From: an uncultured Paracoccaceae bacterium
GTDB taxonomy: Bacteria > Pseudomonadota > Alphaproteobacteria > Rhodobacterales > Rhodobacteraceae
Direction of reading: 5' to 3'
NCBI GenBank assembly: GCA_947498985.1
Contig: CANMMF010000001.1
Location: forward strand, 1 to 64,000
DNA length: 64,000 nt
Numbering within the stretch: the stretch's first letter is position 1; each line of letters begins with the position of its first letter. The notes beneath the pieces are model-generated. The model worked only from the letters and a program-made list of their open reading frames with translations, was not told the origin of the DNA and ran no database searches. The position numbers and the translations under genes were made by a program. Shown here one piece after another: positions 1-64,000 of the stretch.

Positions 1-725
<725 letters not shown>

Positions 726-838
726 CTCTTTGACGCCTCATCTTTGAAGGGGCCGACCCGACCCGGGGTTTTCATCGCGGGCGATCTATGCCGGAACGGC
801 CCTGAAATCAAGCCTGTTCCTGCCGCCGCGACAAGGTC

Positions 839-1132
839 TCAACCCGGTGTTGCGCCGGCGTGCAGCAAGGGGCCGATCTGCTCGATCAGGTTGGTCCGGA
901 TGCAGCCGTCAAACCGTGCCGGCACCCGGGCCAGGGTCGCTGCATCGTCGATGCCGCTGGAAAAGCCGCTGCCGTCATATGGCCCCGAGAGGATGACCGC
1001 CGCGCCCGCCTCCTTCATCCGCCGCGTGAACCGGTGCGGCCAGCCCCAGAGCGGCGGCGCGTCATCGATCGGAACGGCGATGACCCGGTTGCGACAGACC
1101 CGCGGCACGACACCCGACCAGCCCATCGCCAT
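839..1132 (-). pseudogene. C-terminal fragment of a glycerophosphodiester phosphodiesterase-like protein
   Basis: This 97-codon frame resembles only the C-terminal third of GDPD-family enzymes, which hydrolyse glycerophosphodiesters: a WGWPHRF stretch, a strand ending AAVILSGPYDG, and the terminal FDGCIRTNLIEQIGPLL that resembles the family's closing strand and helix. The catalytic N-terminal residues (HRG, E-x-D) are missing. A TAG sits directly before the first ATG, and the frames upstream to 1300 show no GDPD-like sequence, so I read it as a truncated remnant. It could instead be a short expressed protein. The family call rests on remembered similarity, not a search. Confidence 0.45.
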
Positions 1133-1300
1133 CTAGCGCAAAAGGCAGGACGTGTGCGCGGCGCGCTCAAACCCGCGCAACCCGGGCGACGCCTCCGTCG
1201 CGGCGCGGGTCGGCTCGTGCCCGCCACGGACACCAAAGACCGCGCGGCGCGCCTGCGCGTCCCCAACATCCGATCCTCACAGTCTACCCCCGCCGCCGGA

Positions 1301-1882
1301 TCAGCTGTCGGCATCCGCCTCTTCCGGGGCTGCCGGATCCGCCGGATCCGCCGCTTCCGCCGGGGCTGCCGGGCTGTCGAACCAGCCCTGCTCTGCCTGC
1401 TGCTCCCGCAGCCAGTCCTCGATGCCCTTGGCGGCATCTTCGGCTAGGATGCGGATCTGCTCTTCGCGGGTGTTGGCCAGCCGCGATTCAAAGACCTTGA
1501 TCACGCTGATCACCTCGGTCTCGGGGTTGAGCTTTTCGCCCGCCGCGTCGTCCCAGACCGTCACGCGCATCGCCAGCGCGGATTTGCCGGGCACCACCGG
1601 CGGCGGCAGCGAATAGGCTTCGACGCTCACCCCGAAATGATAGAACCTGTCGCCGGTAAAGCGGCGGAAGCGCTGCTCGATGGCGGTGTCGACGGCGGTG
1701 ATCCACTCTTCGCGGGTGGCCTCGCGCGACACCAGCAGCTTTTCCAGCTTGGGTGCCACCACTTCGGAATGTCCGAGCTTGAAATCCCCCAGCGGCTGGA
1801 CCGGCCCGGCCAGATCCTGGGTGGCGTCCGTGCAGGCGGTGAGCAGCGCAAGCCCGGCCAGGGCGACGATCTTTCGAAACAT
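1301..1882 (-). CDS. Small predicted lipoprotein of unknown function
   Basis: A 193-residue protein starting MFRKIVALAGLALLTAC: a short charged N-terminus, a hydrophobic stretch and a lipobox (LTAC), so it is probably cleaved and lipidated at Cys17. The track ORF begins 33 codons earlier, but the ATG at 1882 gives the lipoprotein signal and has a GGGGAAAA purine stretch just upstream. The mature part is mixed alpha/beta (RRFTGDRFYHFGVSVEAY, a strand-rich AMRVTVWDD). The C-terminal ~35 residues are low-complexity Ala/Pro/Asp/Glu. I do not recognise a family. It is divergent from the panE-like gene with about 157 bases between the starts. Confidence 0.8.
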   Translation of the reverse strand: MFRKIVALAGLALLTACTDATQDLAGPVQPLGDFKLGHSEVVAPKLEKLLVSREATREEWITAVDTAIEQRFRRFTGDRFYHFGVSVEAYSLPPPVVPGKSALAMRVTVWDDAAGEKLNPETEVISVIKVFESRLANTREEQIRILAEDAAKGIEDWLREQQAEQGWFDSPAAPAEAADPADPAAPEEADADS

Positions 1883-2039
1883 ACAGGTTTTCCCCTTCGG
1901 CAACGCCGTCCTCGATAGCGCATGCCGGATGCCGGTGCAATTGCAAGGCGTGCCCCCAGGCGCGGCAAAGCGCTGTGGCATATGACATGTCTGATGCTAG
2001 ACTGGCGCGGGGGATTGTGAAGACATGGGGGACGATGTC

Positions 2040-2960
2040 ATGAGAATTGCGACCATGGCCACCGGCGGGATCGGTGGATTTCTGGCGGTGAAACTGACGA
2101 AAAGTGGACACGAGGTGGCCGCCATCGCGCGCGGCGCGCATCTGAACGCGATCCGCGAAAACGGGCTGACGCTGGAGGGGGCCGCCGGTACCGAAAAGGC
2201 GCGTCCCTGGATCGCGACGGACAAGCCGCAGGAGGTGGGGCCGGTCGATGCCATCATCTTCGGCGTCAAGGGCGACGCTTTGGAGAGCGCGGGGCAAGAA
2301 TGCAAGGCCCTGCTGGGGCCGAACACGATTGTCGTACCGTTTCTCAACGGGGTCGAGGCGTCGGACAGGTTGGCGCGGGTGCTGCCCGAACATCACGTGG
2401 CCAACGGCATGGCGCAGGTCTCGACCACCATTTCCGAACCCGGTGTGATCAGGCAGACCGGCGCGTTTCAGGCCTTTACCTTCGCCGAGCGCGACAGCCG
2501 CCCGTCAGAGCGGGTCGACGCCTTGCGACAGGCGATCCGCGAGGCCGGTGTGCAGGCGCCCGACACCGACGATATCGAGCGCGATCTGTGGTGGAAATTC
2601 GTGTTGTTCTCTGCGCTCTCCGGGGTGACGGCGGCGGCGCGCTGTACGGTGGGCGACATCCGGTCCCATCCGCCGCTGGCGGCCCTGTTCCGCAAGGCGG
2701 TTTCGGAAACCTTGGCCATCGCCGGGGCCAGGGGGGTCACCCTGCCCGACGATGTCGAGGCGGATATCTGGTCGCGCGTGGAGGCGTTTCCCGGCGACGG
2801 TCGCGCCTCCACCGCCATCGATCTGGAACACGGACGCCCGCTGGAGATCGACTGGGTCTCGGGCGCCGCGGCGCGCATCGCACAGGAGGTCGGGGTCGAC
2901 GCGCCGACTCATGCAACGCTTTACGCGCTGCTGCTGCCCTACAAGAACGGTCGGGGGTGA
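2040..2960 (+). CDS. Ketopantoate reductase (PanE/ApbA) family protein
   Basis: NADP-dependent reductase of the PanE/ApbA family; the classical member reduces 2-dehydropantoate to pantoate in CoA synthesis. The N-terminus MRIATMATGGIGGFLAVKL is the Rossmann nucleotide-binding loop, with ATGGIGG in place of the usual G-x-G-x-x-G. DLWWKFVLFSALSGVTA matches the family's conserved catalytic Lys segment, followed by the all-helical C-terminal domain. Two ATGs are possible (2025 and 2040); I prefer 2040 because GGGGGA lies 7 bases upstream and it begins right at the fold. Many paralogues act on other 2-oxoacids, so pantoate synthesis is not assured. Confidence 0.85.
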   Translation: MRIATMATGGIGGFLAVKLTKSGHEVAAIARGAHLNAIRENGLTLEGAAGTEKARPWIATDKPQEVGPVDAIIFGVKGDALESAGQECKALLGPNTIVVPFLNGVEASDRLARVLPEHHVANGMAQVSTTISEPGVIRQTGAFQAFTFAERDSRPSERVDALRQAIREAGVQAPDTDDIERDLWWKFVLFSALSGVTAAARCTVGDIRSHPPLAALFRKAVSETLAIAGARGVTLPDDVEADIWSRVEAFPGDGRASTAIDLEHGRPLEIDWVSGAAARIAQEVGVDAPTHATLYALLLPYKNGRG

Positions 2961-3028
2961 GGCGTCGCGTCGCTTGGCCGGGCCGCGGCGGAGACCTATC
3001 TTAGAGGCACGCCAAAGGAAGATGTGCC

Positions 3029-4396
3029 ATGACCGAGATGCGCCCCGTTCAACGCCCCGACATGCCGGTCCGCGTGCCGCTGATGACGAAACATGTGGGG
3101 ATCTGGGGCAGCCTGCAGGCGTCCCGGCGCAACATCCTGTCGATCATTCCGGAGCTTGCGACACGCCAGCCGATGGTCTCTGGCAAGACCGGCAAGCGCT
3201 GGCACATGGTGATGGAACCCGACGCGCTTCGGCGCATGCTGCTGGAAAAGCTCGATGATTATCCCAAGTCGATTGTCACAAAGAACCTGCTGCGGCCAGC
3301 CATCGGCGAGTCGCTCTTTATCGCCGAAGGCGCGCATTGGCGCTGGCAGCGGCGCACCGCCGCCCCGGTCTTTTCGCATCGCAACGTGATGAACCTCGCG
3401 CCGGTCATGTCCGGTGCCGCGGAGCGCTCGGTGGCGCGCATCCACGAGGCGGGTCCGCGCGCGGTGGATTTCCTGCAGGAGATGGTCAGCACCACCTTCG
3501 ACGTGATCTCGGACGTGACGTTTTCCGGCGACGAAGCGTTTGACCGCGACCTCGTGCACCGCGCCATCGATGCCTATATTTCCGAAGCCGGGAAAATATC
3601 CCTCTTTGACATGCTGGGCTTTCCCGATTGGGTGCCGCGCCCCGGACGGATGTTCTCAGCCGGTGGCATGAAGGACATGAAGCGCGTGGCGGATGAGGCC
3701 ATCGAGGCCCGCGCCGCGCGCGGTGCAGAGGGTGTGCCGGATCTGCTGGATCTGCTCCTGTCGGGCGAAGATCCTGAATCAAAACGCAAAATGAATGTGG
3801 GAGAGCTGCGGGACAACCTGCTGACCTTCATCGTGGCGGGTCACGAGACCACCGCCCTGACGCTTGCCTGGTCGCTTTATCTGCTTGCCTTCGATCCCGC
3901 GATCCAGGACCGCGCCCGCGCCGAGGTGAACGAAGTGGTGACGGATGGCGTCGCCACCGGGGGCGATGTGGAAAACCTGGGTTTTATCCGGCAGATCGTC
4001 GACGAGGCGCTGCGGCTCTATCCCCCAGCGGGCATGGTCTCGCGCACCGCGCAAGCCGCAGACACGCTCTGCGGCCGCGAAATCCGGCCCGGCGACACGG
4101 TGATCGTGCCGATCTATGCGCTCCACCGCCATCACCTGCTCTGGGAGGAGCCCGACGCCTTCCGGCCGGACCGCTGGGCGGAGGGCAAGCCTGACCGCTA
4201 CGCCTATCTGCCGTTTGGCGACGGGCCGCGGATCTGTATCGGCGCGTCCTTCGCGCTGCAGGAAGCCGTCATCATCCTCGCCACCCTGATCGCCAATTTC
4301 CGCTTCAAGCCGGTCAAGGGCCGCGATCCGGAACCGGTGATGATCCTGACCCTGCGCCCCGAAGGCGGCGTCTGGCTGGAGGCCGAGCCGGTCTGA
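3029..4396 (+). CDS. Cytochrome P450 monooxygenase
   Basis: Heme-thiolate monooxygenase of 455 residues, soluble bacterial type with no membrane anchor. Landmarks: the I-helix oxygen-binding motif AGHETT (about residues 270-275), the K-helix EALR of the E-x-x-R pair followed by LYPPAG, the PxRW-type meander (FRPDRW), and the heme ligand loop FGDGPRICIG with Cys at about residue 403. The substrate cannot be told from sequence. No ferredoxin or reductase gene adjoins, so electrons must come from elsewhere. It lies 68 bases after the panE-like gene and faces mtlK. A second, only distantly similar P450 lies at 27392. Confidence 0.95.
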   Translation: MTEMRPVQRPDMPVRVPLMTKHVGIWGSLQASRRNILSIIPELATRQPMVSGKTGKRWHMVMEPDALRRMLLEKLDDYPKSIVTKNLLRPAIGESLFIAEGAHWRWQRRTAAPVFSHRNVMNLAPVMSGAAERSVARIHEAGPRAVDFLQEMVSTTFDVISDVTFSGDEAFDRDLVHRAIDAYISEAGKISLFDMLGFPDWVPRPGRMFSAGGMKDMKRVADEAIEARAARGAEGVPDLLDLLLSGEDPESKRKMNVGELRDNLLTFIVAGHETTALTLAWSLYLLAFDPAIQDRARAEVNEVVTDGVATGGDVENLGFIRQIVDEALRLYPPAGMVSRTAQAADTLCGREIRPGDTVIVPIYALHRHHLLWEEPDAFRPDRWAEGKPDRYAYLPFGDGPRICIGASFALQEAVIILATLIANFRFKPVKGRDPEPVMILTLRPEGGVWLEAEPV

Positions 4397-4415
4397 GACC
4401 CGACGCGACGGGTGA

Positions 4416-5882
4416 TCAGGAGGCCAGATACGCGCGGATGGCCGCCTCTGTCCCGTCGCGATGGATCGCCTGCAATTGCGCGGCGAACGCCGACCGAAAC
4501 CGCGCGTTTTCCGCCAGCGCCCCGTAGATCTGCGGCTGTTCCAGCCACAGGCCCGGTATCTCGCGCGCAGCCTCGGCACGTTCGGTCAGGCTGTCCCATT
4601 GCGGGTCGTTGGGTGCAATTTCAGTGCCATCCTCGCGCGTGCCCTGACAATAGCGCGCCCAAAGCGCGGAGACGAGGGCAAGGCCCTCGACCGGACCCTC
4701 CGCCGCCAGCGCGGCCTTGATCGACGGCACGATGAAGCCCGGCTGGCGGGAGGAGCCGTCAAACGCCACCCGCCGCGTCGTGTCGACGATGCGCGGATTG
4801 GCGAAACGCTTCAGGATCATATCGAGATAGGCGTCCGGCGTGAATTCCGGCACCGGCGCGACATAGGGCAGGATCTCGCTGCGCTCGACCTTGGCCAGAA
4901 GCCCGGCGATCGCGTCATGCTCCATGCAGCCCGACACCGTGGGGATCGACAGAAGATCGCCCGCGGCGGCCACAACCTGATGGCCGCCATTGAGGATCCG
5001 GATCTTCATGGTCTCATAGGCATGCACGTCACCCGAAAACGTCGCACCCACCTTGTCCCAGTCCGGGCGACCGGCGCAGAAATTGTCTTCGATCACCCAT
5101 TGGCGGTAGGCCTCATGCGTCACGGGGGCGGCATCGTCGATGCCCAGCGAGGCGGAAAGCGCGATCTCATTGGCGCCGGTGGCGGGCACGATACAATCGA
5201 CCATGGAATTGGGAAAGCTCGCCTGACCGTCGATCCAATCCGCCAGATCCGGGTCCGTGAGCCGCGCCAGAGACACCACCGTCTGCCGCAGGATGTCGCC
5301 ATTGCCCTGAAGATTGTCACAGCTTTGCACCGTGAAGGGCCCGGTGCCCGCGGCGCGGCGCTGGGCCAGCGCGGCGACAATGGCACCAAACGCGGTGCGC
5401 GGCGTGCCGGGATGGCTGGCATCGTGCCTTATGTCGGGATGGTCCGCGTCAAAGCCGCCCTTCGCGGCGCTGTGGTAATACCCGCCTTCTGTCACAGTCA
5501 GGGAGACGATGCGGATGGCCGGGTCGGCCATCGTGGCGATGAGCGTGGCATTGTCCGGCTCGACCGGCAGGAAATCGATCATCGCGCCGGTCACCTCGGC
5601 AGCGGACCCGTCCGGATCAAGCTCGATCAGCGTGGTCAGGCAATCCTGCGCCAGAAGCTTGTCGCGCATGACGCTGTCGCCGGCGCGGACCCCCGCCCCG
5701 ATGATCGCCCAGTCATGCGCCTCGCCCTGCTGCATCAGCCGGTGCAGATACCAGGCCTGATGCGCGCGGTGAAAATTGCCAAGCCCGATATGCACGATCC
5801 CCGGCGTCAGCGCGCTGCGATCATAACGCGGGACAAGCACCTCTTGAGGCAGGGAGTTCAGGCTTGCTTTGCCGAGTTTCAT
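4416..5882 (-). CDS. mtlK: Mannitol 2-dehydrogenase (polyol dehydrogenase family)
   Basis: NAD-dependent oxidation of D-mannitol to D-fructose (family members also take D-arabinitol or sorbitol). The 488 residues are the usual length for monomeric long-chain polyol dehydrogenases. Visible features are the nucleotide-binding IVHIGLGNFHRAHQAWY near the N-terminus and the catalytic K-x5-N-x2-H motif as KIRILNGGHQ. It is the last gene of the smoEFGKS-mtlK operon, 28 bases after smoS, the position it has in the Rhodobacter sphaeroides polyol operon. It would feed fructose into central metabolism; no fructokinase gene follows here. Confidence 0.93.
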   Translation of the reverse strand: MKLGKASLNSLPQEVLVPRYDRSALTPGIVHIGLGNFHRAHQAWYLHRLMQQGEAHDWAIIGAGVRAGDSVMRDKLLAQDCLTTLIELDPDGSAAEVTGAMIDFLPVEPDNATLIATMADPAIRIVSLTVTEGGYYHSAAKGGFDADHPDIRHDASHPGTPRTAFGAIVAALAQRRAAGTGPFTVQSCDNLQGNGDILRQTVVSLARLTDPDLADWIDGQASFPNSMVDCIVPATGANEIALSASLGIDDAAPVTHEAYRQWVIEDNFCAGRPDWDKVGATFSGDVHAYETMKIRILNGGHQVVAAAGDLLSIPTVSGCMEHDAIAGLLAKVERSEILPYVAPVPEFTPDAYLDMILKRFANPRIVDTTRRVAFDGSSRQPGFIVPSIKAALAAEGPVEGLALVSALWARYCQGTREDGTEIAPNDPQWDSLTERAEAAREIPGLWLEQPQIYGALAENARFRSAFAAQLQAIHRDGTEAAIRAYLAS

Positions 5883-5910
5883 CGTCGTGTTCCTTGCTCG
5901 CTGGCCGCGC

Positions 5911-6678
5911 TCAGCTCATCCAGTTGCCGCCGTCCACATTGTAGGTCTGCGCCACGATATATGCGGCGGCATCGCTGGCCAGAAAGACCGCCATTCCCGT
6001 CAGGTCCTCGGCGGTGCCCATGCGGCCAAAGGGCACGGCTTGCCCGACCTCTTTCTTTTTCTGCCCGGGCGCCTTGCCTTCGTATTTGGCAAAGAACGCA
6101 TCGACCCCGTCCCAGTGTTCCCCGTCCACCACACCCGGCGCGATTGCGTTCACGTTGATGCCGTGCTGGATGAGGTCGAGACCGGCCGATTGCGTCAGGC
6201 TGATCACCGCGGCCTTGGAGGCGCAATAGACCGCCACAAGTGCCTCGCCGCGGCGGCCGGCCTGGCTGGCCATGTTGATGATGCGCCCGCCCTTGCCCCG
6301 CGCGATCATGTGGCGGGCGACGGCCTGCAGCGTGAAGAGCGGACCGGCCACGTTGATGTCGAACACCCGCGCGTAATCGGCGCGCGCGATCTCGACAATC
6401 GGGGCGGCGGTGAAGAGCGCGGCGTTGTTGATCAGGATATCGATATGGCCCAGCGCATCGACGGTCTGCGCAACCGCGGCATCGATGCTGTCCTGCCGAG
6501 TCACGTCCATCTCGATGGCCACCGCGCCGATCTCGGCCGCGGCCTGACTTGCGCGGTCGATGTCGATATCGGCAATCGCGACCTGCGCGCCTTCGGCGAT
6601 ATAGGCCTTGGCAAACGCCAGCCCGATGCCACGCGCGGCCCCGGTGATCAGCGCGGTTTTGCCATCGAGCTGGCGCAT
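5911..6678 (-). CDS. smoS: Sorbitol dehydrogenase, short-chain dehydrogenase family
   Basis: NAD-dependent SDR of 255 residues, predicted to oxidise D-sorbitol to D-fructose (and galactitol to tagatose in R. sphaeroides SmoS). Motifs: the cofactor loop TGAARGIG (from residue 12), the NNAA segment, the catalytic Ser in INMASQAG, and the Y-x3-K pair as YCASK. The track ORF starts 65 codons too early; the true ATG at 6678 overlaps the smoK stop as ATGA, which implies translational coupling. The function is supported by position between the transporter genes and mtlK. Confidence 0.92.
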   Translation of the reverse strand: MRQLDGKTALITGAARGIGLAFAKAYIAEGAQVAIADIDIDRASQAAAEIGAVAIEMDVTRQDSIDAAVAQTVDALGHIDILINNAALFTAAPIVEIARADYARVFDINVAGPLFTLQAVARHMIARGKGGRIINMASQAGRRGEALVAVYCASKAAVISLTQSAGLDLIQHGINVNAIAPGVVDGEHWDGVDAFFAKYEGKAPGQKKKEVGQAVPFGRMGTAEDLTGMAVFLASDAAAYIVAQTYNVDGGNWMS

Positions 6679-7682
6679 CAGCCGATCCTCAGGCCCTGCG
6701 CGTCGAACTTGTGCAGCTTGTCGAGCTGCGGCGTCAGGAAGATCTTGTCGCCATGTTTCGCCTGGATGTCGCCGGTGATCCGGACGGTGACCATGTCGGC
6801 CAGTCCGGTCTCGTGTACGTGGATGAACGTGTCGGAGCCAAGATGCTCGGCCACACCCACCGTGCCCTGCCACATGCCCTCGGACATGCTGACATCGGTG
6901 TGCTCGGGGCGGATGCCGATGGTGGCCGCGCCATGCTTGTCGGCCTCGGCACCCTTGATGAGGTTCATCTTCGGCGACCCGATGAAACCGGCCACAAACT
7001 CGTTGCGCGGATTGTGGTAAAGCTCCAGCGGGCTGCCGACCTGCTCGATGAACCCGGCGCGCAGCACGACGATCTTGTCGGCCATGGTCATCGCCTCGAC
7101 CTGGTCGTGAGTGACGTAGATCATCGTTGTCTTCAGACGTTCATGCAGCTCCGAGATTTCCAGCCGCATGCCGACCCGCAGGGCGGCGTCGAGGTTGGAG
7201 AGCGGCTCGTCAAAGAGGAACGCCGCCGGTTCGCGCACAATCGCCCGGCCGATGGCCACGCGCTGGCGCTGGCCACCCGAAAGCTGACCGGGGCGGCGGT
7301 CGATGTAATCGGCAAGGTTCAGAACCTTGGCCGCCCCGTCCACGCGCCGGTCGATCTCGGCCTGATCCATCTTGGCCATCCGCAGAGGAAAGGCGATGTT
7401 CTTGCGCACCGACATATGCGGGTAGAGCGCATAGGACTGGAACACCATGGCCAGACCGCGTTTGGCGGGCACGAGATTGGTGGCGTCCTTGCCGTCGATC
7501 TCGATATGTCCCGACGAGATGTCCTCGAGGCCCGCGATCAGCCGCAGCAGCGTGGATTTTCCGCAGCCCGAGGGGCCGACGAACACCGTGAACTCACCAT
7601 CCTCGATGGTCAGATCCAGCGGCGGGATGACCTGAACGTCGCCAAAGCTTTTGGTGACCTGCTTGAGTTGAATTTGTCCCAT
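6678..7682 (-). CDS. smoK: Sorbitol/mannitol ABC transporter ATP-binding protein
   Basis: ATPase subunit of a MalK-type sugar importer on the inner face of the membrane. Walker [10 protein letters not shown] (residues 36-44), Q-loop [13 protein letters not shown], signature [14 protein letters not shown], Walker [12 protein letters not shown] and the switch His in [11 protein letters not shown] are all intact. The C-terminal ~100 residues form the MalK-like regulatory OB domain ([10 protein letters not shown]). 334 residues is normal for the family. It begins 12 bases after the smoG stop and its stop overlaps the smoS start. Confidence 0.95.
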
Positions 7683-7694
7683 GTATCAGGTTCC

Positions 7695-8525
7695 TTATTT
7701 CACCGCGCCGAACGTCAGGCCGCGGACAAGTTGCTTTTGGCTGAACCAGCCCATGATGAGGATCGGCGCAATCGCCATGGTCGATGCCGCGCTGAGCTTG
7801 GCAAAGAAGAGACCTTCGGGGCTCGAGTAGCTTGCGATGAAGGCCGTCAGCGGGGCTGCATTCACCGCCGTCAGGTTGAGTGTCCAGAACGCTTCGTTCC
7901 AGGCGAGGATGAAGTTCAGCAGCATGGTCGACGCGATGCCGGGAATGGCCATCGGCGTCAGGATATAGAGCACCTCTTCCTTGAGCGAGGCGCCATCCAT
8001 GCGCGCGGCTTCGAGGATCTCGACCGGGATCTCGCGGAAATAGGTGTAGAGCATCCAGACGATGATCGGCAGGTTGATGAGCATCATCACGATCACCAGC
8101 CCCGCGCGGCTGTCGAGCAGCCCCATCTTGATGAAGAGCAGGTAGATCGGATAGAGCACCCCGACCGCCGGCAGCATCTTGGTGCTGAGCATCCACAGCA
8201 GGATATCCTTGGTCCGCTTGGAGGGCACGAAAGCCATCGACCAGGCGGCGGGCACCGCGATGATCAGCCCCAGGATGGTCGAGCCGCCCGCGATCAGGAT
8301 CGAGTTCCACAGGAAGCGGGCGTAGTTCGACCGCTCCATCACGACGCCGTAGTTTTCCAGCGTCCAGTCGAAGTTCAAAAACAGCGGCGGGCTGGCGATG
8401 GCCTGGGCTTCGGTCTTGAAGCTGGTCAGGATGGTCCACAGGATCGGGAAGAAGATCAGCAGACCGATGAGCCAGGCGAGACTTGTGTTGATCACCTTGC
8501 GGCGGGGTGTGACTGCGCGTGCCAT
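7695..8525 (-). CDS. smoG: Sorbitol/mannitol ABC transporter permease, second subunit
   Basis: Inner-membrane permease of the MalG type, 276 residues with six predicted hydrophobic segments; the first is TSLAWLIGLLIFFPILWTIL. The EAA loop that docks onto the ATPase is visible as EILEAARMDGASLKEEVLYILTPM. It forms the translocation channel together with SmoF. It starts 2 bases after the smoF stop, and smoK follows 12 bases downstream, so all are probably one transcript. Confidence 0.94.
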   Translation of the reverse strand: MARAVTPRRKVINTSLAWLIGLLIFFPILWTILTSFKTEAQAIASPPLFLNFDWTLENYGVVMERSNYARFLWNSILIAGGSTILGLIIAVPAAWSMAFVPSKRTKDILLWMLSTKMLPAVGVLYPIYLLFIKMGLLDSRAGLVIVMMLINLPIIVWMLYTYFREIPVEILEAARMDGASLKEEVLYILTPMAIPGIASTMLLNFILAWNEAFWTLNLTAVNAAPLTAFIASYSSPEGLFFAKLSAASTMAIAPILIMGWFSQKQLVRGLTFGAVK

Positions 8526-8527
8526 GA

Positions 8528-9394
8528 TCAGTTATCCAGGTTCTTGCCGACGATCCGCATCAGGAAGATCGCGACGATGTTTGCAAGGATGATGGCGTAG
8601 ACACCACCGGCAGAGCCAAGTCCGACATTCTGGCTTTCCAGCACCCGCTGGAAGATCAGGTAGGACAGGGTCCGTGTGCCGAATGCGCCACCCGTGGTCA
8701 CGAAGATCTCTGCGAAGATCGCCAGAAGGAAGATCGTCTGGATCAGCACCACAATGGTGATCGCCCGGCTCAGATGCGGCAGGATGATGTAGATGAAGCG
8801 TTGCAGGACCGGCGCGCCGTCCATTTCGGCGGCCTCGAGCTGCTCGCTGTCGAGCGACTGGATCGCCGTCAGCAGGATCAGCGTGGCAAATGGCAGCCAC
8901 TGCCAGGAGACGATCATGATGATCGAGGGCGTCGCGACATCGGAGAGCCAACTGACCGGTTCGGCGCCGAAGAAGCGCCACAGATGTGCGAAAAGCCCGT
9001 TCACCGGATCCATGAACATGTTCTTCCAGACCAGCGCCGAGACGGTGGGCATCACGAAGAAGGGTGCGATCACGAGGATCCGGACAACCCCCTGCCCCCA
9101 CATCGGCTGATCCAGCAGGATGGCCAGCAGCACGCCGAGGCAGACGGTGATCACCAGCACACCGACCACGATCACCAATGTGGTCTGCACCGCGGGCCAG
9201 AACGAGCTCGATGTGACGAAACGGACGTAATTGTCAAAACCGGCCCAGCCCAGATCACCGCCGCGCAGCGGCAGGTATCTCCGGAACGAGAACCACAATG
9301 TCATGATCAGCGGGACCAGCATCCAGCCCAGAAGCAGGACTACTGCCGGGGCCATCATCAGTCGGGCCGCAGATCGGGAAGCCTTGGTCGCCAT
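8528..9394 (-). CDS. smoF: Sorbitol/mannitol ABC transporter permease, first subunit
   Basis: Inner-membrane permease of the MalF/UgpA type, 288 residues, with a first membrane segment MMAPAVVLLLGWMLVPLIMTLWF and five more. The EAA docking loop appears as QLEAAEMDGAPVLQRFIYIILPHL. It pairs with SmoG. It is separated from smoE by 131 bases containing a stem-loop (9482-9509), a common arrangement that lets the binding-protein gene be expressed more than the membrane genes. Confidence 0.94.
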   Translation of the reverse strand: MATKASRSAARLMMAPAVVLLLGWMLVPLIMTLWFSFRRYLPLRGGDLGWAGFDNYVRFVTSSSFWPAVQTTLVIVVGVLVITVCLGVLLAILLDQPMWGQGVVRILVIAPFFVMPTVSALVWKNMFMDPVNGLFAHLWRFFGAEPVSWLSDVATPSIIMIVSWQWLPFATLILLTAIQSLDSEQLEAAEMDGAPVLQRFIYIILPHLSRAITIVVLIQTIFLLAIFAEIFVTTGGAFGTRTLSYLIFQRVLESQNVGLGSAGGVYAIILANIVAIFLMRIVGKNLDN

Positions 9395-9481
9395 TGGGAT
9401 GCATCTCCTCCGTGGACGCGCAGCCGCTTTGCGGCGCCGTCAGCTCCAGACAACTTGTGAAAACGGGGTACTTGGGGGGGT

Positions 9482-9509
9482 CAGAGGGCGACGGACGCGC
9501 CGCCCTCTG
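9482..9509 (-). terminator. Intercistronic stem-loop between smoE and smoF
   Basis: CAGAGGGCG and CGCCCTCTG form a perfect 9-bp stem with a 10-base loop, 16 bases past the smoE stop on the transcribed strand. No U-run follows, so it is more likely an RNA-stabilising or partial-termination hairpin than a full terminator. It would favour high smoE relative to smoFGKS-mtlK. Confidence 0.55.
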
Positions 9510-9525
9510 GATCGTGCCGGAAGGC

Positions 9526-10830
9526 TTAGCGGTAACCCGCGGCTTCCATGGCTTCGTTGGTGATCGCCTGCGCCTTCTCGAGGGCTTCCTCGACGGTCTG
9601 CTGACCGGCATAGGCGGCAGAGAACTCCTGGCTGACCTCGGTCCAGAAACCGGCCCATTCAGGGATGGCGGCGAACTGGATGCCGACGTAGGGAACAGGG
9701 TCCACGGTCGGGTTGTTGGGATCAGCCGACAGGATCGAGTCCAGCGTCATCTTTGCGAACGGCACTTCGGCGTAGTTGGGGTTCTCGTAGAGCGAGGTCC
9801 GCGCTCCCGGAGGCACGTTGGCCCAGCCTTCGTTCTCGGCGACAAGCTCGATGTAATCCTTCGAGGTGGCCCACTCGATGAACTCCTTGGCGGCGTCGGC
9901 TTTCGCGGTGCCCGAGGGGATCGCCAGGGCCCAGGCCCAAAGCCAGTTGGACCGCTTGCCAAGGCCGTTATCCGGCGCAAGGGCAAAGCCGACGCTGTCG
10001 GCAACTTCGCTGTCATTGGGGTTGGTCACGAAGGACGCCGCAACGGTCGCGTCGATCCACATGCCGCACTTGCCCTGATTGAACAGCGACAGGTTCTCGT
10101 TGAAACCGTTGGTCGCAAAGCCGGTGGGGCCGGATTCGTTCATCATGTCGACGTAGAAGTTGAGCGTCTCGGCCCAGGCCTCGGAGTCGAGCTGCGCGTT
10201 CCAGTCTTCGTCCAGCGGACGTGCGCCGAAGGAGTTGGCCATGGTGTTGATGAAGGCACCGCCCTCACCCCAACCGGCCTTGCCGCGCAGGCAGATGCCG
10301 TTGATGTCGGCGTCGCGGTCGGTCATGGCGGCGGCGGCTTCGCGAATGAACGTCCAGGTGGGGGCGTCGGGCATCTCGAGGCCCGCAGCTTCCATCAGGT
10401 CGGTGCGATACATCACCATCGAGCTTTCGCCGTAGAACGGTGCGGCATAAAGCGTGCCGTCATGGCTGAGGCCGTTTGCCATGGCAGGCAGGATGTCGTC
10501 GACATCGTATTCCTCGGACAGGTCATCGAGCGGCACAAGCCAGCCATTGGCGCCCCAGATCGGAGTTTCGTACATGCCGATGGTCATGATGTCGAACTGG
10601 CCACCCTTGGTGGTGATGTCCGTCGTCACGCGCTGGCGCAACACGTTTTCCTCGAGCGTGACCCACTCGACCTCGTGACCGGTTTTTGCAGTAAAGTCGT
10701 CGGTATAGCCCTGCATCCGGATCATGTCGCCGTTGTTGACGGTCGCGATCGTGATCGTTTCTGCATATGCGCCACCTGCGGCGATCAGCGAAATCGCCGT
10801 CGCTGCACGAAGTGTCTTCGTGAGAGTCAT
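9526..10830 (-). CDS. smoE: Sorbitol/mannitol periplasmic binding protein
   Basis: Extracellular solute-binding protein (family 1, MalE-like fold) that captures polyols for SmoFGK. 434 residues with a clear Sec signal peptide, MTLTKTLRAATAISLIAAGG followed by AYA, cleaved before ETITIATVNN. The mature part has the family's WTFIREAAAAMTD and GKCGMWIDATVAAS segments. First gene of the operon, with a strong AGGGAGGTG ribosome site. The upstream 100 bases hold LacI-type operator sequences, so it is probably induced by polyol through the adjacent regulator. Confidence 0.95.
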   Translation of the reverse strand: MTLTKTLRAATAISLIAAGGAYAETITIATVNNGDMIRMQGYTDDFTAKTGHEVEWVTLEENVLRQRVTTDITTKGGQFDIMTIGMYETPIWGANGWLVPLDDLSEEYDVDDILPAMANGLSHDGTLYAAPFYGESSMVMYRTDLMEAAGLEMPDAPTWTFIREAAAAMTDRDADINGICLRGKAGWGEGGAFINTMANSFGARPLDEDWNAQLDSEAWAETLNFYVDMMNESGPTGFATNGFNENLSLFNQGKCGMWIDATVAASFVTNPNDSEVADSVGFALAPDNGLGKRSNWLWAWALAIPSGTAKADAAKEFIEWATSKDYIELVAENEGWANVPPGARTSLYENPNYAEVPFAKMTLDSILSADPNNPTVDPVPYVGIQFAAIPEWAGFWTEVSQEFSAAYAGQQTVEEALEKAQAITNEAMEAAGYR

Positions 10831-10862
10831 CCCACACCTCCCTGAGTTTGGATGATTATGTC

Positions 10863-10920
10863 CGCAAACGCTACTCGACTCGTTTACGCGAAGTCAACAA
10901 AAACTTTACGCGCGAAAAGT
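10863..10920. promoter_or_regulatory. LacI-type operator region in front of smoE
   Basis: Two imperfect palindromes lie between lacI and smoE: ACTTTACGCGCGAAAAGT (10903-10920, 8 of 9 pairs, with the central CG step usual for LacI-family operators) and CGCAAACG-N10-CGTTTACG (10863-10888, 7 of 8). TTTACGCG occurs directly repeated 22 bases apart (10883 and 10905), about two helical turns. Binding by the neighbouring LacI-type protein is inferred. Confidence 0.6.
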
Positions 10921-10932
10921 TCTTTGACCGCC

Positions 10933-11964
10933 CTACGCTGACTCGCGCATAATCAGCCGGGCCGGGAACAGCGTCTCGATCCGCTCGCCCAGCCGTCCGC
11001 CGCTCTCCACCACGCGAAACAGGGTATCGACAGCATTGTCCGACACCGCAGCGTAATCATGCGCCGCCGTCGTCAGCGATGGGCAGGTGAAGCGCGAAAA
11101 CGGGTGATCGTCATGCGACGCCACGCGCAGGCGCGCCTCGGGTTTGCGGCCAACCTCCACACCCATTTCATAACACGCGGACAGCAGACCGATCGCGAGA
11201 CGGTCATTGCTGCACAAAAGCGTGTTTGTCGGCAGCGCGTCCTCGTGCAGCACCTTCAGCCCGCCTTGCCGCCCGATTTCCTCGAATCCCCAGCCGGTCC
11301 CGTCGATCTTGATCACATGCGGCTCGAAGCCAAGACGGTCCATCATCGTCAGATACGCCTTGCGGCGCTTGTTGGCGTTGGGATTGGCGGGGTGGCGCAT
11401 CTCGAAAAAGCACGGCGGCTCCCCGGTGCGCGTGAGATATTCGACGGTTTGCGAGACGAAGCTGTGATTGTCGGAGCCGATGAATGCCTCGCCCAACCCT
11501 TCGAGATTGCTGTCAAAAAGCACCGTCGGCACGTCCCGGCAAAACGCCTCGATTGCCGATTTGTCCGACAGCCGGCCCAGCGGCGCAAAGAGAACACCCG
11601 CCGGTTTCAGCGACCGCAGACCGTCGAGGATGTCGTTCTCCAGCGCCTGTTCGCCATGGGCGCTGAACAGCGTCGGCGAAAACCCCGCATCGATGCAGCG
11701 CCGTTCCAGAACGCGCACGATTTCGGCAAAGAACGGATCGGCGAGATAGGGCACGATGATGCCGATATTCTTCGTCAGTTTCCGGTTCTGGTTCATCGCG
11801 AAGATATTGGGGCGGTAATCGTGCCGCTCCAGCGCCGCTTCGATGCGCTGGCGGGTCGAGGCGCGCACGCTTTCGGGATCGTGGAAATATTTGGACACCG
11901 TCGGCCGCGAAATGCCGCTGACCGCCGCAAACTCCTCCATGTTCTTGATCTTGCTGCCAGACAT
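10933..11964 (-). CDS. LacI-family transcriptional regulator of the polyol operon
   Basis: 343-residue repressor. The N-terminal helix-turn-helix is [20 protein letters not shown] (about residues 8-27), followed by the hinge-helix region and a periplasmic-binding-protein-like effector domain ([20 protein letters not shown] onward). The track ORF begins 81 codons too early; the ATG at 11964 opens directly on the HTH. It is transcribed toward smoE from just upstream, so a polyol-responsive repressor is the simplest reading. The same orientation without a terminator means some read-through into the operon is possible. Confidence 0.9.
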
Positions 11965-12190
11965 TGGCCTGCGCGTCCCTTTCGGATCGGTCCGGTCGAC
12001 GGCCCCGCGCCGTCGTTTTTTACATTCTTCACAGATTTCTTTCGCGCGCAAATATTCTTTCGGCGCGGCGGGAAAGAAAAACTTCACATCTCTGTCACGC
12101 TTAACAATTGGGCAGAGGATGGGTTCGCGGGCAAGACCACCCAAAACCCGGCCCTGTCGCAAGGCGCTCTCGGCACGCGGAGGGCCCGGC

Positions 12191-12204
12191 TTGATCTGTG
12201 TCAA
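12191..12204 (+). promoter_or_regulatory. FnrL-like site upstream of bchE
   Basis: TTGATCTGTGTCAA matches the FNR/FnrL consensus TTGAT-N4-ATCAA at 9 of 10 fixed bases. It is centred about 61 bases before the bchE ATG and overlaps the first PpsR-like site. FnrL activates bchE under low oxygen in Rhodobacter; the role here is inferred. Confidence 0.6.
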
Positions 12205-12241
12205 CATAACTTAACAGCTAAAGTGTCAGTATTTTCTGACA
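12199..12241 (+). promoter_or_regulatory. Tandem PpsR/CrtJ-type operators upstream of bchE
   Basis: Two exact TGT-N12-ACA sequences occur: 12199-12216 (TGTCAACATAACTTAACA) and 12224-12241 (TGTCAGTATTTTCTGACA). They start 25 bases apart and end 17 bases before the bchE ATG. The second has an extended inverted repeat (TGTCAG/CTGACA). This is the classic paired arrangement for PpsR/CrtJ aerobic repression of photosynthesis genes. Confidence 0.75.
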
Positions 12242-12258
12242 CCGAGTCGGAGGGACCC

Positions 12259-13953
12259 ATGCGCATCTTGTTCGTTCATCCAAACTACCGCTCCGGCGGT
12301 GCGGAGATCGCCGGGACATGGCCGCCCGCCTGGGTTGCCTATCTGACCGGCCATCTGCGGCAATCGGGCTTTGACGACATCCACTTCATCGACGCGATGA
12401 CCGATGCGCTTTCGGATGCGGAGCTTGCCCGGAAAATGGAGGCGCTGAAACCGGACGTGGTCGGGGTCACCGCCATCACCCCGTCGATTTACCGCGCCGA
12501 AGACGTGCTCAAGGTCGCCCGCGATGTCGTACCGGAGGCGGTGCGCGTGATGGGCGGGGTGCACGCGACCTTCATGTACAAGCAGGTGCTGACCGAAGCG
12601 CCCTGGATCGACGTGATTGTCCGCGGCGAGGGCGAAGAGATCTGCACCGAGCTGATGCTGGCCATCGAGGACGGTCGCTTCCCCGCCGAACGGCACGGCA
12701 TCAAGGGTCTGGCCTTCCGCGACGGCGGCAGGATCGTGGCCACGCAGGCCGCCTCCACCGTCAAGGACCTCAGCAAGATCAAGCCCGACTGGTCGGTGCT
12801 CGAATGGTCGAAATACATCTACATTCCGCTTGGCACCCGAGTCGCCATCCCGAACCTCGCCCGCGGCTGTCCGTTCACCTGTTCGTTCTGCAGCCAGTGG
12901 AAATTCTGGCGCGACTACCGGGTGCGCGACCCCGGGGATGTGGTGGATGAGATCGAGGATCTGGTCGACAATCACGGCGTCGGCTTTTTCATTCTCGCCG
13001 ACGAGGAACCCACCATCAACAAGAAGAAATTCGTGGCCTTCTGTCAGGAGCTGATTAACCGCGGCCTGCCCAAACGCGTGAAATGGGGCATCAACACCCG
13101 GGTCACCGACATCTACCGCGACCGCGATCTGCTGAAGTTTTACCGCAAGGCGGGGCTGGTGCATGTCTCGCTCGGCACCGAAGCCGCGGCGCAGATGAAG
13201 CTCGATGTCTTCAACAAGGAAACCAGGGTCGAAGAGAACAAGACCGCGATCCGCCTGCTGCGCGAGGCCGATATCCTGGTCGAGGCGCAGTTCATCGTCG
13301 GGCTCGACAATGAGACCCCGGAGACGCTGGAAGAGACCTACCGCATGGCCTGGGACTGGCAGCCGGATCTGGCCAACTGGTCGATGTACACGCCCTGGCC
13401 GTTCACCCCGCTCTTTCAGGAACTGAAGGACCAGGTCGAGATCTACGATTTCTCCAAGTACAATTTCGTCACGCCGATCATGAAGCCCGCCGCCATGGAA
13501 CGCGGCGAATTGCTTGATGGCGTGATGAACAATTACCGGCGCTTCTACAGCCGCAAGGCGCTTTTCCACTATCCTTGGCGTGGCACCGGGTTCCGGCGCC
13601 GCTACCTGCTGGGCTGTCTCTACGCGTTTCTCAAAGCCGGTTTCCAGAGGACGTTCTACGATCTCGGCAAGGCCGGATACTGGGGGCCGCAGACCCGGAA
13701 TACGGTCGATTTCCATTTCGACGAGACCCGCCAGATCGCCGAAGCGCAGATGGCCGATTGGGAGGCGTCCGCCGACAAGGCTGCCAAAGCCGCAGAGCGG
13801 CGCGAGGCGCTGCGCCAGCAGGGCAAGGAGCGCGCGGCGCGGCGCAATCAGGACTTCAGAATGCCCAACGGCGCCACTTTGCCCGCCCGCGGACGGGATG
13901 CCGCGACGCTCAAGGCCTGCGGCGGGGGCGACCAGCAACTGAACGATGTCTGA
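12259..13953 (+). CDS. bchE: Anaerobic Mg-protoporphyrin IX monomethyl ester cyclase
   Basis: Oxygen-independent cyclase that forms ring E of bacteriochlorophyll. 564 residues: an N-terminal cobalamin-binding domain ([29 protein letters not shown]), then a radical SAM domain with C-x3-C-x2-C as CPFTCSFC (Cys about residues 204, 208, 211), and a C-terminal domain ending in a charged helical tail. The track ORF starts 400 codons too early, inside antisense lacI; the ATG at 12259 follows GGAGGG. The upstream FnrL-like and PpsR-like sites indicate low-oxygen and light control. Its stop overlaps bchJ by 8 bases. Confidence 0.95.
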
Positions 13954-14545
13954 GACCGGCAATCCCGCCTCAGGGCTGATCGGGCCGAACGCCATTTTGC
14001 AGGTGCTGCCGGTAATCGAGCGCTTTGGCGGTCCGGAGCGTTGTTCGGGGATGCTCGCCCGAGCGGGCCTCCGGCACATCCCGCATGGCGACCGGATGAT
14101 CCCCGAAACCGATGCCGCCCGCCTGCACCGCCAGTTGCGCCGCGAAGAGCCCGACATGGCGCCAGCCCTGTCCCACGAGGCGGGCATCGGCACGGCGAAC
14201 TACATCCTGCGTCACCGGATACCGCGCCCCGCGCAATGGCTGCTCCGGGCCCTGCCCCCGGCACCCGCCGCCCGGCTTTTGTCCAGGGCGATCGCGCAAC
14301 ACGCCTGGACCTTCGTCGGATCCGGCAGGCTGGTCGTTGCGGATGCGTGGAGCTTCGAGATCGAAGCCAACCCGCTGATCGCCGGGGAAACAAGCGATGC
14401 CTGCCTGTGCCACTGGCATGCGGGTGTCTTTGCGCGGCTCTACCAGGTGCTGGTCGCGCAGGGCACCTCCTGCACGGAGACGTGCTGCGGCGCGCAACAC
14501 CCCGGCAACCGGTGCCGCTTCGAGTTACGCCGGGTGCGTCTTTAG
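13946..14545 (+). CDS. bchJ: BchJ, bacteriochlorophyll 4-vinyl reductase-type protein
   Basis: 199-residue V4R-domain protein historically assigned to 8-vinyl reduction in bacteriochlorophyll synthesis; later work suggests an accessory role in handling Mg-protoporphyrin intermediates. Visible are the N-terminal [18 protein letters not shown], the ILRHRIPR segment and a C-terminal cysteine cluster ([15 protein letters not shown]) typical of the V4R fold. It overlaps the end of bchE by 8 bases and is surely co-transcribed. The rest of the photosynthesis gene cluster is not in the window. Confidence 0.9.
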
Positions 14546-14713
14546 GGTCTGAGCCGTCGGGCCCCGCCGGCAGAGGTTCTTGCCGCGACGCGCGGTGTCC
14601 CTTGCGACCTCCTCCTCTTCGCGACCCCACTTCGCGACAACGCTGCCTCTTGCCGTCGCACTTCGCTATACCAGAGCCAAAGCCTTACCGGGCCCTGCAA
14701 GGAGAGTTTGATC

Positions 14714-15259
14714 ATGGACGCTCGAAAAACCGTTTTCACCAAGGAAATCATCGCGGCGGATGAGACGGGCGCCCCGTGTGAGCGGATCACCCGCGTCGCG
14801 GCGATGGCGGTCATCGGGAATCCGTTTGCGGGCGGCCATCACGCGGATCTGTCGCCATTGTTCGAAGTGGGCGCGCGGCTTGGCGCGGCTCTGTCAGAGG
14901 AGCTCGTGAAGATGCTGGAGGGTCCAGCCCTGTGTTATGGCAAGGCGGCGCTTGTCGGGGCATCCGGCGCGATGGAGCATGGCGCGGCGGTACTGCATCC
15001 GGCACTTGGCAAACCCGTGCGCGCAGCGGTTGGTGGCGGCAAGTCGCTGATGCCCTCCAACCACAAGGTCGGGCCGCTGGGCGGCAGCATCGATCTGCCA
15101 CTGGGCCACAAGGACGACCCGTGGTCGTTCGATCATATCGACACGATGACGCTCTGGGTGCCCGACGCACCGCGCGCGGACGAGATCGTGCTGTGCATCG
15201 GTCTGTCGGACGGGACAAGGGCGCTTCCGAGAGTTGGAAAAGGCCCAATCACTGCCTAG
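14714..15259 (+). CDS. Amino acid synthesis family protein (AA_synth type)
   Basis: 181 residues resembling the small alphaproteobacterial 'amino acid synthesis' family (Pfam AA_synth, formerly DUF1185). The pattern is TRVAAMAVIGNPFAGGH, a YGKAALVGASGAMEHGAA loop and a GGGKSLMPSNHKVG segment near a putative active site. The ATG at 14714 follows GGAGAG with 7-base spacing; the track's TTG six bases earlier is less likely. The biochemical role of the family is not settled. It stands alone between bchJ and ppk2. Confidence 0.7.
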   Translation: MDARKTVFTKEIIAADETGAPCERITRVAAMAVIGNPFAGGHHADLSPLFEVGARLGAALSEELVKMLEGPALCYGKAALVGASGAMEHGAAVLHPALGKPVRAAVGGGKSLMPSNHKVGPLGGSIDLPLGHKDDPWSFDHIDTMTLWVPDAPRADEIVLCIGLSDGTRALPRVGKGPITA

Positions 15260-15433
15260 TCGCCGGGGCCCTTTGATTTGGGCACTCTCTCGCACGCAGC
15301 AGAAGCGCGCGCGGCTGAAGCTGCAGTTCACGTGCCCTCCGCAAAAGCCCCAAGTTCAGCGCCAGAGATCCTGCCGGCAACCCGCAGACCATATGTCCGC
15401 GCGACCCGGGAAAACGGGCACGCCCTCCGCCGT

Positions 15434-16225
15434 CTAGACCATCTGCTTGTGTACTTCCGGCACAAATGTCTGATCCGCCAGAGGAGGCCGGACATAGCCG
15501 CGCTGCGGGGGGCGATCTTCGAGGATGACCGGCTCGCGGGCAATCTCCTTATAGGGGATCAGCGACAGCAGGTGGCTGATGCAATTCAGCCTGGCATGCT
15601 TCTTGACGTCGGAATTGACCACATACCACGGCGCCTGCTTGATGTCGGTGTGCGCAAACATATCGTCCTTGGCCTTGGAGTAATCCACCCAGCGCTTGCG
15701 GCTTTCCAGATCCATCGGGCTGAGTTTCCACTGCTTGGCGGGATCGGTCAGGCGTTTCTGGAAGCGACGCTCCTGCTCTTCGTCGCTGACCGAGAACCAG
15801 TATTTGATCAGCTGGATCCCCGAGCGGACAAGCATGCGTTCGAACTCGGGACAGCTGCGCATGAATTCCTTGTATTCCTCATCCGTGCAGAACCCCATGA
15901 CGCGCTCGACACCGGCGCGGTTGTACCAGGAGCGGTCGAAGATGATGATCTCGCCCGCCGCCGGCAGTTCCGAGACATAGCGTTGGAAATACCATTGCGA
16001 CTTCTCGCGCTCGGTGGGCGCGGGCAGTGCGACGACCTGGCAAATGCGCGGGTTCATCGCTTCGGTGATGCGCTTGATGGTGCCGCCCTTGCCCGCGGCA
16101 TCCCTGCCCTCGAAGATGATCGCGACCTTGTGGCCCGTCTGCTTGACCCATTCCTGCAGCTTCACCAGTTCGATCTGCAGCCGGGCGAGTTCGACCGAAT
16201 AGGCTGATTTCGATATCTTGGTCAT
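15434..16225 (-). CDS. ppk2: Polyphosphate kinase 2
   Basis: Transfers phosphate between polyphosphate and nucleotides (PPK2 class 1-like, 263 residues). Walker A is GRDAAGKGGTIKR (about residues 40-52), the Walker B/lid region is IFDRSWYNRAGVERVMGF, and the lid Arg-rich ERRFQKRLTDPAKQWKLSP is present. Single-domain PPK2 enzymes in Rhodobacterales may favour nucleotide diphosphate phosphorylation. Transcribed alone, opposite to its neighbours. Confidence 0.93.
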   Translation of the reverse strand: MTKISKSAYSVELARLQIELVKLQEWVKQTGHKVAIIFEGRDAAGKGGTIKRITEAMNPRICQVVALPAPTEREKSQWYFQRYVSELPAAGEIIIFDRSWYNRAGVERVMGFCTDEEYKEFMRSCPEFERMLVRSGIQLIKYWFSVSDEEQERRFQKRLTDPAKQWKLSPMDLESRKRWVDYSKAKDDMFAHTDIKQAPWYVVNSDVKKHARLNCISHLLSLIPYKEIAREPVILEDRPPQRGYVRPPLADQTFVPEVHKQMV

Positions 16226-16396
16226 CCTCCGCCCTCCGCGATTTTTCTGCGGTCAAGCAAAGCACAAATCCCGCAAAATTGCGACTTCGCGCTTGGCGGT
16301 CCCGATGGACGGGGATGGATTTGGGGGGGGTATGAGGCGCCATTGACGGCTTTGACGACCGTTGTGTGGCGTTGTCACCGCCCTCGGCATTGTCAT

Positions 16397-16440
16397 TGTG
16401 ACAGGCGTGTCGAACCGGCACAACACAAGCGCCTGTCACA
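16397..16440. repeat. 11-bp inverted repeat beside tRNA-Lys
   Basis: TGTGACAGGCG and CGCCTGTCACA are perfect 11-bp inverted copies around 22 bases, starting 21 bases past the 3' end of tRNA-Lys. There is no T-run. It may be an RNA-processing or termination hairpin for the tRNA transcript, or a protein-binding site. Confidence 0.5.
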
Positions 16441-16460
16441 TCCGTTCCTTGGGGAAACAG

Positions 16461-16536
16461 TGGTGAGCCGTGCAGGGTTCGAACCTGCGACCCACTGATT
16501 AAAAGTCAGTTGCTCTACCAACTGAGCTAACGGCCC
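16461..16536 (-). tRNA. tRNA-Lys (anticodon TTT)
   Basis: The reverse strand reads GGGCCGTTAGCTCAGTTGGT and continues as a full 76-base cloverleaf: D-arm AGCTCAG...GAGCA, anticodon loop CTTTTAA giving TTT, T-arm GGTTCGAACC, and acceptor 3' end closing with an encoded CCA. It reads AAA/AAG codons. Confidence 0.97.
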
Positions 16537-16547
16537 ACTAGGCGGCG

Positions 16548-16576
16548 TAATTAGAAAGAAGCGCGGGGCGGGTCAA
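16548..16576 (-). promoter_or_regulatory. Sigma-70-type promoter of tRNA-Lys
   Basis: On the reverse strand TTGACC (-35), a 17-base spacer and TAATTA (-10) end 11 bases before the tRNA 5' end. Spacing and distance are ideal for a strong housekeeping promoter. Confidence 0.7.
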
Positions 16577-16722
16577 CCCCATGCGATGGGTTTTTGCCAA
16601 TCCGTCCCAAGAGTTGATGTCAACGCGGACCTGCCTCGAAATTCCAGTGTCCGGGACAGGCGCGATTCAGCACCGGATATGCGCGCCCGGCATGGCTGGA
16701 TTCCTCGGAAAAGCAGGCGTAT

Positions 16723-17562
16723 ATGCGCCTCATGGACGCTGCGCGCACAGATGGTTTGCCCTTCATGAAGATGCATGGGCTGGGAAACGACTTTGTCGTG
16801 CTCGACGGGCGCGGCCGGACGATTGACGTGACCCCGGCGCTTGCGCGCGCCATCGCGGACCGCCACCGGGGTGTCGGCTTTGACCAGCTCGCGCTGATCG
16901 GGGACGGGCAGGACGCGCATCTGACATTCTACAACGCGGACGGCTCAACCTCGGCGGCCTGCGGCAATGCCACGCGCTGCATCGCCCGGCATCTGATGGC
17001 CGAAACCGGGCGCGCGCGCCTCACCCTGACCACGGATCGCGGCGCCTTGCAGGCTGTGGACACCGGCGACGGGCAGGTGTCGGTCAATATGGGACCGCCG
17101 CAGCTGGAATGGCAGGACATTCCCCTGGCCGAAGCGATGGACACGCTGGAGCTGCCCATCGACGGGCAGCCCACCGCCACCGGCATGGGCAACCCGCATT
17201 GCACCTTCTTTGTCGCGGATGCCGACGCGGTCGATCTGGCGGAGTTTGGCCCCGCGATCGAGCATCACCCGCTCTATCCCCAGCGCACCAATGTGCAGGT
17301 CGCAAGCCTGATCGGGGAGGACCATCTGCGCATGCGGGTCTGGGAGCGTGGCGTGGGCGTGACGCTAGCCTCGGGCTCGTCGAGCTGTGCCACGGCGGTT
17401 GCCGCGGCCCGGCGCGGTCTGACCGGACGACAGGTCCTTTTGACGCTGGACGGCGGAGATCTCGAGATCGACTGGCGGGATGACGGCGTCTGGATGACCG
17501 GGGCGACGGCGCATGTCTTTGACGGCGTGTTCACTACTGAATGGCTGGAGCAGGTCCGATGA
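16723..17562 (+). CDS. dapF: Diaminopimelate epimerase with an unusual active-site loop
   Basis: Epimerises LL- to meso-diaminopimelate for lysine and peptidoglycan. 279 residues from the first [28 protein letters not shown] and GNPHCTFFV are all diagnostic. The first catalytic cysteine is in ACGN (about residue 80). The second canonical motif, ACG-x-G-x-CA, reads ASGSSSCA here, so the usual second catalytic cysteine is Ser (about residue 217, TCG codon). The start may instead be the ATG at 16732 or 16765; no strong ribosome site decides. Its stop overlaps the mtaB start (ATGA). Confidence 0.93.
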
Positions 17563-18809
17563 CCGCACCCAAATTCACCACGCTGGGCTGTCGGCTCAAC
17601 GCCTATGAGACCGAAGCCATGAGAGAGCTTGCCGCCGAGGCCGGGCTCACCGATGCGGTCATCGTGAACACCTGCGCCGTGACCAACGAAGCGGTGCGCA
17701 AGGCGCGCCAGGACATCCGCCGTCTGCGCCGCGAGAACCCGGATGCCCGCGTGATCGTGACCGGCTGCGCGGCGCAGATCGACCCCGACAGCTTTGCCGC
17801 GATGGACGGGGTCGACGCGGTGATCGGCAACACCGAGAAAATGGCGCGCGACACGTGGCAGGGCCTTGCCACAGGGTTCATCGGCGACACCGAAACGGTG
17901 CAGGTCAATGACATCATGTCGGTGACCGAAACGGCGGGCCACCTGATCGACGGCTTCGGCCGCCACCGCGCCTATGTGCAGGTCCAGAACGGCTGCGATC
18001 ACCGCTGCACCTTCTGTATCATTCCCTATGGGCGCGGCAATTCGCGCTCCGTGCCCGCCGGTGTGGTTGTCGACCAGATCAAACGGCTGGTGGACCGCGG
18101 CTTCAACGAGGTTGTGCTGACCGGGGTCGATCTGACCTCCTGGGGCGCGGATCTGCCCTCCGCCCCGCGCTTCGGCGATCTGGTCATGCGCATTCTGAAG
18201 CTTGTGCCGGATCTGCCGCGGCTGCGGATCAGCTCCATCGACAGCATCGAAGCGGATGACAACCTCATGATGGCCATCGCAACCGAACCGCGGCTGATGC
18301 CGCATCTGCATCTGAGCCTGCAGCATGGCGACGATCTGATCCTCAAGCGGATGAAGCGGCGGCATCTGCGCGACGATGCCATCGCGTTTTGCGAAAACGC
18401 GCGGCAGCTGCGCCCCGGGATGACCTTCGGTGCCGATATCATCGCGGGCTTTCCCACCGAAACGGAGGCGCAGTTCGGCCAGTCGCTGCGGCTCATCGAG
18501 GAGTGCGGCCTCACATGGCTGCATGTCTTTCCCTATTCGCCGCGCCCCGGCACGCCTGCAGCCCGCATGCCTCAGGTCGATGGCCGCGCGATCAAATCGC
18601 GCGCGGCGCGATTGCGCGAGGCCGGAACCAAGGCGGTTGCGCGCCACTTGGCAAGCCAGCTTGGACAGGAACACCACGTTCTGACCGAAAGCCCGGAGAT
18701 GGGCCGCACGGAGCAATTCGCGGAGGTGCGGTTCACACAACCGGTGCCCGAAGGCCGCATTCTGACAGCAGTGATCTCCGGGCAGGACGGCCAGAGGCTC
18801 GTGGCCTGA
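17559..18809 (+). CDS. mtaB: tRNA threonylcarbamoyladenosine (t6A37) methylthiotransferase
   Basis: Radical SAM enzyme that converts t6A to ms2t6A at tRNA position 37. The N-terminal UPF0004 domain carries the auxiliary-cluster cysteines (TLGCRLN, VNTCAVT, VTGCAAQ). The radical SAM motif is C-x3-C-x2-C in [16 protein letters not shown], followed by the conserved GFPTET and [11 protein letters not shown] segments. 416 residues from the ATG at 17559, which overlaps the dapF stop; the track start six codons earlier lies inside dapF. The TRAM-like tail is short. MtaB rather than MiaB is favoured by length and the GCRLN motif. Confidence 0.92.
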
Positions 18810-18895
18810 GATCTCCTCAGCCCTCGCAGCCCGAGACTATTGACACCCCATCGCGCCGCGCCCCCGTCATGGCCCGGCAGACAAAGGCCCGCCCC

Positions 18896-19519
18896 ATGCA
18901 TCCCAACCCGATCTTCCGCCAGACCGACGCAAAGCGCTCGCTGGATTTTGCCCGTGCGCGGGGGTTCGGCGTGCTCGCGATCTCGACCGGCGGTGCCCCT
19001 CTGCTGAGCCACATTCCGTTTCTGCTGTCCGCCGATGGCGGCGTGGCGGATCTGCATCTGGTGCGGTCTAACCCGATTGCGCGTGCCGTGCGCAGCGAGG
19101 CGCAGGCGCGGCTCGATGTGCTGGGCCCGGACGGCTATGTTTCTCCCGACTGGTACGGGATCGACGATCAGGTGCCGACCTGGAACTACGTGGCCGTGAG
19201 CTTGACCGGCCGTCTCGAAGCGCTGCCTCCCGATGCGCTGGAGCCGATGCTGGCCGCGCAATCGGCCGCCTATGAAAGCCGGCTGCCGAAACCGCCCTGG
19301 ACGATGGAGAAGATGACCGACGCCACCAGAACCCGCTTCCTGCGCATGATCCAGCCCTTCCGTCTGCATGTCGACGCGCTGGAGAGCACCTGGAAACTGG
19401 GGCAGAACAAGCCCGAAGCCGCGCGCCATGCCGCCGCCGCTGCTGTGCGGCAGGGTCTGGGACACGGGCTCGCGGCGCTGTCGGAGCTGATGGCGCAGCC
19501 GCCAGACCCGCAGACGTGA
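18896..19519 (+). CDS. PaiB-type FMN-binding protein
   Basis: 207-residue protein of the FMN-binding split-barrel family that includes Bacillus PaiB. Typical segments are the N-terminal MHPNPIFR, the GVLAISTGGAPLLSHIPF strands, GPDGYVSPDWYG and VPTWNYVAVSLTG. PaiB-like proteins were described as negative regulators of sporulation and proteases, but the biochemical activity is probably flavin-dependent. The start could be ATG 18869, nine codons earlier. Its stop overlaps the GTG start of the next gene. Confidence 0.85.
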   Translation: MHPNPIFRQTDAKRSLDFARARGFGVLAISTGGAPLLSHIPFLLSADGGVADLHLVRSNPIARAVRSEAQARLDVLGPDGYVSPDWYGIDDQVPTWNYVAVSLTGRLEALPPDALEPMLAAQSAAYESRLPKPPWTMEKMTDATRTRFLRMIQPFRLHVDALESTWKLGQNKPEAARHAAAAAVRQGLGHGLAALSELMAQPPDPQT

Positions 19520-20037
19520 GCCGCGTCATCTTTCTGCACGGCGCTTCCAGCAGCGGCAAGACCACGCTGGCGCGGGCCCTCCGAGCGGCCAGCCCCCTGC
19601 CCTTTGTGCACCTGTCGCTCGATCACTTTCGCGACAGCGGCGCGATTGATCCTGCCGCCTATGCCAACTGGCCCGACGCCCGCCCGCGCGTCTTTGACGG
19701 GCTGCACCGCGCCTTTTCCGGGTTTGCGGATGCGGGAAACGATGTGATCGTCGAGCATATCCTGGACACTGACGGATGGCAGGCCGATCTTCGCGACCGG
19801 CTCGCGCGGCACCATGTGCTGTTCGTGGGTGTGATGACCCCGCCCGATGTTCTGTCCGCGCGCGAACTGGCCCGTGGCGACCGGGAGCCGGGCAGTGCTG
19901 TGTGCGATCACGACCGGATCCACCAGGGCCTTGTCTACGACCTCACGCTCGACGGCACCGCCTGCGCCGGGCCGAACGCCCGCCGCATCCTGCGCGCGCT
20001 CGATGCGCCCCCCGCAAGATCGCGGTTTTTCGACTGA
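19516..20037 (+). CDS. Chloramphenicol phosphotransferase-like P-loop kinase
   Basis: 173 residues with Walker A GASSSGKTTLA (about residues 9-19), a DHFRDSG segment and HILDTDGWQADL, which place it in the CPT-like kinase family. True chloramphenicol 3-O-phosphotransferase comes from Streptomyces; most proteobacterial members have unknown substrates, so resistance should not be assumed. A GTG start overlaps the stop of the PaiB-like gene as GTGA, implying coupling. The C-terminus ends with the helical NARRILRALDAPP. Confidence 0.8.
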   Translation: MSRVIFLHGASSSGKTTLARALRAASPLPFVHLSLDHFRDSGAIDPAAYANWPDARPRVFDGLHRAFSGFADAGNDVIVEHILDTDGWQADLRDRLARHHVLFVGVMTPPDVLSARELARGDREPGSAVCDHDRIHQGLVYDLTLDGTACAGPNARRILRALDAPPARSRFFD

Positions 20038-20140
20038 ACCCGCGGCCGGATGGCGGGCCAGCGTCACACTCCCGGCACAGCTTTTCCGCAACAGCGCCCA
20101 AGCGTTTGCAACGGCAATTGATTTCGGTCATGACAGCAAA

Positions 20141-20833
20141 ATGACACTGCAGACCCGCGCGCTTTGCGTCCACCTTCTGACCGCGTCGGGCGCGGTATTT
20201 GCCATGCTGGCCCTGCTTGCCGCCGCCGAGGGCAAATGGTCGATCATGTTCCTGTGGCTGGTGGTGGCCTTTGCCGTGGACGGAATCGACGGCCCGCTGG
20301 CGCGCAAATATGATGTCGGCACCAACGCGCCGCGCTTTGACGGCGTGCTGCTCGACCTGATCATCGATTACCTGACCTATGTGTTCATCCCCGCCTTCGC
20401 GCTCTTTCAATCCGGACTGATGCCGGGATGGACGGGCTGGGCCGCGATTTTCGTGATCACCTTCGCGTCGGCGATGTATTTCGCCGACAGCCGGATGAAG
20501 ACCGCCGACAAGAGCTTTCACGGGTTTCCGGGATGCTGGAACATGCTGGTGCTGGTCATGTTCGCCATCGAGCCGAATTTCTGGGTGATCTTCGGGCTGG
20601 TCACGGCGCTGGCGATCGCCATGTTCCTGCCGCTGAAATTTATCCACCCGGTGCGCACGAAACGCTGGCGCACCCTGTCACTGCCCATCGCGCTGGCCTG
20701 GACGTTCTTTGCGGGCTGGGCGGCCTGGGTGGATTTCCACCCGCAAAGCTGGGCGCATTGGGGGCTTGTGGCCACCTCGGTCTATCTGGTCGGCGTCGGC
20801 ATCGTCCAGCAATTGCTGCCGGAACGCGGCTGA
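20141..20833 (+). CDS. pcs: Phosphatidylcholine synthase
   Basis: Integral membrane CDP-alcohol phosphotransferase that condenses choline with CDP-diacylglycerol, a one-step pathway found in alphaproteobacteria. 230 residues with about eight hydrophobic segments. The catalytic motif DG-x2-AR-x8-G-x3-D-x3-D is present as DGIDGPLARKYDVGTNAPRFDG followed by VLLD, with slightly altered early spacing that is typical of Pcs. I start at the ATG at 20141; the track ORF extends 98 codons upstream into the previous gene. Confidence 0.92.
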   Translation: MTLQTRALCVHLLTASGAVFAMLALLAAAEGKWSIMFLWLVVAFAVDGIDGPLARKYDVGTNAPRFDGVLLDLIIDYLTYVFIPAFALFQSGLMPGWTGWAAIFVITFASAMYFADSRMKTADKSFHGFPGCWNMLVLVMFAIEPNFWVIFGLVTALAIAMFLPLKFIHPVRTKRWRTLSLPIALAWTFFAGWAAWVDFHPQSWAHWGLVATSVYLVGVGIVQQLLPERG

Positions 20834-20905
20834 CGGCGCGCGCGGCCTCGGGACGGCGGGCGGGGCGCCTTTCGGGCAAGGCCCGAAACAGCGCCGCTCG
20901 CCGGA

Positions 20906-21151
20906 TCAGTCGGAGCGCGCGTCCATCGCATCGAGCCGCGCCTTCAGCGCCTCGTTTTCCTCGCGCGCCTTCTGGGCCATCGCGCGCACCGCGTCGAACT
21001 CCTCGCGGGTGACAAAATCGCGATCCGCCAGCCAGCGGTCCATCATCGACTTCATCGCGGTCTCGGCCTCGGCCTTGGCCCCTTGCGCCACACCCATCGC
21101 ATTGGTCATGAGCTGGCTGATGTCGTCGAACACCTTGTTTCGGGTCTGCAT
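20906..21151 (-). CDS. ubiK: UbiK-like accessory protein (BMFP family)
   Basis: 81-residue coiled-coil protein of the BMFP/YqiC family, which helps ubiquinone biosynthesis complexes in E. coli (UbiK) and promotes membrane fusion in Brucella. It shows the family's N-terminal amphipathic helix (MQTRNKVFDDISQLMTNAMG), the VTREEFDAVRAMAQKAREEN segment and a terminal coiled coil. Divergent from lgt with about 90 bases between. Confidence 0.88.
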   Translation of the reverse strand: MQTRNKVFDDISQLMTNAMGVAQGAKAEAETAMKSMMDRWLADRDFVTREEFDAVRAMAQKAREENEALKARLDAMDARSD

Positions 21152-21243
21152 GTTTCACTCTCCTGTGATCTGATCCCAATATGGGCCTTGCCGGGGCGTC
21201 TCTCAAGGTTGACTTCCCGCAACGACCAGAGGCAACAGGACGC

Positions 21244-22134
21244 ATGTTGGCCGCCATCCCCTTCCCCGACCTCTCGCCAGAGCTCTTTGCCGTCACGATT
21301 TTCGGGACCGAGTTCGCGTTGCGCTGGTACGCGCTGGCCTATATCGCAGGCATCCTCATCGGCTGGCGCATCGCCGTCTGGGCGGTCAAACGCCCGCATC
21401 TGTGGCGCCGCGACACCGCACCTCTGACCGTCTCGCAGGTCGAGGATCTGCTGACCTACGTGATCCTCGGCATCATTCTCGGCGGTCGCCTCGGCTATGT
21501 GCTGTTTTACCAGCCGGTCTATTACCTGCAGAACCCGTTCGAAATCCCGATGATCTGGACCGGCGGCATGTCCTTTCACGGCGGGCTGCTGGGTGTGGTG
21601 ACCGCGCTTTTGATCTTTCACCGCCGCACCCGCGTGCCGCTGGGCCCCACCGCGGATCTTCTGGCGCTGGCCACGCCGGTGGGCATCCTGCTCGGGCGGC
21701 TGGCGAATTTCGTCAACGCAGAGCTCTGGGGCCGGGCCACCGACATGCCCTGGGGCGTGATCTTCCCCGGTGCCGCGGCGCAGGACTGCGGGCAGCCCGA
21801 AGGCATGCTCTGCGCCCGCCACCCGTCGCAGCTTTATGAGGCCACGCTCGAAGGGCTGCTGCTGCTCATCGTGCTATTTGTTCTGGTCCATCGCGGCGCG
21901 CTCAAACAGCCCTGGCTGGTGGCTGGCACCTTCTTTGCCGGATACGGGATCGGCCGGTTCATCGTCGAGTTTTTCCGCCAGCCCGATGCGCAATTCGTCT
22001 CGCCTGGCAATCCGCTCGGGCTGGCGGTGGAGATCGGCGGCTACGGTCTGACCATGGGCCAGCTGCTGACCCTGCCGATGATCCTCGGGGGGGCTGCCGC
22101 GATCCTCTGGGCGCGACGCCGCCAACCGGCATGA
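21244..22134 (+). CDS. lgt: Prolipoprotein diacylglyceryl transferase
   Basis: Inner-membrane enzyme that attaches diacylglycerol to the lipobox cysteine of prolipoproteins. 296 residues, about seven membrane segments. The signature [15 protein letters not shown], the [11 protein letters not shown] motif with its essential His, [13 protein letters not shown] and HPSQLYEA are intact. The start at ATG 21244 follows AGGACG; the track start is 21 codons earlier without support. It overlaps the next gene by 4 bases (ATGA), giving an lgt-midA-pgeF unit. Confidence 0.96.
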
Positions 22135-23195
22135 CGCCTCTGGCAGAGATCCTGCGCGCGCAAATCGCCTGCACCGGCCCCCTGACGCTGGCCGACTACA
22201 TGACCGCCTGCCTGCTGCACCCCGAGCACGGCTATTACATCACCCGCGATCCGCTTGGCGTTTCGGGCGATTTCACCACCGCGCCGGAAATCAGCCAGAT
22301 GTTCGGAGAGCTCATTGGCCTTTGTCTGGCGCAAAGCTGGCGCGATCAGGGCGCGCCCTCGCCGTTTTGTCTGGCCGAGCTCGGGCCCGGTCGCGGGACA
22401 CTCATGGCCGACATCCTGCGGGCCACCCGGGCTGTGCCGGGGTTCCGCGACGCCGCCCGCCTGCATCTTGTGGAAGCCAGCCCGGCGCTGCGCGCAGAGC
22501 AGGCAAGCAGCCTTTCCGGACACAGCCCGCAATGGCACGACACGCTCGAAACGCTGCCTTCGGCGCCGCTTTTTCTCGTCGCCAACGAGTTCTTCGATGC
22601 GCTGCCGATCCGGCAGTTCCAGCGCGACCCCAAAGGCTGGAGAGAGCGCGTGGTCGGCCTGCACGGCGACGCGCTCGCGCTTGGCCTTGTCGATCCGGTC
22701 CCGCATGCCGCGCTTGATCATCGGCTGCAGGACACATCACCCGGCCAGATCGTGGAAACCTGCGCGCCGGCCCGCGCGGTGAGCGGCGAAATCGCCGCCC
22801 GGATCGCCCGGAATGGCGGCATGGCGCTGATCGTCGACTACGGCGATTGGCGCAGCCGCGGCGATACGTTCCAGGCGCTGCGAAATCACGCCCCGGTCGA
22901 TCCGTTTGACGCGCCGGGCACGGCGGATCTGACTGCCCATGTGGATTTCGAACAGCTGAGCCTGGCCGCCAGGCCAGTCGGGCAGAGCGGGCTGACCGCG
23001 CAGGGGGTGTTCCTGGAACGTCTGGGCATCACCGCACGGGCACAAGCGCTGGCGCGCAATCTGAGCGGCGCGGCTCTTGAGCAGCATATCGCTGCACATC
23101 GCCGGTTGACGCACCCCGCAGAAATGGGTTCGCTGTTCAAGGCATTCGCCCTTTTTTCCACCGGCGCCCCGACGCCACCCGGATTGGATCCATGA
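22131..23195 (+). CDS. MidA/NDUFAF7-type SAM-dependent methyltransferase
   Basis: 354-residue class I methyltransferase of the DUF185/MidA family; mitochondrial NDUFAF7 symmetrically dimethylates an arginine of a complex I subunit. Visible: [33 protein letters not shown], the SAM-binding [16 protein letters not shown] (about residues 83-98), [11 protein letters not shown] and IVDYG. The start overlaps lgt and the end overlaps pgeF, both by ATGA-type contacts, the usual arrangement in Rhodobacterales. Confidence 0.9.
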
Positions 23196-23947
23196 CGCTC
23201 GACATCATCACGGCGCACAGTCTCGACCCGTTCCGACACGGATTTTTCACCCGCAAGGGCGGCGCGTCCTCGGGTGTGTTTGCCGGGCTGAACTGCGGCG
23301 CGGGCTCTTCGGATCAGTCCGAAATCGTCGCGATCAACCGCGCGCGCGTGGCCGATGCGATGCAGGTGTCGCCGGACGCGCTGGTCAGCGTGCACCAGGT
23401 GCATTCACCCGATGTCCTGCATGTGCAATCGGTCCCGGACGGAGCCCGTCCGCAAGCCGACGCCATGGTCACCGCGACGCCGGGTCTGGCCCTGGCGGTT
23501 CTCACCGCCGATTGCCAGCCGGTGCTCTTTGCCGATCCGCAAGCCCGGGTGATCGGTGCGGCCCATGCCGGGTGGCGCGGCGCACGCGATGGCGTGCTCG
23601 AGGCAACCGTCGCCGCGATGGAAGAGCTTGGCGCCGCACGCGACGCGATCCGGGCGGTGATCGGCCCGTCGATCAGCCAGCGCGCCTATGAGGTCGGGCC
23701 GGAGTTCTTCGACGATTTTCTCGCCGAGGATCCGGGCAATGCGCGGTTCTTTGCAGGCGGCGACGGCGACCGCATGATGTTCGATCTGCCCGGCTACGGT
23801 CTGGCGCGCCTGCGGGCCGCAGGCATCGAGGCGGAGTGGACGCGCCACTGCACCTATTCCGACGCCGACCGGTTCTATTCCTATCGCCGCACCACCCACG
23901 CCAAGGAGGCCGACTACGGACGCCTGATCTCTGCCATCCGGATCTGA
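23192..23947 (+). CDS. pgeF: Peptidoglycan editing factor PgeF (YfiH/laccase-domain family)
   Basis: 251 residues of the multicopper polyphenol oxidase-like YfiH family; E. coli PgeF removes wrongly incorporated L-Ser from muropeptides, and the family has purine nucleoside hydrolase/deaminase-type chemistry. The metal-site residues appear in VSVHQVHSPDV, LTADCQPVLFAD and GAAHAGWRGARDGVLEA. YSYRRTTHAKEADYGR is the family's C-terminal signature. Last gene of the lgt-midA-pgeF run. Confidence 0.92.
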   Translation: MTLDIITAHSLDPFRHGFFTRKGGASSGVFAGLNCGAGSSDQSEIVAINRARVADAMQVSPDALVSVHQVHSPDVLHVQSVPDGARPQADAMVTATPGLALAVLTADCQPVLFADPQARVIGAAHAGWRGARDGVLEATVAAMEELGAARDAIRAVIGPSISQRAYEVGPEFFDDFLAEDPGNARFFAGGDGDRMMFDLPGYGLARLRAAGIEAEWTRHCTYSDADRFYSYRRTTHAKEADYGRLISAIRI

Positions 23948-24102
23948 GCGCCTTTTGCACCTCCTGCCCGGCGGACGAACAAAGACGCCAAATCCTCACT
24001 ATTGTCCTCGCTCTGTCACAAGTGCGCCCCATTTCGCGCCGAAATTAACCTTAACGACAGCAAGGAAAGGCCGGGGCAAACACTGGCAACAGGAGCAGAG
24101 AC

Positions 24103-24273
24103 ATGAAGAACCAGACCCGTTTCATCCGGTCCATCACCCGGACTGCCGCCGAAATGACCGCCCCGGGTGCGGAGACGCAGATTGCCATGCCGTGGCATCG
24201 CGGCGCGCCGCGCGCGGCGTTTATCGAAAAGCGCTCTGTCCCGGCAAGCCAGCTCAAACGCGCCTCCGCCTGA
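24103..24273 (+). CDS. Small 56-residue basic protein, unknown
   Basis: An ORF too short for the track: MKNQTRFIRSITRTAAEMTA, ending QLKRASA. The ATG has a strong AGGAG site 7 bases upstream. The product is very basic (Arg/Lys-rich), has no membrane segment, and contains a central IAMPWHRG segment. Codon use (GCC, CGC, GAA) fits the genome. It lies 395 bases before the Hint gene, on the same strand. I recognise no family; expression is likely from the ribosome site. Confidence 0.6.
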   Translation: MKNQTRFIRSITRTAAEMTAPGAETQIAMPWHRGAPRAAFIEKRSVPASQLKRASA

Positions 24274-24667
24274 TCGCGGGCCGGTCTCGCGCGGGGTGTG
24301 GCGTCTGAGCGCCGCCCTTTGACCTGCGCGCACCCTTTTGCAGGCAGGCCAACGCAGCGCGACGCGCCGTCGCCTCGGCGAGAGTGCCGCGCATGGTGGA
24401 TCTGCGGCGCCGGTACCTGAACCCGCGCCCCCGACATCCCAGCACACAGATGATTCGGCGAAAAACCGCGCAAATCGGGCGCGGTTGTTTCGTGTTCTCA
24501 AACAAAGCCCGATCCGGCACCGGATTAATCCCGCAATTGCATATGAATCGTGGTTAATTTTGACTTTGGCGGCGGATTCCCGCTTAACTGTCACCAGCGA
24601 AAACAACTGTCCTTTCGTCGTTGTTGGTGGGGGCCAACACGGATGTGACCAACCGTATGGTGTTCAC
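24274..24667. other. 394-base intergenic region before the Hint gene
   Basis: The first half is GC-rich without a clear signal. The second half (about 24520-24600) is AT-richer. A possible promoter, TTGACT (24560) with an 18-base spacer and TTAACT (24584), points toward the Hint gene. The track ORF starting at 24338 covers this stretch, but its translation is low-complexity and I do not believe it is coded. Confidence 0.5.
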
Positions 24668-25459
24668 ATGAGTAGCCTCCGTCCGAGTATCAAAGCCGAT
24701 ACGACATCCGTTTCCCTCCAGATCTCGCAGCACAGCGCGCCGATTGGCGATGGTGCGCCGCGCCGGTCCGTGTCGCTCATGCGCAAGTACGAAGCGTCCG
24801 CGCTGCTGCCCGACCTTTCGGTGTCGTTTAAGCAGCATGTCGCACCGGCCACCGCCATTTTCGAGGAATGCGCCACCGCCTTTGCCCGCGGCACGCTTGT
24901 ACCCACGGTGCGCGGGCCGGTTGCCATCGAGGATCTGATGCCCGGCGACTATGTCGAGACGACGGACGGCTCCGAGCCGGTGACCTGGATCGGCTCGACC
25001 ACCTATGTGCCGGGCCTCAGCGACGACACGACCACGCTGACCAATCTCACGCGGATCACCTCCGACGCCTACGGCATCGGCCGCCCGGGCATGGACATTC
25101 TGGTGGGCCCCGCCGCCCGGCTGGTGGTCCGCCACGCCAAGCTCGAAAAGCTCATCGGTCAGGAATCGGTGCTGGCGCCTGTGGCCGATTACACCGATGG
25201 CGACCGGCTGTTGCAGATCTCTCCCGCAGGTCCGGTGCAGCTTTACCATTTCATGGTGCAAAGGCACGCCACCGTCACGATCGGCGGGATCGAGCTTGAG
25301 ACCTATCATCCGGGAAAGGCGCTCAACCAGCTCAACGGACAGAACCTGCGCGCGCTCTTCCTGTCGATGTTTCCCAACATCGAGCGGCTTGAGGATTTCG
25401 GAACGGTCAACCTGAGCCGCACCAGTCGCGAGGTCATCGACAGCCTGATCGACACCTGA
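24668..25459 (+). CDS. Hint-domain (Hedgehog/intein-type) protein
   Basis: 263 residues. A Hint_2-type domain starts at about residue 75: CATAFARGTLVPTVRGPVAI, EDLMPGDYVETTDG and PVTWIGSTTY are the usual N-terminal block, with a Cys at its head, and LVVRHAKLEKLIG...GPVQLYHFMVQRHATVTIGGIELETYHPG is the C-terminal block. Such proteins are abundant in Roseobacters, often as C-terminal parts of secreted repeat proteins; this one has only a short N-terminal region. Self-cleavage is possible but unproven, as the terminal His-Asn pair of inteins is not seen. The ATG has no clear ribosome site. Confidence 0.8.
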   Translation: MSSLRPSIKADTTSVSLQISQHSAPIGDGAPRRSVSLMRKYEASALLPDLSVSFKQHVAPATAIFEECATAFARGTLVPTVRGPVAIEDLMPGDYVETTDGSEPVTWIGSTTYVPGLSDDTTTLTNLTRITSDAYGIGRPGMDILVGPAARLVVRHAKLEKLIGQESVLAPVADYTDGDRLLQISPAGPVQLYHFMVQRHATVTIGGIELETYHPGKALNQLNGQNLRALFLSMFPNIERLEDFGTVNLSRTSREVIDSLIDT

Positions 25460-25481
25460 CCCGCGTCAGCGCAACCCCGCG

Positions 25482-25982
25482 TCAGGCGGAGCGGCTCAGC
25501 CGCTCCTCCATCACTTCGAACGGCACACCCGGTTCGTCCTTCGCGCCGCGGATCACCAGCGAGGTCTTCACGCTCGCCACGTTTTCAGCCGCCGTCAGCT
25601 GACCGGTCAGGAAGTTCTGAAAACTGCCCAGATCGGGGGCCACACATTTCAGGATGAAATCCACCTCGCCGTTGAGCATGTGGCACTCGCGCACAAGCGG
25701 CCAGGACAGGCAACGGGTCTCGAAGGCGCGCAGGTCGCTCTCGGCCTGGCTCTGCAGACCGACGCTGACAAAGACCTGTACCTCGAAGCCGAGCTCGCGC
25801 GCGTCCACATCCGCGTGATAGCCCCTGATGAAGCCTTGCTCTTCCAGCGCCCGCACCCGGCGCAGACAGGGCGGCGCGCTGATGCCCACGCGCTTGGCCA
25901 GTTCCACGTTGGTCATGCGCCCGTCGGCCTGCAGCTCCGCCAGTATCTTTCGGTCGATCGGGTCCAGACGGTGACCTGCCAT
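25482..25982 (-). CDS. Lrp/AsnC-family transcriptional regulator
   Basis: 166 residues: an N-terminal winged helix ([43 protein letters not shown]) and a C-terminal RAM ligand domain ([21 protein letters not shown]). The ATG at 25982 is preferred to the track's, seven codons upstream, since it opens at the conserved start. Divergent from trxB. The shared upstream region has repeated GCAAT-A/T-rich boxes that could be its own operators. Ligand unknown, probably an amino acid. Confidence 0.92.
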
Positions 25983-25999
25983 GTTACTCCCCCATTTTG

Positions 26000-26060
26000 G
26001 CAATTATTATACCACCTACGCGTTTGCGCGCAATAATATTTCACAGTAGCGCAATAATCT
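26000..26060. promoter_or_regulatory. Repeated AT-rich boxes between lrp and trxB
   Basis: GCGCAATAAT occurs exactly at 26028 and 26049, 21 bases apart (two helical turns), and a related GCAATTATTAT lies at 26000. The block starts 18 bases from the Lrp-type gene. Phased degenerate boxes like these are typical of Lrp-family autoregulation. Confidence 0.5.
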
Positions 26061-26212
26061 TCCGCCATCAAACGCGGCACCTGGCACATATCCGGTCCAC
26101 CGCCGCGACCAGGCTCGCAGTGCATGGCAAGATGCGCCCCCTGCCCCTTTCCGTTCAAGCGCACGCTGTTTATATGGGCGTCTCATCTGCTCAACGCCGG
26201 AGGTCGCTGCCC

Positions 26213-27217
26213 ATGTCCCAAACCCGTCACACAAAGGTGCTGATCATCGGCTCCGGTCCGGCAGGCTACACCGCCGGTGTCTACGCGGCCCGCGCGATGG
26301 TCGAACCGATCCTCGTGCAGGGGCTGGAGCCCGGCGGTCAGCTGACCACCACCACCGAAGTCGAGAACTGGCCGGGTGACACAGAAGTGCAGGGGCCGGA
26401 CCTTATGGTCCGGATGGAGGCGCATGCCCGCGCCATGGGCTGCGAGATCATCGGCGACATCATCACCCGGATCGAGTTCGACAAGCGCCCGTTCGTGGCC
26501 CATGCCGACAGCGGCTCGACCTTCACCGCCGACGCTATCATACTGGCCACCGGCGCGCGCGCCAAGTGGCTGGGCCTGCCCTCCGAAGAGGCCTTCAAGG
26601 GCTTCGGCGTCTCGGCCTGCGCGACCTGCGACGGCTTCTTTTACCGCGGCAAGGAGATCGTGGTGATCGGCGGCGGCAACACCGCCGTGGAAGAGGCGCT
26701 GTTCCTGACCAATTTTGCCTCGAAAGTCACGCTGATCCACCGCCGCGACGAGCTTCGCGCCGAGAAGATCCTTCAGGACCGGCTGTTCAAGAACCCCAAG
26801 ATCGAGCCGCTGTGGTTTCACCAGCTCGAAGAGGTTGTGGGCGACGACAATCCCAAAGGCGTGACGGCCGTGCGCGTGAAAAATGTCCAGACCGGCGAGA
26901 TCACCGAGATCCCATGCGCGGGCGTGTTTGTGGCCATCGGTCACGCGCCCGCCAACGAGCTGGTCAAAGACGTGCTTGAGACGCATATGGGCGGCTACGT
27001 GGTGACCAGACCCGACAGCACCGAAACCTCGATCCCGGGGATCTTTGCGGCGGGCGATCTGACCGACCACAAATACCGCCAGGCGGTTACCTCTGCGGGC
27101 ATGGGCTGCATGGCCGCGCTGGAGGCGGAGCGCTTTCTGGCCGAGCAGGGCGAAGACGATGGCAAGGACGTGAGCGAACCGCTCGGATACGGCGCGCCGG
27201 TGACGTCGGACGCGTAA
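26213..27217 (+). CDS. trxB: Thioredoxin-disulfide reductase
   Basis: NADPH-dependent flavoenzyme that reduces thioredoxin. 334 residues: FAD site [16 protein letters not shown], redox-active CATCDG (C-x2-C) in [18 protein letters not shown]-binding [15 protein letters not shown], and the C-terminal FAD motif [19 protein letters not shown]. The start at ATG 26213 follows CGGAGG; the track ORF begins 72 codons upstream. Followed by a good hairpin terminator. Confidence 0.96.
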
Positions 27218-27244
27218 ACCTCCTCCGGATTTCCAAACTGCCTA

Positions 27245-27276
27245 AACACCCCGGTGCCGCAAAGCGCCGGGGTGTT
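27245..27276 (+). terminator. Stem-loop downstream of trxB
   Basis: AACACCCCGG and CCGGGGTGTT form a perfect 10-bp stem around a 12-base loop, 28 bases after the trxB stop. No long T-run follows, but the stem itself ends in TT. Confidence 0.65.
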
Positions 27277-27391
27277 GCGCATGGGCCCGTTCATGCGGTC
27301 TGCTCCTTAGGGTCTTCTAGACGGACCCTTCACACAACTGTCCCCACCGGCCGCAAAGCGCCGGGCCACACATGGAAAAGGGGACGCAACC

Positions 27392-28714
27392 ATGGCTTCG
27401 CACGGCACGCTCACACATATTCCGGGGCCGCCTGCGCTGCCCGTCATCGGTCACACCGTGCAGATTGCGCGCGACAGCTATGGCACCCAGCAGCGCTGGA
27501 TGCGGCGCTACGGCAATGTCTACAAAACCCATATGCTGGGGCGCTGGCGGGTCAATCTCTGCGGGCCGGACGCGCTCGAGATGGTGCTTCTGGACCGTCA
27601 GAAGATCTTTTCCTCGAAAGGTGGCTGGGACGCGCTGGAACGGCTCTATCCCGGCGGGTTGCTGCTGCAGGATTTTGACGAACACCGCGCCAGCCGCCGC
27701 ATCATGACGGCCGCGTTTCGCGCCGGAGCCATGGCCGATTACCGCAGCCGGATGACCGAGGCGATGGAACAGCTGCTCACGACCTGGCCCGAGGGCACAC
27801 CATTCCGTTTCTACGATGCCGCCAAGGAGCTGACGCTGCGCATGGGTGGGGCCGTGTTCATGGGGCTTCCGCTGAACGGCGCGCTGGCCAAGCAGCTGAA
27901 CGCCGCGATCCGCGACGAGATCCGCGCCGCCCTCGCGGTCATCCGCACGCCGGTCCCCGGGACCGCGATGTGGCGGGGGGTGCGCGGGCGGCGCTTTTTG
28001 CTCGAGACCTTCCGCGCGCTGATCCCCGAGCGGCGCCGGACCGGCGGCAACGACTTCTTTTCGCAGATGTGCCTGGCCCGCGACGAGGATGGTGCGGCCT
28101 GGGGCGAGGCGGAACTGCTCGACCAGTTCAACCTGCTGATCATGGCCGCCCATGACACCACCGCGACGACGCTCACCGCGATGATGGCAGCGCTGGCGCA
28201 GAACCCCGCCTGGCAGGACAAGCTTGCCGATGAGGTCGCGGGCCTTGGCGATGGTCCGCTTGACGATGCGGCGCTCGCGCGCATGACCGAGACCGACAAG
28301 GTGATGAAAGAGGCGCTGCGCCTGATTACCCCGGTGCCGTTCATTCCACGCCTCGCGCTCGAGCCGTTCACATTCGACGGCATCGAGATTCCGGCGGGCA
28401 CGTCGATTGCGCTCAATCCCGGCGTGACGATGCGGTCGCCCTCGCTCTATACCGATCCGCTGAGCTTCGATCCGGACCGGTTCAGCCCCGAGCGGGCCGA
28501 GGACAAGCGCCACAAGTTCGCCTGGACGCCGTTTGGCGGCGGCGCGCATAAATGCCTTGGGATGCATTTCGCGTCGATGCAGGTGAAGATCTTCATCGCA
28601 ACCCTGCTGCGTCACAGGCGCGTGTCGCTTGCAGGCAGGGCGACGCCGCACTGGTCGATGATGCCGATCCCGCGACCGACCTGCGGCCTGCCCGCGGTGC
28701 TTTCGGCGCGCTGA
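27392..28714 (+). CDS. Cytochrome P450, second copy
   Basis: 440-residue soluble P450. The N-terminal IPGPPALPVIGHT resembles the proline-rich entry of eukaryote-like P450s. I-helix AAHDTTATT (about residue 250), K-helix EALRLITPVP, meander FDPDRFSPER, and heme loop FGGGAHKCLG with Cys at about residue 388. The GGGAHKC loop and general layout recall the CYP51/CYP120-like branch that acts on sterols, retinoids or terpenoids, but the substrate is unknown. The ATG follows AAGGGG. Not closely similar to the P450 at 3029. Confidence 0.94.
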   Translation: MASHGTLTHIPGPPALPVIGHTVQIARDSYGTQQRWMRRYGNVYKTHMLGRWRVNLCGPDALEMVLLDRQKIFSSKGGWDALERLYPGGLLLQDFDEHRASRRIMTAAFRAGAMADYRSRMTEAMEQLLTTWPEGTPFRFYDAAKELTLRMGGAVFMGLPLNGALAKQLNAAIRDEIRAALAVIRTPVPGTAMWRGVRGRRFLLETFRALIPERRRTGGNDFFSQMCLARDEDGAAWGEAELLDQFNLLIMAAHDTTATTLTAMMAALAQNPAWQDKLADEVAGLGDGPLDDAALARMTETDKVMKEALRLITPVPFIPRLALEPFTFDGIEIPAGTSIALNPGVTMRSPSLYTDPLSFDPDRFSPERAEDKRHKFAWTPFGGGAHKCLGMHFASMQVKIFIATLLRHRRVSLAGRATPHWSMMPIPRPTCGLPAVLSAR

Positions 28715-28815
28715 GGCGCCACGGATCCCGCCATGGCCGGGCGTCACTGGGGATTTTAGGCAACAAATCGCGGATCCGGCGCATTCGGGGTTTCCTCCAG
28801 CGCCGGAATGACAGA

Positions 28816-28835
28816 TGTGTTCAGCCGTGAACACA
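28816..28835. promoter_or_regulatory. Palindrome in front of the MarR-Sat-CysC gene
   Basis: TGTGTTCA-GCCG-TGAACACA, a perfect 8+8 inverted repeat with a 4-base centre, ends 16 bases before the ATG at 28852. Its position over the leader suits autorepression by the encoded MarR-type domain. Confidence 0.6.
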
Positions 28836-28851
28836 CTTTGAGTCGCCCGCC

Positions 28852-30930
28852 ATGTCCGCGATCCCCGCCAGCCACACCCTGCCGGAAGAAGATCAGCTCT
28901 TCCGCCTTCTGCGCCAGCTCGACACGGCGCCGGAGGCGTCGCAGCGCGCCACCGCCGAGGCGCTGAACATCTCGCTCGGTCGGCTCAACGCCTATCTGCG
29001 CGCGGCATCAGAGGCGGGCCTCGTCAAGATCACCAACCGGACCGGTCCCGACCGCAGGCAGCGCTTTGCCTATGCGCTGACGCTGCGCGGCGCGACCGAA
29101 AAAACCCGTCTCACCGACCGCTTTCTGGCCCGCAAACGGGCCGAATACGACGCCCTGCACGCCGAACTGACCGGCGCTGCAAGCGGCCTCGCCCCCATCA
29201 AGTTGAGGAACATTCCCATGCAGAACAATCTGGCCCCCATCCCGGAGCTTTTCGTGTCCTACGAAAGCGCCCAGAAACTCAAGGTCGAGGCGGGGGAGCT
29301 GACCTCTCACGACCTCACACCGCGCCAGATCTGCGATCTGGAACTGCTGATGAACGGCGGCTTCAACCCGCTGAAGGGGTTCCTGTCGGAGGCCGATTAC
29401 AACGGTGTGGTCGAGGAAATGCGGCTGGCCGACGGCACGCTCTGGCCGATGCCGATCACGCTGGATGTGAAAGAAGGCTTTGCCGAAGGTGTCGAGATCG
29501 GTCAGGACATCGCCCTGCGCGACCAGGAGGGCGTGATCCTCGCCACCATGACCGTCACCGACAAGTGGACACCCAACAAGGCGCGCGAGGCCGAGAAGGT
29601 CTTTGGCGCCGATGACGACGCGCATCCGGCCGTCAACTACCTGCACAACCAGGCGGGCAACGTCTATCTGGGCGGGCCGGTGACCGGCATCCAGCAGCCC
29701 GTGCATTACGATTTCCGCGGTCGCCGCGACACGCCGAACGAGCTGCGCGCCTATTTCCGCAAGCTTGGCTGGCGCAAGGTTGTGGCCTTCCAGACCCGCA
29801 ACCCGCTGCACCGCGCGCATCAGGAGCTGACCTTCCGCGCCGCGCGCGAGGCCGAGGCCAACCTGCTCATCCACCCCATTGTCGGCCTGACCAAACCCGG
29901 CGATGTCGATCACTTCACCCGCGTGCGCTGCTACGAGGCGGTGCTCGACAAGTACCCCGCCTCCACCACCACCATGTCGCTGCTCAATCTGGCGATGCGC
30001 ATGGCGGGTCCGCGAGAGGCGGTCTGGCACGGGCTTATCCGCGCCAACCACGGCTGCACGCATTTCATCGTCGGCCGCGACCACGCGGGCCCCGGCAAGA
30101 ACTCCGCCGGAGAGGATTTCTACGGACCCTATGATGCGCAGGATCTGTTCCGCGAATACCAGTCCGAGATCGGCTGCGAAATGGTCGACTTCAAGCACAT
30201 GGTCTATGTGCAGGAGCGCGCGCAATACGAGCCCAATGACGAGATTGCCGACAAGGACAATGTCACGATTCTGAACATCTCGGGCACCGAGCTGCGCCGC
30301 CGTCTGCGCGAAGGGCTCGAGATCCCCGAATGGTTCTCGTTCCCCGAAGTGGTGCGCGAGCTGCGCCGCACCTCGCCGCCGCGCTCCGAGCAGGGCTTTA
30401 CCGTATTCTTCACCGGCTTTTCGGGCTCCGGCAAGTCGACCATCGCCAACGCGCTGATGGTCAAGCTGATGGAGATGGGCGGCCGTCCCGTGACGCTTCT
30501 GGATGGCGATATCGTGCGCAAAAACCTCAGCTCCGAGCTTGGGTTCTCGAAAGAGCACCGCGACCTCAACATCCGCCGCATCGGCTATGTCGCCTCCGAG
30601 ATCACCAAGAATGCGGGCATCGCGATCTGCGCGCCCATCGCGCCTTATGCCACCACCCGCCGTGCGGTGCGCGAGGATATCGAGGCGTTTGGCGCCTTCA
30701 TCGAAGTGCATGTGGCGACCTCGATCGAAGAATGCGAACGCCGCGACCGCAAGGGGCTCTACAAGCTCGCGCGCGAAGGCAAGATCAAGGAATTCACAGG
30801 GATTTCAGACCCCTATGATGTTCCCGTCGATCCCGAACTGCGTGTCGAGACCGAGGGCACGGATGTCGACAATTGCGCACATCAGGTGATCCTGAAGCTT
30901 GAATCGATGGGTCTCATCGCCGCGCAATAG
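28852..30930 (+). CDS. EPS-type MarR regulator domain in frame with bifunctional Sat-CysC
   Basis: One open frame of 692 codons. Residues 1-~110 match the EPS-associated MarR-type winged helix (EALNISLGRLNAYLRAASEAGLV, YALTLRGATEKTRLTDRFLARK). From Met123 (base 29218) follows a complete sulfate adenylyltransferase (QTRNPLHRAHQEL, IVGRDHAGPGK) joined to APS kinase (TGFSGSGKSTIAN, LLDGDIVRKNLSSELGFSKEHRDLNIRRIG). Together they make PAPS from sulfate and two ATP. A good ribosome site before Met123 means a 570-residue Sat-CysC could also be made separately. Whether a fused protein exists is open. Confidence 0.85.
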   Translation: MSAIPASHTLPEEDQLFRLLRQLDTAPEASQRATAEALNISLGRLNAYLRAASEAGLVKITNRTGPDRRQRFAYALTLRGATEKTRLTDRFLARKRAEYDALHAELTGAASGLAPIKLRNIPMQNNLAPIPELFVSYESAQKLKVEAGELTSHDLTPRQICDLELLMNGGFNPLKGFLSEADYNGVVEEMRLADGTLWPMPITLDVKEGFAEGVEIGQDIALRDQEGVILATMTVTDKWTPNKAREAEKVFGADDDAHPAVNYLHNQAGNVYLGGPVTGIQQPVHYDFRGRRDTPNELRAYFRKLGWRKVVAFQTRNPLHRAHQELTFRAAREAEANLLIHPIVGLTKPGDVDHFTRVRCYEAVLDKYPASTTTMSLLNLAMRMAGPREAVWHGLIRANHGCTHFIVGRDHAGPGKNSAGEDFYGPYDAQDLFREYQSEIGCEMVDFKHMVYVQERAQYEPNDEIADKDNVTILNISGTELRRRLREGLEIPEWFSFPEVVRELRRTSPPRSEQGFTVFFTGFSGSGKSTIANALMVKLMEMGGRPVTLLDGDIVRKNLSSELGFSKEHRDLNIRRIGYVASEITKNAGIAICAPIAPYATTRRAVREDIEAFGAFIEVHVATSIEECERRDRKGLYKLAREGKIKEFTGISDPYDVPVDPELRVETEGTDVDNCAHQVILKLESMGLIAAQ
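29203..29220 (+). promoter_or_regulatory. Internal ribosome site and start for Sat-CysC
   Basis: TTGAGGAACATTCCCATG gives a GAGGAA site 7 bases before the ATG at 29218, in frame with the upstream MarR domain and at the canonical N-terminus of Sat (MQNNLAPIPELFVSYE). It suggests two products from one frame. Confidence 0.65.
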
Positions 30931-30951
30931 GCCGCTTCCGAGGCCTTGGAG

Positions 30952-30983
30952 AGAGCCGGGCCGCGCGCCCGGCTCTTTGCGTT
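30952..30983 (+). terminator. Rho-independent terminator after Sat-CysC
   Basis: AGAGCCGGGC-CGCGC-GCCCGGCTCT, a 10-bp GC-rich stem with a 5-base loop, followed by TTTGCGTTTATT. It starts 21 bases after the stop, at the junction with the convergent YafY-type gene. Confidence 0.8.
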
Positions 30984-31600
30984 TATTCCCGAAACCGGTG
31001 GGCAGAGACGTTGATGTCACCCCAGTCTTCCTGCGCGATCCACGCACCGCTCAGCGCATCCCAGAGCGCCCCCGCACCTTCATCGAGGCGCAAGCGCGCG
31101 GGATGCACGCGCCTCGGCGCGCCGCTCTTGGCCTGAAGTCTCACGATCCGGCGCTCCTGCACGGCTTTGGCGAGCGCGGGCAGACGTGGATCCGGCGGGC
31201 CGTCCTGCCGCTCAGACGGCGGGAACAGCGCGCGGGTCTCGGCCATGCGGGCGCGCACCGGGGCGGCAAAGCTCTCCCAGACCTTGTCGCGGGCCAGCCG
31301 TCCCGCGCGCTCCAGCCCCAGCGCCGCCAGTTCCGGCACCCGGCGTGACAGGATGATCGCCAGCGCCTGCGCCTCTTCTTCGGACAGGCCGGTCAGTCGG
31401 GTGCGATATTCGAAGCCCAGCTCGATCCCGCCCTGGTTGCCCTGATGCACGATGATCGGCAGCCCGGCCTCCGTCATGGCATCGACGTCGCGCAGGATCG
31501 TGCGCGGCGCCACTTCAAGCGCATCGGCCAGCTGGCGGCTTGTCAGCCGCCCGCGATTCTGGAGCATCAACAGGATCTGCAAAAGGCGGGACGCGCGCAT
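30983..31600 (-). CDS. YafY-type HTH regulator with a shortened effector part
   Basis: 205 residues. The N-terminal HTH_11 domain is clear (RASRLLQILLMLQNRGRLTSRQLADALEVAPRTILRDVDAM), followed by the family's EAGLPIIVHQGNQGGIEL. Full YafY/WYL regulators are around 230-330 residues; here only a weak WYL-like strand region remains (VQERRIVRLQAKSGAPRRVHP). A palindrome lies between it and the divergent gene at 31703, so it probably controls that gene and itself. Confidence 0.82.
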   Translation of the reverse strand: MRASRLLQILLMLQNRGRLTSRQLADALEVAPRTILRDVDAMTEAGLPIIVHQGNQGGIELGFEYRTRLTGLSEEEAQALAIILSRRVPELAALGLERAGRLARDKVWESFAAPVRARMAETRALFPPSERQDGPPDPRLPALAKAVQERRIVRLQAKSGAPRRVHPARLRLDEGAGALWDALSGAWIAQEDWGDINVSAHRFRE

Positions 31601-31614
31601 GGATCGACACTAAC

Positions 31615-31631
31615 ATGACATAAGATGTCAT
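31615..31631. promoter_or_regulatory. Operator-like palindrome ATGACAT-AAG-ATGTCAT
   Basis: A perfect 7+7 inverted repeat with a 3-base centre, 15 bases upstream of the YafY-type start and 72 before the divergent gene. Its position between divergent genes, one a DNA-binding protein, is the classical operator layout. Confidence 0.65.
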
Positions 31632-31702
31632 ATAAGCCCTGCTATGGCCTGCCGACGGGTTTGCGAATCAGCGCAGGCCAAAGACCATCGAAAGGCCCTG
31701 AC

Positions 31703-32131
31703 ATGACCAGCGTAACCTACGGCACCGGCACAAAAGACGACCCCTGGCAGCTGAAAACACCGCCCTTGTCGTCGGATTTCCTCGTCTGGAAGGACACCGA
31801 CCGCGATCCCGCCGCGCTGGTGGTGCAGGTGGGCAAGACGCAACTGTCCTACGACCTGCGCTGTCTCGACGACGCGCATGCGATGTTACTGCAGAGGGGC
31901 GACTGGGTGCCGCTGGGCAATGCCGATGAAGGCAAGCCCACCAAGGACGGCACATTGGAGGACTGGGCGCGCAGCGCCGACAATCCGCGCGGCGGCTATT
32001 ACGGGCTGCGCAAGGGCTATCGTGGACGGTTTGCCAATTACGTCTCGCCGGTTCTCGAACTGCTGGGGCTGGCGGAGCTTGAGCACAACGCCCGCAACAA
32101 CCGCATCCGGGCGATCAGCAGGTCGGGCTGA
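31703..32131 (+). CDS. Conserved hypothetical protein, divergent partner of the YafY-type regulator
   Basis: 142 residues, soluble. Opening MTSVTYGTGTKDDPWQLKTP, then a strand-rich part (AALVVQVGKTQLSYDLRCL), WVPLGNADEGKPTKDGTLEDWA and YYGLRKGYRGRFANYVSPVL. Small proteins with this GTGTKDDPWQLKTP opening are, from memory, commonly found beside YafY-type regulators, possibly classed as DUF6855. Function unknown. The start at 31703 is chosen because the 26 upstream codons overlap the operator palindrome. Confidence 0.75.
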   Translation: MTSVTYGTGTKDDPWQLKTPPLSSDFLVWKDTDRDPAALVVQVGKTQLSYDLRCLDDAHAMLLQRGDWVPLGNADEGKPTKDGTLEDWARSADNPRGGYYGLRKGYRGRFANYVSPVLELLGLAELEHNARNNRIRAISRSG

Positions 32132-32170
32132 GCGGCCCGGCCCGACGGGATCTCAAAGCGGTGCGCCGGA

Positions 32171-32398
32171 TCAGTGCACCGCCACCGGCGCCAGATCGTT
32201 CTGGCGGGCCAGCACAAAGGCCAGTTGGCGGTCTTTCACCAGGGCCAGACGCTCTCCGTCGGCGCGATGCACGGCGTAAAGCGTCTCGTGATCGCCGACC
32301 TGTGCCTGCACTTCGTCGGGCAGATCCGCCACCGCAACCGGACGCACATAGACGATCCGATCCTCGGTTCCGGTCTCAATTTCATGTTGCGTGTTCAT
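32171..32398 (-). CDS. DUF1150 family protein
   Basis: 75 residues with the DUF1150 layout: IVYVRPVAVADLPDEVQAQV, an LYAVHRADGERLALVKDRQLAF core and a short tail. The family is confined mostly to alphaproteobacteria and usually follows a small heat shock protein gene, as here (3 bases after hsp20). Function unknown; a stress role is inferred from the pairing. Confidence 0.88.
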   Translation of the reverse strand: MNTQHEIETGTEDRIVYVRPVAVADLPDEVQAQVGDHETLYAVHRADGERLALVKDRQLAFVLARQNDLAPVAVH

Positions 32399-32401
32399 GG
32401 C

Positions 32402-32812
32402 TTACCCTTTCCTGATCGAAATCGTCTGAACCACCGTTTCGGGCCGGCTCATGGTCAGATCCACATGCAGCAGCCCGTTTTCCATCACCGCTTCTCCCAC
32501 CTCAACGCCGTCAGCGAGCACAAAGCTCCGCTGAAACTGGCGCGAGGCGATGCCGCGATGCAGAAACACCCGTTCCGCGCTGTCGTCGCTCTGGCGTCCG
32601 CGGATCACCAGTTGCCTGTCCTCGACCGTGATCGAAAGATCGGATTCAGAGAACCCGGCCACCGCCAGCGTGATCCGATAGGAGTGATCCGAGGTTTGTT
32701 CGATATTGAAGGGCGGATAGCCTTCAGCGGATTTCGCCGTGCGTTCCAGCAGGCGTTCCAATTGCTCAAATCCGAGCATATGCGGGTATGATCCCAGCGT
32801 AAGCTTTGTCAT
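32402..32812 (-). CDS. Small heat shock protein Hsp20/IbpA family
   Basis: 136-residue alpha-crystallin-domain chaperone that holds unfolding proteins. Conserved features: YPPFNIEQTSDHSYRITLAVAGFSESDL, GRQ, VFLHRGIASRQFQRSFVLADGVEV (IbpA-like FxRxF region) and ENGLLHVDL (the GxLxI-like strand). The ATG at 32812 has AAGGACG upstream; the track's start six codons earlier is not needed. An RpoH-like promoter lies 68 bases upstream. Confidence 0.93.
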   Translation of the reverse strand: MTKLTLGSYPHMLGFEQLERLLERTAKSAEGYPPFNIEQTSDHSYRITLAVAGFSESDLSITVEDRQLVIRGRQSDDSAERVFLHRGIASRQFQRSFVLADGVEVGEAVMENGLLHVDLTMSRPETVVQTISIRKG

Positions 32813-32879
32813 CGACACGTCCTTTGGCACAAGCGACCGTCCTTGGCGGGCCCCGTTATGGCAACCCGCCGCTTTCCCG

Positions 32880-32908
32880 ATATGGGAAGTCGACGCGGCC
32901 TCTGCAAG
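32880..32908 (-). promoter_or_regulatory. RpoH (sigma-32)-type promoter of hsp20
   Basis: The reverse strand reads CTTGCAG, 15 bases, then CCCATAT, fitting the heat-shock sigma pattern (CTTG ... CCC-AT). It is 68 bases before the hsp20 ATG. Co-control of DUF1150 follows from the 3-base gap. Confidence 0.6.
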
Positions 32909-32985
32909 GGCTTTGCCGAAGCGCCCGAACCCGCTATCTTAACCACAAGAGGCCAGAACGCGCGGCTGTCACCGGGACCGTTTCA

Positions 32986-33210
32986 ATGAATGCACCAACC
33001 GACATCTCGATGAAAACCGACGACGTGCTGCGCGTGGAGCTTGCGGTGTTCCGCCGCGAACACCGCGACCTCGACGAGGCGATCCGCGCAATGCAGACCA
33101 CCGGCACCGCCGACCAGATCACGCTTCAGCGGCTGAAGAAGAAAAAGCTGCGGCTGAAGGACAAGATCGCCATGATCGAGGACCGGCTGCTGCCCGACAT
33201 CATCGCCTGA
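32986..33210 (+). CDS. YdcH family protein (DUF465)
   Basis: 74-residue two-helix protein. [20 protein letters not shown], then [20 protein letters not shown], is the DUF465/YdcH hairpin of coiled coils. Function unknown; small and very widespread in proteobacteria. The start may be Met at 33010 ([10 protein letters not shown]), which better matches the family length; neither has a strong ribosome site. Confidence 0.85.
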
Positions 33211-33319
33211 GAAGCCACGCATCACCGGCAGGCAGTGCCGCGATTGCGCAGGTGCTGGCGGCATTGCTCCCTGCTGCAATCTGGCTATAGTCCGCGCTCC
33301 CAGCCTGCCGGAGGACGTC

Positions 33320-33808
33320 ATGGCGAACCAGAAGATCGGCATCATCATGGGCAGCCAGTCCGACTGGCCCACAATGCGCGAAGCCGCGGATGTGCTCGAC
33401 GAGCTTGGCCTGACCTACGAGACGCGCATCGTCTCGGCGCATCGCACGCCCGACCGGCTCTGGGATTACGGCAAGACGGCGGTGGATCGCGGCCTGCAGG
33501 CGATCATCGCCGGTGCGGGCGGGGCCGCGCATCTGCCAGGCATGATGGCCTCGAAGACCCGCGTGCCGGTGATCGGCGTGCCGGTGCAGACCAATGCGCT
33601 GAGCGGGGTCGACAGTCTATATTCGATCCTGCAGATGCCGCGCGGCTATCCCGTGGCGACCATGGCCATCGGGGCCGCCGGGGCCAAAAATGCCGGGCTG
33701 ATGGCCGCACAGATCCTCGCGCTGCAGGATCCGGCGCTGGCCGAAAGGCTGGATGCGTGGCGCGCGGCGCTCAGCGCGTCGATCCCCGAAGAGCCCAGCC
33801 GCGACTGA
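33320..33808 (+). CDS. purE: N5-carboxyaminoimidazole ribonucleotide mutase
   Basis: Class I PurE: converts N5-CAIR to CAIR in purine synthesis. 162 residues, [13 protein letters not shown] at the N-terminus, [13 protein letters not shown] with the catalytic His, and [15 protein letters not shown]. Precedes purK by 70 bases, the usual pairing. Confidence 0.96.
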
Positions 33809-33878
33809 CGCAATTGCCACTTGAAGTGATGCGCGGGCGCGCGCAAACACGGGCGCGACAGCAGCAACGGAGCCCGCC

Positions 33879-34949
33879 ATGACCACGCCCCTCGCCCCCG
33901 GCAGCACGATCGGCATCCTTGGCGGTGGCCAGCTTGGCCGGATGCTGTCGGTGGCCGCCAGTCGTCTGGGCTATCGCTGTCACATCTTCGAGCCGGGGGC
34001 GGCCCCGCCCGCCGGGGACGTGGCCTTTGCCGTGACCACCGCCTCCTACGATGACGAAGCCGCCCTCAGGGCCTTTGCGGATGCGGTCGACGTGATCACC
34101 TATGAGTTCGAGAACATTCCGACCTCGGCGCTCGATCTGCTGGAGGCGCATGGCCCGATCCGCCCCGGTCGCGAGGCGCTGCGGGTCAGTCAGGACAGGC
34201 TCACGGAAAAGCGCTTCATGGCCGATCTGGGTCTGGCAACCGCGCCTTTTGCCCCGGTCGACAGCGCCGCGACGCTGGCGGAGGCGCTGGAGCAGATCGG
34301 CACACCCGCGATCCTCAAGACCCGTCGCTTTGGCTATGACGGCAAAGGGCAGGCGCGGATCATGGCACCCGGGGATGCCAGCCAGGCGCTGGCCGACATG
34401 CAGGGCGCGCCCGCGATCCTCGAAGGGTTTGTGCCGTTTTCCAGCGAAGTCTCTGTCATCGCCGCACGCGGGCTTGACGGGCAGGTCACCGCCTATGATC
34501 CCGGCCAGAACGTGCATGAAGGCGGCATCCTGCGCACCACCACCGTGCCCGCCGCGCTGCCCAAGCGGCTCTCGACCGACGCGGTGCTGATCGCGGCCCG
34601 GATCCTGAACGCGCTCGATTACGTGGGCGTCATGGGGGTGGAGCTTTTTGTGACGCCGCAAGAGCTTATCGTGAACGAGATCGCGCCGCGGGTGCATAAT
34701 TCCGGGCACTGGACGCAGGACGGCTGCGCCGTCGATCAGTTCGAACAGCATATCCGGGCGATCACCGGCTGGCCTCTGGGCGACGGTGCGCGCTATGCGG
34801 ATGTGGTGATGGAGAACCTGATCGGGGACGATCTGGACCAGGTGCCGGCCCTCGCAGGGGCCGCCAATTGCGCGCTGCATCTTTACGGCAAGGCCGCGGT
34901 CAAGCCTGGGCGCAAGATGGGTCATGTCAATCGCATCACGGCGCACTGA
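33879..34949 (+). CDS. purK: 5-(carboxyamino)imidazole ribonucleotide synthase
   Basis: ATP-grasp enzyme that makes N5-CAIR from AIR, bicarbonate and ATP, the substrate of PurE. 356 residues: GILGGGQLGRMLSVAASRLG, ILKTRRFGYDGKGQ (ATP-binding loop), VMGVELFVT, NEIAPRVHNSGHWTQDGC. Followed 3 bases later by a YdeI-type gene. Confidence 0.96.
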   Translation: MTTPLAPGSTIGILGGGQLGRMLSVAASRLGYRCHIFEPGAAPPAGDVAFAVTTASYDDEAALRAFADAVDVITYEFENIPTSALDLLEAHGPIRPGREALRVSQDRLTEKRFMADLGLATAPFAPVDSAATLAEALEQIGTPAILKTRRFGYDGKGQARIMAPGDASQALADMQGAPAILEGFVPFSSEVSVIAARGLDGQVTAYDPGQNVHEGGILRTTTVPAALPKRLSTDAVLIAARILNALDYVGVMGVELFVTPQELIVNEIAPRVHNSGHWTQDGCAVDQFEQHIRAITGWPLGDGARYADVVMENLIGDDLDQVPALAGAANCALHLYGKAAVKPGRKMGHVNRITAH

Positions 34950-34952
34950 CCT

Positions 34953-35528
34953 TTGGCCGCGGCGGACAAATATGACCGCATCACAGTCAAGAGCTGCGCC
35001 GATTTGCACAACTGGTTGCGCGCACATCACAAGCGCGACACCGGCGTCTGGCTGGTGACCTACAAGAAGCACACCGATCACTACCTGGATTGGGGCGACA
35101 TGATTTCCGAATTGCTGTGCTGGGGCTGGGTCGACAGCCAGACCCGCGGGGTCGACGCGGATCGCACCTCGGTTCTGATCGCCCCGCGCAACCCACGTTC
35201 CGCCTGGTCGGCGATCAACAAAGAGAAGGTCGCGGCATTGCGTGCCGAAGGCCGCATGCAGCCCGCCGGAGAGGCGCTGATCACCGCCGCCAAAGCCAAC
35301 GGCATGTGGAACTTTCTGGACGATGTCGAACGGCTGGAGGTGCCCGCCGATCTCGCCACGGCGCTGGCAGATCTGCGCCCGGTCTGGGAAAGCTGGCCCC
35401 GCTCGGTCAAACGCGCCACTCTGGAGTGGATCAAGACCGCGAAACGCGCGCCGACCCGGGCCAGGCGCATCGCCGATGTGGTGGCTTCGGCAAGGGAGGG
35501 TCTGCGGCCCAGCCCGTTCCGGCGCTAG
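34953..35528 (+). CDS. YdeI/OmdA-type protein
   Basis: 191 residues of the YdeI family (bacteriocin-resistance or OmpD-associated protein): LHNWLRAHHKRDTGVWLVTYKK, WGWVDSQTRG, PRNPRSAWSAINKEKVAAL, and a C-terminal helical SVKRATLEWIKTAKRAPTRARRI region that is the YdeI signature. The start is TTG, 3 bases after the purK stop; no better start lies within the conserved part. The biochemical role is unclear. Confidence 0.82.
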   Translation: MAAADKYDRITVKSCADLHNWLRAHHKRDTGVWLVTYKKHTDHYLDWGDMISELLCWGWVDSQTRGVDADRTSVLIAPRNPRSAWSAINKEKVAALRAEGRMQPAGEALITAAKANGMWNFLDDVERLEVPADLATALADLRPVWESWPRSVKRATLEWIKTAKRAPTRARRIADVVASAREGLRPSPFRR

Positions 35529-35550
35529 CCGCCGTTGCGTGGCCCGGCAT

Positions 35551-36051
35551 CTATCCGCGCCCGGCCCCGCGCAGCCAATACCACAGACAGGCCGGCACCT
35601 CGCGCAGGATGCCCTTTATGGCCGGTTTCAGCCGTGCGCCGCGCAGCGACACCGGCGCAAGTCTTGGACGCAACCCCAGACGCCGCGCCACCAGCCCCGC
35701 GCGCGGGGCGTGCCAGAAATCGGTCACGATCAGCACATCGCGGACGCCCAGCGCCTGCAACGCGGGCAGCGCGTTGCGCAAATTCTCTTCGGTGGTGGTC
35801 GAGCGGTCCTCCGTCAGCAGCGCGTCTTCGGGAACCCCCGCCGCGCGGCAGACCGCGGCGATCACCGCGGCCTCGCTCGGGCCATGCACGCCGACCCCGC
35901 CGGTGGCGAGCACCGCGCGCACGCGCCCGTCATGCCAGAGCGTCGCGCCCTTTTCTGCCCGGCGGCGCAGCGTGGGCGACGGCACACCGCCCGCCCAGAC
36001 TGCAGCCCCCAGCACGATGGCCACCGGCCGTGTCTCTGGCTCCGCATTCAT
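35551..36051 (-). CDS. YdcF-like DUF218 protein
   Basis: 166 residues: IVLGAAVWAGGVPSPTLRRRAEKGATLW, RAVLATGGVGVHGPSEA, STTTEENLRNALPAL and VLIVTDFWHAPRAGLVARRLGL, the DUF218 fold (ElyC/SanA/YdcF relatives, some tied to envelope polysaccharide carriers). No N-terminal membrane segment is evident, unlike ElyC. The start is uncertain between 36051 and 36069. Stands alone, facing the YdeI-type gene. Confidence 0.85.
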   Translation of the reverse strand: MNAEPETRPVAIVLGAAVWAGGVPSPTLRRRAEKGATLWHDGRVRAVLATGGVGVHGPSEAAVIAAVCRAAGVPEDALLTEDRSTTTEENLRNALPALQALGVRDVLIVTDFWHAPRAGLVARRLGLRPRLAPVSLRGARLKPAIKGILREVPACLWYWLRGAGRG

Positions 36052-36169
36052 ATCGGCAGAAAAGCACAAGGGATCGCCGCTTCACAGCCCCCGTATATCT
36101 TTTGACGCAGGCTGGCTTTCCTGCGCCATGCCATTAAGTCTTTGCCAAACGGAACGAGGGAAGAACGCA

Positions 36170-37018
36170 ATGACCGACGAATATACGCCGCCGAAAGTCT
36201 GGACCTGGGACAAGGAAAGCGGGGGCACGTTTGCCTCCACCAACCGGCCGGTGGCCGGGCCGACCCATGACAAGGACCTGCCGGTCGGCAAACACCCGTT
36301 CCAACTTTACAGCCTCGGCACGCCCAACGGCATCAAGGTCACCGTGCTGTTCGAAGAGCTTCTGGCCGCGGGCATCAAGGAGGCGGAATACGACGCCTGG
36401 CTGATCAGGATCGGTGACGGCGACCAGTTCGGATCGGGGTTTGTGGAGCTCAACCCCAATTCCAAGATCCCCGCCCTGCTCGACCGCTCGGGCGACACGC
36501 CCACGCGGGTCTTCGAATCGGGCGCGATCCTGCTCTATCTTGCGGAAAAGTTCGGTGCCTTCCTGGGCCAGCCCGCCGATCGCGCCGAACTGCTCAGCTG
36601 GCTGATGTGGCAGATGGGCAGCGCGCCCTATCTCGGCGGCGGGTTCGGCCATTTCTACGCCTACGCGCCCTCCAAGATGGAATATCCGATCAACCGCTTC
36701 GCGATGGAGACGAAACGCCAGCTCGATGTGCTCGACCGCAATCTGGCCGAGCGCCGGTTCATGACCGGGGATGACTACACCATCGCCGATATCGCGATCT
36801 GGCCCTGGTACGGCGGCCTTGTGAAAGGCTGGCAATATGAGGCGGCGGAGTTTCTCGACGTCGAAAGCTACACCCATGTGCGCCGCTGGGCGGATGAGAT
36901 CTGGGCGCGCCCGGCTGCCAAGCGCGGCCGCATGGTCAACCGTTTGAAGGGCGATGACCACGAGCGTCTGGAAGAGCGGCACGATGCCTCCGATTTCGAT
37001 GGTCTGGACGCCGGGTGA
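36170..37018 (+). CDS. yghU: Glutathione-dependent disulfide-bond oxidoreductase (YghU type)
   Basis: 282-residue glutathione transferase-like protein of the Nu class. YSLGTPNGIKVTVLFEELLAAG and LNPNSKIPALLD form the glutathione-binding thioredoxin domain; ESGAILLYLAEKFGAFL and the helical C-domain follow. The N-terminal extension (YTPPKVWTWDKESGG) is typical of YghU. The track ORF runs upstream through two genes; the ATG at 36170 follows GAGGGAAG. Reduces disulfides or peroxides using two glutathiones in the model enzyme. Confidence 0.93.
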   Translation: MTDEYTPPKVWTWDKESGGTFASTNRPVAGPTHDKDLPVGKHPFQLYSLGTPNGIKVTVLFEELLAAGIKEAEYDAWLIRIGDGDQFGSGFVELNPNSKIPALLDRSGDTPTRVFESGAILLYLAEKFGAFLGQPADRAELLSWLMWQMGSAPYLGGGFGHFYAYAPSKMEYPINRFAMETKRQLDVLDRNLAERRFMTGDDYTIADIAIWPWYGGLVKGWQYEAAEFLDVESYTHVRRWADEIWARPAAKRGRMVNRLKGDDHERLEERHDASDFDGLDAG

Positions 37019-37069
37019 TGGCGATTGCGCGCGGTCGTCTCCGGGCGGCTGCGCGCTAGATCGCGGGTT

Positions 37070-38389
37070 ATGAACGAACAGGATCGATCAAAGGGCCTTG
37101 CCGTGCCGTCCGGGCGGATGTCGCGGGCCGTGCGCATGGGCGGGCTGACCGGCGGCATTCTGGGCTCTGCCGCTTTGGGCGGGGCGCGTGCGTTGCTCTC
37201 GGGTCAGCGGCCCGACCCGCGTGCGCTGCTGCTCACCCCCGGCAACGCGAGGCGCCTGACCGATGAGCTTGCGCGCATGCGCGGCGCCGCCATGAAGATG
37301 GGGCAGCTTTTGTCGATGGAGACCGGAGACATCCTGCCCAAGGAGCTGGCAGATGTGCTGGCGCGGCTGCGGGCCGACGCGCACATGATGCCGCCGTCAC
37401 AGCTCAAACGCTTGCTCGAGGCGGAATATGGCGCAGGTTTTCTCAAGCGTTTTGCGAAGTTTGACACGCGCCCCGTCGCGGCAGCCTCCATCGGGCAGGT
37501 GCACCGGGCGGTCACCAAGGACGGCCGCACGCTGGCGCTCAAGATCCAGTATCCCGGCGTGCGTGCGGCCATCGACGCGGATGTGGCCAATCTCGGCGCG
37601 CTGCTCAAGATGTCGCGGCTTCTGCCCAAAGACCTCGCGCTGGCGCCGTTTCTAGACGAGGCGCGCCGCCAATTGCACGAGGAAGCCGATTACACCCGCG
37701 AAGCCGAGCAGTTGCGCGCCTTCGCGGCGCTGATGGCGCAGGATGACGGGTTTGCCGTCCCGGAGGTGCATGCGGATTTCTGCACCGCTGCCATCCTCGC
37801 GATGGATTTTGTCGAAAGCCAGCCCATTGAAACGGTCGAAAATGCCGGGCAATCGCTGCGCGATGACGTCGCCACGCGCTTGTTTGCGCTGCTTCTGCGA
37901 GAGATCTTTGCCTTTCGACGCGTGCAGACCGACCCTAACTTCGCCAATTACCGCTGGCAGCCCGAGAGCGGGCGCATCGTCTTGCTGGATTTCGGCGCCA
38001 CCCGCGAATTTGCGTCGGATTTTGCCCAGGCCATGCAGGAGATCCTGCGCGCCAGCCTCGCCGGGGACCGGGCGCGCACCATGCAGGCCCTGCGCGCGCA
38101 GGGGATCGTGCCCGAAACCGCGCCCGACGGTCAGATGCGGGTGCTCGAACAGATGATTGCAATGGGGCAGGACACGCTGCGCCAGCCGGTTGTCGACTTT
38201 GGCGACACGCGCTTTCTCGAGGCCATGCGCGAGGCGGGCATGCAATTGGGCATGGAAGAGAACTTCCGCCATATCCCGCCGTGGGACGTGCTCTATCTGC
38301 AGCGCAAGCTGGGTGGGCTGGTGCTGCTGGCCACCCGTCTGGGCGCGCGTGTTCCGATGCGCGATCTGGCGAGCCGCTACGGCGCCTGA
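37070..38389 (+). CDS. ABC1/ADCK (AarF/COQ8)-type atypical kinase-like protein
   Basis: 439 residues. The hallmark K-x-G-Q motif appears in AAMKMGQLLSMETGDILPKELADVLARLR; the alanine-rich ATP loop AAASIGQVHRA, the lysine strand LALKIQYPGV and the metal-binding LLDFGATREF are present. COQ8/UbiB members support ubiquinone synthesis as ATPases; this bacterial subgroup (QTDPNFANYRW) resembles human ADCK3/COQ8A. Start at ATG 37070. Its 3' end overlaps the convergent pseudo-subtilase gene by 13 bases. Confidence 0.88.
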   Translation: MNEQDRSKGLAVPSGRMSRAVRMGGLTGGILGSAALGGARALLSGQRPDPRALLLTPGNARRLTDELARMRGAAMKMGQLLSMETGDILPKELADVLARLRADAHMMPPSQLKRLLEAEYGAGFLKRFAKFDTRPVAAASIGQVHRAVTKDGRTLALKIQYPGVRAAIDADVANLGALLKMSRLLPKDLALAPFLDEARRQLHEEADYTREAEQLRAFAALMAQDDGFAVPEVHADFCTAAILAMDFVESQPIETVENAGQSLRDDVATRLFALLLREIFAFRRVQTDPNFANYRWQPESGRIVLLDFGATREFASDFAQAMQEILRASLAGDRARTMQALRAQGIVPETAPDGQMRVLEQMIAMGQDTLRQPVVDFGDTRFLEAMREAGMQLGMEENFRHIPPWDVLYLQRKLGGLVLLATRLGARVPMRDLASRYGA

Positions 38390-39549
38390 ACCATTCCTGC
38401 GCCGACATTCAGACTGAACAGCGCAGGGTCGATCCCCTGCAGGGTTGCGTGACCCAGAAGCGCGGCGGCGAGCGCCTCGGCATGCACCTGCCGGCCCGAA
38501 CGGCGCAGATCCTCCGCCCAGAGCGCGGCGATCCCGACCGCGTGCCCCAGCGCCATCGCGGTGCCGTGCAGCGTCCTGACACCGCCGCCGGCGCGGGCCG
38601 ACACGATGCCCGCACCGGGCGCGGACAGGGCGGGTCCGGCGTTGGAGAAAACAGGCGGGCGCAGCATGTCGCCATCGTGGATCAGCGCGCCCACCGACAA
38701 CACGCCCCGCGCGGCTGCCGGGGCCGCGGGGCCGGTTTCGAAGAGCGGCGAGACCATGCGGCGGCTGTCATCGCCGACGGCCCCCATGACCAGCGGCGCG
38801 GTGGCCGCGACCTTCATCGCCAGCAGCATCTCGAAGATGCGCAGATTGCCGCGATAGGCGGTCTGCGCGGCGGCGGTCGCCAGCGTCAGCGGAAAGCCGT
38901 CCTCGGTCAGGCGCTCGATCTCGAAGGCGGTGTCGAAACAGAGCGAAAAGCCGATGATGTCCGGGCCCTGACGCATCGCCCAGAGAAAAGCGCGCAGAAA
39001 GCTTTCGGAACTGCCATGCCCGTCATCCGGCATCGCCTTGGCCACCAGCAGACGGTCAAGCCCGCGCGCCACACCGATGCGCAGACCCTCCACATCGCGG
39101 CCCAGCACCGTGCCTGCCAGATGTGTGCCGTGCCCGTTGGCGTCCTCGATGCCGCTGCCGGTGCTGTCATGCGCCTCGATCTGCACGCCGTGAAATGCCG
39201 GGTGATGCGCATCGATCCCGGTGCCCAGCAGCGCCACGCGACCACCCGCGCCGGTCAGATCGCTGCGTTTCGCGCCCACCGCCTCGAGGCCCCAGCCCGC
39301 AACCGTGTCGCCGTCGCGCAATTCGTCCAGCGGCTCCGATCCGATCAGGCGGGTCGCGACGGCGGGCGCGAGCGCCAGCAGATCCGACGCGTTGATCACG
39401 TCGCGCAACTGCGAAATCGGCACGTCCAGCACGTCGATCTCCGGATCGGCGCCGGCCTCCGCATCGCGCGGCGCGGCCCCTCGCAACGTGGCTGGCGCAG
39501 GCCGATGCCAGTTGCCGGACCGGTCGCGCAAGGCAATGAACCGCGTCAT
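38377..39549 (-). CDS. Subtilase (S8) homologue lacking catalytic residues
   Basis: 390 residues with a subtilisin fold but no signal peptide. The Asp motif (usually D-T-G-I) reads LLGTGID (Gly109), the His motif NGHGTHLAGT is intact (His140), and the Ser motif (usually GTSMA) reads GTAMALGHAVG (Ala331). The oxyanion Asn region (usually AAGN) reads MGAVGDD. So at least two triad residues are missing and it should be inactive. [17 protein letters not shown] still shows the family. Codon use and length are normal and the frame intact, so it looks like a retained pseudoenzyme, perhaps a binding protein. Confidence 0.85.
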   Translation of the reverse strand: MTRFIALRDRSGNWHRPAPATLRGAAPRDAEAGADPEIDVLDVPISQLRDVINASDLLALAPAVATRLIGSEPLDELRDGDTVAGWGLEAVGAKRSDLTGAGGRVALLGTGIDAHHPAFHGVQIEAHDSTGSGIEDANGHGTHLAGTVLGRDVEGLRIGVARGLDRLLVAKAMPDDGHGSSESFLRAFLWAMRQGPDIIGFSLCFDTAFEIERLTEDGFPLTLATAAAQTAYRGNLRIFEMLLAMKVAATAPLVMGAVGDDSRRMVSPLFETGPAAPAAARGVLSVGALIHDGDMLRPPVFSNAGPALSAPGAGIVSARAGGGVRTLHGTAMALGHAVGIAALWAEDLRRSGRQVHAEALAAALLGHATLQGIDPALFSLNVGAGMVQAP

Positions 39550-39648
39550 GAAAAACTCCGGAGCGAAATCAACTTCGCCCCAAATCTAACGCGCTGCTGT
39601 GGATAACGTCAGGGGGTCTAGCGTAAAAACTGCGTAATTTCGCGCCCG

Positions 39649-40635
39649 TCAGAGCCCCGCATCGCGGAAAAGCCGCAGCAGGCTGGCCTCGGGGCGCGGT
39701 CCGATATGGCTGATGACCTCTGCCGCCGCCACGCATCCCATGCGCCCTGCGGTGGCCATATCCGCCCCGGTCGCGAGCCCGTAGAGAAAGCCCGCCGCGA
39801 ACTGATCCCCGGCGCCGGTGGCGTCCACCGGCACCACCCTTGTGACCGGCACATCGGTGCGCACGCCGTTTTGCAGAATCGTGACCCCGTCGCCGGAGCG
39901 GGTGCAGACAACCAGCGGGCAGATCGACGAGACCGCGGTGAGATCGGCCTCCAGATCGTCGTTCTGAAAGAGCGACCGGATCTCTGCCTCGTTGCCGATG
40001 ACGTAATCCATCTCGTGCTCGATGAGGTTGAGAAAGTCCTCGCGGTGCCGCTCCACGCAGAACGGATCCGAAATCGCGATCCCGGCCTTGCCCCCTGCCG
40101 CGCGGCAGGTGCGGGCGGCGCGCAGGAACGCCTCCTTGCCCTGATCCTTGTCGAAGAGATAGCCCTCGAGAAACACGATCTCGGTTTCTGCCGTCACGTC
40201 TTCGGCCACATCATCGGGGCCAAGCTCGGCCGAGATGCCCAGATAGGTGTTCATCGAACGCTCCCCGTCCGGTGAGACGAAGATCATGCTGCGTGAGGTC
40301 GGCAGACCGCCCGCCGCAACCGGGTCATTCACGAAATCGGTGCCGTCCTTTTCCATCGCCTGCGCGTAGAACCGGCCCAGCGCGTCGCCGTTGACCCGCC
40401 CGATGAACGCCGTGCGCAGACGCAGATTGCCGAGCCCCGCCATGGTGTTGGCCACCGAGCCGCCGGGGGTCTGCACCCGGTGTTCCATGGCGCCGTACAG
40501 CGTCTCACCGCGTTCTCGGTCCACAAGCTGCATGATGCCCTTCTGGATGCCCATCAGATCGAGGAATGTGTCCTCGGCACGCGAAATCACGTCGACCACG
40601 GCATTGCCGATGCCCACGACCTGGTACTTTTTCAT
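39649..40635 (-). CDS. PfkB-family sugar/nucleoside kinase (adenosine kinase-like)
   Basis: 328 residues: VVGIGNAVVDVI at the N-terminus, QTPGGSVANTMAGLGNL, and the anion-hole/catalytic motif DATGAGDQFAAGFLYGL near the C-terminus. Best fits the alphaproteobacterial adenosine kinase-like branch of the PfkB family. The track start is 82 codons too early; the ATG at 40635 overlaps the nth stop (ATGA), so it is cotranslated with nth. Confidence 0.9.
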   Translation of the reverse strand: MKKYQVVGIGNAVVDVISRAEDTFLDLMGIQKGIMQLVDRERGETLYGAMEHRVQTPGGSVANTMAGLGNLRLRTAFIGRVNGDALGRFYAQAMEKDGTDFVNDPVAAGGLPTSRSMIFVSPDGERSMNTYLGISAELGPDDVAEDVTAETEIVFLEGYLFDKDQGKEAFLRAARTCRAAGGKAGIAISDPFCVERHREDFLNLIEHEMDYVIGNEAEIRSLFQNDDLEADLTAVSSICPLVVCTRSGDGVTILQNGVRTDVPVTRVVPVDATGAGDQFAAGFLYGLATGADMATAGRMGCVAAAEVISHIGPRPEASLLRLFRDAGL

Positions 40636-41276
40636 TCGGTCTTGTCCTCGAACTGGCAAAGATCGCGTATCAGACACGCCTTGCATTTGGGTTTGCGTGC
40701 CACGCAGGTGTAGCGGCCATGCAGGATCAGCCAGTGATGCGCATGGCGTTGGAAATCCACGGGAATGTTGTCCTCGATGGCGCGTTCGACCGCGACCACG
40801 TCCTTGCCGGGGCAGATGCCGCTGCGGTTGCCGACACGGTAGATATGGGTGTCGACCGCCTGTGCCGGATGGCCCCACCACATGTTGAGCACCACATTAG
40901 CGGTCTTGCGCCCGACACCCGGCAGGCTTTCCAGGGCGGCGCGGCTGCAGGGCACCTCTCCGCCGTATTCATCGACCAGAAGACGGCTGAGCTTGATGAC
41001 ATTTCTGGCCTTGTTGCGGTAAAGCCCGATGGTCCTGATGTGTTCGGTGACGCCCTCTTCGCCGAGATCGAGCATCTTCTGCGGTGTGTCGGCCACCGCA
41101 AAAAGCCCGCGCGTCGCCTTGTTCACCCCGGCATCGGTCGCCTGGGCGCTCAGCGCCACGGCGACCACCAGCGTGTAGACATTCACATGCTCAAGCTCAC
41201 CCTTCGGTTCGGGCTCCGCGTCGTGAAAGCGCGCAAAGATCTCGCGGATCGTATGGTAGTCAAGCTGCCTGGCCAT
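40632..41276 (-). CDS. nth: Endonuclease III
   Basis: Base-excision repair glycosylase/AP lyase for oxidised pyrimidines. 214 residues: helix-hairpin-helix LPGVGRKTANVVL with the catalytic Lys, AVDTHIYRV with the catalytic Asp, and a 4Fe-4S loop C-x6-C-x2-C-x5-C as CVARKPKCKACLIRDLC. Overlaps the kinase gene downstream by 4 bases. Confidence 0.96.
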   Translation of the reverse strand: MARQLDYHTIREIFARFHDAEPEPKGELEHVNVYTLVVAVALSAQATDAGVNKATRGLFAVADTPQKMLDLGEEGVTEHIRTIGLYRNKARNVIKLSRLLVDEYGGEVPCSRAALESLPGVGRKTANVVLNMWWGHPAQAVDTHIYRVGNRSGICPGKDVVAVERAIEDNIPVDFQRHAHHWLILHGRYTCVARKPKCKACLIRDLCQFEDKTE

Positions 41277-41426
41277 GGCCTGCTATGCAACGCCGCGCCC
41301 GCCGGGACAAGCCCGCGCTTGCGCGTCTTGCCGGTCCGGTGCCGCAAAGAGCGCCCCGCCACTTGCGCAACATTCGGGTCGTGCGCGCGCAGCGCAGCGC
41401 CTAGATTGCGTACAAGGAGACACGCC

Positions 41427-42269
41427 ATGCCCAAAGACCACGATCAGAGCTACCATTTTCAGGTGATGCGCCGGGCCATCGACTGCGTTGACCGCCTTGG
41501 CCCGCAGGCCACGCTCGACGCGCTGGCCGCCGAGATGGACATGAGCCCCGCGCATTTCCAGCGCCTGTTCACCCGCTGGGCCGGTGTCTCGCCCAAGCGC
41601 TACCAGCAATATCTGACGCTTGGACATGCCAAGGCGCTGCTGGCGGAGCGGTTCACCACGCTGGAGACAGCACTTGGCACCGGTCTTTCGGGCAGCGGGC
41701 GGCTGCACGATCTCTTCTTGCGCTGGGAGGCGATGAGCCCGGGCGATTACGCGCGCGCCGGGGCAGGGCTGACCATTCACTGGGGCTGGTTCGACAGCCC
41801 CTTCGGCCCGGCGCTGGTGATGGGCACCAAGAAAGGCATCTGCGGCATTGCGTTTTCGGCGGAATCCGGGCCCGGGGAAGCGATGCGCGATCTCACCGCG
41901 CGCTGGCCGCAGGCGGATTTTGTCGAGAATGCCGACGCTTTGGCGCCCTGGGTCGCGTCGGCCTTCGGGGTGGCCGAGGGCGGGCCGGTGCCGCTCTACC
42001 TCATCGGCGCGCCGTTTCAGATCAAGGTCTGGGAGGCGCTCATGCAGGTCCCGTCGGGGCATGTCACGACCTATTCGGAGCTTGCGGGTGCGGTCGGGCA
42101 CCCCAGGGCGGTCCGCGCGGTCGGCACGGCTGTGGGCCGCAATCCGATCAGCTATCTGATCCCCTGCCACCGCGCCTTGCGCAAATCCGGCGGGCTGGGC
42201 GGGTACCATTGGGGATTGCCGATCAAACGCTCGATCCTCGCCTGGGAGGCGGCGCGGGCGGAGGCGTAG
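41427..42269 (+). CDS. AraC-HTH plus O6-methylguanine-DNA methyltransferase (Ada-like, no N-terminal domain)
   Basis: 280 residues: an AraC-type HTH (ATLDALAAEMDMSPAHFQRLFTRWAGVSPKRYQQYLTLGHAKALL) followed by an Ogt domain with the methyl-acceptor Cys in IPCHRA (about residue 247) and VWEALMQVPSGHVTTYSELA. The N-terminal Zn-Cys phosphotriester-sensing domain of E. coli Ada is absent, so it may repair O6-alkylguanine without the Ada switch, or sense differently. ATG 41427 follows AAGGAGA. Confidence 0.9.
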   Translation: MPKDHDQSYHFQVMRRAIDCVDRLGPQATLDALAAEMDMSPAHFQRLFTRWAGVSPKRYQQYLTLGHAKALLAERFTTLETALGTGLSGSGRLHDLFLRWEAMSPGDYARAGAGLTIHWGWFDSPFGPALVMGTKKGICGIAFSAESGPGEAMRDLTARWPQADFVENADALAPWVASAFGVAEGGPVPLYLIGAPFQIKVWEALMQVPSGHVTTYSELAGAVGHPRAVRAVGTAVGRNPISYLIPCHRALRKSGGLGGYHWGLPIKRSILAWEAARAEA

Positions 42270-42326
42270 CCGGGGGGCCAGCCCCCCGGGCCCCCCGGCG
42301 GTATTTTCAAAGAGAAGAAACAGGGG
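42270..42326. repeat. GC-rich dispersed repeat, copy 1
   Basis: CCGGGGGGCcaGCCCCCCGG, then CCCCCCG, GTATTT and a purine-rich GAAGAA tail, directly after the Ada-like stop. The first part is a strong hairpin. A second copy is at 50631. It resembles intergenic elements that recur near gene ends in Rhodobacterales. Confidence 0.7.
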
Positions 42327-42474
42327 CGAGGCGCTTGTTGTGACGGCTGGCCGTGGCATTGAGCGATTTCCCGCCGAAATCGCCGCGACTTTGCACTCGG
42401 ATCAACCCATGTTTTTGGATATCAAGCGGTCAGACCCCATGAAGAAGGGGCCAACAAACATAAAGAGGCTTACC

Positions 42475-43143
42475 ATGATGCGGGTAAAATCCCCCTTCAT
42501 TCTTTCGATGGCCGCTGTGCTCGGCCTGTCCGCGTGCACCACCGGTCCGCTGGGCGATCCCAACGATCCCAACCGTCAGGCCAAGCAGGGCGCGCTGATC
42601 GGCGCGGGTCTGGGCGCGATCACCGGCCGTCTGGCGGGTGGCGATGACAAGGGTGAGCGCAACCGCGCCACCGTGGCCGGCGCGCTTGTCGGTGCCGCGG
42701 CCGGGGCCGCCATCGGCAACCAGCTCGACCGTCAGGAAGCAGACCTGCGCGCGCAGCTTGGCAATGACACGACGATCCGCAACACCGGCGACCGTCTGAT
42801 TGTGACCATGCCGCAGGACATTCTCTTTGCAACCGACAGCGCGACCCTGCGCCCGGACCTGCAGCGGGATCTGAACTCGGTGGCGCAGAGCCTTCTGGCC
42901 TATCCCAACACCACCGTTCAGGTCATCGGCCACACCGACAATACCGGTGACGCGGGCTACAACCTTGATCTGTCGCAGCGTCGCGCCCAGTCGGTTGCGG
43001 GTGTTCTGCGCAGCCAGGGTGTGCCCGGCGGCCGGATCCAGACCTTTGGCCGCGGCGAAGACCAGCCCATCGCGTCGAACCTGACCCCGGAAGGCCGCGC
43101 GCAGAATCGCCGCGTGGAAATCGTGATCCTGCCGAACGCCTGA
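42475..43143 (+). CDS. OmpA-family lipoprotein
   Basis: 222 residues. Lipoprotein signal MMRVKSPFILSMAAVLGLSAC; a glycine-zipper region (GALIGAGLGAITGRLAGG, GALVGAAAGAAIGNQLD) that may insert in or pack on the outer membrane; and a C-terminal OmpA domain with the peptidoglycan-binding residues in TVQVIGHTDNTGDAGYNLDLSQRRAQSV and NRRVEIVI. Likely tethers outer membrane to peptidoglycan. Start at ATG 42475 after AGAGG. Confidence 0.93.
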   Translation: MMRVKSPFILSMAAVLGLSACTTGPLGDPNDPNRQAKQGALIGAGLGAITGRLAGGDDKGERNRATVAGALVGAAAGAAIGNQLDRQEADLRAQLGNDTTIRNTGDRLIVTMPQDILFATDSATLRPDLQRDLNSVAQSLLAYPNTTVQVIGHTDNTGDAGYNLDLSQRRAQSVAGVLRSQGVPGGRIQTFGRGEDQPIASNLTPEGRAQNRRVEIVILPNA

Positions 43144-43234
43144 TCCGCCGGATTGTGACATGAAAGAAGCGTCGCGGCTTGCCGCGGCGCTTTTGCGTTG
43201 TAAGTCCTGTCGCAACGCGGATCTGGAGGATCAT

Positions 43235-43804
43235 ATGACGGCACTCAAACTCGTGGGGCTCTGCGGCTCGCTGCGCGCGCAATCGACCAACCGGCTCTTG
43301 ATGCTGGAGGCGGCACGCCGCTTCGGAGAGGCGGAGTTCAGCGACGCGAACATTCGCTTTCCGCTGTTCGACGATGATCTTCAGACCGCCGAGGGCATCC
43401 CGCCCGAGGTGCAGACACTGGCCGACCAGATCGCCGCCGCCGATGCGGTGATCGTGGCCACTCCGGAATACAACAAGGGCATCTCCGGCGTGCTCAAGAA
43501 CGCGCTCGACTGGGTCAGCCGCACAGAGGGCACGCCCTGGCGCGACACGCCGGTGGCGCTGATGTCGGCGGCCGCCGGGCGCGCTGGCGGTGAGCGGGCG
43601 CAGAACATGGCCCGGCTGTGCCTCAACCCGTTCCAGCCGCGCGTGCTGCCCGGGCCCGAGGTGATGATCGCCGCCACCGGCAGTCAATGGGACGAGGACG
43701 GGCGCCTGACCAACGAACGCGGCATCCAGATGCTCGACGGGCTGATGCAGAAGCTGCGGGAAGAGGCACTCTGGATGCGCAAACGCGCCTCCGGCACGCT
43801 TTAG
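43235..43804 (+). CDS. NAD(P)H-dependent FMN reductase-type flavoprotein
   Basis: 189 residues, flavodoxin-like: LVGLCGSLRAQSTNRLLMLEAA is the FMN phosphate loop, and ATPEYNKGISGVLKNALDW is the family signature (chromate/azo/quinone reductases). ATG 43235 follows CTGGAGGA; the track starts 25 codons earlier. Quinone or chromate reduction is a family guess. Convergent with the VOC gene, overlapping 4 bases. Confidence 0.9.
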   Translation: MTALKLVGLCGSLRAQSTNRLLMLEAARRFGEAEFSDANIRFPLFDDDLQTAEGIPPEVQTLADQIAAADAVIVATPEYNKGISGVLKNALDWVSRTEGTPWRDTPVALMSAAAGRAGGERAQNMARLCLNPFQPRVLPGPEVMIAATGSQWDEDGRLTNERGIQMLDGLMQKLREEALWMRKRASGTL

Positions 43805-44199
43805 ATCCGGTTCGAGATTTCGACCAGATTGCCATCGGGATCGCGCAGGTAAAGCGACAGGATCGGCCCTTCTGCGCCTGTGCGCTGCAATGGCCCGTCC
43901 TCTATCCCGATCCCGCGCTCCGCCAGATGGGTTTGCCAGCGCGCCAGCGGCGTATCGCTCAGAACGCAGAGATCGGCGCTGCCGGGATGCGGGTGGCGCG
44001 CCTTGGGATCGAACTCCGCCCCCGCCTCGTGCAGATTGATCTTCTGCGCGCCAAAGCTCAGCGCCCAGCGCGTGCTGCCATCCCCGGGCGTAAACGTCTC
44101 GGCCCGCATGCCAAGGCTCTCGCGGTAAAACGCGACAGTGGCGGAGAGATCGGCGACGGTCAGGACCAGGTGATCAAGCGACTGGACGGCGGGCGGCAT
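43801..44199 (-). CDS. VOC (glyoxalase/bleomycin resistance) superfamily protein
   Basis: 132 residues with the beta-alpha-beta-beta-beta pattern: LDHLVLTVADLSATVAFYRESLGM, RWALSFGAQKINLHEAG, and SLYLRDPDGNLVEISN with the terminal metal Glu. Its closest type by pattern is the GLOD5-like virulence-protein group. Substrate unknown. Divergent from the MaoC-like gene by only 31 bases. Confidence 0.88.
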   Translation of the reverse strand: MPPAVQSLDHLVLTVADLSATVAFYRESLGMRAETFTPGDGSTRWALSFGAQKINLHEAGAEFDPKARHPHPGSADLCVLSDTPLARWQTHLAERGIGIEDGPLQRTGAEGPILSLYLRDPDGNLVEISNRI

Positions 44200-44230
44200 G
44201 GCTGGAATACCTTTCGGCGGAGGATGTGCA

Positions 44231-45031
44231 ATGCAGGATGACCACGGCGCGATGCGGCGTCAAACCGATGTCATGGACGCGGCCCGCGGCAATGCGATGC
44301 TGGCCGCACTTGGTCTGCCCGGCAGGCTTGCCGAGGGCGACGCGCTGCCGCCGTTCTTTCACCAACTCTACTTCTGGGAGGCGCAGCCGCCGGAAAAGCT
44401 TGGCCGCGACGGGCATCCGAAGGTGGGTGATCCGATCCCGGATATGGGGCTGCCGCGCCGCATGTGGGCGGGGGGACAGCTGACGTTCCACGCGCCTCTG
44501 CGGGTCGGTGCGCGGGCGCAGAAAACCTCGACCGTCGCGGCGGCCACCCGCAAGACCGGGCGCAGCGGTCCCTTGGCCTTTGTCACGCTGCGCCACGAGA
44601 TCTCGCAGGGTGATGCGCTTTGCGTGACCGAGTTGCAGGATCTGGTCTATCGCGAAGATCCGGACCCCGCCGCGCCGCGCCCGGTTCCGCCGCAAGCCGC
44701 CACGGACGAGGACATCGCGGCGCCCGCCACCTTCAATCCGACCCTGCTCTTTCGCTACTCCGCGCTGACCTTCAACGGGCACCGCATTCACTACGATCGC
44801 GCGTATGCCAGCGAAGTCGAGGGCTATGACGGGCTTGTGGTGCACGGCCCGCTGCTGGCGCAGCTTCTGCTGCTCATGGCAGAGCGCGACGCGCCGGTGC
44901 GTGCCTTCAGCTTCCGCGCAACAGCGCCGTTGATGGATGTCGAGACGGCGATGCTCTGCCGCAAGGGGGGGGCGTTCTGGGTGCGCGGGCCGGATGGGCG
45001 GCAATGCATGCAGGCCGAGGTTCAGTGGTGA
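44231..45031 (+). CDS. MaoC/HTD2-type hot-dog dehydratase (mesaconyl-C4-CoA hydratase-like)
   Basis: 266 residues. An N-terminal FAS1-like dehydratase half (PPFFHQLYFWEAQPPEKLGRDGHP; MWAGGQLTFHAPLRVG) and a C-terminal MaoC half with the catalytic pattern FRYSALTFNGHRIHYDRAYA, then HGPLLAQLLL. This double hot-dog form matches fungal HTD2 and mesaconyl-C4-CoA hydratase of bacteria. ATG 44231 follows CGGAGGA. The exact acyl substrate is not determined. Confidence 0.85.
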   Translation: MQDDHGAMRRQTDVMDAARGNAMLAALGLPGRLAEGDALPPFFHQLYFWEAQPPEKLGRDGHPKVGDPIPDMGLPRRMWAGGQLTFHAPLRVGARAQKTSTVAAATRKTGRSGPLAFVTLRHEISQGDALCVTELQDLVYREDPDPAAPRPVPPQAATDEDIAAPATFNPTLLFRYSALTFNGHRIHYDRAYASEVEGYDGLVVHGPLLAQLLLLMAERDAPVRAFSFRATAPLMDVETAMLCRKGGAFWVRGPDGRQCMQAEVQW

Positions 45032-45059
45032 CCCGGCGTGGATCCCGCCTGGAGCGGCG

Positions 45060-45749
45060 TCAATACCCCGTGCCGTGCAGCACCACGGCCACCGTCCGCC
45101 ACAGCACAGACAGATCGGTGCCAAAGGACAGCGACCGCAGATAGTCGGTGTCGAAGCCTGCCCGTTCTGCAAAGCTCGACTCGTTGCGCACCGAGATCTG
45201 CCAGAACCCGGTGATGCCCGGACGCAGCGCGTAATAGGCGGTGCCGGGATAGAGCCCCTGCTGATCCACCATCATCGGGCGCGGGCCGACAATCGACATG
45301 TCGCCGCGCAGCACGTTCCAGAGTTGCGGCAGCTCATCGATGGAGGTCTTGCGGATCAGGCGTCCGACCGGCGTGATACGCGGATCGTGGCGCAGTTTCT
45401 GGTGGTGATCCCATTCGGCGCGGGCCTCCGGATCGCTGGCCAGATGCGCCTCGAGCAGGGTTTCGGCATCCGCCACCATGGAGCGCAGCTTCCACATCCG
45501 GAAGATGCGGCCGTTGCGACCGACGCGCTTTTGCAGATAGATCGGCGATTTGCCGTCCAGCGCGATCAGCGCGGCGACCGGCAGCAAAAGCAACAGCACC
45601 GGCAGGGCCGCCAGCAGCACCAGTGCGATATCGAGCCCGCGCTTGAATACGTCGCGGTAAAGCGCCCGATCCGCCTTCGAATCGAACGCCTTGATAATCA
45701 ACTTCTCAAATTCGGCCGTTGGCAGCGACCGGCGAAGATGCAAAGTCAA
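45060..45749 (-). CDS. ExoY-type undecaprenyl-phosphate sugar transferase
   Basis: Starts glycan repeat units by moving a sugar phosphate to undecaprenyl phosphate (ExoY transfers galactose-1-P in rhizobia). 229 residues from a TTG start: a membrane segment (LDIALVLLAALPVLLLLLPV), RMWKLRSMV, the catalytic Asp-Glu region in RLIRKTSIDELPQLWNVLRGDMSIVGPRP, and RPGITGFWQISVR. TTG 45749 is chosen because AGGAGGT lies 4 bases upstream; the ATG at 45788 has no ribosome site. Probably serves the surface glycan built by the 50.7-60.2 kb operon. Confidence 0.9.
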   Translation of the reverse strand: MTLHLRRSLPTAEFEKLIIKAFDSKADRALYRDVFKRGLDIALVLLAALPVLLLLLPVAALIALDGKSPIYLQKRVGRNGRIFRMWKLRSMVADAETLLEAHLASDPEARAEWDHHQKLRHDPRITPVGRLIRKTSIDELPQLWNVLRGDMSIVGPRPMMVDQQGLYPGTAYYALRPGITGFWQISVRNESSFAERAGFDTDYLRSLSFGTDLSVLWRTVAVVLHGTGY

Positions 45750-46223
45750 GATGACCTCCTTAAAGTCATACGTGACGAGAGCGGGCATAGCGCTGCACTG
45801 CAGAGATTCGGTCTTGGACCGCACGAAAAGATAGCGCCAAAATGCACTTTTTCGTCGCGGTCGCGGGCACGACGCCCTTAACGTTTTACCGAGTCCGGAT
45901 CCGAGTAGATCGCAGCAGACGTACCGTTTACTCCCAATGTGGAAACACCAACCCCCAGGTGCCATTTATGGCGAAATCAGACAAAACTGTGTTCTTATCG
46001 CTCGATTTGAATGTTATGCCCGCTGGCCGAGTGTTGCGTCAACAATCGGTTTGCCCTGCAACCTAAAGCAGATTCTTCGCTTTCGACGCAGTTTTCGCAT
46101 CATCGCTGCAATCGGCCGAAAAGCTGATGGAAGTGCGTGAATTTTCCCCGTAATTTGCGCGGCAATCGATTCCCGCACGCGCCGAAGAGCTAGGGTTTAC
46201 ATCCCCGACCGGCGCGCGACCTC

Positions 46224-46276
46224 GGAAACAATGGCATCGCTGGCTAACCACAGATTGTTTCCAAAATCGAAACAAT
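46224..46276. repeat. Inverted/direct GAAACAAT repeats
   Basis: GGAAACAAT (46224-46232) is matched by ATTGTTTCC (46254-46262), and ATTGTTTC-CAAAATC-GAAACAAT (46254-46276) is a perfect 8+8 palindrome. Three copies within 53 bases suggest a dimeric or cooperative DNA-binding protein. Confidence 0.6.
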
Positions 46277-46595
46277 TCGGCGCGCAGAACCAGTGTGTTT
46301 ATCAAAATCGGGGGGTAGGTGCCCTCTCCCGCAACAAGGGCTGGGCCATTGGCGTAATCGCGGAAACAGTGCGGATTGCGGGCTGTCAAGACCGCCCAAC
46401 CGGTCCGGACCCGAGACAAGACCAGCTGCCGCCATCGCACCTTCCTCGCGGGCAGGTGCAAAATGCTGCAGTTGCGACAATCTGCAGACGAGCGAATGGC
46501 ATCTCGAAATGTTTCAAATTCGATATTTTCGTGATCGGGTGGTCCGAATCATGTCCTTTTCCCGCCTGCGAATCGCCACAGTTGGGCTGATTCCC

Positions 46596-46630
46596 GCCAC
46601 AATCTCGCCCAAAGCCGAGGGAATTGTGGC
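46596..46630. other. Long interrupted hairpin before rnd
   Basis: GCCACAAT...ATTGTGGC with an inner CTCG/CGAG stem and an 8-base loop; a GGA bulge separates them. There is no T-run. It could be part of a small RNA or leader structure 85 bases before rnd. Confidence 0.45.
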
Positions 46631-46715
46631 AGACGCCGCGAGAGGTCACAGTTGAAAGCCGCAGGGCGCACGGATATGTGCTGCGCGTCGTCGACCGGCA
46701 GGAAAGGGCGCCCGC

Positions 46716-47330
46716 GTGACCAATCATCTTTATCAGGGCGATCTGCCGGACAGCTTGGATCTGGGGCCCATCGTGGCCATCGATTGCGAGACCATGGGGC
46801 TGCATCCGCATCGCGACCGGCTCTGCGTCGTGCAACTGTCCGGGGGTGACGGGGACGCGCATCTCGTGCAGGTGGGCATCGGCCAGACCGCTGCTCCGAA
46901 CCTCGCGCGGCTGCTGACCGACAGCTCGGTGCTGAAGCTCTTTCATTTCGGCCGCTTCGATATCGCCGCGATGTATCACGCTTTCGGTGCGCTCGCCGCG
47001 CCGGTCTATTGCACCAAGATCGCCAGCCGCCTGATCCGGACCTATACCGATCGCCACGGGCTCAAGGCGCTGACCCAGGAATTGCTGGGGGTCGATATCT
47101 CCAAACAGCAGCAATCCAGCGACTGGGGCGCGCCCGAACTGACGGAGGCGCAGCAGGAGTATGCCGCCTCGGACGTGCTCTATCTGCACCGTCTGCGCGA
47201 CGAGCTGAACCAGCGGCTGGATCGCGAAGGCCGCATGGACCTGGCCCAGGCCTGTTTCGATTTCCTGCCCACCCGCGCGCGGCTCGACCTCGCGGGCTGG
47301 CCCGACACCGACATCTTTGCCCATGCCTGA
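46716..47330 (+). CDS. rnd: Ribonuclease D-like 3'-5' exoribonuclease
   Basis: 204 residues, only the DEDDy exonuclease domain: IDCETMGL (DxE), HFGRFDIAAM, and YAASDVLYLHRLRDEL (Y-x3-D). The C-terminal HRDC domains of full RNase D are missing, which is usual for this short alphaproteobacterial type. GTG start with an AGGAAAGG upstream. Heads an rnd-lptC-lptA-lptB run, the order common in Rhodobacterales. Confidence 0.92.
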   Translation: MTNHLYQGDLPDSLDLGPIVAIDCETMGLHPHRDRLCVVQLSGGDGDAHLVQVGIGQTAAPNLARLLTDSSVLKLFHFGRFDIAAMYHAFGALAAPVYCTKIASRLIRTYTDRHGLKALTQELLGVDISKQQQSSDWGAPELTEAQQEYAASDVLYLHRLRDELNQRLDREGRMDLAQACFDFLPTRARLDLAGWPDTDIFAHA

Positions 47331-47348
47331 GCACGGCATCGCATAGGC

Positions 47349-47951
47349 ATGGGCCGCGCGGACGGGCTTTATTCCAGGATCGTCGCCTGGCTCAAGATCC
47401 TGCTGCCGCTGGCGGCGCTGGCGCTTTTGTCGACGTTGTTCCTGCTGTCGCGCAGTCGCGAGCCGCTGGTCGATGTGCCCTTTGCCGACGCGGTTGCCGG
47501 GGCCGAAAGCGCCAGCGAGCAGGTCAGCGCGCCCTATTACGCGGGCACCACGGATCGCGGCGACGTGCTGACCATGACCGCGCGCACCGCCCGCCCCGAA
47601 GGCCCGGACCTGATCCACGCCGACGACCTCAAGGCCACGCTGTCGATGAAGGATGGCAGCAAGGTCACGCTCGATGCAACCGCCGCCACCCTGCGCAATG
47701 CCGAGCGGCAGGCGGATCTGGAGAATGGCGTGCGCATCGAAAGCTCGTCGGGATACGTTCTGACCACCGATGCGCTGGTCTCCGATCTTGACCGGACCGT
47801 TGCGGAAACCCGCGGGCCGGTGTCGGGACGTGGCCCCGCCGGCACGATAGAGGCCGGAAAGCTGCGCATCGAGCCCGTTGACGACGGGGATGACGTCCAA
47901 TTGCTTTTCACCGGTGGCGTAAAGCTGGTATATGAGCCGCAACAAGAATGA
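47349..47951 (+). CDS. lptC: Lipopolysaccharide export protein LptC
   Basis: Inner-membrane-anchored periplasmic protein that passes LPS from the LptBFG ATPase to LptA. 200 residues: a single N-terminal membrane helix (LKILLPLAALALLSTLFLL) and a beta-jellyroll with DVLTMTARTARPEG, VTLDATAATL and GYVLTTDALVSDLD. Its identity is supported by lptA and lptB directly downstream. 19 bases after rnd. Confidence 0.9.
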   Translation: MGRADGLYSRIVAWLKILLPLAALALLSTLFLLSRSREPLVDVPFADAVAGAESASEQVSAPYYAGTTDRGDVLTMTARTARPEGPDLIHADDLKATLSMKDGSKVTLDATAATLRNAERQADLENGVRIESSSGYVLTTDALVSDLDRTVAETRGPVSGRGPAGTIEAGKLRIEPVDDGDDVQLLFTGGVKLVYEPQQE

Positions 47952-47961
47952 GTGCTGTCCA

Positions 47962-48465
47962 ATGATCCGTACCTGTGTCCTTGCTATCGGTCTGGCCGCC
48001 CTGCCCGGCCTCGCGTCCGCGCAAGGCGCGCAGGTGGCGTTCGGCAGCATGGAGCAGGACACCGACGCCCCGGTCGAGGTCACCGCGGACCAGCTCTCGG
48101 TCAACCAGTCCGACGGCACCGCGCTCTATTCCGGCAGCGTGATCATCGCGCAGGGCGACATGCGGCTCGCCGCGCCGCGCGTGCTGGTGGTCTATGCCGA
48201 AGCGGCGGGGCGGATCGAACGGCTGGAGGCGACCGGCGGTGTCACGCTGGTCAGCGGCGAAGAGGCCGCAGAGGCGGAGCGCGCCGATTACAACATCGAG
48301 GCGGGCACCGTGGTGATGTCGGGCAACGTTCTGCTCACCCAGGGCGGCAACGCGCTCACTGCGGAGCGCATGACCGTGAATCTCGAGGACGGCACGGCGC
48401 GGATGTCGGGCCGCGTGCGCACGGTGATCCAGCAGCAGGAAAACGCTCCGGAGGCGACGGAGTGA
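47962..48465 (+). CDS. lptA: Lipopolysaccharide transport protein LptA
   Basis: Periplasmic LPS bridge. 167 residues with signal peptide [20 protein letters not shown] and an OstA-like beta-jellyroll ([55 protein letters not shown]). The start at 47962 gives the signal; the track's earlier ATG lies inside lptC. Its stop overlaps the lptB start by one base (TGATG). Confidence 0.93.
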
Positions 48466-49223
48466 TGGCCCGCCCCAGACTCAGCGTCACCGAAGGCAAC
48501 AGCGGCCTTCAGGTCATCCACCTGCGCAAGAGCTACCGCAAACGTGTGGTCATTCGCGACATGTCGATGCGGCTCGATCGCGGCGAAGTGGTCGCGCTGC
48601 TGGGGCCCAACGGGTCCGGCAAGACCACGTCGTTCTACGCCATCGCGGGGCTGGTCAATCCCGAAGGCGGGCAGGTGCTGATCGACGGGCGGGATGCCAC
48701 CTATCTGCCGATGTACCGCCGGGCGCGGCTCGGCATCGGCTATCTGCCGCAGGAGATGTCGATCTTCCGCGGGCTGACGGTCGAGGACAACATCGCCTCG
48801 GTGCTCGACATCGCCGAGCGTGACCGGCACCGCCGCCGCGAGCGGCTCGAGGAGCTGCTGGGCGAGTTTTCCATCGAACACCTGCGCCGCGCCCCGGCGC
48901 TGGCGCTGTCGGGCGGTGAACGCCGCCGGGTGGAGATTGCCCGCTGCCTGGCCGCCGATCCGAAATACCTGCTGCTCGACGAGCCCTTTGCCGGGGTCGA
49001 TCCGATCAGCGTCGGCGACATCCGCCATCTGGTTGCCGATCTGAAGAAACGCGGCATCGGCGTGCTGATCACCGATCACAACGTCCGCGAAACGCTGGAG
49101 ATCGTCGACCGCGCCTATATCCTGCATGATGGTCAGGTGCTGATGTCCGGCACGCCCCAGGAGGTTGTGCAGAACGAGAACGTGCGGCGGGTCTATCTTG
49201 GCGATAACTTCCGTTTCGGCTGA
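48465..49223 (+). CDS. lptB: LPS export ABC transporter ATPase LptB
   Basis: 252-residue ATPase powering LPS extraction with LptFG. Walker [11 protein letters not shown] (residues 47-56), Q-loop [17 protein letters not shown], signature [15 protein letters not shown], Walker [13 protein letters not shown] and the switch His in [10 protein letters not shown]. The C-terminus [10 protein letters not shown] is diagnostic of LptB. The track shows it inside a longer ORF that begins in lptA. Confidence 0.96.
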
Positions 49224-49278
49224 CGCCAAAGCGCGTCAATTTGTCCGAAGCTATCTTGTTAACCCTTGCCGGTTTCGA

Positions 49279-49308
49279 TTGACAGGCAGGGGTCTTCTCG
49301 CCTCAAAT
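49279..49308 (+). promoter_or_regulatory. Predicted sigma-70 promoter upstream of hpf
   Basis: TTGACA, 18 bases, TCAAAT, about 170 bases before hpf. A CCCCTG-CTCA-CAGGGG hairpin (49351-49366) lies in the leader. It would allow hpf-ptsN expression separate from lptB. Confidence 0.5.
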
Positions 49309-49479
49309 AAACCCATGACGATGCGCATTGCTGCATGGCTGACCGGCGCTCCCCTGCTCACAGGGGCCGAAATGGATCAAGCTGCCGCACCGCGTCGTTT
49401 CTCCTAAACCCGACATGCCACACAACAGGTCGCCCTTGGGCGTCGCTGGCGGGTCGGGTGCCAAAAAGAAGGATAACAC

Positions 49480-50043
49480 ATGCGCTACCAGATCTCGGGA
49501 AAGCAAATCGATGTCGGTGAAGCCCTGCAAACCCATGTCCAGACCGAACTGGGCGAGGTGCTGGAGAAGTATTCGCAACGCCCGACCGATGCCAATATCG
49601 TCTTTTCCAAGAGCGGCCATGAATTTGTCTGTGAAGCCACCGTTCATCTCTCGACCGGACTGACCGCGGCCGCCAGGGCGCATGCCACTGAAATCTATGC
49701 CGCTTTCGACGATTGCGCCGAGAAGATGGACAAGCAGCTCAGGCGGTACAAGCGCCGGCTGAAGGATCATCACAAGGACCGCACGGAACCCGTTGAACTT
49801 TTTGGAGCCGCCTCGTATATCCTCGCGTCAGGGGAAGCGCCGGATGACGCCGAACCGGAGACGCTTCAGCCGATCATCGTGGCCGAGATGGAAACGACGA
49901 TCCCGTCCCTGACGGTCGGCGAGGCGGTGATGCAGATGGAACTGGCTGGCGCCCCGGTGCTCGTGTTCCGAAATGAAAAGAAGGATGGCGTGAACGTCGT
50001 GTACCGACGCGACGACGGCAACATCGGCTGGATCGATCCATAA
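49480..50043 (+). CDS. hpf: Ribosome hibernation promoting factor, long form
   Basis: 187 residues: an N-terminal S30AE/RaiA domain (MRYQISGKQIDVGEALQTHVQ; AEKMDKQLRRYKRRLKDHH) and the C-terminal dimerisation domain (SLTVGEAVMQMELAGAPVLVFRNEKKDGVNVVYRRDDGNIGWID). Long HPF joins two 70S ribosomes into 100S particles in stationary phase. Sits between lptB and ptsN as in many proteobacteria, but without rpoN. Confidence 0.94.
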   Translation: MRYQISGKQIDVGEALQTHVQTELGEVLEKYSQRPTDANIVFSKSGHEFVCEATVHLSTGLTAAARAHATEIYAAFDDCAEKMDKQLRRYKRRLKDHHKDRTEPVELFGAASYILASGEAPDDAEPETLQPIIVAEMETTIPSLTVGEAVMQMELAGAPVLVFRNEKKDGVNVVYRRDDGNIGWIDP

Positions 50044-50100
50044 CGCCACAGGCAGGCGGATCCGGCGACAACGCGACTTCTGATTAACCACGGGCAGCCC

Positions 50101-50565
50101 ATGAAATTCCAGGATCTACTGAAACCGGAAGCCGTGAAGGTTCTGAGCGCCGCTTCCAGCAAGAAGCGTCTGATGCATGACATCGCCGAACTGGCCGATC
50201 AGGCGTATGGTCTGTCGGCGCAGATCACCGTCGAGGCATTGCTGGAGCGGGAATCGCTTGGCCCCACCGGCGTCGGGCAGGGCGTCGCCCTGCCGCATGC
50301 GCGGCTTTCGGGTCTGACCGAGGTGATCGGCGCGTTCCTGCATCTGGAAAAACCGATCGATTTCGACGCGGTGGACCGCCAGCCGGTGGATCTTGTCTTT
50401 GCGCTTTTTGCCCCCGAAGACGCGGGTGTGGAGCATCTTAAGGCGCTGGCGCTGGTGTCGCGCAGCCTGCGCGACAGCTCGCTCTGTGCCAAGCTGCGCG
50501 CCAACCACGACCAGAGCACGCTCTACACGATCCTGACCGCCGCCGAAGCGGAAAAGGCGGCGTAG
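50101..50565 (+). CDS. ptsN: Nitrogen-type PTS EIIA protein
   Basis: 154-residue EIIA-Ntr, a regulatory phosphoprotein. The phospho-accepting His lies in VALPHARL (about residue 66), with the family's ERESLGPTGVGQG just before it. It regulates K+ and N/C balance in other species, receiving phosphate from PtsP/NPr, which are not in the window. 57 bases after hpf, probably one transcript. Confidence 0.94.
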   Translation: MKFQDLLKPEAVKVLSAASSKKRLMHDIAELADQAYGLSAQITVEALLERESLGPTGVGQGVALPHARLSGLTEVIGAFLHLEKPIDFDAVDRQPVDLVFALFAPEDAGVEHLKALALVSRSLRDSSLCAKLRANHDQSTLYTILTAAEAEKAA

Positions 50566-50604
50566 CCGAAGCGTCGGTGCCGACGGTGTTCTGAAGATCC
50601 GGTT

Positions 50605-50625
50605 TCGGATCGCCGTTGGCGATCC
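50605..50625 (+). terminator. Hairpin downstream of ptsN
   Basis: CGGATCGCC-GTT-GGCGATCCG, a perfect 9-bp stem with a 3-base loop, 39 bases after the ptsN stop and directly before a dispersed repeat. There is no T-run. Confidence 0.5.
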
Positions 50626-50630
50626 GACCG

Positions 50631-50687
50631 GCCGGGGGGCGCTGCCCCCCGGACCCCCCGAAGTATTTCTGAACCGAAGAAGCCGGG
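50631..50687. repeat. GC-rich dispersed repeat, copy 2
   Basis: CCGGGGGGCgctGCCCCCCGG, then CCCCCCG, GTATTT and a GAAGAA tail, closely matching the copy at 42270. It fills most of the gap between ptsN and the convergent sulfotransferase gene. Confidence 0.7.
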
Positions 50688-50762
50688 GACACGTGTCGCG
50701 CGGGGCGCGGGTGGTTTTCTCCGGATGGCGGACCGGTTATGGTCTGCCGTGAGCGACAGGCA

Positions 50763-52193
50763 TCACGCCCAGTCGTCGAAGCCGAACATCAGGTAGTCGC
50801 GCATATAGGCCTCGCGCGCGAGGCTTTCGATCTGCCCGTCATAGATCTCCGCCAGCGAAAAAGGCGCCTTTGTCGGCACGGCCTCGGGATCGGGCGGCGC
50901 GGGATGGCCGACCTGCAAGGCCAGCGCGGGCAGATAGGCGGTCATCTCCTCTTCGCGGATGATCATGTCGGGCAGGGTGAATTCCGACATGCCCTGAATG
51001 CACTGCGCCTGCGTGGCCCAATGGCCATCGACCCGCACCGCGGTCTGACCGGCCAGGTTGGCGCGCACGAAATCGAGCCAGGCGGTGAACGCCTCGCGAT
51101 GCGCGTTCACATCGTAATCCGCAGCGGGTTCGCCTTCAGGGATGGGCAGGTTATGCGCCCGGCGCAGCGTCTTGCGAATGCCCAGAAAGCTGCCTTTCTG
51201 CGTGGTCAGGATCTTTGAACAAAAGGCCTCATGCGCGCGGGCCAGCGGGTGGCGGATCACGGTGAAGCTGCGATGCCCCGGCCGTTCGCGTTTCCACGCG
51301 CGCAGGCTGTTCTGGCTGAAGTCGGAGACCAGCGCCTTGCCATCAACCTCGTCCAGCGCGCAGAGCCAGCGGCGTACCATCTGTTCGGGCCCGGACCGGA
51401 TCGGCATGTAGAGCAGCGGTGTCTTTGCCGCCGCCAGATAGCCCGGCACCACCGGCCCGCGCCGCGGCTCGAAATTGGGGGTGCGCGAGAGATTGAAGCG
51501 GTCGAGCCGTGTCAGCGCCCGCTCCATCGCGTCGAAATTCTCCACCTTTTGCGACACAGGCTCGGGGTTCTGGCGCTTGAGGGCGGTGTTGAGACTATCG
51601 AGCTGCGACGAAGCCCCGAGCCAGCGGGCGAGCCCGTTCATCACCTCAACCGATTGCAGATCCTCATAGGCGACGTAGAACGCGGTCTGCGCCGTCTTTT
51701 GCAAAGCGTTCATCAGCGTGACCTGAAAGGCCTGCAGCGCCTGCAGATGCGCCTCGAATTCGGCGCCGTCAAAGCGTATCTTCGCATCCTTGCGCCGCTT
51801 GACATTGGTCAGCTTCCACTGCCCAGTCGCCTGCGCAATTTTCCAGCTGACATAGCTGTCGACCGGATTGCGGGTGAGCACGATCTTGGCCACTTTCGGA
51901 TCGTCCAGCAGCGCGCCGAGCACCCGCGGGTCGTGGTCGTGGAAATAGCGAAACCCGCCGATCCCGTGCCGCGTCGCCTTGCGGATATGGCCCAGCAGCC
52001 GCTCCGGATGCCGGTCCCGTTCCTCTTGGGTGATGCCGAGGATGTCGTCGCTGTTGGGGTAGCCGATGAAATGCGGGTTGAACGCCTCGCCATGACAGGT
52101 GATGCCGTCAAACGCGTTGAGATTGGCCTCGAGGAAATTCGAGCCGGTCCGCATCTCGGCAAAAACCACGAAGCAATCGAACGGCTGAGACAT
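50763..52193 (-). CDS. Sulfotransferase-family protein with two modules
   Basis: 476 residues. The first module has the 5'-phosphosulfate loop (FVVFAEMRTGSNFLEANLNAF) and the 3'-phosphate motif KIVLTRNPVDSYVSWK, as in NodH-like carbohydrate sulfotransferases that use PAPS. A second sulfotransferase_2-like segment begins at about residue 260 (LLYMPIRSGPEQMVRRWLCAL; SFTVIRHPLARAHEAFCSKIL), with a degenerate first loop. Last gene of a glycan operon, 9 bases after the branching glycosyltransferase; it probably sulfates that glycan. Confidence 0.8.
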   Translation of the reverse strand: MSQPFDCFVVFAEMRTGSNFLEANLNAFDGITCHGEAFNPHFIGYPNSDDILGITQEERDRHPERLLGHIRKATRHGIGGFRYFHDHDPRVLGALLDDPKVAKIVLTRNPVDSYVSWKIAQATGQWKLTNVKRRKDAKIRFDGAEFEAHLQALQAFQVTLMNALQKTAQTAFYVAYEDLQSVEVMNGLARWLGASSQLDSLNTALKRQNPEPVSQKVENFDAMERALTRLDRFNLSRTPNFEPRRGPVVPGYLAAAKTPLLYMPIRSGPEQMVRRWLCALDEVDGKALVSDFSQNSLRAWKRERPGHRSFTVIRHPLARAHEAFCSKILTTQKGSFLGIRKTLRRAHNLPIPEGEPAADYDVNAHREAFTAWLDFVRANLAGQTAVRVDGHWATQAQCIQGMSEFTLPDMIIREEEMTAYLPALALQVGHPAPPDPEAVPTKAPFSLAEIYDGQIESLAREAYMRDYLMFGFDDWA

Positions 52194-52202
52194 GGCGCTG
52201 GC

Positions 52203-53903
52203 CTATTTCCTGACGAGATACGGCTTGCGCCGTGTGGTCCGGGCGTTGTGCGGGATCGGATCGACCGGGAAATCGCCCATCAGATACGGATGCATGCCCT
52301 GGTTCTTGAGGTTCTGCAGAAACTGGCCGAACCCGGTCAGATCCTCGAGGCGCGGCGCCTCGGCCAGCCGCCGCATGCTCTTCTGCCCGATTTCGTCGAT
52401 GATCACCTGCAAGGGCTCCATCGGCGCTTCGATGAACTCGGCCATGGTCCACATCCGCACACGCGCCTTGACATCGGGGCTGCGCAGCTCGTCGAGCATG
52501 GCGTTCTCGATCTTCTGCAGGATCGCCGCCGCCGCCCGGATCTCGGCGAAGTTGCTGTTGGACTGGAACAGCGGCACCGCCCAGGCGCCGGAAATCACGC
52601 TGATCTGCGCGTTGGGATCGCGCGCCATGTGCCAGTTGATCCCGGGGTTGTCGCGCGGGCCGTATTGGAAGCACAGCCGCTCCCCCCGCGTGTTCCAGAG
52701 CAGGTTGGTCAGGAACGCCTTGGGGTTGCTGTCGCGCAGTTTGGCGTTGTTGGAAAGCGCGCCGTTGATCACTGTTTGCCCGCCTGCGAACTCGGCCTTG
52801 TCCGGCCCGTAGATATGCCCGTGGACCTGCGCGCTCGTTGCCCGTCCGAGCCAACCCTCGAAATCCTGAAAAAGCTCTGAAAAGCCCTGGAACACCGAGT
52901 ATTTTCCGGCCGTCACGCCGTTTTCCCAGCCTGGATTGGGGAAGCGGCTTTGCATGTAGAGCCCCGGTCGTCCGCGCGTCCGGCGGTCGACGGCTTTGGC
53001 AAAGATGCGGTCGATCTTGCCCGGATTCGGCTCCTGCCGCGACATGGCGGTGTCGGTGTCGGTCAGGAACGCCTCGTAAAGCCGGTCCGCATGCGGCCAG
53101 ATCTTGCGCGCCACAAAACAGTCAGACCGGCGCAGAAGCTGCAGGTGATCATCGTAGAAAATATGCGGTTTGCCCTGAAAGTCGAACTTCGACAGGGTCA
53201 GCGACCGGCTTTCGATATTGGTGGAATAAAGCCGCGCCAGCGTCTGGAAATAACTCTCATCCGGGATCCAGACGCGGCGGAAATAGCCGTCATATTTCGG
53301 GCGTTCGGGATCCTCAAGCACCGCCGACAGCGTCTGGCGGGTCAGGCACCACCATTGGCTGCCCATATGCGGCACAATCCCGTTGGGGATGCGCCGATGC
53401 AGCGACATCGCGCGCTGAAACTCCACAAACCAGTCAAAGAGATACCGGTTCTTGCGCCAGGAAAACGGGAAATAGAGCGTGAAGCGTTCGTGGTCGAGCC
53501 CGCCGACCGTCCAGGGCACATCCGCCGTTGTGGCGCTTTCGATGAAATCGGTGCGCGGGCGTTCGGCGAGGTAGTCGACCAGTTCCTCCACCGGGCGTAG
53601 CGGCAGGCAGGAGCCCGAGGCGAGATAGACATGCCGCACCTCTTCGAACCGGGCAAGCATCAGCTCTGAGGCGTCCTGACTGGCCGCAACGAGCCCCCAG
53701 GTGCCCCATTCGCAGCGGTGCCGTCTGGAAAAGAGCACGCCGGGCAGATCCGACAGCGACTGCACAAACGCCTCATAGGTCGCGCGCGGCACAACCTTGT
53801 CCACATGGATCACCACCGGGCAGCCGGCGCGCGCCCAGTGCCGCGCCACCAGTTCCGCGCGGTCAAGGGCGGTATGCACCAGCATGACGATGCCGACGCT
53901 CAT
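52203..53903 (-). CDS. Core-2/I-branching-type glycosyltransferase with long C-terminal domain
   Basis: 566 residues. N-terminal ~280 residues: Branch fold (GIVMLVHTALDRAELVARHW; VVIHVDKVV; HVYLASGSCLPLRPVEELVDYL; GSQWWCLTRQTL; IPDESYFQTLA), related to beta-1,6-GlcNAc transferases and peptide xylosyltransferases. The C-terminal ~270 residues match, from memory, the DUF5927 region found on such enzymes in Rhodobacterales. Start at ATG 53903, overlapping the previous gene (ATGA). The product linkage is unknown. Confidence 0.85.
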   Translation of the reverse strand: MSVGIVMLVHTALDRAELVARHWARAGCPVVIHVDKVVPRATYEAFVQSLSDLPGVLFSRRHRCEWGTWGLVAASQDASELMLARFEEVRHVYLASGSCLPLRPVEELVDYLAERPRTDFIESATTADVPWTVGGLDHERFTLYFPFSWRKNRYLFDWFVEFQRAMSLHRRIPNGIVPHMGSQWWCLTRQTLSAVLEDPERPKYDGYFRRVWIPDESYFQTLARLYSTNIESRSLTLSKFDFQGKPHIFYDDHLQLLRRSDCFVARKIWPHADRLYEAFLTDTDTAMSRQEPNPGKIDRIFAKAVDRRTRGRPGLYMQSRFPNPGWENGVTAGKYSVFQGFSELFQDFEGWLGRATSAQVHGHIYGPDKAEFAGGQTVINGALSNNAKLRDSNPKAFLTNLLWNTRGERLCFQYGPRDNPGINWHMARDPNAQISVISGAWAVPLFQSNSNFAEIRAAAAILQKIENAMLDELRSPDVKARVRMWTMAEFIEAPMEPLQVIIDEIGQKSMRRLAEAPRLEDLTGFGQFLQNLKNQGMHPYLMGDFPVDPIPHNARTTRRKPYLVRK

Positions 53904-54910
53904 GCCCAGTTCCCCTTGGACATCAGGCCGAGGATCTCGAGCTGGCGCCAGTTGATGTATTTCTCGCTCCACTTGCACCAAAGCTCGGGGTTGTCCCTTA
54001 TGCCCTCCGCATAGGCCAGATATTCGCGGCTGGCGCCGTAATGCTGCTTGCGCGTCAGCTCTTCTGCGGCCTTTTCGGTGAAGGTGTGCAGAAATTTCGT
54101 GTGCAGAAGAATGCCGCTGGCCTTCTCGCCGCCCCATTCGTCATAGACCTGGTTGAGCCCGCGCGGCAGCAGGTTGTGGGTCGAGCTGACATAGGCGTAG
54201 CGCCGGTCCCAGCGCACCAGCGGCACCTTGTTGAGCGCGGGCGCCATGTCCGGCGTATCGGGAAAGAACACCCGCGCGCGCGGGCCGCCCTGAATCCACA
54301 GATTGCCGAATTTCGGGTTCTTCTGGATCGTGTAATTGCCCGCATCGAACCACGACGCGATTTCCATCGGGTTCTGGCCGGGCGTGTAGGGCTGCTGGTC
54401 GATGCGGCCCTTGGGGTACATGTCAAGCAGCATCGCGCTGAAGGATTTGATCGAGGAGGCATCCAGCCAGTCGGTCAGCGCGCGCAGGGGCCGCGTGTCG
54501 CAGAACGGGTAGAGGAAATGCTCATCGGGATCCACGGTAAGGCACCAGTGCCCGTGCCCGTAGCGCATCAGCAGCCAGTTCATCCAGTCGACGCCGAACC
54601 GCGCTCGCTTGTAGCTGGCCCGCGTCGTCCAGACCGACACATCGGGCTGCTTTTCGAGATAGTCGAGCGAGCCGTCATTGCTGTCATTGTCGACAAAGAA
54701 GAAGTGGTTGACCCCCATATCCCTGTAATATTTCAGGAAATACGGCAGCCGTACGCCTTCGTTGCGCTGAGTGCAAAAGACCAGAAGATCAGTGGGATGG
54801 ATGTCGGCCACGCGGTTGGCCACGGGGCGCAACTCGCGACGCTTGCGAAAGGCCCGCAATCGCCAGCGTCTGCGCTGAAGCCTCAGCCGATATGACTGCC
54901 ATACGCCCAA
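53900..54910 (-). CDS. Glycosyltransferase family 2-type (Glyco_tranf_2_4) protein
   Basis: 336 residues: LLVFCTQRNEGVRLPYFLKYYRDMGVNHFFFVDNDSNDGS (donor-binding start) and CLTVDPDEHFLYP, where DPDE stands for the usual DxD metal motif. The C-terminal half is W/Y-rich. The start is TTG at 54910 with AAGGGG 7 bases upstream. It is tightly coupled to the branching enzyme downstream (4-base overlap). Sugar donor unknown. Confidence 0.82.
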   Translation of the reverse strand: MGVWQSYRLRLQRRRWRLRAFRKRRELRPVANRVADIHPTDLLVFCTQRNEGVRLPYFLKYYRDMGVNHFFFVDNDSNDGSLDYLEKQPDVSVWTTRASYKRARFGVDWMNWLLMRYGHGHWCLTVDPDEHFLYPFCDTRPLRALTDWLDASSIKSFSAMLLDMYPKGRIDQQPYTPGQNPMEIASWFDAGNYTIQKNPKFGNLWIQGGPRARVFFPDTPDMAPALNKVPLVRWDRRYAYVSSTHNLLPRGLNQVYDEWGGEKASGILLHTKFLHTFTEKAAEELTRKQHYGASREYLAYAEGIRDNPELWCKWSEKYINWRQLEILGLMSKGNWA

Positions 54911-54961
54911 TCGCGTGCCCCTTGATGGCCGTCTGCACGGCTCTTCGTCTCGTCGCGGCTA

Positions 54962-56164
54962 TCAGATCTCGGTTAAGACAGTCTTGAAATGCGCCTCCCA
55001 ATCGGGGGGAGTGAGCGTGTTTGTGCTGTCTTTTGCAGGTCTGCGCCCCGCCCGATGATCCTCCGCCAGCTGAGAAATTTTATCCCGCCAAAGATAACGC
55101 TCTGAAACGTTTACGTAAACCGGAATATCTCCAAGCACTTCGCGATAGATGGGCAGGTCGTTGCATAAAACCGGCACTCCGAGGCTGGCCGCCTCAACCG
55201 GAGGCAGACCAAAGCCTTCGGCATGGCTGGGAAAGAGCAGCCCCGCCGAGCCTGCCAGAAGTCCGAAGACCGCGCCATCATCGAGCCCCGGCAATTCATG
55301 CACCCGTTCGGGTGCCGCATCGAGTCTGTCGAACACCTCCCGGTTCTGCCAGCCGCGGCTGCCGCAGATCAGCAGATGCGCCTCGGGGATTTCAGGCCAG
55401 AGATAGAGCAGCAGGGCGTGGTTCTTGCGCGGCTCGATGGTGCCCAGCGTGACGAAAAAGGGCGCGCCCTCCCACGGCCCGCGCGGCGGAGTGCCCGGCA
55501 CCGGCAGATCCACACCCAGATGCGCCACCACCGTCTTGCCGCGCAATCCCGGCGCGTGACGCGCCAGATCGGCCTCGGTCTGAGCCGAGTTGCAGATCAC
55601 CAGATCGGCGAACCGCGCCACGCGGCGCAGAAAATTGGCGAAGGAGCGCACCGTCTCGCGACGCTGGAAATCCGGGTGATCCAGCGGGATCGTGTCATGC
55701 ACCAGCACGCCGACGCGGGCGTGCGGGATCAGCCGCACAGCCGTGAGCACCCGGTCCGTCAGGTTGCTGTGCCCGGTATTGAGGTAGTGGATCCCGCGCG
55801 GCAGGTGCCGGCGCAGCATCCGGCTCAGCCGGATGGGCAGGCACCGGTCGCGGCAAAGCCGCCGCACATCCGCCTCCGCGCGTGCCCGCACCGGATCGAT
55901 CCCGCGCGAGATCCGCGACAGCCGGTCGGCGGCCCCCCAGGTGTTTCCGGCAATCCGGTCGCGCAGAGCGGCGCAGCCGTCGCGGTCCAGCAGCGCAAAC
56001 CCCAGCGACGTGCGCACCAGCCCGAACACCGGCGCAGCCCGCGCCAGCAGCGCCTCGAGATAGGCAAATTCGACGCGGTCCACCCCCGTCATGCGCCGTC
56101 CGGCGCGCCGGACGCTGCGGGTCAGGTCAAGCAGGCGGGCTGGATCACTTGTCGTAATGGCCAT
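54962..56164 (-). CDS. Glycosyltransferase family 4-type (GT-B)
   Basis: 400 residues, mannosyltransferase-like: VGVLVHDTIPLDHPDFQRRE, DLVICNSAQTEADLARH, then the C-terminal nucleotide-sugar domain FFVTLGTIEPRKNHALLL, LPGLDDGAVFGLLAGSAGLLFPSHAEGFGLPPVEAASLGVPVL with the E-x7-E motif. The start at ATG 56164 overlaps galE by 20 bases. Part of the operon. Confidence 0.88.
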   Translation of the reverse strand: MAITTSDPARLLDLTRSVRRAGRRMTGVDRVEFAYLEALLARAAPVFGLVRTSLGFALLDRDGCAALRDRIAGNTWGAADRLSRISRGIDPVRARAEADVRRLCRDRCLPIRLSRMLRRHLPRGIHYLNTGHSNLTDRVLTAVRLIPHARVGVLVHDTIPLDHPDFQRRETVRSFANFLRRVARFADLVICNSAQTEADLARHAPGLRGKTVVAHLGVDLPVPGTPPRGPWEGAPFFVTLGTIEPRKNHALLLYLWPEIPEAHLLICGSRGWQNREVFDRLDAAPERVHELPGLDDGAVFGLLAGSAGLLFPSHAEGFGLPPVEAASLGVPVLCNDLPIYREVLGDIPVYVNVSERYLWRDKISQLAEDHRAGRRPAKDSTNTLTPPDWEAHFKTVLTEI

Positions 56165-57128
56165 GGGTGTGCCAGCGCCAAGCATCTTCGATCATCTGCG
56201 GCAGGGTCGAGCGTCGCGGCGACCAGCCCAGCTCCGCCTCGGCCCGGGTGGATCCGGAGACCAGCTTTGTGGCGTCACCCGCGCGGCGCGGACCCTCGGT
56301 ATAGGGCACCTCGCGATTGGTGACGGCGCGCGAGGCGTCCACCACCTGCCGCACGGAAAAGCCGTGTCCGCTGCCCAGGTTGAAGACCGCGCTGCCCTTG
56401 CCCTGCTCAAGCCATTTCAGCCCCAGCACATGGGCATCGACCAGATCGCAGACATGCACGTAGTCGCGGATGCAGGTGCCGTCGGGTGTGTCGTAATCGG
56501 TGCCGTGGATGGTCAGCGCCGGGCGCTTGCCGTCAATCGCCTCCAGCATGACCGGGATGAGATGGGTCTCGGGCCGGTGATACTCCCCGACCTCGGCCTC
56601 CGGATCGCCACCGGCGACGTTGAAGTAGCGAAAGATCACGTGGCGCAGACCGTGCGCGGCCTCGAAATCGCGCAGGATGTTCTCGACGGCGCGTTTGGAG
56701 GCGCCATAGGCGTTGAGCGGCGCCTGCGTCGTTTCTTCCGTCAGCACCACGTTGTCATGCTCGCCATAGGTCGCGCAGGTGGAGGAGAACACGAGATCGA
56801 GACACCCCGCCGCCACTGCCGCCTCGATCAGCGTGAGCGAACCCAGGACATTGTTGCGCCAGTAAAGCCCGGGCTGAGCCATCGCCTCACCCACCTGGCT
56901 GAGGGCGGCGAAATGCATCACGGCGACGGGCTGCCAGCGGGCAAAGATCGCATCCAGCCGGGCGCGGTCAGCAAGCTCCGCCACTTCGAACGGGCCGAAC
57001 TTCACCGCGTCGCGCCAGCCGGTCGAGAGGTTGTCGACGCAGACCGGCACGTAGCCTGCCGCAACCAGTGCCTTGCAGGCATGGCTGCCGATATACCCGG
57101 CGCCGCCTGTCACCAGCACATGGGTCAT
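56145..57128 (-). CDS. galE: UDP-glucose 4-epimerase
   Basis: Interconverts UDP-glucose and UDP-galactose. 327 residues: VTGGAGYIGSHACKAL, the catalytic Thr/Ser loop VFSSTCATYGEHD, YGASKRAVE (Y-x3-K), and YFNVAGGDPEAEVGEYH. 5 bases after galU. Provides UDP-Gal for the glycan made by this cluster. Confidence 0.94.
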   Translation of the reverse strand: MTHVLVTGGAGYIGSHACKALVAAGYVPVCVDNLSTGWRDAVKFGPFEVAELADRARLDAIFARWQPVAVMHFAALSQVGEAMAQPGLYWRNNVLGSLTLIEAAVAAGCLDLVFSSTCATYGEHDNVVLTEETTQAPLNAYGASKRAVENILRDFEAAHGLRHVIFRYFNVAGGDPEAEVGEYHRPETHLIPVMLEAIDGKRPALTIHGTDYDTPDGTCIRDYVHVCDLVDAHVLGLKWLEQGKGSAVFNLGSGHGFSVRQVVDASRAVTNREVPYTEGPRRAGDATKLVSGSTRAEAELGWSPRRSTLPQMIEDAWRWHTHGHYDK

Positions 57129-57133
57129 GGAGC

Positions 57134-58030
57134 TTATTCCGCTGCCCGCCGCGACGACGTGATTTCCATCAGATAGGCTTCGAGATCCTCGCGCAGATCG
57201 TCACGGGCCAGACCAAAGGCCACCGTCGCCTGCAGGAACCCCGCCTTGGAGCCGCAGTCGAACCGCTGACCACGGAAGCGATAGCCGTAAACGCCGTCGC
57301 CATCCTCGCCGATCTCCTGGGCAATCGCATCGGTGAGCTGGATCTCCCCGCCCGCGCCGGACTTGATCCGGTTGAGGTTGCGCAGCACGTTCGGCGACAG
57401 GATATACCGCCCGATCACCGCGAGGTTGGAGGGCGCGGTGCACTGCGCGGGTTTTTCGACCATGCCCTTGACCGACACCATGGAGCCGTGATCGGCATCG
57501 ATATCGAGCACGCCATAGCTCGACGTCTGCTCCTCGGGCACTTCCATCGCCGCGACCATGCTGCCGCCGGTCTCTTCATAGGCCTCGACCATCTGCGCCA
57601 GACAGGGCGTTTCGGCGGCGATCACATCGTCGGGCAGCATCACGGCAAACGGTTCGTTGTGGATGAGGCGGCGGGCGCACCAGACCGCATGGCCAAGCCC
57701 CATCGCGCGGTGCTGGCGGATATAGGCAATCTCTCCTGAATCCATATTGGTCGATTTCAGGATCTCGAGAAGGTCGTCCTTGCCTTTCTTGCGCAACTCC
57801 TGCTCAAGCTGCGGAGCGTGGTCGAAATAATCCTCCAGCGCGCCCTTGCCGCGGGAGGTCACAAAGATGAACTCCTTGATCCCGGCCTCGCGCGCCTCGT
57901 CGATGGCGTATTGCACCAGCGGACGGTCGACCAGCGTCATGATTTCCTTGGGCACCGATTTTGTTGCCGGCAGAAACCGCGTCCCCAGCCCCGCGACGGG
58001 AAAAATCGCCTTGGTGACCTTCTTGCGCAT
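57134..58030 (-). CDS. galU: UTP-glucose-1-phosphate uridylyltransferase
   Basis: Makes UDP-glucose. 298 residues: AIFPVAGLGTRFLPATKSVPKEIM is the nucleotidyl-binding signature, then LVQYAIDEAREAGI, GLGHAVWCARRL and VEKP. The start at ATG 58030 is 24 codons inside the track ORF. With galE it supplies the UDP-sugars for surface polysaccharide. Confidence 0.95.
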   Translation of the reverse strand: MRKKVTKAIFPVAGLGTRFLPATKSVPKEIMTLVDRPLVQYAIDEAREAGIKEFIFVTSRGKGALEDYFDHAPQLEQELRKKGKDDLLEILKSTNMDSGEIAYIRQHRAMGLGHAVWCARRLIHNEPFAVMLPDDVIAAETPCLAQMVEAYEETGGSMVAAMEVPEEQTSSYGVLDIDADHGSMVSVKGMVEKPAQCTAPSNLAVIGRYILSPNVLRNLNRIKSGAGGEIQLTDAIAQEIGEDGDGVYGYRFRGQRFDCGSKAGFLQATVAFGLARDDLREDLEAYLMEITSSRRAAE

Positions 58031-58145
58031 GACCCTGCTCCTTCTTTTCTCAACTATCACACGAAGCCACCGGACACGCCAGATGTCTTCAAACCAACTC
58101 ACCTGAATCCGCCATAGCCCGGCGAATTCACCACTGTCTTAACGT

Positions 58146-59393
58146 CTAACGCGCTTTTGTGAACTCATATTGACCACGAACCGGAACCAATCGATTAACT
58201 TCTGCCGCAATTCGCGATTTTCGGCGCCAGAAGCGAAACAATCCGGCGTCCCGCTCACTGCGCCCGAAAAGACCGCCCTTTTGCTCCCAATAGCCTGCCG
58301 CATCGAAGCGCGCGTGGTGGTAACGCGCGTTGGACCCCATGAGCAGCAGGGTCACGATATCTCCGTCGGCGGCGCGCGCGGCGGCCTCCTCGCGCAGCGC
58401 TTTCGCCCGGAGGGGCCGTCCCGTCAGCAACCTGCGGGGCGCATCCGGTCGTCCCGGAAAAGGGCGGAACCCGTCGGCGGCAAAAGGCAGCGCCGGCAGC
58501 GCGGAGATGATCCGGGCACGCCCGTCCCTCGCGCCGCGATCGAACCCGCGCAGCAATCGCAGAACATCATCGGCGCCAAGCGGGCCGGTCTGCAAAAGCT
58601 TCAGCAGCCGCAGACGTTGTTCCCGTCGAAGGCCGCGCATCGCCTTCTTGTGGGTCTTTTCAGGGGAATGCTTGCGCAGAAACACCATCTGCGATGCGGC
58701 GATTTCGCTCAGGTCTCGCGGCACCCGCGCCTGCGAGCGCCGGGCGCTTTCGGCAAAGCCGTGATGCACCTGTGCCAGCGGCACAATTGCGGTGGCCTGC
58801 CCGGCCTGCGCCAGCCGCATGTTGAGATCCGTCTCGTCGAGATAGAAGTGAAAAGCCGGATCGAAGCCACCCATCTCGGCCAGCACGTCGCGCCGCACCG
58901 CCATGTTGGTGCCTTCGGTCTTGATCGCGCGGTCCGGCTGCGGGTGCAAAAGGCGCGGGCTCATGTCCTCGAATGCGATATCCTGCGCCGCGCCGGTGAC
59001 ATCGACACTGCGCGCGCGCCACTGAAAGGACATCCCGTTGCGGCCAATGACAAAACCGCCCGTCGCCGCAACCTCACCGTCCTGAAACGGCGCCACAAGA
59101 TGCCTGAGCCACAACGGTTCCGGCACCGCATCGTCATCGATGAAGGCCACAACCTCGCCTGCCGCCGCGCAAATCCCCAGATTGCGCGCTTGCGAGATAT
59201 TGGCCTCGTCAAACTCGACAAGCTTGACGAGATCCGCATAAGGACCCGCGCGCAGGGCGGCGGCCCCCTTGGGACAGGCCACCACGACAACCTCGAAAGC
59301 GGCGTAATCCAGCTGTGCCAGCCCGGTCAGACAGCGCTGCAGCGCCTCCGCGCGGTCGCGGCTCACAATGATGACGCTGACCGGCAGATCCAT
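58146..59393 (-). CDS. Glycosyltransferase family 2
   Basis: 415 residues: VSVIIVSRDRAEALQRCLTGL, then the metal-binding VVAFIDDDAVPEPLWL (DDD) and TEGTNMAVRRDVLAEMGGFDPAFHFYLDETDLNMRLAQAG (acceptor-side ED). The C-terminal ~180 residues are Arg/Ala-rich. Only 3 bases after cysQ, upstream of galU by 115 bases. Confidence 0.88.
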   Translation of the reverse strand: MDLPVSVIIVSRDRAEALQRCLTGLAQLDYAAFEVVVVACPKGAAALRAGPYADLVKLVEFDEANISQARNLGICAAAGEVVAFIDDDAVPEPLWLRHLVAPFQDGEVAATGGFVIGRNGMSFQWRARSVDVTGAAQDIAFEDMSPRLLHPQPDRAIKTEGTNMAVRRDVLAEMGGFDPAFHFYLDETDLNMRLAQAGQATAIVPLAQVHHGFAESARRSQARVPRDLSEIAASQMVFLRKHSPEKTHKKAMRGLRREQRLRLLKLLQTGPLGADDVLRLLRGFDRGARDGRARIISALPALPFAADGFRPFPGRPDAPRRLLTGRPLRAKALREEAAARAADGDIVTLLLMGSNARYHHARFDAAGYWEQKGGLFGRSERDAGLFRFWRRKSRIAAEVNRLVPVRGQYEFTKAR

Positions 59394-59396
59394 GGC

Positions 59397-60194
<798 letters not shown>

Positions 60195-60311
60195 CCGTCC
60201 GCTCCTTTTCACGCCTGACTTGCGCGATTTATTGATTTGAAACCTCATTCGCCTTATGCTGCCTTTCATAAAGAACGGCAAGCAAGCCGCACGCCAGAGC
60301 AGGTGACCCGC

Positions 60312-61142
60312 ATGTTTCAGACCTCCGCCCCCAGATCGCGGCTGACTTCGGCTGTCTATATTGCCGAGCTGATCTACCACAACGCGGTCAGGTCGGTCCG
60401 CAAGACCCATGGCAACGCCTTCATGGCGATCTTCATGAACATGCTGCAGACGGTCATCTTCGTGCTGGCCTTCTATTTCATGTTCATGATCCTCGGCCTG
60501 CGCGGCACCGCGGTGCGCGGCGATTTCATGATCTACATCATGACCGGCATTTTCCTCTACATGACCCATACCAAGACGCTGTCGGCCGTGATGGGCTCCG
60601 AAGGGCCCGCCAGCCCGATGATGCAGCACGCGCCGATGAACACGATGATCGCGATCCTGTCGGCGATGCTGGGCACGCTCTACATCCAGATCCTGTCGCT
60701 GGTGGCGATCCTGTTTGTCTATGACGTGGCCTTCAATCCCTTCGTCATGCAGGAGATCAACGACCCCATCGGCTGCATGGCGATGATCCTTCTGTCGTGG
60801 TTTTCCGGCGCGGCCATCGGCATGCTGTTCCTGGCGCTGAAGCCGTGGTTTCCGACGCCGGTCCAGATCATCTCGACGGTCTATCAGCGGGCCAACATGA
60901 TCGCGTCGGGCAAGATGTTCGTCGCCAACACCATGCCCGGATACATGCTGGTGATGTTCGACTGGAACCCGCTCTTTCACACCATCGACCAGTCCCGCGG
61001 CTATGCCTTCGTGAACTACAACCCCCGCAACTCGGAATGGGATTACGCGCTCTACCTCTCGATTGTGCTGATCATGATCGGCCTTATGGGGGAGTTCTAT
61101 ACCCGCAAACACGCCTCTGCCTCCTGGGCCGCGCGACGCTGA
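60312..61142 (+). CDS. ABC-2 type polysaccharide export permease (KpsM-like)
   Basis: 276 residues, six predicted membrane segments (MAIFMNMLQTVIFVLAFYFMFMIL; GDFMIYIMTGIFLYMT; TLYIQILSLVAILFVYDVAF), rich in Met and Phe. This is the layout of KpsM/Wzm capsule or O-antigen exporters. No ATPase partner is in the window, so KpsT/Wzt must be elsewhere. Divergent from cysQ with 117 bases between. It probably exports a glycan, perhaps the one made by the cluster. Confidence 0.82.
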   Translation: MFQTSAPRSRLTSAVYIAELIYHNAVRSVRKTHGNAFMAIFMNMLQTVIFVLAFYFMFMILGLRGTAVRGDFMIYIMTGIFLYMTHTKTLSAVMGSEGPASPMMQHAPMNTMIAILSAMLGTLYIQILSLVAILFVYDVAFNPFVMQEINDPIGCMAMILLSWFSGAAIGMLFLALKPWFPTPVQIISTVYQRANMIASGKMFVANTMPGYMLVMFDWNPLFHTIDQSRGYAFVNYNPRNSEWDYALYLSIVLIMIGLMGEFYTRKHASASWAARR

Positions 61143-61265
61143 CGTGCGGCGCGGGCCGCCGGTGGCAGTTGCATGCGGGGCGACGCCCCCCCTATGCGTA
61201 TGGTTTCACATCACGCCGCCGTCGCGTTAGACTGGCCGCAATGAAATCGCCCCGGAGCGTCCGTG

Positions 61266-61775
61266 ATGTTGCCATCAGCCACCCGCATTCTCTGTCTGCT
61301 CACGCTTCTCGGCGCGACAACCGCACCCGTCCCGTCGCACGCGCTGTCCTGCCTGCCCGCAGACCCCATAGCCGATTTCCTGCAGGCCAACGCCTCCGAC
61401 GAGATCTGGATTGTCGTCGACGGCACGCTGCGTTTCGACGAACGCAAGCTGCCGCCGCGCGACGCGCTCGACAACAATGCGCCGCCGCAAACCGATATCG
61501 ACGCGCGGCTGACCGGCACATCGCTGGGTACGGACGGGTTCGCGCGCCCGTTTGACCGTGCCATCACCCTGCAGGCGCTCTGCTATGGCCCGTGGTGCGC
61601 CGGGGCCACCGACGGCGCGCGCTATCTGGCGTTTCTCAAACGTGAGGGTGACGGCTACGTGATGCCCGTGAACCCCTGCGGCAGCATGGTCTACCAGAAC
61701 GCCACCGCAGAGATGCGCGACGCGCTCACCACCTGCTTCCGGGGCGGCACCTGCACACCGGCAGAGATGAACTGA
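61266..61775 (+). CDS. Secreted cysteine-containing protein, possible TIMP/NTR-like fold
   Basis: 169 residues: signal peptide RILCLLTLLGATTAPVPSHA, then a mature chain starting near LSC with seven cysteines (LSC, QALCYGPWC, NPCG, TTCFRGGTC). The cysteine near the mature N-terminus, the IWIVVDGTLRF strand and the YLAFLKREGDGYVMPVNPCG segment are reminiscent of TIMP/netrin OB-fold domains; I am not sure. The ATG at 61266 is preferred over the GTG at 61263. Function unknown. Confidence 0.75.
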   Translation: MLPSATRILCLLTLLGATTAPVPSHALSCLPADPIADFLQANASDEIWIVVDGTLRFDERKLPPRDALDNNAPPQTDIDARLTGTSLGTDGFARPFDRAITLQALCYGPWCAGATDGARYLAFLKREGDGYVMPVNPCGSMVYQNATAEMRDALTTCFRGGTCTPAEMN

Positions 61776-61796
61776 CCCACCGGCATCGACACGAGG

Positions 61797-64000
61797 TCAA
61801 GACCGCCGCTTGCGCGCCACCTTGCGCTTGACCTTGGCGGCTTTCTTCGCGGCCTTGGCCGGTTTGCGTTTTGGCGCCGCGCCGCGTTTGCCGCGCCCGC
61901 GCCCGGTCCCGCCACGCCGCGACGGCGCGCTTTCATAGCGCTCCTCCTCGATCTCCAGCATCTCGAAGGCGATACCGCCGGTCACTGGCGCGGCTTCGAT
62001 CAGCTTCACCCGCGCGCGCATCCCGATGGCGATCACCCGGCCGGTATCGGCCCCCATCAGCGTGCCCTGCTCGCGGTCGAAATGGAAATATTCGCGCCCC
62101 AGCGTCGAGATCGGCACAAGCCCGTCCGCCCCGGTCTCATCGAGCTTCACAAAGACGCCGAACTTGGCGATCCCGCTGATCCGCCCAGTGAACTCCGCCC
62201 CGATCCGGTCGCTCAGAAACGCCGCAAGATAGCGGTCCGTGGTGTCGCGCTCGGCCATCATCGAGCGCCGCTCGGTGTCGGAGATATGCTGCGCCGTCTG
62301 CTCGAGTCGCTCGATATCCTCCACGCTCAGCCCGTCATCGCCCCAGCCATGCGCCGAGATCAGCGCACGATGCACGATGAGGTCCGAATAGCGCCGGATC
62401 GGCGAGGTGAAATGCGCGTAGTTTTGCAGCGCCAGCCCGAAATGGCCGAAATTCTTCGGACTGTAATAGGCCTGCGTCATCGAGCGCAGCGTGGCGAAAT
62501 TGATCAGCTCCGCCTCTTCGGTGCCCGCCGCATCATGCAAGAGCCGGTTGAGATGCGACGTCTTCAGCACCTGCCCCTTGGCCAGCACCAGACCGGAGGC
62601 CTGCGCGGTGTCCCGCAGGCTTTCCAGCTTGTCCTCGGGCGGCTCCTCATGCACGCGGAACAGCAGCGGCGTGTCGCGCGCGATCAGCGTCTCGGCGGCG
62701 GCGACATTGGCCAGCACCATACATTCCTCGATCAGCTTATGCGCTTCCAGCCGCTCGGCGAAATCCACCGAGCGCACCGTGCCATCGTCATCCAGCACCA
62801 CCTTGCGCTCCGGCAGGTCCAGATCCAGCGGCTGACGGCGATTGCGCGCCGCGCGCAGCGCCTCGTAGGCCGCAAAAAGCGGGCGCAGCACCGGCTCCAG
62901 CAGCGGGCCGGTGGCCTCGTTGGGATCGCCGTCGATGGCGGTCTGCACCTCCTGGTAGCTCAGCGACGCGGGCGAGCGCATCAGCCCGCGAAGAAACCCG
63001 TGAGACCGTTTCTCGCCATCCGCACCCAGCACCATGCGCACCGCAAGACAGGCCCGCGGCACCCCTTCGTGCAGCGAACACAGATCACCCGACAACCGGT
63101 CCGGCAGCATCGGCACAACGCGGTCGGGAAAATAGCTCGAATTGCCGCGTTTTTTCGCCTCACGGTCCAGTTTCGTGCACGGCCGCACGTAATGGGCGAC
63201 ATCGGCAATCGCGACCCAGAGGATATGCCCGCCGGGGTTCTTCGGATCGTCATCTGCCTCGGCAAACACCGCGTCGTCGTGATCGCGCGCGTCGGAGGGA
63301 TCGATGGTGATCAGCGGCATCTGGCGCAGATCGGTCCTCCCCTTGAGGCCCGCAGGCTTCATCGCGTCGGCCTCGGCCAGCACTTCGGGCGGGAAATCGT
63401 CGGGAATGCCGTGCTGGTGGATGGCGATCAGCGACACCGCGCGCGGCGCGCTCGGATCGCCCAGCCGCAGCACGATGCGGGCGCGCGGCAGGCCCATGCG
63501 GCCCGCGGGCCCGGCCTGTTCGGCCTCGACCAGCTCCCCCTCCTGCGCGCCGCCGGTGGCGTCGGCGGCCACCTGCCATTCGCGGTCGGCACCCTTGTCG
63601 ATGGGCAGAATGCGTCCGCCCTCGGCACTCTTGCGGAAAATGCCCACCACCTTGCGCGGGCTCTGCCCGATGCGGCGGATGAGCCGCGCCTCGTAATTGT
63701 GATCCTCCTCATGCACGACCTGCAGCCGCGCGAGGATCCGGTCCCCTTCGCCCAGCGCCGGGTCGGAGGCGCGCGGCACCACCAGCACGACGGGCTCCAC
63801 CCCCTCACCATGCCATTCCAGCGGCTGGGCAAAGAGATCGCCGTTGGCGTCAGGCTCTTTCACCTGCAACACGCTCACCGGCGGCAGCCGGTCGGGATCG
63901 CGATAGGTCTTCTTGCGCTTTTCCAGATGGCCCTCATCCGCCAGCTCGCGCAGAAGGCGTTTGAGGTCGATCCGCGCGGCCCCCTTGATGCCGAAGGCCT
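61797..64000 (-). CDS. rnr: Ribonuclease R (N-terminus beyond the right edge)
   Basis: Processive 3'-5' exoribonuclease. About 734 codons are visible, and the frame stays open to base 64000 (AFGIKGAARIDLKRLLRELA). The RNB domain shows the catalytic acidic cluster ITIDPSDARDHDDAVFAE, LWVAIADVAHYV and FTSPIRRYSDLIVHRAL. An S1 domain follows (EFTGRISGIAKFGVFVKLDETGADGLVPIS), then a Lys/Arg/Ala-rich tail (RGKRGAAPKRKPAKAAKKAA) as in E. coli RNase R. The track start at 63878 is internal. Confidence 0.95.
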   Translation of the reverse strand, partial: AFGIKGAARIDLKRLLRELADEGHLEKRKKTYRDPDRLPPVSVLQVKEPDANGDLFAQPLEWHGEGVEPVVLVVPRASDPALGEGDRILARLQVVHEEDHNYEARLIRRIGQSPRKVVGIFRKSAEGGRILPIDKGADREWQVAADATGGAQEGELVEAEQAGPAGRMGLPRARIVLRLGDPSAPRAVSLIAIHQHGIPDDFPPEVLAEADAMKPAGLKGRTDLRQMPLITIDPSDARDHDDAVFAEADDDPKNPGGHILWVAIADVAHYVRPCTKLDREAKKRGNSSYFPDRVVPMLPDRLSGDLCSLHEGVPRACLAVRMVLGADGEKRSHGFLRGLMRSPASLSYQEVQTAIDGDPNEATGPLLEPVLRPLFAAYEALRAARNRRQPLDLDLPERKVVLDDDGTVRSVDFAERLEAHKLIEECMVLANVAAAETLIARDTPLLFRVHEEPPEDKLESLRDTAQASGLVLAKGQVLKTSHLNRLLHDAAGTEEAELINFATLRSMTQAYYSPKNFGHFGLALQNYAHFTSPIRRYSDLIVHRALISAHGWGDDGLSVEDIERLEQTAQHISDTERRSMMAERDTTDRYLAAFLSDRIGAEFTGRISGIAKFGVFVKLDETGADGLVPISTLGREYFHFDREQGTLMGADTGRVIAIGMRARVKLIEAAPVTGGIAFEMLEIEEERYESAPSRRGGTGRGRGKRGAAPKRKPAKAAKKAAKVKRKVARKRRS

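Follow-up and report, generated by a model that had tools for sequence, protein, structure and literature searches.

A probable S8 pseudoprotease downstream of pfkB whose catalytic substitutions are private to one genome

The window, by which we mean the whole stretch of 64,000 nucleotides analysed here, contains a gene (coordinates 38377–39549, minus strand) whose 390-residue product was described in an earlier note as an intact subtilase lacking its catalytic Asp and Ser, and the locus thus raises the question of whether such a protein is kept for a role other than proteolysis or is a protease in the course of being lost. The reading frame begins with ATG and runs without a stop or frameshift, which rules out a pseudogene with a broken frame. 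Pfam Peptidase_S8 matches residues 102–364 of the product (the window protein; E 5.7e-17), phmmer against the PDB also places it among the S8 subtilases, and the PDB neighbours of its AF2 model identified by Foldseek are subtilisins (best 1c9j, E 1.1e-18), such that it belongs to S8 by both descent and fold. The model (mean pLDDT 79.7, pTM 0.80) is mostly above 90 in the catalytic domain, and has a helical insert of ~45 residues after the SLG motif (helices at residues 207–216 and 221–244). The AF2 input was limited to the window protein, L037 and viral-contig relatives, and because of this the N-terminal region is poorly modelled. The N-terminal segment (residues 1–86; 39292–39549, minus strand), delimited by alignment and of low AF2 confidence, opens with M-x-x-(I/F)-x-LRD, which is conserved in the subfamily, and from its position and a helix at residues 45–52 we infer that it includes a propeptide-like region. 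Its residue P65 is invariant in 29 other subfamily members and is Ala in the window protein. Inspection of the N-terminus (MTRFIALRDRSGNW) reveals no run of hydrophobic residues, in agreement with the earlier statement that a signal peptide is absent.

Alignment with intact orthologues and direct reading of the codons (all on the minus strand) locate the active-site changes precisely. The catalytic Asp is replaced by Gly at codon 109 (GGC, 39223–39225; VALLGTGID) and the catalytic Ser by Ala at codon 331 (GCG, 38557–38559; HGTAMALGH), which bears out the absence of both residues read previously from LLGTGID and GTAMA. The oxyanion Asn, thought earlier also to be missing, is indeed Asp at codon 260 (GAT, 38770–38772; MGAVGDDS), and the catalytic His is kept at codon 140 (CAC, 39130–39132; NGHGTH); this His motif, together with Pfam, AF2 and Foldseek, supports the claim that the general fold is retained. 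In place of the Asp-His-Ser triad and oxyanion Asn of an active S8 peptidase there are thus G109, H140, D260 and A331, and a protein of this fold in which one or more catalytic residues have been substituted, with no compensating residue, qualifies as an S8 pseudoprotease. The only Asp near G109, D113, corresponds to the second of the two conserved Asp residues in DTGxD, and no Ser or Cys adjoins A331 in HGTAMALGH. A triad at shifted positions, which the note had allowed for, is ruled out, as the intact orthologues carry D, N and S in exactly the same columns. Among 30 aligned subfamily members, 29 have each of these three residues, as do 38 of the 39 sequences in a broader set; the window protein (G, D and A) is the sole exception in both. 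By the same alignment, codon 335 (GGG, 38545–38547, minus strand) encodes Gly where a near-invariant Pro follows the Ser (Pro225 of subtilisin BPN'), a position occupied by Ala in 13 relatives.

Orthologues were sought in 397 genomes of the bacterial family, and the set was enlarged through sister species and a search at the level of the order. Clear full-length relatives are patchily distributed, occurring in 13 other genera among the 397 genomes at 36–57% identity (L008–L020), and counterparts of the window pfkB, HhH-GPD, unassigned and OmpA-family genes are present at all 13 loci (the pfkB match at L018 is weaker, 48%); the S8 relatives are therefore positional orthologues. In the window, the pfkB-family kinase gene (39649–40638, minus strand) is the upstream neighbour on the same strand, an order conserved in other genera, and the window protein, encoded directly after it and falling among the orthologues in the tree, belongs to this pfkB-linked group. 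It resembles the pfkB-linked members L008–L017, L068, L069 and L074 (46–57% identity) in position, length, N-terminus and the 45-residue helical insert, and most of them also share the upstream repeat described below, but where they have Asp, His, Asn and Ser it retains the His only. Among the neighbouring genes, Pfam recognises pfkB, HhH-GPD, ABC1 kinase, OmpA and FMN reductase. The end of the ABC1-kinase gene (37025–38389, plus strand) overlaps the end of the S8 gene by 13 bp, and an ORF at 41283–42359 (minus strand, 358 residues) has no Pfam match and has counterparts in all 13 loci at 38–59% identity. One scan of the genome contigs returned a single relative.

The catalytic D-H-N-S set is kept in every orthologue examined, which rules out an ancestral loss fixed in the family, and Gly109, Asp260 and Ala331 are, in the aligned sequences, private to one genome; Gly109 and Ala331 do not prove to be fixed among Rhodobacterales S8 homologues, as the note had proposed to check by alignment. 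Two orthologues, L019 and L020, are fast-evolving and keep the catalytic residues, L019 with ~10 residues deleted after the His motif and L020 with GTSMAAAY where others have GTSMAxxH. The second genome of the genus (the sole other one examined) has pfkB at 86% identity and lacks the S8 gene, of which the region beside pfkB shows no recognisable trace; the gene is therefore dispensable there. An ABC1-kinase relative in this genome (65% identity) lies on a different contig away from pfkB, such that the locus is arranged differently.

Away from the active site, the window protein looks as constrained as its intact relatives. There are 76 columns that are invariant in 14 orthologues, and the window protein differs at five of them (P65A, D109G, F129S, N260D and S331A). 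Catalytic columns account for three of the five departures (three of the four catalytic columns; hypergeometric P 5.6e-4, a value conditional on the gene having been chosen for its missing catalytic residues). The number of non-catalytic invariant residues changed is independent of how the gene was chosen and is only two of 72, about the same as in intact orthologues, and constraint on the rest of the protein therefore persists. With ten orthologues, six of 85 invariant columns are departed from, and the private changes outside the catalytic residues are P65A, F129S and A299P. No region of the window protein is more than 6 points less similar than it is among the others. Rates were compared as the ratio of the S8 terminal branch to the neighbour-protein branch, on the topology of the concatenated neighbour proteins; this ratio is 3.24 for the window protein, 0.9–6.5 for intact ones, and 3.32 and 3.48 for the two most similar intact sisters. 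Its branch (0.57–0.63) is the longest of the close clade, two fast outliers aside. Against the close clade, the window gene has a mean pN/pS of 0.58, intact sisters falling at 0.475–0.60, and omega between intact sister pairs is 0.11–0.31, which shows that purifying selection acts on the gene family. Accelerated decay was considered and is not seen in either branch rate or pN/pS, and the earlier assessment that the gene is not decayed stands on these values and on its retained promoter-like element and ribosome-binding site. Since dS to the nearest relatives is ~1, a recent relaxed phase in the window gene is also compatible with the data.

The tree places the window protein inside a clade (support 91) whose members have Ala instead of the Pro that follows the catalytic Ser, the window protein itself having Gly. 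The SLG substrate-wall motif has changed within this clade too, to ALS, SLC, ALA and similar. Branches within the close clade are weakly supported, and the window protein is sister to L009 with support of 54. The natural Pro-to-Ala change, at the position of P225A in subtiligase, occurs in otherwise intact proteases (L008–L014, L019, L020, L068, L069 and L074). As the subclade was already without the Pro and had an eroded SLG motif, the dismantling of the active site was stepwise: loss of the Pro and erosion of the substrate wall came first, in the subclade, and loss of the Asp, oxyanion Asn and Ser last, in the window lineage alone.

Signals upstream of the gene are kept as well. A direct repeat of the form (W)TNACG-N5-(W)TNACG with a period of 11 bp (39622–39638, minus strand) lies 89 bp before the ATG, and 14 of the 19 other orthologues (L008–L012, L015–L017, L019, L020, L068, L069, L074 and L076) have it too, mostly 84–97 bp ahead of the start codon. 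For the strict form, TTNACG-N5-TTNACG, the expectation is 0.02 occurrences per window; the copy in the window departs from it in having A in place of the first T. No such repeat was found beside pfkB in the genus mate. The repeat looks like a site of the response-regulator type; the published motif of CenR is TGA-N8-TGA (PMC9275681), and we claim no match to it and do not propose CenR as the reader. Nor does the repeat serve as a regulon marker, as a tighter form, TTNACGC-N4-TTNACG, is absent from the window genome and has three sites, including the S8 promoter, in genome G319. A Shine-Dalgarno-like GGAG (39556–39559, minus strand; read directly) lies 6 nt before the ATG. A hairpin with a T-run (39557–39584, minus strand) just before the S8 start overlaps the Shine-Dalgarno region and is possibly the pfkB terminator, although sites of this kind are also expected by chance.

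Taken together, the catalytic losses, the constraint elsewhere, the kept repeat, ribosome-binding site, frame and predicted fold, the stepwise precursors and the precedent of CspC (below) favour a lineage-specific, recently arisen cytoplasmic S8 pseudoprotease kept for binding or regulation, which we regard as a fairly probable reading. That the window protein is non-proteolytic is well supported by comparison of the aligned sequences, and its maintenance by selection is likely. The note had supposed that selection maintains a non-proteolytic function, and this is plausible and stays unproven, the substitutions being private to one genome and the genus mate having no gene. Peptide-bond hydrolysis would be abolished, and the N-terminal propeptide-like segment would then not be cut off and would stay attached, as in CspC, probably plugging or lining the cleft. 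The change P65A lies within this segment, where AF2 is not reliable, and would fit relaxed demands on its release. The protein may work as a cytoplasmic regulator or scaffold by binding a peptide or a partner protein, whether its one-time substrate or an active protease. Of the roles suggested earlier, a regulatory one in the cytoplasm would be compatible with the lack of a signal peptide and with the protease cascades around outgroup relatives, and binding of peptidoglycan crosslinks finds no support. Counting against a maintained pseudoprotease are its occurrence in one genome only, the missing gene in the genus mate, the long branch, and P65A and F129S.

Several of these same facts would be expected if function had recently been lost, the protease having become unnecessary or harmful in the genus, the catalytic residues having gone first through drift or selection against activity, and an intact-looking relic persisting before deletion. 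The private catalytic losses, the genus mate without gene or remnant beside pfkB, the patchy distribution (~13 clear orthologues in 397 genomes) and the long branch all agree with this. Drift that removed three of four catalytic residues, however, should have struck the other 72 invariant positions similarly, and only two have changed; there is also no stop or frameshift, pN/pS is as in intact sisters, and the upstream element and ribosome-binding site are kept. A short neutral phase following a selected loss of activity would escape the tests of rate, pN/pS, frame and upstream element, and a recent loss is accordingly a real possibility, though one we lean against. Prohormone convertase 2 tolerates Asp at the oxyanion position, and with His140 kept one might envisage slow or single-substrate peptide cleavage by unusual chemistry with His140 and Asp260, but loss of the Asp and Ser removes the charge relay and nucleophile, with no Ser or Cys next to A331, and we consider such activity very improbable. 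Sequencing or assembly error is more improbable still: a single genome of the lineage is behind the substitutions, but they are three separate functional-site changes in one otherwise clean frame on a 677-kb contig, in a genome with a rated completeness of 100% and contamination of 0%, and are accompanied by the further private changes noted above.

S8 pseudoproteases are already known, and the window protein adds another member. CspA and CspC of Clostridioides difficile are likewise subtilisin-fold pseudoproteases, with two triad residues lost, that exist alongside an intact relative, CspB, and the CspC prodomain is unprocessed owing to its triad substitutions (PMC6636752). CspC has lost His and Ser and kept Asp, whereas the window protein has lost Asp and Ser and kept His; CspA and CspC, unlike the window protein, act in spore germination and carry a jelly-roll insertion (~130 residues), the window insert being ~45 residues and helical. 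Plasmodium PIMMS2 is also a subtilisin-like pseudoenzyme, in which residue loss varies between orthologues, but it is eukaryotic and has a signal peptide and transmembrane segment (PMC5520436). Subtiligase is subtilisin with S221C and P225A (PMC7921005); at the Pro225 equivalent the subclade similarly has Ala, and the window protein Gly, but the nucleophile position of the latter is Ala rather than Cys, and we do not suggest ligase activity. The intracellular subtilisins (ISP) of Bacillus lack a signal peptide and have a short inhibitory N-terminal extension of the LIPY/F type; a signal peptide is not seen in the window protein either, but the LIPY/F motif is absent and the N-terminal region is longer, and it does not fit this group.

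The active relatives against which pseudoproteases are set are usually distant ones; here intact orthologues occupy the same locus at 53–57% identity and the subclade holds intermediate states, such that the conversion of a protease into a binding protein, or its death, is open to direct test. The locus further draws attention to a cytoplasmic S8 subfamily, apparently unstudied, that has a conserved element upstream and is related to proteins of defence-like protease loci. Relatives at 35–43% identity are encoded on plasmids as caspase-S8-CHAT-TIR (Sphingomonas), CHAT-S8-TIR (Agrobacterium), CHAT-S8-trypsin (Sinorhizobium) and S8-trypsin (Bradyrhizobium). The plasmid proteins of Sphingomonas and Agrobacterium have the architecture of the subfamily, insert included (39–43% identity), and intact triads, the Sinorhizobium protein being more distant (35%); all three are encoded among defence-like genes, whereas the window gene stands alone after pfkB, its neighbours including no caspase, CHAT, TIR or trypsin gene of the kind found in these plasmid loci. 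This context points to protease cascades as the ancestral role, as background only and not as the function of the window gene. Inactive peptidase domains of conflict systems have been proposed to act as decoys, dominant-negative regulators or peptide binders (PMC7159879). In a less probable scenario, a bacterial cytoplasmic S8 family related to the proteases of caspase/CHAT-TIR loci would have been converted, first at the Pro following the Ser, next at the SLG substrate wall and finally at the triad and oxyanion residues, into a dedicated non-cutting binding protein with its old promoter, giving at one chromosomal site a natural series from active protease to regulator. A partial literature search found no published study of an S8 arrangement with caspase, CHAT and TIR. 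The caspase/CHAT-S8-TIR and CHAT-S8-trypsin loci, in which the subfamily relatives L070 (Sphingomonas plasmid), L071 (Agrobacterium pTi), L181 and L182 occur, are possibly uncharacterised protease-cascade defence systems.
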